From contig DAIDKV010000068.1 of assembly GCA_027449865.1 (NCBI GenBank), forward strand, positions 1-38,809: 38,809 nt of DNA, in the 5' to 3' direction. The notes below the pieces were generated by a model. That model did not search any database. It saw only the letters and a program-made list of their open reading frames with translations, and had not been told where the DNA came from. Positions 1 through 38,809 of this stretch are shown piece by piece; within the stretch, counting starts at the first letter, position 1, and each line of letters starts with the position of its first letter. The position numbers and the translations under genes were made by a program. The stretch is from Planctomycetales bacterium. Lineage in GTDB: Bacteria > Planctomycetota > Planctomycetia > Isosphaerales > Isosphaeraceae.

Positions 1-132
1 CGGCGCGCCAGCGAGGGTCTTCGTGTTTCTCACATCGACCCGGCGCGCCAGCGAGGGTCTTCGTGTTTCTCACATCGACCCGGCGCGCTAGCGAGGGTCT
101 TCGTGTCGGAACCCTCGCTGGCGCGTCGGGTT
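1..132. repeat. Palindromic repeat array, family A (three direct copies plus one inverted copy)
   Basis: A 40-bp unit is present at 1-40 and again, unchanged, at 41-80. A third, slightly different partial copy lies at 81-107. All share the core CGCCAGCGAGGG (CGCTAGCGAGGG in the third). An inverted copy at 110-132 closes the array, so the third and inverted copies can pair as a hairpin with a short loop around 98-109. The same core and the same closing inverted copy recur at 17873-18036. The array may extend left of the window, because position 1 falls at the unit boundary. It is intergenic; translations through it are not genes. Confidence 0.85.
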
Positions 133-337
133 GATAGGAGGAGTCCGCTCCCACCGGCATCGTCCATGCAACCGTTAAGCGCTCTCGCAGGCCCCTCGGG
201 CGCGACAACAAATCTCCGGGGCTCTCTTAAGGTTTTCAATTCCTTCGGAGACATTGCGCCTGTATCATCATTGCCATTGCTCGGGCCAGGCGGAAATCGA
301 ACCGATGGGCGGTCGGACGACGGGAGGGAACCGGCCG
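133..337. other. Leader region upstream of the decarboxylase gene
   Basis: No gene is supported here. TAGGAG at 135-140 is followed by a short palindrome-like stretch that weakly resembles repeat family B, described at 14394. TATCAT at 263-268 could be a -10 hexamer, but the matching -35 position (TTCCTT, 240-245) is poor. A purine-rich GGGAGGG at 322-328 serves as ribosome binding site for the gene starting at 338. Confidence 0.4.
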
Positions 338-1990
338 ATGAAGCTGACCGAGTACCTGTTCCACCGGCTCCGGGAGCTGGGCGTTGATTGCACGTTCGGC
401 ATTCCGGGCGACTTCGTCCTTCCGGTCTACGCGGTGCAGGAGGCGGTTGGGATGCCGACCGTGGTTTGCGCCCACGAGCCGGGCGTCGGGTTTGCGGCCG
501 ACGGTTACGCGAGGTTCCGCGGCCTCGGTGTCGCGATCGTCACCTATGGCCCGGGCGCCCTCAATGCGATCAACCCGATCGCCTGTGCGTATGCCGAGCA
601 ATCGCCGGTGCTGGTGGTCAGCGGAGGGCCCGAGGTGGCGCTTCGACGCCCGGATCTGAACCTGCACCACGTCGTGAAGGATTACGAGAGCCAGCTCCGG
701 ATCTTCCGCGAGGTGACAGTCGACGCGGCAATCCTGGCCGACCCGGCCTCGGCGCCCGAGGCGATCGACCGGGTCTTGCGGAACGTGGTGGGCTCGAAGC
801 GGCCCGGATATCTGGAGATCCCGCGCGACCGGGTCGCGGTGGAGGTCGCCGAGCCAGCCGGCCCGCTGATCGTCCCGCCGGCGCCCGGGTCGTCGGAGGC
901 CATCGCCGGCGCGATCGACGAGGCCGTCGGCGAGATCGTCGACATGCTCGTCTCCGCGAGCCGGCCGGCGCTTTATGTCGGGGTCGGCATCCGTCGGCAC
1001 GGGCTGACCGGCGCCGTCGTCCGGCTGGCCGAGCGGCTGGGCGTCCCGGTCGTCACGGACCTCCTCGGCAAGGCGTCGTTTCCCGAGAGCCACCCGCAAT
1101 TCGCCGGCGTCTACCTCGGGGCGCTTGGCGATCCGGGAGTTCGGGCCCTGCTGGACGAATCCGATTGCGTTCTCGGAATCGGTGTGATCGCCACCGACCT
1201 TGGCACCGGCTTCTGGACCCAGCGGATTCACCCGACCGCCCGCATCATGATCGACGCCAGAGCCGTACAGATCCGCTATCATCGTTATGACGGCCTGCCG
1301 ATCTCCGACGTGGTCGCCGCGCTGCTGGATCGCATTCCTGCTCGAGGGCTGGCGCAGGCTTTTGCCGGGACTCGAACACTGGAGAGTGGCGCTTCCGCCG
1401 ATCCGGCGAGACCTGGCGCCCTTCGTCCGGGCGAGGTTATCGAGATCCTTCGTGGGCTCGATCAATCACGGTACAGTTTCGTCGCCGACGTCGGTGATAG
1501 CTGGTTCATCGGGCTGGAAGTGCGTGCCGACGTCTTCCTCGCGGCCGGATTTTACGCATCCATGGGATTTGCCGTTCCGGCGGCGCTTGGGGCGGGGATG
1601 GCCGAACCGTCGCGCCGGCCGTTTGTCCTGGTCGGCGACGGTGCCTTTCAGATGACCGGGACCGAGCTGGCAACGCACGTCGACCAGGGCCTTCGGCCGA
1701 TCATCCTCCTGCTGAACAACAGCGGATATGGGATGCTCGAAGCCATCGATAACCCGCGGACCTACTACGAGCGCAGGACCTGGGATTACCCAGCGATGGC
1801 CCGGGCGCTGGGCGCTGGAGCCGAGCGGGTGGGGACGTCGGCAGAACTGACCGCGGCCCTCTCTCGAGCCGAAGCCGCCGAAGGTGCCTATCTCATCGAG
1901 GTCATCACCGCGCGCGACGACCTCTCGCCGACCATGGCCCGGATTCGGACGCATGTCCACACGGCGTTCCGCATTCAGACGGCCGGCTGA
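338..1990 (+). CDS. Thiamine diphosphate-dependent 2-oxoacid decarboxylase (pyruvate/indolepyruvate/phenylpyruvate decarboxylase family)
   Basis: The 550-residue product has the three-domain layout of cytosolic ThDP decarboxylases. Glu47 in AHEPGVG is the conserved cofactor-activating glutamate. His110-His111 match the paired active-site histidines of pyruvate and indolepyruvate decarboxylases, which points to non-oxidative decarboxylation of a 2-oxoacid rather than acetolactate synthesis. The ThDP/Mg motif runs from GDG at 433-435 to NN at 460-461. The usual GYT(I/V)E segment is replaced by GYGMLE, closer to phenylpyruvate decarboxylase-like enzymes, so the substrate is uncertain. Start 338 is chosen because GGGAGGG lies 9 nt upstream and the protein then begins directly with the PYR domain; an in-frame extension to 254 has no family support. 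The gene converges on the thioredoxin gene 20 bp downstream. Confidence 0.85.
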   Translation: MKLTEYLFHRLRELGVDCTFGIPGDFVLPVYAVQEAVGMPTVVCAHEPGVGFAADGYARFRGLGVAIVTYGPGALNAINPIACAYAEQSPVLVVSGGPEVALRRPDLNLHHVVKDYESQLRIFREVTVDAAILADPASAPEAIDRVLRNVVGSKRPGYLEIPRDRVAVEVAEPAGPLIVPPAPGSSEAIAGAIDEAVGEIVDMLVSASRPALYVGVGIRRHGLTGAVVRLAERLGVPVVTDLLGKASFPESHPQFAGVYLGALGDPGVRALLDESDCVLGIGVIATDLGTGFWTQRIHPTARIMIDARAVQIRYHRYDGLPISDVVAALLDRIPARGLAQAFAGTRTLESGASADPARPGALRPGEVIEILRGLDQSRYSFVADVGDSWFIGLEVRADVFLAAGFYASMGFAVPAALGAGMAEPSRRPFVLVGDGAFQMTGTELATHVDQGLRPIILLLNNSGYGMLEAIDNPRTYYERRTWDYPAMARALGAGAERVGTSAELTAALSRAEAAEGAYLIEVITARDDLSPTMARIRTHVHTAFRIQTAG

Positions 1991-1994
1991 TACC

Positions 1995-2012
1995 GATCGG
2001 AGGAGCCCGATC
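1995..2012. terminator. Small inverted repeat between convergent genes
   Basis: GATCGG (1995-2000) and CCGATC (2007-2012) are separated by AGGAGC. The repeat sits in the 20-bp gap between convergent stop codons and overlaps the thioredoxin stop. There is no T-tract. A transcription-end role is inference. Confidence 0.3.
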
Positions 2013-2595
2013 AGTCCAGCTTCTTTTCGGGAAGACGCGCGCCCTCAGCGGAGAGCTTCTCCAGCAGCGCGATCGTCTCGGGGCCGTCCCAACTGGCGGA
2101 CCCGACCTCACTCGCCGCGATTCGGCCGTCGGGGCCGATGATGAAGGTGGCTGGGATGCCCGCTGTCTGGAACACGCCGGGAAGATCCTGCGAGCGGAAG
2201 AAATCCATCTTCCAGGATCGCCCTTGGAGGAAGCTTCGGACGATGTCCGTGGTGTCGTCCACCGAGACACAGACGAATGCGATCGACCGGTCCTTGAGCC
2301 GGGGCTCCTCGGCGAGTCGAGCGATGGAGGGCATCTCGGCGATGCAGGGAGGACACCAGGTCGCCCAGATGTTCAGGAAGACGGTCTTGCCCCGATAGGC
2401 TGCAAGCGAGGCCGGACGATCCTGGAGATCGAGCATCTTCCAGGCGAAATCGGCGGGCTGGCCGCTTCCTCCACTGTCGAGCCGGGGCGCCGAGGGGCCC
2501 GGCCCGAAGATCGAGAGCAGCACCACCCAGAGGACGCAAAAGCCGATCGCGATCAGGAGCCAATGAGGCGATCTGGGCTCGGATGTCGGGCTCAT
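2011..2595 (-). CDS. Membrane-anchored TlpA/ResA-like thioredoxin
   Basis: The 194-residue protein starts with an N-terminal membrane segment (about residues 12-30) followed by a periplasmic thioredoxin fold. The redox motif WCPPC has Cys81 and Cys84, and the cis-proline is Pro149 in GIPATF. TlpA/ResA family members reduce disulfides in exported proteins, for example during cytochrome c maturation; the window contains a c-type cytochrome gene, but a functional link is inference. The start at 2595 is preceded by AAGGA about 5 nt upstream and gives a clean anchor. A longer in-frame extension to 2919 overlaps the intergenic hairpin and lacks family support. It lies downstream of the MFS/spermidine synthase gene on the same strand, 226 bp away. 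Confidence 0.88.
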   Translation of the reverse strand: MSPTSEPRSPHWLLIAIGFCVLWVVLLSIFGPGPSAPRLDSGGSGQPADFAWKMLDLQDRPASLAAYRGKTVFLNIWATWCPPCIAEMPSIARLAEEPRLKDRSIAFVCVSVDDTTDIVRSFLQGRSWKMDFFRSQDLPGVFQTAGIPATFIIGPDGRIAASEVGSASWDGPETIALLEKLSAEGARLPEKKLD

Positions 2596-2698
2596 GAGAT
2601 TCCTTCGATCGGATAAGACGTCCAGGGGCGGGTCGGCCAAGGTTGGACATTCCCCATCTCCAGCGACGATGCGTGGGGGCGGGTGTCCGAGGAGCTCT

Positions 2699-2728
2699 GG
2701 GCCGATCCGTGGGATTGCGGATCGGCCC
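2699..2728. terminator. 11-bp stem hairpin downstream of the MFS/spermidine synthase gene
   Basis: GGGCCGATCCG (2699-2709) pairs perfectly with its complement at 2718-2728 around an 8-nt loop. On the minus strand, where transcription from the fusion gene would arrive, the stem is followed by AGAGCTCC rather than a T-run, so termination efficiency is uncertain. Confidence 0.4.
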
Positions 2729-2741
2729 CACTCTTTCATTA

Positions 2742-2770
2742 TAGGAGGCGGCTCCCGCCGGCAATCTTCG
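2742..2770 (+). repeat. Isolated diverged copy of palindromic repeat family B
   Basis: The stretch starts TAGGAG, contains the small hairpin GGCGG-CTC-CCGCC (2748-2760), and ends ATCTTCG. It has the same head, hairpin and tail order as the 63-bp array at 14394-14670 read on the opposite strand (TAGGAG, hairpin, GATCTTCG). The stem bases differ but still pair. Confidence 0.5.
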
Positions 2771-2821
2771 AGTTCCTCCGAAAAGGGTCGAGTGATTCGT
2801 TGGCATGCGGAGGTTCCGGGA

Positions 2822-5800
2822 TCAATCCTCGGCCCGCGTCTCGGCGACCGGCGCCAGCAGGTTTTCGACGGGAGCGAAATCGTCGGTGAGGACGATCTGG
2901 CGAGATCGCTTGTCGACAATCGTGTCGAGGTCCTTCTTGTCGTAGGGCTTGGGCGTGGTCAGATCCCCCTTGGGGGTGTAGTAGCGTGGATCGCCCTTGC
3001 GAAGGCCCAACTCCAGAAGGTCGAGCGGCTTCATCGAGGCAACCACGACGAATGTCTCTCGACGGCCACGACCGGGGTCGTCGGTGCCAAACAGGTAGAC
3101 GTTGTTCTCGCCGAACGTGAGTCGGGCCGTCCGGGTCCAGGCGCCGACGAAGCCGCCGAACCGGAGAGCCCTCGCCCGGAACTTTTCTCGGATCGCAGTC
3201 TTGCCGGCGTCGTCGGTGACCTTCTTTTTCTGAATCTCCTTCTCGGCCTGCGTCTCGATTTGCTCGTCGGAATAATAGGCATCGATGATGTTGATCATGT
3301 AGACGCCGTTTGGCGTGAGCATCTTCTTGATTTTATCGTTGAACTCCCTGGTCGTCAGGTGCCAGGGGACTGAGAAGTCGTTGAACGCATCGCCGAAGAT
3401 GAGGTCGTACTTGTTCGTATCCTGATGCAACTCGACGAACTGCCGGGCGTCGCCCCAGTGGGTCTGGATCTTGGTGTCCGCGGAGAGTCCGGTCGCCATC
3501 TGGTTTGCCCGGGTAACGGCCGGGTCGATCTCGGCGACGTCGACACTCGTTCCGGGGTAGGCAAACTGCATGTGCCGCTGGAAGCAGTAGGCGCCGCCGC
3601 CGAGGAAGAGTGTCTTCAACTTCGAGGACTCGACGGGCGGGATCACGGGCTCGGGAGCGGACTCGAGGTCCAGATCCAGGTTTGTGAGATCCTTGAGCGA
3701 GTCGATGTTGATCGTCTTGTCCAGATCGATCGTCGGAGTCGGCTCGGGCCTGGCGGGGTCAGGCGGATTCACGTTTTTTGGAGGCTGCGGTACCGGCTCG
3801 GTTTTCGTGGGTTTCGGGGCGTCGGTGGCTGGCTTCTTCTCCTGCGCGTCGGCGGGCGCGACGCTCCGCAGACCGCTGCCCGGCTTCTTTTCGATGCTGG
3901 CTGGCTTCTCCTCAGCCTTCGGCGACGGGGTGGCTTTCTTCTCCTCGGTGTCGGCCTTCTTCGATTCCTCGGCTGGCTCGCCCTCGGCCACCGGCTTGAA
4001 CGTCACCTGGCCGCCGGCCTTCGCCGCGCGGTAAGCGACAAGAGCGTAGATATGCTCATAATCGTAATCGAGTCGCTGAGGGTGGTCGAGGATGAAGTAG
4101 CCGTGGATGAGGTTGTCGAGGACGAGCGTTCTCCGCTGGATTTTACCCCCCTCCTCGGGCTCGTTTTCGACCTTGATGAAGTAGTAATCGCTCTCGTCGA
4201 CCCAGGCGTTTTCCTCGTTGGTGGTTTTGGGATCGCCGATGGGTTCGCGGACGCCCCAGTTCTGGCCCATCTCGGCGAACGACTTGCCGTTAATCGCCGG
4301 GATGACCCTGGAGACGACGTCGACCCATCCAGGAGGAGTGAAGGCGATCACGCAGAGGCCCAGTGGGATGCCGGCGACGAGTGCGTCGAGGAGTTCACCG
4401 AGGAAGGTCGCCCCGAGCGCCAGGATGGTCCCGATCACCAGGATGACGCCCTTGGTTCCCAGGTAGTCGATCAGGAAGAAGCCGGTGAGGAAGGTGCCGA
4501 GGATGCTTCCGACCATTCCCCAGGCGTAGACCTGGCCGATGGCCGAGCCGGTCCGTCGAACTCGCCGCAGCCGATCGACGGCCAGCTTGGCGACGACGGG
4601 ACTGACGGTCCCCATCGCCAGTGAAGGAAGGAAGAACATCGCGATGGTCACGGTGAGGATGCGGAAAGGCCAGGAGAGCGGGATGTTCGGGCCGTGGATC
4701 TCGGCGAGCGACTTGAGCCCCTGGGCTTTCGAGAGGAGCGATCTGTGCGGGGTGTAATCGAGAGACTTCTGAAGGAAGCCTTCGGGCGGCGACTCCAGTG
4801 GAAGGATGAGCAGGGTGAGTACCGCGGCGATCAGAAAGAGCCAGCTTGCCTGCTTTTCGCTTCGGATGAAGTCGGCGATCTTCCCTCCGAGGAAATTTCC
4901 GAGGCTTAGCCCGGCGAGGAGCACGGCGATCACGCTCGACCATCCGTAGATGCTCGAACCGAGGTGTCGAGTGACCAGACGGCCGGCGACCATCTCCATT
5001 GCCATGAAGGTCATGCTCGCCAGGAAGGCCAGCACGGCGAGGTCGGCCAGGCCGGTTTTGGCTTCCTTCGGATCGCCCTTCGGGTCGGCGGCCAGGGGAA
5101 TCTCGTCGGGTTCGGCGATTTCGTCAGGGCGGCGGGAGGCGAGCAGGCCCGAGATTGCCAGCATCGCCAGAATCACCGAGAGGACGTTGCCGACCACCGC
5201 GATGTAGCTGATCCGGTAGGCTCCTAGCTCGACAGCACCCAGTTGCTCGGCGATCGGCCGGATGGAACCGGCCACGAGGAAGAGCGAGGTGAGCAGTGCT
5301 GTGATGCGGGCAGGAGTCGAGGCAATCAGAGCCGCGGCCAGGAGCGAGAGCCCAGCGGCCACGAGCAGGGTGATGGTGGAGGTTCCGAAGTAAAGCTGCA
5401 AGACGAAGCCGCAAAGCATCGTTCCACAGATCGAACCGACGGCGCCCCAGAAGTAAACGTCGCCGATGGCGCTTCCCGCACGGCGTGCCTGTTCGACGGC
5501 GATCTTCGCGACCACCGGGCCGACCATGCCAAGCACGGTCGCCGGGATGAGGAAGTCGATCAGGACGACGAGGACGGTGCGAAGCTCCCAGTTCATCTGG
5601 TCGGGGGCTGGCAGGAGTCGGGGAATCTGGGAATTGATCCAGAGGGTGGAGATCGTCAGGAAGGCACCCAGGGCGAAGAGCGGACCGACGGCCCCGCGCG
5701 GGTCGACGCGGTCGCTGAGCCGGCCGCCCAGAACGTTCCCCAGGCAGATGCCGCCGAGGATGATGCCGATGACGCTGGTCCAGACGGTCAGCGAGGAGCC

Positions 5801-5905
5801 GACGTGAGGCGCCACCAGTCGGCTCGAAACCAGCTCCAGGATCATGATGCAGAGGCTGCTGGCGAAGGCCAGTGCGTACGGCAGGAGTCGAGTTAACAAG
5901 GGCAT
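2822..5905 (-). CDS. Fused MFS-like transporter/spermidine synthase protein
   Basis: The 1027-residue protein has two successive sets of hydrophobic helices (about residues 1-265 and 285-540), each containing a similar block: an RLVAPH/RLVTRH-like segment, GSS, then LGG(R/K). This suggests an internal duplication of an MFS-type half. The C-terminus is a spermidine synthase-like domain: an N-terminal lid with LDNLIHGY near 595, then a Rossmann core with FLGGGAYCFQRH near 765, acidic AEIDP near 793, and FGDAFNDF near 840. A charged Lys/Glu/Pro linker of about 130 residues (roughly 630-760) separates the lid from the Rossmann core. Membrane-bound spermidine synthase homologues are known, but their substrates are mostly unproven, so aminopropyl transfer is not assured. 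Start 5905 is preceded by GGGAGAGAG; an upstream ATG at 5926 is possible. It is divergent from the PfkB kinase. Confidence 0.82.
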   Translation of the reverse strand: MPLLTRLLPYALAFASSLCIMILELVSSRLVAPHVGSSLTVWTSVIGIILGGICLGNVLGGRLSDRVDPRGAVGPLFALGAFLTISTLWINSQIPRLLPAPDQMNWELRTVLVVLIDFLIPATVLGMVGPVVAKIAVEQARRAGSAIGDVYFWGAVGSICGTMLCGFVLQLYFGTSTITLLVAAGLSLLAAALIASTPARITALLTSLFLVAGSIRPIAEQLGAVELGAYRISYIAVVGNVLSVILAMLAISGLLASRRPDEIAEPDEIPLAADPKGDPKEAKTGLADLAVLAFLASMTFMAMEMVAGRLVTRHLGSSIYGWSSVIAVLLAGLSLGNFLGGKIADFIRSEKQASWLFLIAAVLTLLILPLESPPEGFLQKSLDYTPHRSLLSKAQGLKSLAEIHGPNIPLSWPFRILTVTIAMFFLPSLAMGTVSPVVAKLAVDRLRRVRRTGSAIGQVYAWGMVGSILGTFLTGFFLIDYLGTKGVILVIGTILALGATFLGELLDALVAGIPLGLCVIAFTPPGWVDVVSRVIPAINGKSFAEMGQNWGVREPIGDPKTTNEENAWVDESDYYFIKVENEPEEGGKIQRRTLVLDNLIHGYFILDHPQRLDYDYEHIYALVAYRAAKAGGQVTFKPVAEGEPAEESKKADTEEKKATPSPKAEEKPASIEKKPGSGLRSVAPADAQEKKPATDAPKPTKTEPVPQPPKNVNPPDPARPEPTPTIDLDKTINIDSLKDLTNLDLDLESAPEPVIPPVESSKLKTLFLGGGAYCFQRHMQFAYPGTSVDVAEIDPAVTRANQMATGLSADTKIQTHWGDARQFVELHQDTNKYDLIFGDAFNDFSVPWHLTTREFNDKIKKMLTPNGVYMINIIDAYYSDEQIETQAEKEIQKKKVTDDAGKTAIREKFRARALRFGGFVGAWTRTARLTFGENNVYLFGTDDPGRGRRETFVVVASMKPLDLLELGLRKGDPRYYTPKGDLTTPKPYDKKDLDTIVDKRSRQIVLTDDFAPVENLLAPVAETRAED

Positions 5906-6220
5906 GGAACGGCTCTCTCCCCACATCGACGGCCGCGATCGGACACGAGCGGCCTCGCATCCTCCGGAATCGCCTCAAACGAAATCGGGTCCACCATATC
6001 CGACGTCGACTCGCCCCGACAACGGGGCTCTCCCCATGACAGACGGGTGGTTCGAGACCTCAAGTTCTGGCTTTCGATCACGGCGAGAGTCTGGAAGATC
6101 GGGCGCAGAATGAGATTGGACCGGCGAGTGGGCTTGTTCTCTCGCGGCCAGGACGTTACGAATCGTTACGTGAGGAGAGTTCCCGGACAAGCTGGCTTCA
6201 CCTTTAGCCCCTGACATTTG
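5906..6220. other. Divergent intergenic region with a helically phased direct repeat
   Basis: This 315-bp gap separates the divergent fusion gene and the PfkB kinase, so it should carry promoters for both. CGTTACG occurs at 6154-6160 and again at 6164-6170, exactly one helical turn apart and about 55 bp before the kinase start, which suits a regulator site. No convincing sigma-70 hexamers or open reading frame were recognised. Confidence 0.4.
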
Positions 6221-7177
6221 ATGATTCTCTGCGTCACTCTGAATCCGTGCCTGGACAGGACCCTGACCGTTCCGAGCTGGCAGCCGGGCGACCTCGTACG
6301 TGGGACAGCCGTGCGCGAGGTGGTCGGCGGCAAGGGGAACAATGTGGCCCGGGCGCTGAAGCGACTCGGCCGATCGGCCCGTCCGTTGACGTTCCTCGGC
6401 GGTCCCGTGGGGAGGGTCTGCGAGCACCTGCTCTCGTCCGAGGACGGCCTCGACCCGATCGTGATCCCGAGCGAGTCACCCACCCGGGTGATCCTGACGG
6501 TTCGGACCGGGACCACGTCCGAGCAGTCGGCCTTCTTCGATCCCGATCCCGCGATCTTGCCGGCCGAGGCTGAGTCGATGCTCCGCGCGGTCGAGTCAGC
6601 GCTTGGGGGCGGCGAGGTCGAGGCGCTCACGCTTTCCGGATCGAGTCCCTCGCCAGCGACGCACGAGCTCTTCAGCGAGATGATCGGGATGGCCCGCTCG
6701 CACCGGATTCCGGCGTTTCTGGATACTTACGGCCCCGCGCTCAGCGCCATCTGGGGATTCTGGCCGACCGCGATGCAGCTCAACCGCCGAGAGGCCGCGG
6801 CGTTCGCTCGCCGTCCGGGTTTTTCCGACGCGGACGCGCTCGCCTTGCTCCAGAACTGGCAGAGCCGGGGTGTCGAGTGGGGCGCGATCACGGATGGTCC
6901 GCGTCCGGCGATGTTCCTCGCTCACGGGAAGAAATACCGGGCCACGCCACCGGAGGTCGAGGCGGTCAACCCGATTGGGTCGGGCGATTCGATGCTCGCC
7001 GGGGCCGTCGACGGCCGGCTCCGAGGGATGGGGCCGGAGTCGATGATTCGACACGCGATGGGATGCGCCGTCGCCAACGCGATGACCTGGGACGCCGGCT
7101 CCCTTGAACCGGACGAGGTCGAGCGATGGGCCGATGAGGTCGGGATCGAGCCAATGGGGCGCGCCGGATCGTCCTGA
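6221..7177 (+). CDS. PfkB-family sugar-phosphate kinase (1-phosphofructokinase/tagatose-6-phosphate kinase type)
   Basis: The 318-residue product belongs to the ribokinase fold family. It opens with ILCVTLNPCLDRT, and the glycine-rich GGKGNN at 36-41 is the hallmark of the FruK/LacC branch that phosphorylates phosphorylated ketohexoses. The second PfkB signature, with the catalytic base Asp256 in GSGDSMLAG, is present. The usual product would be fructose 1,6-bisphosphate or tagatose 1,6-bisphosphate. No PTS or sugar-transport gene is adjacent, so the substrate remains open. ATG 6221 is directly preceded by an in-frame TTG. No good ribosome binding site is visible, and the transcript could be leaderless or weakly translated. 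It is convergent with the acyltransferase gene, 19 bp away. Confidence 0.85.
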   Translation: MILCVTLNPCLDRTLTVPSWQPGDLVRGTAVREVVGGKGNNVARALKRLGRSARPLTFLGGPVGRVCEHLLSSEDGLDPIVIPSESPTRVILTVRTGTTSEQSAFFDPDPAILPAEAESMLRAVESALGGGEVEALTLSGSSPSPATHELFSEMIGMARSHRIPAFLDTYGPALSAIWGFWPTAMQLNRREAAAFARRPGFSDADALALLQNWQSRGVEWGAITDGPRPAMFLAHGKKYRATPPEVEAVNPIGSGDSMLAGAVDGRLRGMGPESMIRHAMGCAVANAMTWDAGSLEPDEVERWADEVGIEPMGRAGSS

Positions 7178-7196
7178 AACCAGCAGAGGGGCTCTC

Positions 7197-8372
7197 TCAG
7201 ACCGGCCGCGACGGGACACGGGTCCACGCTCGCTTCAGCCGGAGGAACCGGCGTTCGAAGCCATGATACGAGCCGGCCGCCAGGGTTATGGTCAGCGCCA
7301 GGGCCGCGATTGGTAGCAGGTATTCCTTGTTCGGGAACCAGCCCATTCGAGAGTCGAGTCGGTCGCGTGCCCAGATCGCGACCTCATGGTACATGTACAA
7401 ACCGTAACTGATCTTCCCCAGCCAGACCAGCCTCGAATAGGCGAGCGCCCGTTGCAGCCACCCACGGCCCCAGACCGCAACCATCACGATCCCCACCCCG
7501 CAGAGCCAGATCCAGACGAAGTCGAAGGTGCGGTGAATCGGCGTCCCCTGGCCGAGACGCGGCCAGGTCAAAAGCCAGCCGAAGATGGCGTAGATCGGCC
7601 ACTGAAGCCATCGGAGCCATCGCGTGAGGACCGGACGGTCGCGGTTCGACCCCAGCACCATCGCCAGCAAGACTCCGCTCAGGAGCGTGTCAAACTGTGC
7701 GAAGGTGTTGAAGACAATCATCAACTGGCTTTCGAATCGAGAGGCGCACCACCCACGATAGGCCACGGAACCGACGATCATCGACGCGACGATCGGGATC
7801 CGGAGCCGGGGCGTCACGATCGCGACGAAGAGCGGGACAATCAGGTAGAACTGCTCCTCCACGCAGACGCTCCAGAGGACGCTCAGCCAGTCGGGCGCCG
7901 GCCGGATCAGCGCCATCGACCAGTTCCCCAGAAAGGCCAGGAACGGTAGAAAGTGAGCCTGGAGCATCTCGCGATGGTGTGACGTCCCGAGTTGCCCATC
8001 GAGGCCCGGCAGGACGAAGAAACCGATGACGATCAGCAGATAATAGAGCGGCCAGATCCGCAGGACGCGGCGGATCCAGAAAGCTTTCAACTGGATCTGC
8101 CCGTATCGGGCCTCCTCGCGGAGCAGGAGCGTGGTAATCAGGTAACCGCTGAGAATGAAGAAGAGCTGAACGCCATAGCCGCCGTTCTCGCGGAGAGCCC
8201 GTGCGGCTGTTTGGCCGACGAGCGTCCGGACCATCCCCTCGGGCCACCCGCCGTGGAAGAAGAAAACCATCAGAAACGCGACGAACCGGAGCCCGTCCAG
8301 CTCGGGGAAGTAGAGACGCTCCCCGGATGGCGTCGTCTCGTCGGATGGCTCGGCTCGATCGGGTTTCATCAT
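7197..8372 (-). CDS. Acyltransferase 3 family membrane protein (OafA/YrhL type)
   Basis: The 391-residue integral membrane protein has about ten hydrophobic segments. The family signature is clear: ELDGLRFVAFLMVFFFH with the conserved His40, then FFILSGYLITTLLL and an RR-LRIWPLYYLL block. Such enzymes O-acylate cell-surface polysaccharides, lipids or antibiotics from the cytoplasmic side; the acceptor cannot be predicted here. Its ATG at 8372 overlaps the stop codon of the CoaB-like gene (ATGA), so translation is probably coupled. A second ATG follows immediately. Confidence 0.88.
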   Translation of the reverse strand: MMKPDRAEPSDETTPSGERLYFPELDGLRFVAFLMVFFFHGGWPEGMVRTLVGQTAARALRENGGYGVQLFFILSGYLITTLLLREEARYGQIQLKAFWIRRVLRIWPLYYLLIVIGFFVLPGLDGQLGTSHHREMLQAHFLPFLAFLGNWSMALIRPAPDWLSVLWSVCVEEQFYLIVPLFVAIVTPRLRIPIVASMIVGSVAYRGWCASRFESQLMIVFNTFAQFDTLLSGVLLAMVLGSNRDRPVLTRWLRWLQWPIYAIFGWLLTWPRLGQGTPIHRTFDFVWIWLCGVGIVMVAVWGRGWLQRALAYSRLVWLGKISYGLYMYHEVAIWARDRLDSRMGWFPNKEYLLPIAALALTITLAAGSYHGFERRFLRLKRAWTRVPSRPV

Positions 8373-9127
8373 GTTTCCGTGATTCCACTCGCTCGTCGCC
8401 GTACGGCCCGGTCCGCGATTCGATCGACCAGCCGATCGGCGAGGTCATCGCCGGGGGCAAGCGTCTCGAAGCGGCCGTCCGGCTCGACCAGATGAAGAGT
8501 GTGCCGCCCTTCGCGCAAGGTCTGCAAGTCGTTCGCGACCGTCAGGTCGGCGCGGTTTGCCTGGCCTGCCTCGACGGCGCGGCCGATCAGCTCTTCCTGT
8601 GTCACCCCGGAAAGCAGTTTGAATCCGACGAGGAACACCTTCGGCGAGATCTCGCGCACCGATCGAATCACCTTCGGGGCGCGGCGGCATCGGATGACCA
8701 TCGCCTCTGCCTCCGAGTCGATCTTTCCCGGCCTCGGCTCCGGCTCGTAATCGGAGGCGGCCATCGACAGCACGGCCACGTCGATCGGCCGCGATCGCAG
8801 GAGATCGCCCAGCACCCGGGCATACTCGCCTACGGTTCCTTCCTGAAGAGGGAGCAGGTGAAGTCGGTCACGCGACTCGATCCATCGTTGGTGCAATGCG
8901 GAAAGTCGCTTCAACTCGGTCGCGGGGCTAGGTGTTTCAAGGTCGAAACGGGCCAGCCGGCGCAGGGGAACGTGAGCTGTCGGCGTGTGGATATGCCAGA
9001 CCGAATCCCCCCGCGCCAGAAACGCCTCGGTGATCGCCGCCGCTAGCCGACCGGTGGAGACATTCGTCAGCACCCGGACGTCGTCCACTGGAGCGATCGT
9101 TCCGCCTCCGCTCACGACGATTTGCAT
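8369..9127 (-). CDS. CoaB-like phosphopantothenate-cysteine ligase domain protein (no CoaC domain)
   Basis: The 252-residue protein matches the CoaB half of the CoaBC enzyme. It starts with a Rossmann-like nucleotide-binding segment (IVVSGGGTIAPVDDVR, then LTNVSTGRLAAAI). Mid-protein it has AASDYEP followed by PGKI and FKLLSG, and near the end ADLTVANDL, which carries the conserved Asn/Asp that contacts the acyl-phosphate intermediate. The flavin-dependent decarboxylase domain CoaC is absent, as in stand-alone ligases. The usual reaction joins cysteine to 4'-phosphopantothenate in coenzyme A synthesis. Start 9127 is chosen because the fold normally begins at the first strand and AGGA lies just upstream; an extension to 9235 adds 36 unstructured residues. 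It overlaps the acyltransferase gene by 4 nt. Confidence 0.75.
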   Translation of the reverse strand: MQIVVSGGGTIAPVDDVRVLTNVSTGRLAAAITEAFLARGDSVWHIHTPTAHVPLRRLARFDLETPSPATELKRLSALHQRWIESRDRLHLLPLQEGTVGEYARVLGDLLRSRPIDVAVLSMAASDYEPEPRPGKIDSEAEAMVIRCRRAPKVIRSVREISPKVFLVGFKLLSGVTQEELIGRAVEAGQANRADLTVANDLQTLREGRHTLHLVEPDGRFETLAPGDDLADRLVDRIADRAVRRRASGITET

Positions 9128-9279
9128 TTTCGTCCTGGGTTCCTGGTCATGGGTAACGGGTTCTGGTTCCCGGGGCGATGGCCGGTTGTGAAGATGATTG
9201 GGAAATTCTAGAGTGTCGGTCATGGGACCGGCCATCCGCCGGCTGAGAACCAGTCACAAAAAACAATGACCAATGACCC
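9128..9279. promoter_or_regulatory. Short divergent intergenic region
   Basis: The 152-bp gap between divergent genes contains a locally A-rich stretch near 9255-9292 with two copies of AATGACC (at about 9264 and 9271) and three closely spaced ATGs. It must hold promoters for both directions, but no consensus hexamers were identified. Confidence 0.35.
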
Positions 9280-10596
9280 ATGAAAAATAACCACGCCATC
9301 GAGGCGGAGCTGCTCGAGGAGATGGCGCGCTGGCCGATCTTCGATCCGCATTCGCACATTGATCCGCATCGGCCGGCGGCCCGGCATCTCGACGAGGTGC
9401 TCGGCTATCACTACTATACCGAGCTCGCCCACTCGGCGGGGATGCCCGCGGACCGCGTCGCGGCCGACCTGGATCCAGACGTTCGTGCCCGGAATCTTTC
9501 CGAGTACCTGGATCGGATCGATTCGACCGTCCAGTATTCCTGGCTCCTGGAGATCGCCCGAACCTTCCACCGGTTCTCAGGAGACCGGATTACGCCGAGG
9601 ACGATCGCGGAACTGATCGAGCTGGCCGACCATCGCCGGGACGGCGAGGCCTGGGATCGGCACGTCTGGGAGACCAGCCGGCTTGAGGCCGTCTTCCTCA
9701 CCAACGACTTCGACGATCCGCTCGAAGGCTGGGATACCTCGACCTTTGTTCCCTGCCTGCGCACCGACGACCTCGTCCTCAAGCTGCACGAACCGCGGAC
9801 GATCGAGCGGCTCCGCTCGGCCTCGGGCGTGGACGTACAGGACCAGACCAGCCTGAGGGAGGCGATCGGGGCCCTCTTCACAAAGTTCGTCGGCCGAGGC
9901 GCAGGCGCCTGTGCCATCAGTCTGCCGCCCGACTTTCTGCCCAGGCCGGCGTCACCCAGGAGGGCCGTCACCCCAATCCGGAAGGCCATCCACGGGATGG
10001 CCCTCCGCCCCGACGAGCGAGACGAGATCCGATGCGCCGTTTTCTGGACCCTCGCTGAATTCTGCGATGACTTCCGCCTTCCGTTCGACCTGATGATCGG
10101 CCCGGTCCGGAACGTCTACCCTGAAGGGGTTGCCGGCGGTCGCGATCTCTTCGACCGTCGGGTCAGCCTCTACGATTATCGAGAACTCTTCAATCACTTC
10201 CAGGGTGTGACGTTCCCGGTTTCGACCCTCTCACCCGACGCCGGCGCGGAACTCGTCGCCTACTCCTGGATCTTTCCCAACGTCCTGCCCATGGGGCACT
10301 GGTGGTATTCCAATGTCCCGGCCTTCATCGCCGCCGACCTCAAGGCACGGCTCCAGGCGGTCCCCAAGGTGAAACTGCTCGGATACTACTCCGATGCCTA
10401 CAAGCTGGAATTCATCCTGCCCAAATTTCAGATGTACCGTCGGGTTCTGGCGGAGGTTCTGGCGGAGGACGCGATCCGAGGGCGGGGCTGGTCGGTCGAG
10501 CAGGCCCTCGAAGTGGCCCGCCTGGTGTTGCTGGAGAATCCACGGAGGATCTTTTCGGGGGCTGGCCGCCGGGCAAGCCCTTCGACGTCGATTTGA
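9280..10596 (+). CDS. Glucuronate isomerase (UxaC) family protein
   Basis: The 438-residue TIM-barrel protein of the metal-dependent hydrolase superfamily resembles uronate isomerase. FDPHSHIDPH has the metal-binding His24-x-His26 pair. It is followed by YHYYTELAHSAG, which corresponds to the conserved HY..R..R segment after strand 1, and later by WETSRLEAVFLTNDFDDP, which matches the family's HLELRR and TTDDP regions. True UxaC interconverts uronates and ketouronates. This protein is about 30 residues shorter and sequence-divergent, so the substrate may differ. No other hexuronate pathway gene is nearby. The start is the third ATG of a cluster; no Shine-Dalgarno sequence is apparent. The tail after NPRRIF is serine-rich and may be slightly out of family. 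Confidence 0.65.
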   Translation: MKNNHAIEAELLEEMARWPIFDPHSHIDPHRPAARHLDEVLGYHYYTELAHSAGMPADRVAADLDPDVRARNLSEYLDRIDSTVQYSWLLEIARTFHRFSGDRITPRTIAELIELADHRRDGEAWDRHVWETSRLEAVFLTNDFDDPLEGWDTSTFVPCLRTDDLVLKLHEPRTIERLRSASGVDVQDQTSLREAIGALFTKFVGRGAGACAISLPPDFLPRPASPRRAVTPIRKAIHGMALRPDERDEIRCAVFWTLAEFCDDFRLPFDLMIGPVRNVYPEGVAGGRDLFDRRVSLYDYRELFNHFQGVTFPVSTLSPDAGAELVAYSWIFPNVLPMGHWWYSNVPAFIAADLKARLQAVPKVKLLGYYSDAYKLEFILPKFQMYRRVLAEVLAEDAIRGRGWSVEQALEVARLVLLENPRRIFSGAGRRASPSTSI

Positions 10597-10788
10597 CCGC
10601 GGCGACATTGCAGGGCATGCTTGGAGATAAGGAGAGGCCCGGGCTGTCCCATGCTCACCATCCGAAATGGCGGCGCGGGGGCGCCTGGGCCCGAGGCCAT
10701 GGCAGGTCCGGCAGATTCAGCAACAACCGGGATGGGGGGGCGCGGCCCGTCGGGAACGGTTGCCGGCCGCCCGGAGGGTTCAGCCGTC

Positions 10789-12477
10789 ATGGCCGAGAAA
10801 TATCAAGGAGCCGCCGGATCGGCGGTCGTCGCTCTGGGCCTGGCCCTGGGCGGAAGCTGGACGGCCCACGCCCAGGGGGTCTCGCCGTCCACGGGGAGCG
10901 GCCTGGGGACCGGCGCGGGCGCCGGCGCAATGTCCACAGCCAACACCGGAGCGGGCGCTGGCGCCATGTCGTCAGCCAACCCGCTCTCCGGCTCGGGGGC
11001 GATGACGGCGCGGGGACCTGGCTCGCCCATGGGCGGCGGGACCGCGCTACCCCTCGGCCCTCGACGGGGAACCGTTCCATTCGGACCGGGCGTCGACGTC
11101 TCCTTCCCGAACGACCCGTATCTGGTTCCCTTCCTCCTCCCGATCGAGGCAGCCAATCCCCTCGAAACCAAGGCGCCCGACAAAATCCATTCCTCCCTGC
11201 TTGACGAGGCCCGCGCGATTGTCGACCCGGCCGAGCGCAGCCTGGCTCTCCGCCAGATTGCCAACGGGGCGATGGCCGACAACCAGATATTGCTTGCCCA
11301 CCGCATCCTGGAAGAGTCCATCCGTGCGACCTCGGAGGTGAACGTTCCGCTGGTTCGTGATCAGCGGCTCATCGGCCTGGTTGTCTCGCTCAACCGGCTT
11401 GCCGATGGTCTGCTCCGGGTCGGCCGCGAGAACCAGGGGCGGACCGCGACACCCGAGGAGGCCGCCACCGCCGGCCTCGAAGCCCTGCCGAAGTATCCTG
11501 AAACCACGGTCCTGATCCGCCTGGCCCGGCTGGAATGGCGACGAGCTGTCTACCTCGCCCGCTTGATCAGTAACCCGACTTACAGCAACGAGATGCTCTA
11601 CCAGATCGCCGAGAGCGAGGCGATCGGCAGTTCCTCGATCGCCAACGATTTCCTGGTCGCCGAGGAGATCGAGTCGCTGGGCAATCGTCCGGGTCTCGGC
11701 GGCAATAACGCTCCGCCGCCGCCTCGCCCGTATCCGCCGACGACCACCAACCCTCCCTCGCGACCGGACCGCGGTCCGATCCCGGCACAAACTCCGGCAC
11801 CACTTGGCGGGCGATCACCGGCCGACCTCGCCCGAGGGGCCATTGAGTTGCCTCCTGTCCCCCCCGATCGCAAGCAGGCCGGCGACTTCACCAGGATCGC
11901 CGATGAGCTCCTTCTCGACGCCTGGAACGTCGCGAACCAGATCGAGCGGCTGCTCTGGAAGAATCGGGCGATGGTCCGAATCGCGCTCTCCGCGTCCGAT
12001 TCGCGGCAGTTCTCCCGAGGAGTGGAGATGGCCCGGACCATCGACAACGCCGAGTCGCGCTCCGAGGCGCTCCTCCTGCTGGCCGAGGCCATGTGCCGCC
12101 CGGAACACAGCCATCCCGCCCAGGCGACCGCCGCCTTTCAGGACGCTGCCGAGGCCGTCGCCTCCATCCCACAGGCGGGCCTCCGCGGCGTCATGACAGG
12201 CTTCCTGATCGATAGCCTGATCGCCGCCGGCCGGTTCGAGGACGCCCGCTCCTGCACTGTGATCTATCCCGAGGAATCCGATCGCTTTGTCGCCCTGGGC
12301 GCCATCGCCGAGGCTCAGGGCCGCCGCGGGTTGGCTGACGCCGCACGTAAGTGGATTGCCGCCGAGGCCCCCAGTGCCTATCAATCGGCGCTCTATCGAC
12401 GCGTTGCCTCCGGCGTCCTCAGGTCGGTCGAAAGCCAGCGCACTGAAGAGAGAGAGTTCGGCGGCGATGGGCGCTAA
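10789..12477 (+). CDS. Secreted protein of unknown function with Gly/Ala repeats and helical repeats
   Basis: The 562-residue product begins with a signal-peptide-like segment (MAEKYQGAAGSAVVALGLAL, cleavage probably after AHA near 28). A low-complexity part follows in which GAGAGAMS is repeated with small changes. Then comes a long alpha-helical region with many Ala, Leu, Arg and Glu residues and an E-A-R pattern that looks like TPR- or HEAT-like helical pairs (about 120-300 and 380-550). A proline-rich linker lies near 305-345. No enzyme motif was recognised. GGAGG at 10772-10776 is 12 nt before the chosen start; in-frame upstream starts (10621, 10651) would hide the signal peptide. It lies 192 bp after the UxaC-like gene on the same strand, and a hairpin follows at 12539. 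Confidence 0.65.
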   Translation: MAEKYQGAAGSAVVALGLALGGSWTAHAQGVSPSTGSGLGTGAGAGAMSTANTGAGAGAMSSANPLSGSGAMTARGPGSPMGGGTALPLGPRRGTVPFGPGVDVSFPNDPYLVPFLLPIEAANPLETKAPDKIHSSLLDEARAIVDPAERSLALRQIANGAMADNQILLAHRILEESIRATSEVNVPLVRDQRLIGLVVSLNRLADGLLRVGRENQGRTATPEEAATAGLEALPKYPETTVLIRLARLEWRRAVYLARLISNPTYSNEMLYQIAESEAIGSSSIANDFLVAEEIESLGNRPGLGGNNAPPPPRPYPPTTTNPPSRPDRGPIPAQTPAPLGGRSPADLARGAIELPPVPPDRKQAGDFTRIADELLLDAWNVANQIERLLWKNRAMVRIALSASDSRQFSRGVEMARTIDNAESRSEALLLLAEAMCRPEHSHPAQATAAFQDAAEAVASIPQAGLRGVMTGFLIDSLIAAGRFEDARSCTVIYPEESDRFVALGAIAEAQGRRGLADAARKWIAAEAPSAYQSALYRRVASGVLRSVESQRTEEREFGGDGR

Positions 12478-12538
12478 CCGGTTCGCCGCTCTGGAAGTGA
12501 ATCCGTTCCTCATCCCGATGTGATCCAGATCCCATTCA

Positions 12539-12584
12539 CCGCTCTCGAGGATCGCCGTCGCCCGGCGGCGATCCTCGAGAGCGG
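12539..12584. terminator. 19-bp perfect inverted repeat downstream of the secreted protein gene
   Basis: The arm at 12539-12557 pairs without mismatch with 12566-12584 around an 8-nt loop. It lies 61 nt after the stop at 12477. No T-tract follows, so this would be a non-canonical terminator or an mRNA 3'-end stabiliser. The region between the arms can also pair further. Confidence 0.5.
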
Positions 12585-12722
12585 CCAGCCGTTCCAGGAA
12601 GCCCGAGCCCGGGCCAAAACGAGGTCCACAACCGAGCCGCCCCGGAGGCGCGGCGACTCGACAAGGCGATCACCCCGGCCAGCGGGGAAAAGCTCCGACA
12701 GCTTCCGGGCGTCGACCATTCA

Positions 12723-12751
12723 TTGACGGCTCCAGCCCGGTCGGTTAGGCT
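12723..12751 (+). promoter_or_regulatory. Candidate sigma-70 promoter of the DUF1501 gene
   Basis: TTGACG (12723-12728) and TAGGCT (12746-12751) are separated by exactly 17 nt. The -35 matches consensus at five of six positions and the -10 at three. Transcription would start near 12758, giving a leader of about 42 nt before the GTG at 12800. Confidence 0.4.
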
Positions 12752-12799
12752 GTTCGAGGATTGTTGAACATCGTGGCCGAATGGAGCAGGAGGGCGGGC

Positions 12800-14299
12800 G
12801 TGCTACGCATCCTCGGCGGTCCCAAGCGGCTTTGTGACGGTCTCACTCGCCGCGATCTGCTGCATCTCGGCTCGCTGGGCTTGCTTGGACTGACGGGCGG
12901 GCTCACGCTCCCCGCGACGAGCCAGGCGGCTTCCTCGACGTCGAACCTGCCGGGCTTCGGGCGGGCCCGATCGTGCATCCTGCTATTCCTCTACGGGTCG
13001 CCGAGCCAGATCGAGACGTTCGACCCCAAACCCGAGGCACCCGAGCAGATACGAGGTGAGCTAGGCTGCATCCCGTCGAGCGTGCCGGGCTTGAACGTCT
13101 GCGAACTCCTCCCGCAAATCGCCGGGGTGATGGACAAGGTCACGCTGATCCGGTCGGTGACGCATCCCTATCCGATCCACGGGGTCGCCTACGCGACGAC
13201 CGGCATCCCCCGGATCGACGTCGCGATGGAGCTTCATCCGCACGACCCGGGTCATCACCCGTTCATTGGTTCGGCCGTCGATTACCTTGATGGCAAGAAG
13301 GGCGCTCCTGGCGCCGCGCTCCCTCGCAATCTGGTCCTGCCCTGGGCGTTCAGCAGCCATCGGTCGGGCGAGGTTCCGCGATCGGGGCCGTATGGCGGCT
13401 TTCTTGGCCGAGCGTACGACCCGGTCAGTGCGGATTTCGTCGGGCGTGGCACGAACACCGCCCGGAAGACGCTTGCCGGCAAGGTCTGGGAGGATGTCGA
13501 GCCGTATCGAGGGGTCACGCCGGAAAGTCGGTTCGAGCTGGGTGCGGTCTCGGGGTTGCCCAAGGAGCTGACACTCGACCGCCTCGACCGGCGCAGGACG
13601 CTTCTGGAACAGCTCGAAGCGGCTCGACGCTCGATCGATGCGGCGGCCTCTCGGGCCTCGGGGATCGATCGACATCGGGCAATGGCGTACGAGCTGGCAG
13701 GCTCGGCGGCGGTCCGTCGGGCGTTCGACCTTGGCGACGAGCCCGACGAGGCGCGATCGCTCTACGGGATGACCCTCTTCGGCCAGGCAACCCTCACGGC
13801 CCGCCGGCTGGTGGAGGCGGGCGGGCGGTTCGTGACGGTCTTCTGGGACGAGTACGGCCTGGCCGGCACCGGCTGGGATACTCACTGGGACCACTTCCCC
13901 CGGATGAAGGACGAGCTTCTGCCAGGTCTCGATCGGACGTTCTCGGGCCTGCTGATCGACCTCGACCGCCGGGGCCTGCTCGACGAGACGCTGGTCGTCC
14001 TCCTGAGCGAGCACGGCCGAACGCCCAAATTAAGCCTCGGCAACGGCGGCGGTCGGGATCACTGGTCGCGGTGCTACTCGGTGGTGATGGCCGGCGGCGG
14101 AATTGCCCGGGGGCAGGTCGTCGGCCAGTCGGATCGGATCGCGAGCGACCCGGCCGAGCGCCCGGTCTCGCCCAAGGACATCCTCGCGACGATCTACCAC
14201 CTCCTCGGCATCGACCCACGCACGATGCTCGCCGACGTCCAGGGCCGGCCGATCCCGCTGATCCCCGAGGGCGAGGTCATCCCCGAGGCGCTGGCCTGA
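12800..14299 (+). CDS. DUF1501 domain protein with Tat-like signal
   Basis: The 499-residue protein is of the DUF1501 family, common in Planctomycetes and distantly related to the alkaline phosphatase/sulfatase fold. The N-terminus has LTRRDLLHLGSLGLLGL, a twin-arginine signal with Arg17-Arg18, indicating export of a folded protein. Family features follow: ILLFLYGSPSQIETFDPKP, HGVAYATTG and, near the C-terminus, SEHGRTPK and GRDHWSRCYSVVMAGGG. Function is not established; family members often accompany DUF1549/DUF1553 cytochrome proteins, which are absent here. The GTG at 12800 is preferred over earlier TTG/GTG codons because AGGAGGG (12788-12794) is 5 nt upstream and the protein then starts MLRILGGPK, as in relatives. 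Confidence 0.85.
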   Translation: MLRILGGPKRLCDGLTRRDLLHLGSLGLLGLTGGLTLPATSQAASSTSNLPGFGRARSCILLFLYGSPSQIETFDPKPEAPEQIRGELGCIPSSVPGLNVCELLPQIAGVMDKVTLIRSVTHPYPIHGVAYATTGIPRIDVAMELHPHDPGHHPFIGSAVDYLDGKKGAPGAALPRNLVLPWAFSSHRSGEVPRSGPYGGFLGRAYDPVSADFVGRGTNTARKTLAGKVWEDVEPYRGVTPESRFELGAVSGLPKELTLDRLDRRRTLLEQLEAARRSIDAAASRASGIDRHRAMAYELAGSAAVRRAFDLGDEPDEARSLYGMTLFGQATLTARRLVEAGGRFVTVFWDEYGLAGTGWDTHWDHFPRMKDELLPGLDRTFSGLLIDLDRRGLLDETLVVLLSEHGRTPKLSLGNGGGRDHWSRCYSVVMAGGGIARGQVVGQSDRIASDPAERPVSPKDILATIYHLLGIDPRTMLADVQGRPIPLIPEGEVIPEALA

Positions 14300-14715
14300 T
14301 CCGCTCGCCCGGCGATCCTGTCCGGTGCGGAGGCCGCCGGCCGGCGCCCGCTGCCGCAAGGGACGATCACCCCGGACCGGACCGATGGCAAATGTAGGAG
14401 CCAGCTCCAGCTGGCGACCCGGACGAAGCAAAAGGTGGCGCGAAGATCGCCAACTGGAGCTGGCTCCTACAAGCGTTTAACCCGGACCCAGCAAAAGGTG
14501 GCGCGAAGATCGCCAGCCAGAGCTGGCTCCTACAAGCGTTTAACCCGCACGAAGCAAAAGGTGGCGCGAAGATCGCCAGCTGGAGCTGGCTCCTACAAGC
14601 GTTTAACCCGGACCAAGCAAAAGGCATCGCGAAGATCGACGGCCGGAGCCGGCTCCCGCAAGAAGACCGATTCGGACACCATCACCGGGCGAGTGGACGA
14701 GAGCGGAGACATTTC
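14300..14715. other. Repeat-rich intergenic region
   Basis: This 416-bp gap is largely the palindromic tandem repeat at 14394-14670. Open frames run through it on both strands because the 63-bp unit is a multiple of three; they encode 21-residue tandem peptides and are not considered genes. Confidence 0.7.
14394..14670. repeat. 63-bp tandem palindromic repeat array, family B
   Basis: Three near-identical 63-bp units start at 14428, 14491 and 14554. A diverged fourth starts at 14617. Each contains GATCGCCA, a short hairpin (for example GCCAGCT-GG-AGCTGGC at 14575-14590) and GGCTCCTAC. An inverted copy, GTAGGAGCCAG onward, opens the array at 14394-14417 and can pair with 14447-14470 with one mismatch. 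In the fourth unit the stem changes to GCCGG-AG-CCGGC (14642-14653), so pairing is kept while bases differ. The GTAG head next to a small palindrome resembles REP elements mobilised by RAYT transposases; none is present in the window. Confidence 0.85.
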
Positions 14716-15573
14716 GTGGCGATCACCGAACCCTACATCGACGGCCACTCGCACATCTGGACCCCCGACGTCGCGCATTACCCGCTGGCGCCCGGATTCA
14801 CGGTCGCCGACATGCAACCGCCGTCGTTCACGGCCGAGGAACTGCTGAAGACCTGCCGCCCCTCGGGAGTCGGCCGGGTCAACCTGATCCAGATGAGCTA
14901 CTACGAATTCGATAATCGCTACATGCTCGACATGATCCGGCTTTACCCGGACCGGTTCGTCGGAACGGCGATCGTCGATCCGCTCGCACCCGACCCCGGC
15001 CGGCTGATGCGCGAGCTGAAGGGGCAGGGCGTCCGCGCCTTTCGCATCCAGCCGAAGTACGGCAAGCAGCCGTCGGCGCGCTGGCTCGAACCGGAGGGCT
15101 ACGCGTCGATGTTCGCGACGGCCGCCAAGACCGGCCAGGCGCTCTCCTGCCTGATCGACCCCGAGGGCTTCGCCGAGATCGACCGGATGTGTCGGCGATT
15201 CCCCGAAACGCGCGTCATCATCGACCACCTCGGCCGAATCGGCGCCGGTCCCGACGGGACGATCCGCGACGCCGACGTCCAGGCGCTCTGTGACCTCGCC
15301 CGGCACCCGAACGTCTTCGTGAAGGTGGGCGCCTTTTACGCGCTTGGCAAGAAGACGCCGCCGTACCTCGACCTGGCTCCGCTGATCAAACGGGTCGTCT
15401 CGGCGTTTGGGGCGCGTCGATGCCTCTGGGAGAGCGATTGCCCGTTCCAGGTCGTCAAGGATCGATACGACGACAGCATCGCCCTCGTCCGCGATCGCCT
15501 CGATTTCCTGACCCGCGACGATCGCGACTGCCTCCTCGCCCGGACGGCCGAGCGGCTCTTCTTCGGATCCTGA
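14716..15573 (+). CDS. Amidohydrolase 2 family protein (COG3618-like)
   Basis: The 285-residue TIM-barrel metal-dependent hydrolase has the first metal motif DGHSHIW (His11 and His13). Further family motifs are the barrel histidine in VIIDHLGR and the late acidic motif LWESDCPF, which supplies the conserved aspartate. Relatives act as lactonases, decarboxylases or hydrolases on small carboxylated substrates; the substrate cannot be read from the sequence. The GTG start at 14716 has GGAG about 8 nt upstream. The gene begins 45 bp after the family B repeat array and lies 100 bp before a small lipoprotein gene on the same strand. Confidence 0.82.
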   Translation: MAITEPYIDGHSHIWTPDVAHYPLAPGFTVADMQPPSFTAEELLKTCRPSGVGRVNLIQMSYYEFDNRYMLDMIRLYPDRFVGTAIVDPLAPDPGRLMRELKGQGVRAFRIQPKYGKQPSARWLEPEGYASMFATAAKTGQALSCLIDPEGFAEIDRMCRRFPETRVIIDHLGRIGAGPDGTIRDADVQALCDLARHPNVFVKVGAFYALGKKTPPYLDLAPLIKRVVSAFGARRCLWESDCPFQVVKDRYDDSIALVRDRLDFLTRDDRDCLLARTAERLFFGS

Positions 15574-15673
15574 CCGGGGCCTCCTCACCGTCCGAACGGA
15601 TGCGGCACGCTGTTCGCTCCTTCTCCCCTTGATGTGATCTCGAATCATCCACTGGAGAGACAGGAGAAATCCC

Positions 15674-16003
15674 ATGCACGTCAAACCAACCCGGGGTCGA
15701 ACCGTCGCCCTCGGTCTGATCGCATCCGCCGGACTGATCGCCGGCTGCCAGGACGAAACCTCAAAACAGGCGGCTCCGCGAGAGGCGGCGCGGGAGGCGC
15801 TTCACGTCAAGGACGCCGACGGAAAGCAGCGCACCGTCGAGACCCGTCGCACCGTCGACGTGATCGACGAGCGAAAGGTCGTCGACAAGCAGACCGGCGA
15901 GGTTCTCTCGGACACGCAGAAGGTCACGCCGGTCACTGTCGAGAAGACGAAGGAGATCGAGACCCACGTTCAGGAAGGAAAGCCGGTCCAGGCCCCGAAG
16001 TGA
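15674..16003 (+). CDS. Small lipoprotein of unknown function
   Basis: The 109-residue product has a basic N-terminus, a hydrophobic stretch and the lipobox LIAGC, with Cys25 as the predicted lipidated residue. The mature part is hydrophilic and rich in Lys, Glu, Thr and Val, with alternating charges (for example VETRRTVDVIDERKVVD), suggesting an extended or beta-rich envelope protein. No family was recognised. AGGAG lies about 8 nt before the ATG. The gene is convergent with the nucleotidyltransferase gene, and a long inverted repeat at 16024-16066 covers the junction. Confidence 0.8.
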   Translation: MHVKPTRGRTVALGLIASAGLIAGCQDETSKQAAPREAAREALHVKDADGKQRTVETRRTVDVIDERKVVDKQTGEVLSDTQKVTPVTVEKTKEIETHVQEGKPVQAPK

Positions 16004-16023
16004 TCGAGGGCTTCGACCCCAAC

Positions 16024-16066
16024 GACGGCCGCCGATCGCCGTTATTTGGTGGCGATCGCGGCCGTC
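16024..16066. terminator. Long inverted repeat across a convergent junction and stop codon
   Basis: The arms 16024-16040 and 16051-16066 pair over about 16 bp with a single bulged C and a 10-nt loop. The loop contains the TAA stop (16042-16044) of the minus-strand nucleotidyltransferase, and one arm lies in its coding end. It begins 20 nt after the lipoprotein stop. It could end transcription from both sides, although no T-tract is present. Confidence 0.5.
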
Positions 16067-16839
16067 CAGTGGTCGATCGACTCGGGCGACATCGTGCCCT
16101 CAGGCTCCAGGCGGCCGTCCCTGTAGCCCCAGACCGCGACATCGACCAGGTACTGCTCGCGCGAGAGCAGCGTCCCCCGGCAGACCTTCTCGCGGGGCGC
16201 AGGCTCCTGAGTCTCGCGGTTCAGGCGATCGATCAGCTCGGCCATCACCCACTCGGGGACGACGTCTCGCTCGGCGGGATAGACGTATCCGAAATTGATC
16301 AGATGCGCCATGAGAACACGCCAGTTGTCGCCGAACCGACGAATCAGCCGGCTCCAGTCGAAGTTCCGGCCGCTCTTGCGGATCAGGTGGGCGATGTCGG
16401 CTCCGTCGAACCTCTCGCGTTCCTGGACGAACGACTTCGACCAGATGATCTCCTCGGGCGGACACAGCTTCACCGGGATGCCGAGCAACTCGGCATCAAC
16501 CGCGTGCTCGAACCACTCGTCGTCCACCGGAGCGGCTCCGTTGCCGGACGAGTAGATCACGTCAACGAACTCCTCGACGATCCAGGCCTTCGCCAGCCAG
16601 TGCGGGAACGTGACCTCGGTGTGATATCCGTGCAAGGCGAGCGCCCGCAGAATGCGGTCGCGATCGGTCTCTCGGACGAAGATGTCGAGATCCTTGGTAT
16701 GGCGTTCGATCCCGGCGAGCGTCCCCATCGCGTAAGCCCCGCCGACGAGGTACGGCAGGCCCGACTCGTTGAGGATCGACAGGGTTTGAACATAGAAGTG
16801 GCGGGTCGCCTGGTCCAGGATCACCTTGATCGGCTGCAC
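16042..16839 (-). CDS. Nucleotidyltransferase-fold protein (Pol beta-like superfamily)
   Basis: The 265-residue protein has a clear N-terminal nucleotidyltransferase signature: LVGGAYAMGTLAG (Gly33-Gly34) followed by KDLDIFV with metal-binding Asp50 and Asp52. This pattern is shared with minimal nucleotidyltransferases and AbiEii-like proteins. The C-terminal half is helical, with DIAHLIRKSGRNFDW as a recognisable segment. No HEPN or AbiEi-like antitoxin partner lies next to it, so a toxin role is not supported. The start is GTG 16839, with AGG/AGGA-type bases immediately upstream; a reading frame continues far upstream on the minus strand but overlaps the divergent phosphoesterase and is not used. 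It is divergent from the phosphoesterase, with a 168-bp gap. Confidence 0.75.
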   Translation of the reverse strand: MQPIKVILDQATRHFYVQTLSILNESGLPYLVGGAYAMGTLAGIERHTKDLDIFVRETDRDRILRALALHGYHTEVTFPHWLAKAWIVEEFVDVIYSSGNGAAPVDDEWFEHAVDAELLGIPVKLCPPEEIIWSKSFVQERERFDGADIAHLIRKSGRNFDWSRLIRRFGDNWRVLMAHLINFGYVYPAERDVVPEWVMAELIDRLNRETQEPAPREKVCRGTLLSREQYLVDVAVWGYRDGRLEPEGTMSPESIDHWTAAIATK

Positions 16840-17007
16840 GTTCCTACCTCGAGATTCCCGCGGAAATGATGGGCGTCGAAGCGACGCGTATAGGATTGCC
16901 AGAGTTGCAAAGCGAATGCCGATCGGGCACGCCGGTTGCCCACAGGTAGAAGGGCCCCGGGCCAGGCCGGGGATCGTGCCAGATCGAAACGCGACGGGAG
17001 AACAACG

Positions 17008-17757
17008 ATGCCCGAGCCGGGGCAGGTTATCCGCGTGGCGGCGGTGGGAGATCTCCACTGCCACAAGACATCCCAGGGACATTTTCACCCGATCTTCGCC
17101 GCGGCGAGGGCTGAGTCCGATATCCTCGTCCTCTGCGGCGACCTGACCGACTACGGGGTCGCCGAGGAGGCGGAAGTCCTCGTCAAGGAAATGGCCCCCG
17201 CCGCCGGCCTGCCCACGATTGCGGTTCTGGGCAACCACGACTTCCACTCCGATCGCCAGGACGAGGTCCGGCAGATCCTCGCCGAGGCGGGCGTCCACGT
17301 CCTCGACGGCGACGCGGTCGAGTTGGAGGGCGTGGGCTTCGCGGGTGCGAAGGGTTTCGCCGGCGGCTTCGGCCGAGGAACCCTCGGCGCCTGGGGCGAA
17401 CCGGCCATCAAGGCGTTCGTTCAGGAGGCCGTCGACGAGGCCATGAAACTCGAGGCGGCCCTGGCGAGGCTCCGGACCGCTCGCCGGATTGCCGTCCTGC
17501 ACTACGCTCCGATCCGGGCGACGGTCGAAAACGAGCCCGTGGAAATCTTCCCGTTTCTCGGCTGTAGCCGCCTGGAAGACCCGCTGAACCGCTATCCTGT
17601 GATGGCTGTCGTCCACGGTCATGCGCACCACGGATCGCCCGAGGGCCGAACCAGCGGCGGAACGCCCGTCTACAACGTCTCACTCCCCCTGATCCGCGCA
17701 ACGACACCTGACCGGCCGTTCTTCCGGATCATCGAGGTCTCCCTTGATGGCGACTGA
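17008..17757 (+). CDS. Calcineurin-like metallophosphoesterase
   Basis: The 249-residue enzyme shows all binuclear-metal motifs of the family in order: GDLHCH (Asp15, His17), CGDLTD, GNHDFH and, near the end, HGHAHHG. It should hydrolyse phosphomonoesters or phosphodiesters in the cytoplasm, as no signal peptide is seen. The substrate is unknown. ATG 17008 has GGGAG about 8 nt upstream and places the first motif at the usual distance; an in-frame upstream ATG at 16936 has no such site. The gene ends just before the second family A repeat array. Confidence 0.88.
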   Translation: MPEPGQVIRVAAVGDLHCHKTSQGHFHPIFAAARAESDILVLCGDLTDYGVAEEAEVLVKEMAPAAGLPTIAVLGNHDFHSDRQDEVRQILAEAGVHVLDGDAVELEGVGFAGAKGFAGGFGRGTLGAWGEPAIKAFVQEAVDEAMKLEAALARLRTARRIAVLHYAPIRATVENEPVEIFPFLGCSRLEDPLNRYPVMAVVHGHAHHGSPEGRTSGGTPVYNVSLPLIRATTPDRPFFRIIEVSLDGD

Positions 17758-18157
17758 TTCCATCCCTCGCTCGCTGCAACCCGAGACAAAAAGGGAGACG
17801 CCTCGCTCACCACCACCCCGAGCGACGTCCGGCGTCCCCGCGCAGTGGTTTGGCCCTCGTGCCGGGCCCACCAACCCGAAGCGCCAGCGAGGGGCCTCCC
17901 AGGCTGGTCCGAAGCGCCAGCGAGGGGCCTCCCACGCTTGGCCCTTGGGCCGTGCCCACCAACCCGAAGCGCCAGCGAGGGGCCTCCCACGCTGGTCCCG
18001 ACGCGGTTTCCGGAACCCTCGCTGGCGCTTCGGGTTAGTGTAACTCGATCCGCTCTTCCAGGTGGAGGTGAGCGAGGCGTCTCCAAAAAGGGCCGGCATG
18101 AGCTTTGCGTTTCCGGCTGAATCAGGGGCCTTGCACCTTTCCATGACGGGACGCCGC
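17758..18157. other. Repeat-containing intergenic region
   Basis: This 400-bp gap contains the second family A array (17873-18036). The remaining 120 bp before the HAD-ATPase gene show no recognisable promoter. Frames running through it give peptides such as NPKRQRG on one strand and TRSASEG on the other, which are translations of the repeat and not genes. Confidence 0.6.
17873..18036. repeat. Palindromic repeat array, family A (second locus)
   Basis: Three direct copies of the core GAAGCGCCAGCGAGGG lie at about 17873-17893, 17909-17926 and 17961-17981. They are joined by related spacers containing GCCTCCCA(C/G)GCT. A perfect inverted copy closes the array at 18014-18036. The design, direct copies then one inverted copy, is the same as at 1-132, where the core is CGCGCCAGCGAGGG. 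The third direct and the inverted copy can form a long stem with a loop of about 32 nt. Confidence 0.88.
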
Positions 18158-19930
18158 ATGCGATACCTCGCGCTCGCCACCGATTACGATGGGACGTTGG
18201 CAAAAGATGGAGCCGTCGACGACGCGACGATCGCGGCTCTCGAACGATTCCGCGACTCGGGCCGCCGGCTGATCCTGGTGACTGGCCGCGAGCTGGAAGA
18301 ACTGCTCGACGTCTTCCCGCATGTCGACCTTTTCGAGCGGGTCGTCGCCGAGAACGGCGCGCTGATCTACCGGCCCGAAGGCCGCGAGCAGAAGCTCCTG
18401 GGCGAACCACCTCCCGAGGCGCTGGTCGAGGCGATCCGTCGGCGAGGTGTCGAGAATCTCTCGATCGGCCACGGGATCATCGCGACGGTCGAGCCGCACG
18501 AAATCGACGTCCTGGAGGCGATTCGGGAGCTGGGCCTGGAGTGGCAGGTCATCTTCAACAAGGGCTCGGTAATGGTCCTGCCGCCGGGCGTGAACAAGGC
18601 CACCGGCCTCTGCGCTGCTCTCGCGGAGATGGACCTTTCCCCTCACAACGTCGTCGGCGTCGGCGATGCCGAGAACGATCACGCCTTCCTGGACCTCTGC
18701 GAGTACTCGGTCGCGGTCGCCAACGCCCTGCCGTCACTCAAGGACCGCGCGGATCACGTCACCCAGGGCGCCCGAGGCGCCGGCGTGACCGAGCTGATCA
18801 ACGAGGTTCTCACGGATGACCTGGAGGAACGATCGCGATGCATGAAGCGGCATCGCGTGATTCTCGGACATCGCGATGACGGATCGGATCAGGCCATCGA
18901 ATGCTACGGGATCAACATCCTCGTCGCCGGAACCTCCGGCAGTGGCAAGTCGACGATCACGACCGGCCTCCTCGAACGACTCGCCGAGCAAGGGTATCAG
19001 TTCGCCGTCGTGGACCCCGAGGGTGACTATTCGACCCTCGAAGGCGCGGTGGTTCTGGGCGATCCGAGCCAGCCGCCCACCATCGACGGAGCCCTCGATT
19101 TGATTCGCAAACCAGTGGCCAACACGGTGGTCAATCTGGTTGGCATCCCAATCGAACATCGGCCAGAGTTCTCCGATGGTCTGATCCCCCGGCTTCAGGA
19201 GCTTCGCGCGCGGACTGGGCGCCCGCACTGGGTCGTGATCGACGAAACCCATCATCTGATGCCGACGACCTGGCACCCAGCAAACCTTACGATCCCGCAC
19301 CAGCTCAAGGGAATGATTCTGATCACCGTACATCCCGAGAGCGTCTCTCACGCGCTCCTTGATGCCGTCGACCTGGTTCTTGCGGTGGGCGAGTCGCCCG
19401 ACCAGACGATCGCCCATTTCTGTGAGGCGGTCGGAGAGCCGGCGCCCGAGGCATCATCGGCGAAGCTTGAAGCGCTGGAGGTCCTGGCCTGGTGGCGGCG
19501 TTCGGGGAAGTCGCCTGCCCGGATTCGATGCCTCCCTCAGCGATCTGAGCGCCGTCGGCACTCACGCAAGTATGCCGAGGGGAACCTCGGTCCTGATCGC
19601 AGTTTCCACTTCCGCGGCCCCGAGGGGAAGCTGAACCTCCGTGCTTCAAATCTGCACCTGTTTCTCCAGATGGCCGACGGCATCGATGACGTAACCTGGA
19701 TGCATCACCTTGGTCGGGGTGACTACTCGGAGTGGTTCCGGACGTTTATCAAGGATCCGGACCTCGCGGGAGAGGTCGAGCCGATCGAGCGGGACGATAA
19801 ACTTTCACCCCGAGAGTCGCGTGGTGCCATTCGGGAGGCGGTGGAACGACGCTATACCCTTCCTGGGGAGCCCGCCGAGTACGTCAAGGCGGTCGAGACG
19901 GCATCGAATCAGCCTGTGGACCACGGATGA
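18158..19930 (+). CDS. HAD-IIB phosphatase fused to a P-loop ATPase (HerA/VirB4-like)
   Basis: The 590-residue protein combines two enzymes. Residues 1-220 are a Cof-type/sugar phosphatase-like HAD domain: catalytic Asp9 and Asp11 in DYDGTLA, VTGRE as motif II, and GVGDAENDHAFLD near 168 as motif IV. Residues about 235-440 form a P-loop ATPase: GTSGSGKST near 258-266 is Walker A, VVDPEGDY follows the next strand, and HWVVIDETHHLMP near 357 is Walker B. This DPEGDY/DEtHH pattern resembles the DUF87/HerA-VirB4 group. The last 150 residues (FRGPEGKLNLRASNL, then WMHHLGRGDYSEWFR) are uncharacterised. Start 18158 places the HAD strand at the N-terminus; ATG 18143 is an alternative, and neither has a strong ribosome site. 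Function is unknown. Confidence 0.78.
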   Translation: MRYLALATDYDGTLAKDGAVDDATIAALERFRDSGRRLILVTGRELEELLDVFPHVDLFERVVAENGALIYRPEGREQKLLGEPPPEALVEAIRRRGVENLSIGHGIIATVEPHEIDVLEAIRELGLEWQVIFNKGSVMVLPPGVNKATGLCAALAEMDLSPHNVVGVGDAENDHAFLDLCEYSVAVANALPSLKDRADHVTQGARGAGVTELINEVLTDDLEERSRCMKRHRVILGHRDDGSDQAIECYGINILVAGTSGSGKSTITTGLLERLAEQGYQFAVVDPEGDYSTLEGAVVLGDPSQPPTIDGALDLIRKPVANTVVNLVGIPIEHRPEFSDGLIPRLQELRARTGRPHWVVIDETHHLMPTTWHPANLTIPHQLKGMILITVHPESVSHALLDAVDLVLAVGESPDQTIAHFCEAVGEPAPEASSAKLEALEVLAWWRRSGKSPARIRCLPQRSERRRHSRKYAEGNLGPDRSFHFRGPEGKLNLRASNLHLFLQMADGIDDVTWMHHLGRGDYSEWFRTFIKDPDLAGEVEPIERDDKLSPRESRGAIREAVERRYTLPGEPAEYVKAVETASNQPVDHG

Positions 19931-19985
19931 TCGCACTGCCGTCCTCCCGGAGTGATTTCGACCAGGCGTTCGCAGACGCCCCCCT

Positions 19986-20014
19986 TTGACAGAGGGCCGC
20001 GGGTGGGTTACACC
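19986..20014 (+). promoter_or_regulatory. Weak candidate promoter before the SGNH/dehydrogenase gene
   Basis: A perfect TTGACA (19986-19991) is followed after 17 nt by TACACC (20009-20014), which matches the -10 consensus at only three positions. The leader to ATG 20204 would be about 185 nt. Confidence 0.25.
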
Positions 20015-20203
20015 TATCTAGAAGACGTGCAATTTCCTGGGCCGCCCTCCCAATCGCGATGGCCCCCACCGCGCGCCCGCCTGGAATGGTCTGGTATCGT
20101 CCTCGATGGTCGCGACAGCGATCATGCGGACGAGCCCAGGCTGGTTGGCGATGGTATCGGTGGCCATCGGGGGGCTCCGACCGTCCCCGAGGCAGGAACC
20201 CCG

Positions 20204-22846
20204 ATGACGAATCGACTCAGACGGCGACGCGCGACGTCGGTGGCTGCGGCGCTGGCGTTTTTGGCCTCGCTCGCGATCGGCGTGAAGGCCTCGGAAGCGG
20301 CCGAACTTCTGGAATTGAAGAAGGGCGATCGGATCATCGTCGTCGGGAACACACTGGCCGAACGGATGCAGTATTTCGGCCACTTCGAGGTTCTGCTTCA
20401 GAGCCGGTTTTCTGGTCTGGATCTGGTCTTCCACAACCTTGGATGGTCGGGTGACGAGGTTGCCCTTCGCCCTCGACAGGCCCGATATCAGGATCACGGC
20501 CATCGACTCGAGGACGAGAAGCCCGATGTCGTCCTCGCGGCTTTTGGGTTCAACGAGTCGTTCGCCGGGCCCGCCGGCTTGCCCAGGTTCCGCCACGACC
20601 TGGAGAACTTCCTCCGTGAGACATCCTCGACAAAATACAACGGACGATCGGCTCCAAAGCTTGTTCTGCTCTCGCCCATTGCACAGGAGGATTTGAAGAA
20701 TCCTCACCTCAACGACGGCAAAAAAAACAACGAGAACATCAAACTCTACGTGGACGCGATGGCCGCCGTCGCCCGCAAGCAGGGCGTCCTCTTCATCGAC
20801 CTCTTCCACCCCACGCAGGAACTCTACCGATCGTCGAAAGGGCCATTGACGATCAACGGGATCCACCTGAATAACGAGGGATATCGCCAGCTTGCCGAGA
20901 TCCTCGATCGGGCGCTCTTCGGCCCGAGACCGGCCTCCGTCAAGGCCGACATGTCCGCGCTACTGGCCGCCGTTGAGGAGAAGGACTGGCAGTACTTCCA
21001 TGACGTTCGAGCCGTGAACGGGTGCTACATCTACGGCGGTCGGAAGTCTCCGTTCGGCGTGATCAACTTTCCGGCCGAGTTCGCCCGGCTTCGCAAGATG
21101 GTTGAGATCCGCGAGCGACGGATCTGGGAGATCGCCAAGGGGAATTCTGTCCCGGCCGCGATCGACGACAGCAAGGCCGGCGATTTTGTGAAGGTTGCGA
21201 CAAATTACAAGCAACCGATTCACATCACCACTCCCGAGGAGGAGCGGAAGACCTTCACTCTCGCCGAGGGATACCAGATCAACCTGTACGCCTCGGAGGT
21301 TGAGTTCCCAGCGATCGAGAACCCAGTCGCCATGACCTTCGACGCGAAGGGGCGGATGTGGGTCACGACGATGTCGTCTTACCCGATGTACCTTCCTGGC
21401 CAGAAGCCGAAGGACAAGGTGCTGATCCTGAACGACGCCGATGGTGACGGCAAGGCCGACACCTGCAAGGTCTTTGCCGACGGTCTACACATTCCGACCG
21501 GGCTGGAGCTGGGCGATGGGGGCGTCTATGTCTCGCAGATGCCCAACCTGATGTTTCTCAAGGATACGAATGGCGATGAGGTCGCCGATGAGCGATCCCT
21601 GCTCCTGCATGGCTTCGATACGGCCGATAGCCATCACGCGATGCACGCCTTTACCTGGGATCCGGGTGGTGCCCTCTACTGGCAGGAGGGAACGTTCCAC
21701 TACACCCAGGTTGAGACCCCGTATGGTCCGCGTCGATGTAACGAGGCGGGGGTTTTCCGATGGGAGCCGCGGACCTGGAAGTTCGACATCTTCGTTTCGT
21801 ATCGATTCAACAATCCGTGGGGTCACTACATCGATCCCTGGGGCCAGAACTTCATCGCCGACGCCTCCGACGGGGCCAATTACTTCGGGACGGCGTTCTC
21901 GGGGCAGGTGGTCTATCCGCAGAAGCACAGCCCGATGAAGCAGTTTTTCGAGAAACAATGGCGGCCCACCTGCGGCTGCGAACTGGTTTCCAGCCGTCAT
22001 TTCCCCCATGAAACGCAGGGGGATTACCTTCTGAACAATGATATCGGTTTTCAGGGGATTCTCCGATACCACGTGAAGGAGGATGGCTCAGGCTTCTCGG
22101 GAACCCCGGTTGAGCCCTTGCTGCGGTCGTCCGACCCGAACTTCCGTCCTGTCGCGCTCCAGTTCGGTCCGGATGGGGCTCTCTACGTGGTAGACTGGTT
22201 CAACCCGCTGATCGGCCACATGCAGCACTCACTACGCGACCCGAACCGCGATCACACTCATGGCCGAATCTGGCGGATCACGTATCCGTCGAGGCCCCTC
22301 CTGTCGCGGCCGAGGGTTGCGGGTGCCAGCGTCCCTGAACTACTCGACCTGCTGAAGTCTTACGAGGACCGGACGCGATACTGGGCCCGTCGCGAACTCC
22401 GAGACCGGCCTGATCAGGAGGTCATGAGCGCGCTGGAGAAATGGGTCGGCGGGCTGGAGACAACCCATTCGGAATACTGGCATCACGTTCTCGAAGCCCT
22501 CTGGCTGCACCAGAGCCTCGATCATGTTGACGCCGGACTGCTTAACAAGGTGCTGACGTGCCCCGAACCGCACGCTCGGGCCGCGGCGACCCGGGTTCTC
22601 TGCTACTGGCGTGACCGCATTCCAGGGCCTCTGGAACTTCTGCGGAAGCAAGTGGCCGATCCTCATCCGAGGGTCCGCCTGGAGGCGATTCGCGCCCTGA
22701 GCTTCTTCGACGGCGCGGATGTACCGAAGGCTCAGGAGATCGCGCTGGAGTCTCTGGTCCAGCCACAGGATGATTATCTCGAATACACGCTGAACGAGAC
22801 CACGAAGACTCTGGACCAGCGCGCCAAGGAAAGTCCTCGCCCATGA
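20204..22846 (+). CDS. Secreted SGNH-like domain + TIGR02604 membrane-bound dehydrogenase-type propeller + HEAT repeats
   Basis: The 880-residue exported protein has an Arg-rich signal peptide (1-34). Residues 40-240 have an SGNH hydrolase fold: Gly83 (GWSGDE), Asn117 (FGFNE) and His221 (NGIHLN) are in place, but the block I nucleophile motif GDS reads GNT (48-50), so activity is doubtful. From about 345 to 690 runs a sugar dehydrogenase-like propeller (GYQINLYASEVEFPAIENP, FDAKGRMWVTT, NDADGDGKADT), the TIGR02604 family of putative membrane-bound dehydrogenases. The C-terminal 180 residues look like HEAT repeats. AGGA sits about 7 nt before the ATG. It overlaps the following cytochrome gene by 4 nt; in many relatives both parts form one polypeptide. 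A role in periplasmic oxidation of sugars is inference. Confidence 0.85.
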   Translation: MTNRLRRRRATSVAAALAFLASLAIGVKASEAAELLELKKGDRIIVVGNTLAERMQYFGHFEVLLQSRFSGLDLVFHNLGWSGDEVALRPRQARYQDHGHRLEDEKPDVVLAAFGFNESFAGPAGLPRFRHDLENFLRETSSTKYNGRSAPKLVLLSPIAQEDLKNPHLNDGKKNNENIKLYVDAMAAVARKQGVLFIDLFHPTQELYRSSKGPLTINGIHLNNEGYRQLAEILDRALFGPRPASVKADMSALLAAVEEKDWQYFHDVRAVNGCYIYGGRKSPFGVINFPAEFARLRKMVEIRERRIWEIAKGNSVPAAIDDSKAGDFVKVATNYKQPIHITTPEEERKTFTLAEGYQINLYASEVEFPAIENPVAMTFDAKGRMWVTTMSSYPMYLPGQKPKDKVLILNDADGDGKADTCKVFADGLHIPTGLELGDGGVYVSQMPNLMFLKDTNGDEVADERSLLLHGFDTADSHHAMHAFTWDPGGALYWQEGTFHYTQVETPYGPRRCNEAGVFRWEPRTWKFDIFVSYRFNNPWGHYIDPWGQNFIADASDGANYFGTAFSGQVVYPQKHSPMKQFFEKQWRPTCGCELVSSRHFPHETQGDYLLNNDIGFQGILRYHVKEDGSGFSGTPVEPLLRSSDPNFRPVALQFGPDGALYVVDWFNPLIGHMQHSLRDPNRDHTHGRIWRITYPSRPLLSRPRVAGASVPELLDLLKSYEDRTRYWARRELRDRPDQEVMSALEKWVGGLETTHSEYWHHVLEALWLHQSLDHVDAGLLNKVLTCPEPHARAAATRVLCYWRDRIPGPLELLRKQVADPHPRVRLEAIRALSFFDGADVPKAQEIALESLVQPQDDYLEYTLNETTKTLDQRAKESPRP

Positions 22847-24660
22847 TCCGAATGAAGAAGATTATGCCGAAAGTGGCCATCCCCCGGATGTTTTTGCGGG
22901 CGGCGGTCGTTGGGGCGTTGATTGGTCTGCCTCGTCTGCACGGCCAGGAGCCGACGACCGACAGCCCGATGGTCAAACTGCTCAAGAGTGGGCGGCTCCC
23001 CGCCGATCGGCAGGGTACCGTGATCGAGATGATTGGTCGGCGCGGGACCGCGGCCGATCTCGATTACATCGAGAGCCGGGCGCTGGATCCGGCCGCCCCG
23101 GTTCCGACCCGAGCACGTGCCCTTGACGCGATGGCAGAAGCGGCGACGACTCGGGGCGTGGTTCCCTCGAAGGACCGGGACCGGCTCGCGGAGTTACTGA
23201 CGGTTCCGTCGACCCCTGGATCGACAGTCCTCCTTGATCCGGCGATCCGGCTTGCCGGCGCCTGGCGCCTCCGATCCGCCAGCGAGCGGCTTCGAGCGAT
23301 CGCCTCGACGCCTCAGCTCGGAGAGACGACTCGCGACGCAGCGATAGAGGCGCTTGCCCAAATCGGAGGGCCGGAGGGCCGAAGGGCGATCAACGCCCTG
23401 AGTGGGCGCAGGTCGCCCATTCCGATCCGGATCGCCGCGATCGCGGCACTGACGCGGCTCGACCCGGAGGCCGCCGCGAATGCCGCGGTCTCTCTCCTAC
23501 CGGAAGCTGTCGAGGCGCATGCCGATGTCACGCCGATGATCGAGGCGTTTGTGACTCGTCGTGGTGGTGGTGCCTTGCTCGCAAAGGCGATCGAACGACG
23601 GCCCCCGACCACCGATGCCGCTCGACTGGCCCTCCGTGCCGCCTATTCGCTCAGCCAGGCCGACCCGACTCTCATCGAGGCGCTGGGCAAGGTCGCGGGG
23701 ATCGCCACCGAGGTTCGGGCACCCAGTCCAGCCGAGCTCGCCGCGATGGTCTCCGAGGTCGCCGCCAGGGGCAATCCTGCCCGCGGCGAGGCCGTCTTCC
23801 GTCGCAAGGATCTCAACTGCCTCACCTGTCACGCCATCGCCCACGCCGGCGGTGAGATCGGTCCCGACCTCAGCGCCGTTGGGCAGACCTCGCCCGTCGA
23901 TTACCTGATCCACTCGGTCCTGCTTCCCGACCAGTCGATCAAGGAGCAATACCATACCATGGTCGTCCTCACATCCGACGGCCAGGTCTATCAGGGCATC
24001 CTCGTCGACAAGGACGATCGACGGGTCATCCTGAGGGAATCCACGGGTGCCCTTCGGACCATCCCGGTCGACACGATTGAGGATCAGAAGCCGGGGGGAT
24101 CGCTGATGCCGAAGGGGCTGGTCAACCTGATGACTCATGGCGAGTTCATCGACCTGATCCGGTTCCTCTCCGAGCTGGGCAAGCCGGGCCCCTACGCGAT
24201 ACGGACCGTGCCGACCATCCAGAGATGGCAGGTTCTCACGGCGGTCCCGGCCGATCTGGCAGGCGAGGTGCCCAGGAGCGAGGTTCTTCGCGAGCAGGTC
24301 CTCCGCGCCGGTCCCGATCGCTGGGCGACCGTCTATGCCCGAGTTTCGGGCGCCCTTCCGCTGAACGAGGCCGCGGCCCTCTCCGGCGGGAGTAAAGTCC
24401 TCTATCTGAGAGGTGAGATCGACGTGACCGTCGCTGGTGAGGCGCAGGTCCGACCACAATACCCGGATGGCATCCGATTCTGGATCGACGAGGTCGACGC
24501 GCCGCTCGGGACGGCCGAATTCACGACAATCGTTTCTGTCGGTCGCCATCCCATTGTCGTCCGGGTCGATACCTCGTCCCGCAAGGAGGATTCCCTTCGG
24601 ATTGAGATCGTCAAGCCCGAAGGATCGAAGGCTGAATTTACAGTTGTCGGGGGTCGTTGA
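22843..24660 (+). CDS. HEAT-repeat and cytochrome c heme-binding (TIGR02603-type) protein
   Basis: The 605-residue protein has a signal-like N-terminus (hydrophobic about 15-33, ending LHGQEP). It is followed by HEAT-like helices to about residue 290, then a single c-type heme site CLTCH (Cys326, Cys329, His330) within the planctomycete heme-binding domain TIGR02603. Family features after it include GPDLSAVG, LLPDQSIKEQY and VYQGILVDKDD. A C-terminal beta-rich part of about 130 residues follows. It probably accepts electrons from the propeller encoded just upstream. Its ATG lies inside the TGA stop region of that gene (ATGA), indicating translational coupling. Confidence 0.88.
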   Translation: MIRMKKIMPKVAIPRMFLRAAVVGALIGLPRLHGQEPTTDSPMVKLLKSGRLPADRQGTVIEMIGRRGTAADLDYIESRALDPAAPVPTRARALDAMAEAATTRGVVPSKDRDRLAELLTVPSTPGSTVLLDPAIRLAGAWRLRSASERLRAIASTPQLGETTRDAAIEALAQIGGPEGRRAINALSGRRSPIPIRIAAIAALTRLDPEAAANAAVSLLPEAVEAHADVTPMIEAFVTRRGGGALLAKAIERRPPTTDAARLALRAAYSLSQADPTLIEALGKVAGIATEVRAPSPAELAAMVSEVAARGNPARGEAVFRRKDLNCLTCHAIAHAGGEIGPDLSAVGQTSPVDYLIHSVLLPDQSIKEQYHTMVVLTSDGQVYQGILVDKDDRRVILRESTGALRTIPVDTIEDQKPGGSLMPKGLVNLMTHGEFIDLIRFLSELGKPGPYAIRTVPTIQRWQVLTAVPADLAGEVPRSEVLREQVLRAGPDRWATVYARVSGALPLNEAAALSGGSKVLYLRGEIDVTVAGEAQVRPQYPDGIRFWIDEVDAPLGTAEFTTIVSVGRHPIVVRVDTSSRKEDSLRIEIVKPEGSKAEFTVVGGR

Positions 24661-24708
24661 TCGAGGGATGGACGTCGCGATCGGGGATGACCGTGGAGAC
24701 CTTGCCCG

Positions 24709-27700
24709 ATGCCGGGTCCCAGGAAAAAACCGGGTTCTCTAGCCCCGACTCCGGGCCAGTTCGCTCCGGCGAAGCTCATCAGCCCGTCGCGGATCGCTCG
24801 ATACTTCTTCCACGAATGCCGCCGTTACCTTCGCTACTCTGGAACCCCGAAGGAGCTCTGGAAGTCCGAGGGCATCCCGGAGCCTCCGTTTGATCATAGC
24901 CCGGTCACGAGAGCGATCCTCGAGGGTGGTTACACCTGGGAGGAGGCCGTCGTTCGCGATCGCCTGGCCGGGCGGGTCGAGATGGCCGACTCCGTATCCG
25001 GAGGCCGGCTTCGCGACCGTGTCTTCGGCGCCGAGGAGACGCGAGACCGACTTGCCGACCTCCGGCCCGGACGGGCGATCTATCAGCCGACGCTGATAAC
25101 CCCTCCAGGTTTTTACGCGAGGTATGGCCTTGATCCGGCGATCGTTCAGATGAGCGAATGTCGGCCCGACCTGATTGTCTGCGACGAGGACCCCGATGGC
25201 CCTGTCTATCGTGTGGTCGACGTCAAGGCAAGCCCGGGCTTGAAGCTCTCGCACCGAATCCAGGCAGCCCTTTACACGCTGATCTTGCAGCACGCGATGG
25301 CCCACTGGTGCCGTGGAGACGTCCGAGTGGACGACTGGGCCGGGATCTGGCTGGCGGGGGCGGATGCGCCCGAGCCGTTCGATACCCGCTCGATTCGTCC
25401 ACCTCTGGAGGATTTTCTGGAGCGCGAGGTCCAGCCGCTTTTCTCCGCTCCAGCCGAGCATGCGGAGTGGCATGTTTACCATCGATGCGAGTGGTGCCCG
25501 TACTTCGCCCACTGCCGGGAGGAGATGGCCCGGACCGACTCCGTCTCGCGATTGCCCTATCTCTCCGGCCACGCCCGCCGTTTCCTTGCGGAGCAGGAAC
25601 CGCCGGTCCGGTCGCTGGCCGACCTGGAGGGGCTGCTTAACGATCCTGGGCGTCGGGAGGCCATCGACGACTGTGCTTCGCTTCGAGGCCGGAGAGAGCG
25701 GCTCAAACTCCAGGTTCAGTCGCTCCGGTCGGGTGAGCCGATCGTCCACGAAGGGGTGTCGATCGATTTGCCCCGCGGCGAGCACGTCCGGCTCGTTTTG
25801 ACGATCCAGTCCGAGCCGGTTTCCGGACGAGTCTATGCCTTCGGCATCCGGGCGCAGGGCCTCCGCGACGTTCTCGGCGAGAACCCCGACCCGATCGTCG
25901 ACGTCGCCCAAACGCCAGGCCCCGAAAGCTCCGACAACCTGGAACGCCGGTTCGTCCGGGCGCTGTTCGGGCTTCTGCGTCCAGTCCACGATTACAACGA
26001 GCGCCAGGCCGAATGGCGATCGCAGAAGACGCTTCAGGTGTATGTGTTCGATACGTATGAACGAGATCAGGTTACGGAGGTTTTGCTGCGTCGGGTTGAC
26101 GATCCGGAGGTTTCCGAGCAGGCCCTTCAGGTCTTTTTTCACTTCCAGCGTCCTGAGCTCATTCGGGCCCGCAACCAGCCGGCACTCGAAGTGTTCTTTC
26201 CGGTGGTGGTTCTGGTGGATGTTCTGCGAGACCGGATCGCGATGCCGATCGAGGTGGCCTATCGATTCGCCGAGGCGGTTCGCGTGCTTCGGCCCTCGCA
26301 GTTACCCTTCGCTTACATCGAGAACGACTTCTTCGCGTTCCCGCTCTCAAACCAGTTGCGCTCCGACGCGATCTTTGCGGTCTGGCACCAGGGCAAATCG
26401 GAATACGTCGATCGGATCGCGCGCGAGATCCGCAACCGGCTCTCGGCGACGAACGGCCTGATCAACGGCCTGCGCGAGCGAATGGAAGCAGTGGGCCGGG
26501 CCCCGATTGCCTGGCCGCCAAAGTTCCGACTGCCCTCCGCGTTTGACCACCGAAACCCGACGCTTTCTCGGCTTGCCTTCGTGGCCAGACACGAGTCGGT
26601 CGTCAACTATCTGAAGACTCGTCGGGCGAGGATGGCCCCGCTCGCCGAGCGGATTCGGTCGGGCGAAACGCTCCGGCTGACCCATCTGGACGGCGACCGG
26701 TTCCGCCTCGATCCCTCGCAGCATGACTTTGTTCCCGAGCCCGATCGCTTCCCCGATCGCTTCCTGACCGACGACGCGCCCGACGGGCACCTCGCCCGCC
26801 TCTCCTACGACGATTACGCGAGGAAGGCCGAACTGCATCCGCCGTCCAACCTCCCGATGGCGCTTGCCTCGGTTGAGGCGATCGAGGCGCCCGACGACGA
26901 TGGCGCCGTGATTCGACTCCTGCTCAGGCCCAGCCCCAGGTTTGTCGGGCCAATCCCCGGCCGGACCTACCTTCTCGACCGGCGGTTCACCGACTTCCAC
27001 GTCGACCGAGTGATTGCCCATCTTGACGATCTTGATCGTCTTGATAAATCGCCATTCGTAGATTTGGTCGAACGGCCGGACGAGCTTTCCTGCTCCCTCG
27101 ACGCCGATCCGAAGATCCGCCGGAAGGCCCTTGAGCTGGCGCGTCGGCATGGAATGACACCGAGCCAGCTCTCGGCATTCGAGGGGATTCTCGACCGGGC
27201 GATGCGGCTGGTCTGGGGCCCTCCCGGGACGGGAAAGACGCACTTCCTGGCGCTTGCGATTCTCTGCCTGGCCGAGGCCCATCGCGCGGCCGGTCGGCCA
27301 TTCCGTACGCTTGTCACAGCCTTCACGCATGCCGCGATTGACAATGCCCTCCGCAAGGCCGCCGAGCTTCAGGAAAGGCTGGGGATTGTCCGGGGCAGCA
27401 TCCCGATTGCAAAGCTTGATGAGGCAAAGCTTCCCGGCATGGAAAAGGTCGGCACGATCCCCGCGAAGTCAGGCCGGACCGGCTGGTGCTGGAACGATGA
27501 CGAGCCGATCCAGCTTCTCGGGGGGACTGTCTGGGCGATCCGGAAAGGGCAGGGGGCCGACCGGGCCGACCTGGTCGTGGTCGACGAGGGCTCTCAGCTT
27601 CGCGTACCTGAGGCTTCGATCGTCCTGGGCGACCTGCGCGCCGGCGCCCGGCTGCTGATCGCCGGCGACGACCGCCAGCTCCCGCCGATCGTCCAGGCGC

Positions 27701-28563
27701 GCTACCCCGACCCCGAGCCCGGCGCCCCGGTCCTGCATCGCTCGCTGTTCGAGTGCCTCAAGGCGCAGGACCCCGACCGCGGTTATACCTCGACGCTCCT
27801 GGAGAACTGGCGGATGAGCCGGGCGCTCTGCGACTACCCGGCCGCTCAGTTCTACACGCCCGACTATCGGAGCGCCACCGCCGAGATCGCCGCGCGACGC
27901 CTTCCCATGGCGAAACCTCCCGCCTCCTCGCGGCCTGACCCGATCGTCGATGCACTTGTAGATCCGAATTATTCAATGGCGATCGGCGTGCTGGACGGCG
28001 TCCGGGCCTCGGCCGAAAATCGCCATGAGGCGTCACTGGTTGCCAGAGTGGTGCTCCGGCTCCGCGAGCGGCTCCAGCCGGGGCCAAGGCGACGGTATCC
28101 CGAGTCGCGAGCCGGGGACGAGGCGTTCTGGAAGGACGGCGTCTTTATCGTCAGCCCGCACCACGTCCAGATCGCCGCCATCCGACGGGCGCTCGCCGAG
28201 GCCCGCGACTGGCAGGGCCGGCCCGCCGTCGACACCGTCGACCGCATCCAGGGCCAGGAGTGTGAGGCGGTGATCGTCAGCTACGGCGTCTCCGACGTCG
28301 AGGCCGCCATCAATGAGAAGGAGTTCATCTACAGCCTGAACCGGCTCAACGTCTCGATCACCCGGGCGAGATCGAAGGCGATTGTCTTCCTCCCGCGCCC
28401 GCTCATCGAGCCGCCGTTGCAGGTCTACGAGGACGACGAGCTGAGCGAGGGCGTCGCCTTCATGCAGGGGCTTGTCCGCTTCGCCGAGCACCGCGGCCAG
28501 GTGCTCCGATTTTCCCAAACCGGGGCCGGTGAGCTCTCGGTTTACCGGGTTCCGGCTCGGTGA
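24709..28563 (+). CDS. RecB-like nuclease (TM0106/Cas4-like, Fe-S) fused to SF1 Dna2/Upf1-like helicase
   Basis: The 1284-residue fusion starts with a PD-(D/E)xK nuclease: Asp154 in RPDLIV, Asp171-Val-Lys173 in VVDVKAS, and Gln185 in QAALYTL. Cys37 together with Cys260, Cys263 and Cys269 (CEWCPYFAHC) would bind a 4Fe-4S cluster, as in Cas4, AddB and Dna2. A long middle region leads to a superfamily 1B helicase: GPPGTGKTH at 837-845, VVDEGSQL near 957, AGDDRQLPPI, VDRIQGQE and RLNVSITRAR near 1212. The order nuclease-FeS-helicase matches eukaryotic Dna2 and TM0106-helicase fusions. It should process DNA ends or flaps in the cytoplasm. No partner nuclease, methylase or defence genes are adjacent. 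GGAG lies about 11 nt before the ATG, 48 bp after the cytochrome gene. Confidence 0.85.
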   Translation: MPGPRKKPGSLAPTPGQFAPAKLISPSRIARYFFHECRRYLRYSGTPKELWKSEGIPEPPFDHSPVTRAILEGGYTWEEAVVRDRLAGRVEMADSVSGGRLRDRVFGAEETRDRLADLRPGRAIYQPTLITPPGFYARYGLDPAIVQMSECRPDLIVCDEDPDGPVYRVVDVKASPGLKLSHRIQAALYTLILQHAMAHWCRGDVRVDDWAGIWLAGADAPEPFDTRSIRPPLEDFLEREVQPLFSAPAEHAEWHVYHRCEWCPYFAHCREEMARTDSVSRLPYLSGHARRFLAEQEPPVRSLADLEGLLNDPGRREAIDDCASLRGRRERLKLQVQSLRSGEPIVHEGVSIDLPRGEHVRLVLTIQSEPVSGRVYAFGIRAQGLRDVLGENPDPIVDVAQTPGPESSDNLERRFVRALFGLLRPVHDYNERQAEWRSQKTLQVYVFDTYERDQVTEVLLRRVDDPEVSEQALQVFFHFQRPELIRARNQPALEVFFPVVVLVDVLRDRIAMPIEVAYRFAEAVRVLRPSQLPFAYIENDFFAFPLSNQLRSDAIFAVWHQGKSEYVDRIAREIRNRLSATNGLINGLRERMEAVGRAPIAWPPKFRLPSAFDHRNPTLSRLAFVARHESVVNYLKTRRARMAPLAERIRSGETLRLTHLDGDRFRLDPSQHDFVPEPDRFPDRFLTDDAPDGHLARLSYDDYARKAELHPPSNLPMALASVEAIEAPDDDGAVIRLLLRPSPRFVGPIPGRTYLLDRRFTDFHVDRVIAHLDDLDRLDKSPFVDLVERPDELSCSLDADPKIRRKALELARRHGMTPSQLSAFEGILDRAMRLVWGPPGTGKTHFLALAILCLAEAHRAAGRPFRTLVTAFTHAAIDNALRKAAELQERLGIVRGSIPIAKLDEAKLPGMEKVGTIPAKSGRTGWCWNDDEPIQLLGGTVWAIRKGQGADRADLVVVDEGSQLRVPEASIVLGDLRAGARLLIAGDDRQLPPIVQARYPDPEPGAPVLHRSLFECLKAQDPDRGYTSTLLENWRMSRALCDYPAAQFYTPDYRSATAEIAARRLPMAKPPASSRPDPIVDALVDPNYSMAIGVLDGVRASAENRHEASLVARVVLRLRERLQPGPRRRYPESRAGDEAFWKDGVFIVSPHHVQIAAIRRALAEARDWQGRPAVDTVDRIQGQECEAVIVSYGVSDVEAAINEKEFIYSLNRLNVSITRARSKAIVFLPRPLIEPPLQVYEDDELSEGVAFMQGLVRFAEHRGQVLRFSQTGAGELSVYRVPAR

Positions 28564-28641
28564 TCTCGCGGGGACGAGCCACCCGCTCGCTCGGCCCCGA
28601 CGCCTCTCGCGAGGTAGTCGCCAGGGCCGAGCGCGAGATCA
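28561..28641. terminator. Nested inverted repeats between convergent genes
   Basis: TGATCTCGCG (28561-28570, including the helicase stop codon) is repeated inverted at 28632-28641. Inside it, CGCTCGGCCC (28588-28597) is inverted at 28624-28633, and a further CCTCTCGCGAGG palindrome lies at 28603-28614. The structure fills the 95-bp gap to the convergent protease gene. It lacks T-tracts; a termination role is inferred from position. Confidence 0.45.
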
Positions 28642-28658
28642 AGGAGAGTTGATACCGG

Positions 28659-30974
28659 TCACTCGTCTTCCAGACCCTCGTCGATCTGGGTGGTGTCAGT
28701 CAGCAGGGCGAAACCCTGGAAGGTGGCCGAGAACGGCTGCGCCGAGATGTTCGACGCGGTGAGGCCCACCTTCACCTTGGGCGGGTAATCCACGGCAAAC
28801 TCTCGGAAGGTCACCATCGAACCGGTCCCGGCCGGCGAGAACATGCAACGAACCCGCCCCTTGCGCCGGACCATGACCAGTTCGGTGTCGCCCTCGGGAA
28901 TGTCGAGGTAGATTGGCTGAATCTTTGGCTTGCCGTCCTTGATAATTTCCAGCAGAAGCCGGTGGACCGGCGTCAGCCGGGCCGTGAAGATACTGGAGGC
29001 CCGTTCCAGCCGAAGGAAGTTGTTCTTGTCCTGGTAAAGGACGAGTCCCGCGCTCTGGAAGGTGAACGGGAGTCCGCGGGCAGCCCGGTCCTTCGGGAGC
29101 GTGGAACCGGGGTTCATCTCACCGGTCACCGAGACGTGCGCCACGAAGTCCCCGTCGACATCGGCGAGAGTCATCGGCGCGTTGTGATAAGGCGTTCCCC
29201 GCGGCGACTTGTAGTCGGGCGAGAGCGTGTGCAGCTTGCCTGGCAGGTCGATCCGGACCTTCAGCGACTGCTCGTCGCGGTCGAGCCGACAGTCGGTGGA
29301 CGGGTCGATCAGCGACCCGAGTTGCTTGATGCTCTTGGCCATCACCTGCTTGAGGATCTTCCGGAGCGAACCGTTCTCGCGGATCGGGCCGGGGTGGTCC
29401 GGAAGGAAAACCTCCTTGGGTCGTGAATAGACGATTCGCCCTCGCATGTCGCGGTGGGCGGCCTGGACCCAGACCTTGCGCCCCTCTTGACCGGCGCCCG
29501 TGATGGCGACCTCGATCCGGCCGGCGGCCGAGGGGTCGCGGACGCTTTTTTGGAGCTCGACAGGCGTTGATCCCGGCAGTGGTGGCCAGGACCCATCGCT
29601 GTTCGGGCTCAGCTTGCCGACCTTGGTCAGCGGGACAGCCCGGACCTCAACGGCCGAGACCTGTAGCTTCGGGTCGACCAGGTTCGCCTTCACCAGCAGG
29701 CTCGCCTTACCGCCCGCCATCCGCTCCAGGGTCAGAGCCAGACCGCCGACGCGCCCGGCCAGCTCGCGACGGACCTGGTCGGCCGGGACGATCAGGCCGA
29801 TGGTGTCGGCAAACGAGGCGCTGGCCACGGCGACGCCAAGAAGTTTGCCTGTCTTCTCGTCGACGATCGGGCCGCCGCTGTTTCCCGGCTGGATCGAGCC
29901 GTCGACTTGAAGGAGCAGCACTTCACCGTACTCATCACGGCGAAAGGAGGAAATCCGCCCGCCCGTAACCACGACCGAGGGTTTCCCCTCGTCGCTGGAG
30001 ATCTTGGCATCGATTCGAGGGAAGCCAGCTCCCAGGTAGGTCATGCCCTCGGTGGGGCGGACGATCTGGGTAGGGTCAATCGGCCTTGGTGGGTTTTTCA
30101 CACCCTGGACCGTGAGGAAGGCCAGGTCGGTGTTGAAGCCGCCGGAGAGGTCCGCCGCGATCAGCCGGGCCGAGAGCGCTTGCTCCTTCTTCGGACCCTC
30201 GCCGCTCCGGAAGACCGCCTCGAGCTCGGGCTTCGCTCCCTTATTCAGCAGGTTGGACGGAATCTCCCCGGGCTCCATCACTGCGACGTGCCGATTTGTC
30301 GCAATCACGGCCTGATCGCCGTTCACCTCGATGACAAAACCACTACCGTTGCCGAGCAACTTCTTACCGATCTTGATGTTAACCAGGACGGTCGCATCCT
30401 TGAGCCGCCGGACCACCTCCTCGCGATCGGGCGGAGTCTCGGGCGTTGTGGGCTCGGGCGATCGCGAGAGGTTCGGCGTGCCGTTGAAGGCGTTCACAGC
30501 CGCGGCCGTTGACGATCCCAGCGTTGGTCCGTTGGGCGCCGTGGCAACCGTCGCCACCAGTTCGGGCTGAGTCGACGGCTTCACCGGCGAGGAGGGTGTG
30601 GTTGAGGCATTCGGGGGTGATGTCGCGACGGCCGGGCCAGTCCCGTCACCGCCCCGGCCGCCGCCGAGCAGCAGCGCCATCACGACCCCGAGAAGCACCA
30701 CGACCAGGCTACTTAGGCCGATCAGGCCATACATGAGCATCTTCGGGCTCGGTCCGCTTGCGTGCGTCCCCAGCGCGGGGGCTGCTGCCGCCTTCCGGGG
30801 CGTCGGAGCTGTGCGTCCGCCTGTCGGAACCGGGGCTGCTTCCATCGTCGAGGCTTCCCCGTCGCCGACGCGGTACACCGTCTGGCACTTCGGGCATCGA
30901 ATCCGCGAAACCCGGGCATCTTCCGGGATCGAGCCCCGGGCCTGGCAAGACGGGCAAGTGACGACCCTCGCCAT
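28659..30974 (-). CDS. Zinc ribbon (MJ0042-type)-TM-trypsin-like serine protease
   Basis: The 771-residue protein has an N-terminal cytoplasmic zinc ribbon with CPSC and CPKC (Cys7, Cys10, Cys27, Cys30), a single membrane helix (about 79-103), then a Pro/Thr/Ser-rich linker. Residues 190-425 form a trypsin/DegP-like protease with the full catalytic triad: His229 (ATNRHV), Asp283 (NTDLAFL) and Ser366 (PGNSGGP). No PDZ domain is recognisable afterwards; the C-terminal 340 residues are of unknown fold and may sense or bind extracytoplasmic ligands. The layout suggests a transmembrane quality-control or signalling protease. GGGAG lies 9 nt before ATG 30974. It is divergent from the universal stress protein gene. 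Confidence 0.85.
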   Translation of the reverse strand: MARVVTCPSCQARGSIPEDARVSRIRCPKCQTVYRVGDGEASTMEAAPVPTGGRTAPTPRKAAAAPALGTHASGPSPKMLMYGLIGLSSLVVVLLGVVMALLLGGGRGGDGTGPAVATSPPNASTTPSSPVKPSTQPELVATVATAPNGPTLGSSTAAAVNAFNGTPNLSRSPEPTTPETPPDREEVVRRLKDATVLVNIKIGKKLLGNGSGFVIEVNGDQAVIATNRHVAVMEPGEIPSNLLNKGAKPELEAVFRSGEGPKKEQALSARLIAADLSGGFNTDLAFLTVQGVKNPPRPIDPTQIVRPTEGMTYLGAGFPRIDAKISSDEGKPSVVVTGGRISSFRRDEYGEVLLLQVDGSIQPGNSGGPIVDEKTGKLLGVAVASASFADTIGLIVPADQVRRELAGRVGGLALTLERMAGGKASLLVKANLVDPKLQVSAVEVRAVPLTKVGKLSPNSDGSWPPLPGSTPVELQKSVRDPSAAGRIEVAITGAGQEGRKVWVQAAHRDMRGRIVYSRPKEVFLPDHPGPIRENGSLRKILKQVMAKSIKQLGSLIDPSTDCRLDRDEQSLKVRIDLPGKLHTLSPDYKSPRGTPYHNAPMTLADVDGDFVAHVSVTGEMNPGSTLPKDRAARGLPFTFQSAGLVLYQDKNNFLRLERASSIFTARLTPVHRLLLEIIKDGKPKIQPIYLDIPEGDTELVMVRRKGRVRCMFSPAGTGSMVTFREFAVDYPPKVKVGLTASNISAQPFSATFQGFALLTDTTQIDEGLEDE

Positions 30975-31314
30975 GAGGTTTCTCCCTTATTTTGCAGACC
31001 CGCACTTCTCACGAGACCGGAATGAAAGGATCAGTTCACCGAAATGTGCGAGCCAGCTCTCGGAGAGATACCAGCCGGCTCCCGTCCGAACCATTCTACA
31101 TCCTGGCGGCCGATCGCGTCTCTTGACCCGTCGCCGTGTTGAACGATCGTGCTCGTTATTTCAACAATTTCGATCGGGTGATGCAAGCAAGTCGTCCAGG
31201 ATTCATCGAAGAGAGTCTGGCCGTCTCAACATCCTTGAGGTTGAGCCCGATCGGCGGGATACTAAAGAGATCGTGATCGTCGAGGATCTGGCTGCGGTGC
31301 GGAGGTATCGGAAA
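30975..31314. other. Divergent intergenic region with a weak promoter candidate
   Basis: The 340-bp gap separates the protease and the stress protein genes. TTGAGG (31235-31240) and TACTAA (31260-31265) with a 19-nt spacer form a sub-optimal promoter candidate for the stress gene, with a leader of about 45 nt. GTTGAA (31138-31143) is inverted as TTCAAC (31160-31165). An open frame through the region continues from antisense sequence of the protease and is not considered coding. Confidence 0.35.
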
Positions 31315-32163
31315 ATGCCCAGGGGTCCGTTGAAGAGTCTACTGGTCAGTATCGACCGATCGAGCGATTGCACGCCCGCCATGGAACTGGCCATGGCCTG
31401 GGCCCGTCGCTACGAGGCCGAATTGATTGCGGTCGGTTTCCTCGACGAATACAGTGTCGAGGTGGCTCAGGAGTATCTCCACCGAGAAGGCCTGCTCGCC
31501 AGCGTGAACCCGCCGCTGATTGACCGGATCCGAGACGATTACCGCCGGGTCCTGGATGAGTTCGCCGCACGATGCGCCGAGCAGGGTGTGAGCTGCACCA
31601 CGCCGACCGAGGTCGCCCTCTCAATGGAGAGCGTCCTGTTTGAGGCCCAACGACACGACCTTCTGGTGATCGATGGCCTGAAGGTTCTCGTTCCGGGCTT
31701 CAAGGGTCCCTGGTCGCCGGATCTTGGCCGGGTTCTCAAGAATAGTCCGAGACCGGTCGTCCTGGTGCCCTTTGGGAGTCGAGTGGGTGACCGCTCCGAA
31801 ATTGTCATTGCTTATGACGGCAGTCTTCAGGCGGCTCGGGCGCTCTATCTGGCGACGTTCTCGGTGCTCGAGCCCGAGGCCAAGGTTCACATCGTCAGCG
31901 TTGCCTCCGATCGGACCGAGGCCGCGCGTGCCGCCGATCAGGCGATCGCCTTCCTTCGGCTGCACCAGGTCGACGCCGCTCCTCATCCCGTCGAATCGGA
32001 CAGGTCGCCGGCCGATGTGATTCTCGAACAGGCGGAATTGCTCCGCGCTGGACTGATCGTGATGGGCGCGTACGGTGAGCCAGTCCTCCGCGAATTCTTC
32101 CTGGGCTCCGTTTCACGATCAATTATCGAGGAGAGCCGTGTCCCGATCCTGCTCGCCCACTAA
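31315..32163 (+). CDS. Tandem universal stress protein (UspA family)
   Basis: The 282-residue cytoplasmic protein has two Usp folds. The first (about 1-140) begins KSLLVSIDRSSDC and the second (about 150-282) begins EIVIAYDGSLQAARA. The second carries the ATP-binding pattern G-x2-G-x9-G-S in GAYGEPVLREFFLGS, followed by the VPILLAH end strand. The first lacks the glycine pattern (it reads VLVPGFKGPWSPDLGRVL), so only one nucleotide site is expected. Such proteins bind ATP and support survival in stress. GGAGG at 31301-31305 is 9 nt before ATG 31315, which fixes the start; upstream in-frame codons exist but would add sequence with no match to the fold. Confidence 0.87.
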   Translation: MPRGPLKSLLVSIDRSSDCTPAMELAMAWARRYEAELIAVGFLDEYSVEVAQEYLHREGLLASVNPPLIDRIRDDYRRVLDEFAARCAEQGVSCTTPTEVALSMESVLFEAQRHDLLVIDGLKVLVPGFKGPWSPDLGRVLKNSPRPVVLVPFGSRVGDRSEIVIAYDGSLQAARALYLATFSVLEPEAKVHIVSVASDRTEAARAADQAIAFLRLHQVDAAPHPVESDRSPADVILEQAELLRAGLIVMGAYGEPVLREFFLGSVSRSIIEESRVPILLAH

Positions 32164-32182
32164 AGGGAGATCAAGAAGCGAA

Positions 32183-32203
32183 CGGGCGCCCTCCCGGCGC
32201 CCG
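32183..32203. terminator. Compact GC-rich hairpin between convergent genes
   Basis: CGGGCGCC (32183-32190) pairs with GGCGCCCG (32196-32203) around a 5-nt loop. It lies 19 nt after the stress protein stop and 11 nt beyond the end of the opposing small gene. No T-run on either strand. Likely a shared transcription end. Confidence 0.5.
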
Positions 32204-32214
32204 AATTCCGCGGC

Positions 32215-32529
32215 TCAGGCCGCGACGGTTTTCTTGGGGGCCAGTCGATCGAGCAGTCGCCGGTATCCCGGCAACGAGGCGAGATCGTCCAGATCCTCGG
32301 CCGACTCCAGATGCCCAAGCATCTGCTCCAGCTCGGCGCGGTGGTCCTCGCCGTCGTAATCCCCTTCGTCGAGCATGATCTCGATGCTGGAGAGCGCGGC
32401 GTCGCGAGCTTCAGCGAAGCTGGCGTATCGGTCGAATTGGTCTCCGTCGAAACGGCCTTCGGGGTCGAAGACCACGGTGTCGACGGCGTCGATCGGGAGA
32501 TGAACAAAAGGCTTGGAGAGTCTTTCCAT
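32215..32529 (-). CDS. Small acidic protein of unknown function
   Basis: The 104-residue product is rich in Asp, Glu and Leu (for example LDEGDYDGEDHRAELEQ), with a short beta-like start (LPIDAVDTVVFDPEGRF) and a helical remainder. No signal peptide, membrane helix or known motif was seen. Codon third positions favour G and C as in neighbours, and the frame is free of competing genes, so it is probably real. The ribosome site before ATG 32529 is weak. It lies downstream of the alpha/beta hydrolase gene on the same strand, with a 219-bp gap. Confidence 0.6.
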   Translation of the reverse strand: MERLSKPFVHLPIDAVDTVVFDPEGRFDGDQFDRYASFAEARDAALSSIEIMLDEGDYDGEDHRAELEQMLGHLESAEDLDDLASLPGYRRLLDRLAPKKTVAA

Positions 32530-32748
32530 CGGTCTGCCTGGTTCTCGCTAAAATCCGTTCTGATGAGGGGACAGGCGTCCTTCCACTTCATCAAGGGATA
32601 CGCCCGCGACCTTCCCTCGGTTCGATACTCTCACGCAACTCTGACGCCCGAATCGTCGCCGAGTTCCCCGAAAGCCGACAGAACGGGCCTTGAGACTCGA
32701 CCAATCGTTACGACCGAGTTTCATCGACGTGACGGTCGCACGGATCCA

Positions 32749-33633
32749 TCATCGAGATGAGCCAAGCTGCTCGACGAGCCGGGCGATGATCGCTCCGGCG
32801 GCATCGATCGCCACAAAATGGCCACCAGGCAGGAGGTGGGCCTCGGCATTCGGAAGCGTTCTCACCATGGCCCAGGCCATCGAGGGCGGAACGATGTTGT
32901 CCGAGAGCCCGTGCCAGAGCGTGACACGATGTCCGGCGGGAAGGTCGCGGGGCGAGAGACCCCGCCACCGATAAATCGCGAGTTCCTGCGCCAGGCTCTC
33001 GGTAGCACCCGGGTTCGAGAAGACCTCTTCCAGGTCTTTCATGAAGAGGTTGTAGACCTCGGCTCGGCGGAACATCTCGCGATCAGGGGCCGACCAGGTT
33101 CGGATCAGTCGATCGAGGAACGTTCTGGGCGAGTCACGGTATCGGCGCTCGGACTTCTCAAAGAATTGACGGGCCATTGCGGTGCGACGGGCGCCAATGG
33201 CGAGGATCAGTCGTCGTCGCACATCCATCCCTCGAAGTGCGCCGGGCAGTTCAGACGGCCCCATCCCGCTGAGGATTGTGGCGGTTTGAACCCGGTTGCC
33301 CAGCCGTCGGAGGACGGCCATCGCGTAAGGCGTCCCGCCTGAGAGTCCGATCACGCTGAACACGCTCAGGCCCAGCGTTCGCGCCAATTCCTCAATGTCG
33401 GCCACCGCGTCGAGGGGTGTTGATCGGGGAACGAACTCCGAGCGGCCGACTCCGGGGCGATTCGGCGCGATGATCCGGATGCCCGCCCGGCGCGCGGCTT
33501 CGTGGACGTATGACGCCTGGTGGTGCGAGCCGATCAGCCCGTGGAAGAAGAAGGTCGGATGTCCGCCCGGGTCGCCATACTCATGGACCTCCAGCCGGCG
33601 ACCTGACTGCATCATGAAGAGGGTCGGACTCAT
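32749..33633 (-). CDS. Alpha/beta hydrolase
   Basis: The 294-residue protein shows the alpha/beta hydrolase order: FFHGLIGS oxyanion region near 29-36, PNRPGVGRSE near 58-66, nucleophile elbow GLSGG with Ser98, then late Asp in HGLSDNIVPP and His in LLPGGHFVAID. It probably hydrolyses an ester or related bond in a small molecule; the substrate is unknown. No signal peptide. Its start lies only 6 nt after the stop of the sulfatase gene, so the two are probably co-transcribed. ATGs at residues 7 and 8 are alternative starts. Confidence 0.85.
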   Translation of the reverse strand: MSPTLFMMQSGRRLEVHEYGDPGGHPTFFFHGLIGSHHQASYVHEAARRAGIRIIAPNRPGVGRSEFVPRSTPLDAVADIEELARTLGLSVFSVIGLSGGTPYAMAVLRRLGNRVQTATILSGMGPSELPGALRGMDVRRRLILAIGARRTAMARQFFEKSERRYRDSPRTFLDRLIRTWSAPDREMFRRAEVYNLFMKDLEEVFSNPGATESLAQELAIYRWRGLSPRDLPAGHRVTLWHGLSDNIVPPSMAWAMVRTLPNAEAHLLPGGHFVAIDAAGAIIARLVEQLGSSR

Positions 33634-33639
33634 CGGCTC

Positions 33640-35082
33640 TCAACGACCGGCGTTGGCGCCGGGCTCCCTGACAGACGACTTCGGCGGTATTTCCGGTCCT
33701 GGGCCGCGATACTCTGGGTTGGTCGTCATCATCTGCGCTCCGACCGACTCCCGCCATCGAGCCAGCATCGACCGGAGGCGATCCACATCGGAAGGCCGAT
33801 CGGGCGCCAGGTCTCGCCGCTCACTCGGATCGGCGGCCAGGTCGTAAAGCTCAACGCGATTGTCCTCATACCACTCGATCAATTTAAGGTCGCCAACCCG
33901 GACAGCTCCACCCGGCTTGCCTCCCTGGTTGCTGTAGTGCGGATAATGCCAGAATAGCGCCTCGCGCTGGGGCTTGCCGGTTCCCCTGAGGAGCGGGACA
34001 AGGCTCTCGCCGTCGATCGAACCTTCAGGGGGCGGTGCGATCCCAGCGATCTGGCAGGTTGTGGGCAGGAGGTCCTGACCACTCACAGGGACATCAGAGG
34101 TCGAACCGGGCCGAGTCACGCCCGGCCAGACCACGATCATCGGCTCGCGGATACCTCCCTCATAAAGATATCCCTTCCCCTCGCGGAGAGGGATGTTCGA
34201 CGTCGACGGCGTATTCGGCCCTTCCTTGACGGAAAGGCCGCCGTTGTCGGAGGTAAGGAAAATCACGGTCTGATCGCTCAGACCATGCCGCGCGATCGCC
34301 TCAAGGAGCCGGCCGATCCCGTCGTCCACGCTCCGGATCATCGCCGCGTAAATCGGATTATGCTGCGGCGAGTCATTCGCCGGCCGGTCCCGAAAGACCT
34401 TCAGCAGGTCGGACCGGGCCTGGAGCGGGATGTGGACCGCGTAGTGCGCCAGATACAGGAAGAACGGCCAGTCACGGTTCTTCTCGACGAAGCGGATCGC
34501 CTCGTCGGTGAGCCGGTCGGTCAGGTATTCGCGGTCGTCGCGAGCTTTCATGCTGGGGGTCTTGAATTGGAAATAACCACCGGGAGGTGAGCCGGTCGCC
34601 GTCCCGCCGATGTTGACGTCGAACCCCTGATGCTCAGGCCAGAAGGATGGGCCGCCCAGATGCCACTTGCCCAGGCTCGCCGTCCTGTACCCGGCCGTTC
34701 GGAGCCGTTCGGCGATCGTCAATTCCTCCAGAGGAAGTTGTTGCACGATTGAGGGCCGGAGCAACCGCTGCGAGGGCCGATCCCTCCGACCAGGAAGCCA
34801 GTCCGTCAGGTGCAGCCGGGCCGGGTACTTCCCCGTCATCAACGCTGCCCGGGAAGGTGAACAGACAGGGCAGGCGGCGTAGGCGTTTGTAAACCGAAGT
34901 CCTCGCCGCGCCAGAGCGTCGATGTGTGGCGTCTCATGATAAGTGCTGCCGTAACATCCCGAATCGGCCCATCCATAGTCGTCGAGCACGATCCAGATCA
35001 CGTTCGGCCTCGCCGGCGCTGATTTCGCGACTCCGGTCAGGAGTGCCAGCACCACCAGCGCCCTGAGCGATTCCCACCGCAT
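33640..35082 (-). CDS. Secreted type I (formylglycine) sulfatase
   Basis: The 480-residue arylsulfatase A-like enzyme has a signal peptide (about 1-22, ending KSAPA). Metal ligands are in LDDYGWAD (Asp34, Asp35). The activation motif CSPSR (Cys74) is the site that formylglycine-generating enzyme converts. Other active-site motifs, GKWHLGG and TSDNGG, are present. It should remove sulfate from exported or algal-type sulfated substrates; planctomycetes typically encode many such enzymes. No FGE gene is in this window. AAGGAAGGGG lies about 8 nt before ATG 35082; a longer in-frame start at 35277 would cross the opposing promoter. Confidence 0.92.
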   Translation of the reverse strand: MRWESLRALVVLALLTGVAKSAPARPNVIWIVLDDYGWADSGCYGSTYHETPHIDALARRGLRFTNAYAACPVCSPSRAALMTGKYPARLHLTDWLPGRRDRPSQRLLRPSIVQQLPLEELTIAERLRTAGYRTASLGKWHLGGPSFWPEHQGFDVNIGGTATGSPPGGYFQFKTPSMKARDDREYLTDRLTDEAIRFVEKNRDWPFFLYLAHYAVHIPLQARSDLLKVFRDRPANDSPQHNPIYAAMIRSVDDGIGRLLEAIARHGLSDQTVIFLTSDNGGLSVKEGPNTPSTSNIPLREGKGYLYEGGIREPMIVVWPGVTRPGSTSDVPVSGQDLLPTTCQIAGIAPPPEGSIDGESLVPLLRGTGKPQREALFWHYPHYSNQGGKPGGAVRVGDLKLIEWYEDNRVELYDLAADPSERRDLAPDRPSDVDRLRSMLARWRESVGAQMMTTNPEYRGPGPEIPPKSSVREPGANAGR

Positions 35083-35209
35083 CGCAGGTCCCCTTCCTTC
35101 TCGTTTGACTCGGCCGCCACGGCTTTCCTTCCGATCCATCCGCCCAGGATATCGAATCTCACTTCCGCACGACACCGTCGAGACCCTTCTGGATTCTTGG
35201 ATGCACCCA

Positions 35210-35238
35210 TTGATACTCCTGGCGTCCTTCTCTAGAAT
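35210..35238 (+). promoter_or_regulatory. Sigma-70-type promoter of the first DUF1559 gene
   Basis: TTGATA (35210-35215) and TAGAAT (35233-35238) are separated by exactly 17 nt; each matches its consensus at five of six positions or nearly so. Predicted transcription start is near 35245, giving a 45-nt leader that ends with the AAGGAGG ribosome site (35276-35282). Confidence 0.6.
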
Positions 35239-35289
35239 CACGGCCCGAATCCCTTCGGAGTCCCATCGTGACCACAAGGAGGCCGCATC

Positions 35290-36603
35290 ATGAGGCCCAT
35301 CGCCCCCTTTACACGTCCCCGGGGTTTTACACTGATCGAATTGCTGGTGGTGATTTCGATCATCGCGGTATTGATTGGGTTGCTCTTGCCCGCGGTGCAG
35401 TCAGCGCGGGAGGCAGGTCGGCGCACGGCCTGTCAGAACAACATGCGGAACATCGGGCTGGCGATCATCCAGTTTGTGGAGACCCACCAGAACTTTCCGC
35501 CAGCGGGCGTCTTCACCGACGACCCTCTCAAGCAAAATCCGCCGGGTTCCTCGCCGATCCCGATGATCGGGACGCGCAATCTCGGGATCACAAGCTGGCA
35601 CGACCCACTCTGCACGCCCGATCCGATCGAGGTTCCGATGTACAACTGGGTTGTCGAGGTTTTACCGTACCTCGACCAGCAAGACCTTGCCAACGCCTGG
35701 ACGAAGGTGGGTCCGAACGCGAGTGGCAAGCTGGTGCCGTATTCGTATCTCAGTGACGATCACAACCTGCCCGGTCAGCCGACCAATCTCACCATCGGCT
35801 CGACGTCGCTGGCAATTCTTCGATGCCCGGACGACACGAGCACGCGTCCGGGCGAGGGGAACATGAGCTACGCCGCCAACGGCGGCTTTTCGGCCTGGCC
35901 TGCATTGCCGCTGGGATGGACCAGTAGTGCCCTCGACGGTGGTGCCACCTGGACGAACTACGAGAACTCGACCGGATACTCGGGGCTCCAGTGGTCGCCC
36001 TCGCCTGGCGACACGATGGCCGAGGTGGATATCTGCCGAAAACTTGGCGTGATGTTCCTGGAGGACTATGGGCCGTTCGGTCCCCAGGCGACGAAGTCGC
36101 CTTACAATGTCCGAACGACTCGACCGGCGATCACAGACGGCCTGAGCAACACTCTGCTTCTCGGCGAGAACACCCTCACGGGCGCAGGACCGCCGAGCAA
36201 GTTCACCAAGGGGCTCCCCTCAAACTGGGCATGCCCGCTGGCGAATTTCGCCCTGTTCCTCGGCTCCTCCGCCGTCTGCGACGCCACCGGCCACTGCGCG
36301 ACCGGCGGTTTGATGTCCACCAGCCTTCCGGCGAGCGACGGCCCAAGTTGGTCCATGGCGAACCGGGTTGGAACTTATCAAAATATCAATTATGGCCAGT
36401 ATTTTAGCATCAAGGGCTCGTCGCCGTTCCTCAGCAGCGGCCACCCAGGCGGGTGCAACCTCGTCTTCACGGACGGGGCCGTTCGCTTTCTCTCATCGAC
36501 GATCGATGGAACCGTTTATAGCAAACTCCTGACTCCGGCCGGCGGAAGGCTGCCGAACTATCTGCGCCAGCTTCCGCTCTCGCAGGATTCCTTCCTGCCC
36601 TGA
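35290..36603 (+). CDS. DUF1559 protein with pseudopilin N-terminus
   Basis: The 437-residue protein has a type IV pilin/type II secretion-like leader: [18 protein letters not shown], with predicted cleavage between Gly12 and Phe13 and the conserved Glu17. The hydrophobic helix is followed by [11 protein letters not shown] and a long extracytoplasmic domain. It ends with the family signature in which a His-Pro-Gly-Gly (SSGHPGG) precedes [12 protein letters not shown]1559 proteins are massively expanded in planctomycetes; their role (fibres or surface structures) is not settled. AAGGAGG (35276-35282) gives an excellent start. Transcription seems to end at hairpins 36624-36654 and 36706-36745. 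Confidence 0.92.
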
Positions 36604-36623
36604 GAGATTGTACGAGAAAGCAG

Positions 36624-36654
36624 AAGACGGTCGGCTTTGCTGCCCGACCGTCTT
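36624..36654 (+). terminator. Hairpin directly after the first DUF1559 gene
   Basis: AAGACGGTCGG (36624-36634) pairs perfectly with CCGACCGTCTT (36644-36654), leaving a 9-nt loop. The stem ends in TT followed by ACC, so the T-tract is minimal. It stands 20 nt after the stop codon. Confidence 0.6.
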
Positions 36655-36705
36655 ACCTGCGGACGATCGACACCTTTTCGTCGACGCTTTCAGATGTCAG
36701 CGCAT

Positions 36706-36745
36706 AAAAGGGCCGGCGTGGCAAGGTTGCCACGCCGGCCCTTTT
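36706..36745. terminator. Strong intrinsic terminator, 18-bp stem
   Basis: AAAAGGGCCGGCGTGGCA (36706-36723) pairs without mismatch with 36728-36745 around the loop AGGT. The A/T ends of the stem supply TTTT on both strands, so it can act in either direction. It backs up the hairpin at 36624 and would also end the small minus-strand frame at 36760. Confidence 0.85.
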
Positions 36746-36759
36746 GTGAAAACTTCACC

Positions 36760-36981
36760 TCAGATCCCGGTCGAGCCGAAGCCGGAGAGCAGTCCCCCGC
36801 GATCGACCAAAGGGGTTCTGGGAGGCTCCTCGGAATCGATCGGAACGGGGTTTTTCAGGCTGAGAGCCGAGGGGTCTTTCGACGTTTGCGGTCCGCCCTC
36901 GGACAGGGAGTGCGACCGGAGAAGACAGGCGATGAAGTCCGCGAAAAATCGGCGAGAGAACTCGGGAGGTGCGACGCTCAT
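36760..36981 (-). CDS. Possible small protein of unknown function
   Basis: A 73-residue frame starts MSVAPPEFSRRFFADFIACL and ends at TGA 36760, 15 nt before the bidirectional terminator. About 70 percent of its codons end in G or C, like real genes here. No domain or signal was recognised, and the ribosome site is poor. A longer form from 37122 (120 residues) is possible but less coding-like. It could equally be chance; the nearby terminator on its 3' side is the main support. Confidence 0.35.
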   Translation of the reverse strand: MSVAPPEFSRRFFADFIACLLRSHSLSEGGPQTSKDPSALSLKNPVPIDSEEPPRTPLVDRGGLLSGFGSTGI

Positions 36982-37347
36982 GTTACGGGTCCCGAAGAGA
37001 TGGCCCGTCGAATCCAGGCGAATCGGAAAACAAATAGAAGAGGATCGATTCGCCCAATGATGGGCTCGGTTGAGGCGAATCGAGCAAATCTTAGCCAGTA
37101 GTCCCGCGGAAAACAAGCTCACCGCCCTCGCAATTGGCCTGCAACTTCACGAATTTTTCATGAAAAACTCACACGACTCTGCACCCCGGCGCGTAAACTT
37201 GAGAGGAATCGACGAGCGAAGTCGCGAGTTCGGTTTCTGATGGTCTCCCCTCTCCGGTGACGTTCGACGCGATTCTCCGACGTCGAGGGTCTCCGACCGC
37301 GCATCATATTTCCCGTGCGCCGTCATCCCCTTGAGGAAGAATATCCC
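36982..37347. other. Intergenic region upstream of the second DUF1559 gene
   Basis: The 366 bp hold a perfect 14-bp palindrome, TTTTTCATGAAAAA (37154-37167), about 180 bp before the gene, which could be an operator or a small AT-rich structural element. CATATT near 37305 might be a -10 box but lacks a partner. No gene is supported. Confidence 0.35.
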
Positions 37348-38478
37348 ATGAGAGATCGGAAAAGCCCGAGCGGTTTCACGCTGATCGAACTGCTCGTGGT
37401 CATTGCCATCATTGCCGTTCTGATTGCCCTTCTGCTTCCGGCCGTGCAGGCCGCCCGAGAAGCCGCCCGCCGAGCCCAGTGCACGAACAACTTGAAGCAG
37501 CTTGCCCTCGCTGCTAATAACTACGAATCGTCCAGCGGTGCCTTCCCGGGTGGGTCGTACTCCCAGTACAACGGCGGGCTCCCAGCCGACAACAACTGTT
37601 CGACCGGAGCCGCTCCCTGCGACTTCCCTGAAAATTTCAGTTGCTTCGTTCGGATGCTTCCGTTCACCGAACAGGCGCCGATGTACAATTCGGTGAATTT
37701 CAATCTCACCTCGGGCAACTTCGAGAATCTGACGATCGCCGGTGTCCGGGTGAACGTCCTGCAATGCCCGAGCGACAACTCCAACGACCCGATCCAGATC
37801 AATACCTCGCTTGCGACGGCTTCGTTCAACTCCATCGCCCAGACTCCGGGCGCCTCCCTCCCACCCGGAAACTGGATGCAGGCGTTCAGCGATTACGCGG
37901 GCAACGCCGGGACCTGGGACTTCGGTTATGCCTCGTGGAAAGGTCCCACCATCCTTGGAATGTATAACGGGACGATCTACAACGATAGTACCGTCACCAT
38001 AGCGGCGGTGACCGATGGAACGAGCAATACTTTCCTCTTTGCCGAGCATAGCAAGGCCAAGGCCGTCCTGAACGACCCCTACTATTTCTCGTCGGATTGT
38101 TCGTGGCAGTCGGGTCGGTGGTACGACACTCTGTTCTCAACCCTCTACCCGATGACCACGAATCTGCAGGGCAACCAGGCGATGGCGAACGGCCCCTACG
38201 GCTACTACGCCATCACGATCGCGACCAGCATGCACCCGGGTGGGGCCAACTTCGCTTTCTGCGACGGCTCGGTCCGCTTCCTCAAGCAGACGATCGCCTC
38301 CTGGACCTTCAACACCGGCAATACCGACCCGTACGGTAACGCGATCCCCGACGGTGCGGTCGGGACGAAGCAGTCAAACGGCGAGCTCCTCTATCAGTTC
38401 GGCTCGGCCCGGCTGGGCGTCTACCAGCAGCTCTCGACCCGGGCCGGCGGCGAGGTTATCAGCTCCGATTCGTACTGA
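37348..38478 (+). CDS. DUF1559 protein with pseudopilin N-terminus (second copy)
   Basis: The 376-residue product has the leader [18 protein letters not shown] with predicted cleavage between Gly9 and Phe10 and conserved Glu14, then AVQAAREAARRAQC and a secreted domain. The family signature near the C-terminus reads MHPGGANFAFCDGSVRFLKQ. It is related to, but clearly distinct from, the first DUF1559 protein, so the pair looks like an old duplication. GAGGAA about 9 nt upstream supports ATG 37348. The following small lipoprotein gene lies 103 bp downstream after a hairpin, a DUF1559-lipoprotein order often seen in this phylum. Confidence 0.92.
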   Translation: MRDRKSPSGFTLIELLVVIAIIAVLIALLLPAVQAAREAARRAQCTNNLKQLALAANNYESSSGAFPGGSYSQYNGGLPADNNCSTGAAPCDFPENFSCFVRMLPFTEQAPMYNSVNFNLTSGNFENLTIAGVRVNVLQCPSDNSNDPIQINTSLATASFNSIAQTPGASLPPGNWMQAFSDYAGNAGTWDFGYASWKGPTILGMYNGTIYNDSTVTIAAVTDGTSNTFLFAEHSKAKAVLNDPYYFSSDCSWQSGRWYDTLFSTLYPMTTNLQGNQAMANGPYGYYAITIATSMHPGGANFAFCDGSVRFLKQTIASWTFNTGNTDPYGNAIPDGAVGTKQSNGELLYQFGSARLGVYQQLSTRAGGEVISSDSY

Positions 38479-38494
38479 GCCAGCCAGGCATGGG

Positions 38495-38540
38495 CGAGAG
38501 GGATCGGGCTTCCCGACGACGGAAAGCCCGGTCCCTCTCG
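38495..38540 (+). terminator. Long hairpin between DUF1559 and lipoprotein genes
   Basis: The arm 38495-38513 pairs with 38521-38540 over about 19 bp with one G-T wobble and one bulge, and a 7-nt loop. There is no T-tract. It could lower read-through or protect the upstream mRNA within a shared transcript. Confidence 0.5.
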
Positions 38541-38581
38541 CTCGGCCGCAACGCGACGTCGAGTCGCAGGAGCCTTGCCCC

Positions 38582-38809
38582 ATGCGAGCGAGAATCTGGA
38601 TGGTGTCGGTCCTCCTGGGGATCGCGTCCTCCGGTTGCGGCGGTGCGACATCCACGAAGCCGGCCAGCCAGCACACGGGCCTCGTCAACGAGCTGCCCGA
38701 CAAGAAAGGTTTCTTCGAGATCGACACCCGGACCGCTGCCGGCGCCTCCGCCAAGCGCGGGGCCCGGACGAAGCAGGCGGCTCCGCATCCGATCGTGGTC
38801 CACTTCTAC
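38582..38809 (+). CDS. Small lipoprotein (partial, runs off the window)
   Basis: The first 76 codons are present with no stop. The N-terminus is basic, then hydrophobic (WMVSVLLGIASSGC), with a lipobox whose Cys19 would be lipidated. The mature part is polar, with Lys, Thr and Ala. AGGAG lies about 9 nt upstream of ATG 38582. Such short lipoproteins frequently follow DUF1559 genes in planctomycetes; the function is unknown. Confidence 0.75.
   Translation, partial: MRARIWMVSVLLGIASSGCGGATSTKPASQHTGLVNELPDKKGFFEIDTRTAAGASAKRGARTKQAAPHPIVVHFY

Follow-up and report, generated by a model that had tools for sequence, protein, structure and literature searches.

Polynucleotide kinase-phosphatase is an example of an enzyme in which a HAD phosphatase and a P-loop domain reside on one chain. 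The P-loop ATPase discussed below is related to the HerA proteins. The ATPase activity of Sulfolobus HerA needs K154 of the Walker A motif, D176, E356 of the Walker B motif and R381, an arginine finger that acts in trans, and the R381K exchange abolishes this activity (PMC4351679); in E. coli HerA the residues R455 and K456 do the same job in trans (PMC11291478). In the sequence of the Sulfolobus structure (4d2i) EEAH runs from 355 and REGRK from 378, and E356 and R381 are therefore placed exactly. Also of relevance is the TPSP complex of Thermoproteus tenax, in which a sugar-phosphate enzyme is under the control of additional domains or of partners (PMC3634074), along with T. tenax OrfY (4cso), which is itself a match to Pfam DUF5752 (4.7e-45).

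The protein described here is a 590 aa fusion encoded at positions 18158-19930 on the plus strand of the window, a stretch of 38,809 nucleotides from a Planctomycetales bacterium. Translation gives a single intact gene with an uninterrupted frame from the ATG at 18158 to the stop codon at 19928-19930; the frame stays open upstream as far as a GTG at 18062, and the homologues begin at the same MRY as the ATG at 18158. The source genome (8.5 Mb, 99.4% complete) contains one copy. An assembly artefact joining two adjacent genes, the caveat raised with the original prediction, is excluded because the same gene occurs in independent assemblies (94%, 77% and 76% identity) and has homologues across many phyla. 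Pfam recognises Hydrolase_3 (1.5e-28) and DUF87, the HerA central domain (1.9e-6), in the protein, and zero families in its C-terminal 150 residues. The AlphaFold2 model, for which the input alignment consisted of 35 homologues with the plasmid homologues left out, has a mean pLDDT of 88.7 and a pTM of 0.76. The motifs DYDGT, K147, GDAEND, GTSGSGKS and VVIDE lie where they had been predicted, and the ATPase core is indeed short, although it ends at about residue 460 and not at 440; it is followed by a C-terminal domain (residues 462-568) and a variable, unconserved tail (residues 569-590; 19862-19927, plus strand) in which pLDDT is mostly below 50. When close relatives are compared, each domain has a dN/dS of about 0.04-0.18 and the tail a higher value, and all three domains are, as judged from their codons, under purifying selection. 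Just upstream of the gene, at 17875-18034, lies a cluster of the repeat CCCGAAGCGCCAGCGAGGG with two exact copies and one near copy on the plus strand and one exact copy on the minus strand. Genome-wide there are 11 exact copies of this repeat, often in inverted pairs 39-53 bp apart, while the reversed control gives 0.

The HAD-IIB phosphatase domain (residues 1-222; 18158-18823, plus strand) matches Hydrolase_3 at 6e-30 when taken alone and passes TIGR01484 (HAD-SF-IIB) with 87.7 bits against a curated cut-off of 41.8. Its motifs are complete and comprise the DxD, the T/S of motif II, the K of motif III and the GDxxxD of motif IV. Motif I, DYDGT (18182-18196, plus strand), contains the nucleophile D9 and the acid/base D11, and motif IV, GDAEND, spans residues 169-174 (18662-18679, plus strand). 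D9, D11 and T13 as well as G169, D170, E172, N173 and D174 are invariant in the 35 homologues, and the alignment shows the catalytic residues D9, D11, T42, K147, D170 and D174 to be so in both subfamilies, which bears out the intact active site proposed at the outset. On the model, residues 1-223 match PH1421 best (1wr8; Z 27.2, 221 residues, rmsd 2.6), and the nearest HAD structures belong to sugar or phosphoglycolate phosphatases with a C2 cap. With the models of three named HAD-IIB families the domain scores below the respective cut-off (phosphoglycolate phosphatase, TIGR01487, 90.8 against 122.75; Cof, TIGR00099, 95.3 against 137; SPP, TIGR01482, 71.5 against 107.15), therefore the family models make no substrate call; if a substrate class is to be guessed, a sugar phosphate or 2-phosphoglycolate fits best.

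The ATPase domain (residues 229-460; 18842-19537, plus strand) has the HerA fold. It matches DUF87 at 4.1e-7 when taken alone, the DUF87 score within the full protein is 28.6 against a cut-off of 23.2, and all 31 homologues scanned match both DUF87 and Hydrolase_3. Residues ~229-473 of the model superimpose on Sulfolobus HerA 4d2i (Z 21.5, 229 residues, rmsd 3.0), and structure comparison also finds the HerA proteins of the SIR2/HerA and DUF4297/HerA defence complexes. Of the initial label "HerA/VirB4-like" the first half thus stands, as the comparison with VirB4 is weaker than that with HerA. Walker A, GTSGSGKS (residues 258-265; 18929-18952, plus strand), has a codon pattern that occurs once in the window and in 0 of 100 shuffles; it is followed by a DPEGDY motif (residues 286-291; 19013-19030, plus strand) that aligns with the DYHGEY of HerA containing D176, and by Walker B, VVIDE (residues 359-363; 19232-19246, plus strand). 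G258, E288 and G289 are invariant, as are G263, K264, D286, D362 and E363, the latter five in all 35 homologues of both subfamilies, and in the alignment K264, D286 and E363 occupy the places of HerA K154, D176 and E356.

Other HerA features are missing. The HAS barrel is absent, residues 1-223 being HAD and the HerA alignment beginning at chain residue 117, past the barrel. From Walker B to the sensor strand runs a segment that reads WHPANLTIPHQLKG in the window (residues ~366-386; 19253-19315, plus strand) and corresponds to the site of the HerA motif ReGRKfg; none of the 35 homologues has this motif, a conserved arginine was looked for here among them and not found, and the segment is modelled without a helix and with low pLDDT around 371-380. 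On the sensor strand, the QRP of HerA is replaced by VHP or YRP. Arginines that are conserved among the 35 homologues lie elsewhere, at R231, R335 and R350, and one of these could stand in for the canonical finger, or the protein could form a different oligomer. Because the HAS barrel and the arginine-finger motif are both missing, a canonical HerA ring translocase is unlikely, and this favours a switch over a motor, as originally guessed.

The C-terminal domain (residues 462-568; 19541-19861, plus strand), which had at first not been recognised, is a relative of DUF5752/OrfY. Its profile finds 4cso at 2.6e-12, once for each of the two repeats of that protein, and hhalign against bacterial DUF5752 proteins gives a probability of 97%. 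When predicted separately, the domain has a pLDDT of 89.6 and matches T. tenax OrfY with Z 11.3 over 95 residues (rmsd 2.2), the next match having Z 5.7; matches to GlgE and HPt were dismissed as too weak (Z 4.5-5.7). The Pfam model PF19027 does not match the C-terminal part at E 5 and has no match in six fusion-bearing genomes or records, and this is why both the first reading and standard annotation saw nothing there. R467, H468, K471, Y472, F483, F485, D522 and W526 are invariant in both subfamilies. DUF5752 proteins with two tandem repeats, found with the C-terminal profile, directly adjoin bacterial trehalose genes at seven loci (L163, L164, L167, L169, L172, L173 and L174), their neighbours including GT20 TPS (L172, L173), Trehalose_PPase (L167, L174) and a TreT-like synthase (L163, L172). 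This location in trehalose operons is a functional lead for a Pfam domain without an assigned function. A DUF5752-like domain is also present, at ~320-404, in proteins of about 1000 residues (L161:5838-8810, minus strand; L165:7273-10200, plus strand; L162; L166) that start with a receiver-like domain and continue into PPDK_N. Such PPDK_N ATP-binding proteins are common in Acidobacteriota and present in some Planctomycetota, and are apparently another undescribed use of the domain.

The fusion is not an oddity of one genome, since the survey of genomes revealed an old and widespread architecture: at least seven phyla contribute full-length homologues, about 40 in number, at 30-94% identity. 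A close subfamily (43-94% identity) comprises proteins of Planctomycetota, Acidobacteriota, Nitrospirota and Myxococcota ("Deltaproteobacteria") and of Nonomuraea, and is also encoded on a Synechococcus plasmid, on Sinorhizobium pSymB and on plasmids of Aminobacter, Agrobacterium and Burkholderiales. A distant subfamily (30-35% identity) has the same three domains and occurs in Acidobacteriota and Planctomycetota. The spread is patchy, with 12 of 294 Planctomycetota genomes positive at E 1e-60. None of 50,697 phage records contains the fusion, and an origin from phages was rejected on the basis of a single weak, HAD-only match among them. NCBI annotation names single domains only ("HAD-IIB family hydrolase"). 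The literature searched, which covered the architecture, OrfY/DUF5752 and mad8, contains no description of the family; the FtsK-HerA survey of Iyer et al. 2004 might hold an early mention. The protein is thus an old, widespread and uncharacterised three-domain protein, each part of which is known singly.

Single-domain HAD proteins that are 50-67% identical to residues 1-222 exist as well. In a tree of the HAD domain these HAD-only relatives do not group as a single clade (p-AU 0.021), and the tree requires at least five changes. One of them, from Pirellulales (L012), is nested in a well supported group of fusions; its frame stops right where the ATPase would start, and it keeps the UvrD-type neighbour of the Lacipirellula fusion L008 (76% identical). 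In six genomes with a HAD-only form the C-terminal domain is found nowhere in the genome. On the evidence of the tree HAD-only versions arose more than once, and the accessory module is repeatedly lost or absent while the phosphatase is kept. About 650 genome searches and the search of a plasmid collection did not turn up the reverse, an intact gene that has the ATPase and C-terminal domain but lacks HAD. Three stand-alone candidates were dismissed: L158 is a fusion with a frameshift, L159 a fusion truncated where its contig ends and L160 a decayed remnant. The remnant, L160:7466-8422, derives from the distant subfamily and has lost the HAD domain; its ATPase frame is broken, its C-terminal domain is readable and an AAA_33 gene lies beside it. 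Since HAD-only forms recur and no intact ATPase-DUF5752 gene was found without HAD, the phosphatase appears to be the core of the protein and the ATPase-DUF5752 module an accessory, which is most simply a regulator.

No neighbour or partner gene is conserved across about 45 loci, in keeping with the earlier remark that none was obvious. A universal-stress-protein (Usp) gene lies within ~10 kb of the fusion in 8 of 31 genomes where 1.3 would be expected. The excess is found in the distant subfamily (7 of 12 genomes, 0.6 expected), the close subfamily that includes the window being at chance level (1 of 19); the Usp family was chosen post hoc, after the neighbours had been inspected, and the association is therefore a lead. 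The plasmid copies are surrounded by stress or sugar genes, with hemerythrin and Dps in one, Usp/CBS/phosphoketolase or manganese catalase and flavohaemoprotein in others, and a GT4-debranching enzyme-TPS gene group ~0.2 kb from the fusion on the Aminobacter plasmids. Part of the family stands in a stress-gene context. The neighbours in the window give no functional hint. Directly upstream on the same strand is a gene for a calcineurin-like metallophosphoesterase (PF00149; 16936-17757), which may have been retained next to the fusion in the nearest relative. A minus-strand open frame that overlaps this gene ends at 16042, and its C-terminal part looks nucleotidyltransferase-like by eye. The downstream region, 19952-28563, encodes large planctomycete-type proteins, the first of them with GDSL lipase, DUF7133 and HEAT repeats, with no evident link to the fusion.

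The best explanation of these observations, offered tentatively and with somewhat less than even confidence, is that the fusion works alone, as a nucleotide-gated stress phosphatase for a small molecule. The HAD-IIB domain, with its active site and C2 cap, would dephosphorylate a small metabolite, likeliest a sugar phosphate or a phosphoglycolate-like compound. The HerA-type domain would bind ATP, perhaps hydrolysing it slowly, and would pump neither DNA nor protein, because it lacks both the HAS barrel that would sit on a ring and the canonical arginine finger that acts in trans. The DUF5752-like domain may serve as a sensor of a ligand or partner, borrowed from the toolkit of trehalose and compatible-solute operons, and the ATP state together with DUF5752 binding would switch the phosphatase on or off under stress. 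It is more doubtful whether the family constitutes a new, widespread class of energy-gated metabolite phosphatases, in which an ATPase of the HerA superfamily has ceased to be a ring motor and uses ATP to switch the phosphatase on its own chain, with DUF5752, the trehalose-operon domain, as the sensor for the readout.

Other explanations start from the ATPase. The fusion might be a HerA-type hexameric ring motor acting on DNA or protein with the HAD domain as its attached effector, like the nucleases or SIR2 of HerA defence, and the intact Walker motifs, the fold similarity to HerA and to its defence complexes (Z 21.5 for 4d2i) and weak PADLOC matches to mad8 (1.9e-10 over 66 residues) and HerA are all consistent with this; HerA rings that carry a separate effector enzyme are established (PMC11291478). 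Such a motor is nevertheless rather improbable, as it would have to work with neither barrel nor canonical finger, there is no second gene, no defence genes are among the neighbours inspected, the phage records are devoid of the fusion and C2-capped HAD-IIB enzymes work on small molecules. Persistence of the HAD domain alone in several lineages could alternatively mean that a constitutive phosphatase and a passive ATPase share one chain without being coupled. The strong purifying selection on the ATPase and C-terminal part, and the fact that this part is always joined to the same HAD type and never found intact without it, make uncoupled activities unlikely.

Two further proposals concern the substrate. 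That the HAD domain dephosphorylates trehalose-6-phosphate, or a close compatible-solute phosphate, with the DUF5752-like domain tying it to the trehalose machinery, is suggested by the DUF5752 proteins in TPS/TPP/TreT operons, by the proximity of the Aminobacter plasmid fusion to its TPS gene group and by structural matches of the HAD domain to TPP and mannosyl-3-phosphoglycerate phosphatase (Z 20-21). The nearest structures are, however, PH1421 and YbiV and not TPP; sequence similarity to TPP is not significant, and the four Pfam families that the HAD domain alone matches at E 5 do not include PF02358 (Trehalose_PPase). TPS was not detected in the 99.4% complete source genome or in 10 of 30 other fusion genomes, and several genomes with TPS have an ordinary TPP beside it. 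The proposal as a whole has a low probability, and trehalose-6-phosphate is unlikely as a general substrate because the source genome, without a detectable TPS, has no source of it by that route. That TPP is missing from the fusion genomes that have TPS is not supported, as TPS gave no match in 11 of the 31 and many with TPS also have TPP, the TPP search being one single-sequence query that may miss weak matches. The least probable proposal is that of a 2-phosphoglycolate phosphatase with a link to DNA repair, which would clear the phosphoglycolate that oxidised DNA ends release and be recruited to DNA by the HerA-like part. It draws on the second-best NCBIfam model, archaeal phosphoglycolate phosphatase (1.1e-25, below cut-off), on the deposition of PH1421 as a phosphoglycolate phosphatase and on a UvrD helicase gene near the fusion in several Planctomycetota, but the UvrD neighbour is confined to a small number of lineages, the protein showed no conserved feature for binding DNA and oxidative-stress neighbours are scattered.

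If the fusion is a nucleotide-gated phosphatase, a fold known for pumping, that of HerA/FtsK, is also able to regulate a small-molecule enzyme as a nucleotide switch, and DUF5752, a domain of bacterial trehalose operons, would gain its first functional handle. The family in question spans Planctomycetota, Acidobacteriota, rhizobia and cyanobacterial plasmids, and its annotation names just one domain.

Compared with known systems, the HAD domain is closest to the HAD-IIB/Cof-type phosphatases PH1421 (1wr8), YbiV (1rlm) and YidA (1rkq), with which it shares the fold (Z 27.2, 23.6 and 23.6), all four catalytic motifs and the C2-type cap, the identity to PH1421 being ~27%; these are single-domain proteins, whereas the fusion adds a 340-residue ATPase-DUF5752 extension. 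In contrast to polynucleotide kinase-phosphatase, the P-loop domain is of the HerA type and not a kinase, and the C2 cap would hinder large substrates. OtsB and the T. tenax TPSP complex have in common with the fusion the HAD-IIB class and a link to DUF5752 and, in the case of the complex, regulation by added parts, but their sequences are not close and many fusion genomes are without a TPS partner. The fold of DUF5752/OrfY and its FxF, AxNL, DYSxW and DxxLA pattern recur in the C-terminal domain, which differs in having a single repeat in place of two, in being beyond the reach of PF19027 and in its gene context. Sulfolobus HerA and the HerA proteins of defence complexes share with the fusion the P-loop core fold, Walker A, the DxxGE/DY motif and the DE of Walker B, whereas the fusion is without the HAS barrel and ReGRKfg, has QRP replaced and carries an attached phosphatase. 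The unusual point is that the presumably regulatory extension of a phosphatase is a HerA-type ATPase stripped of its motor features.
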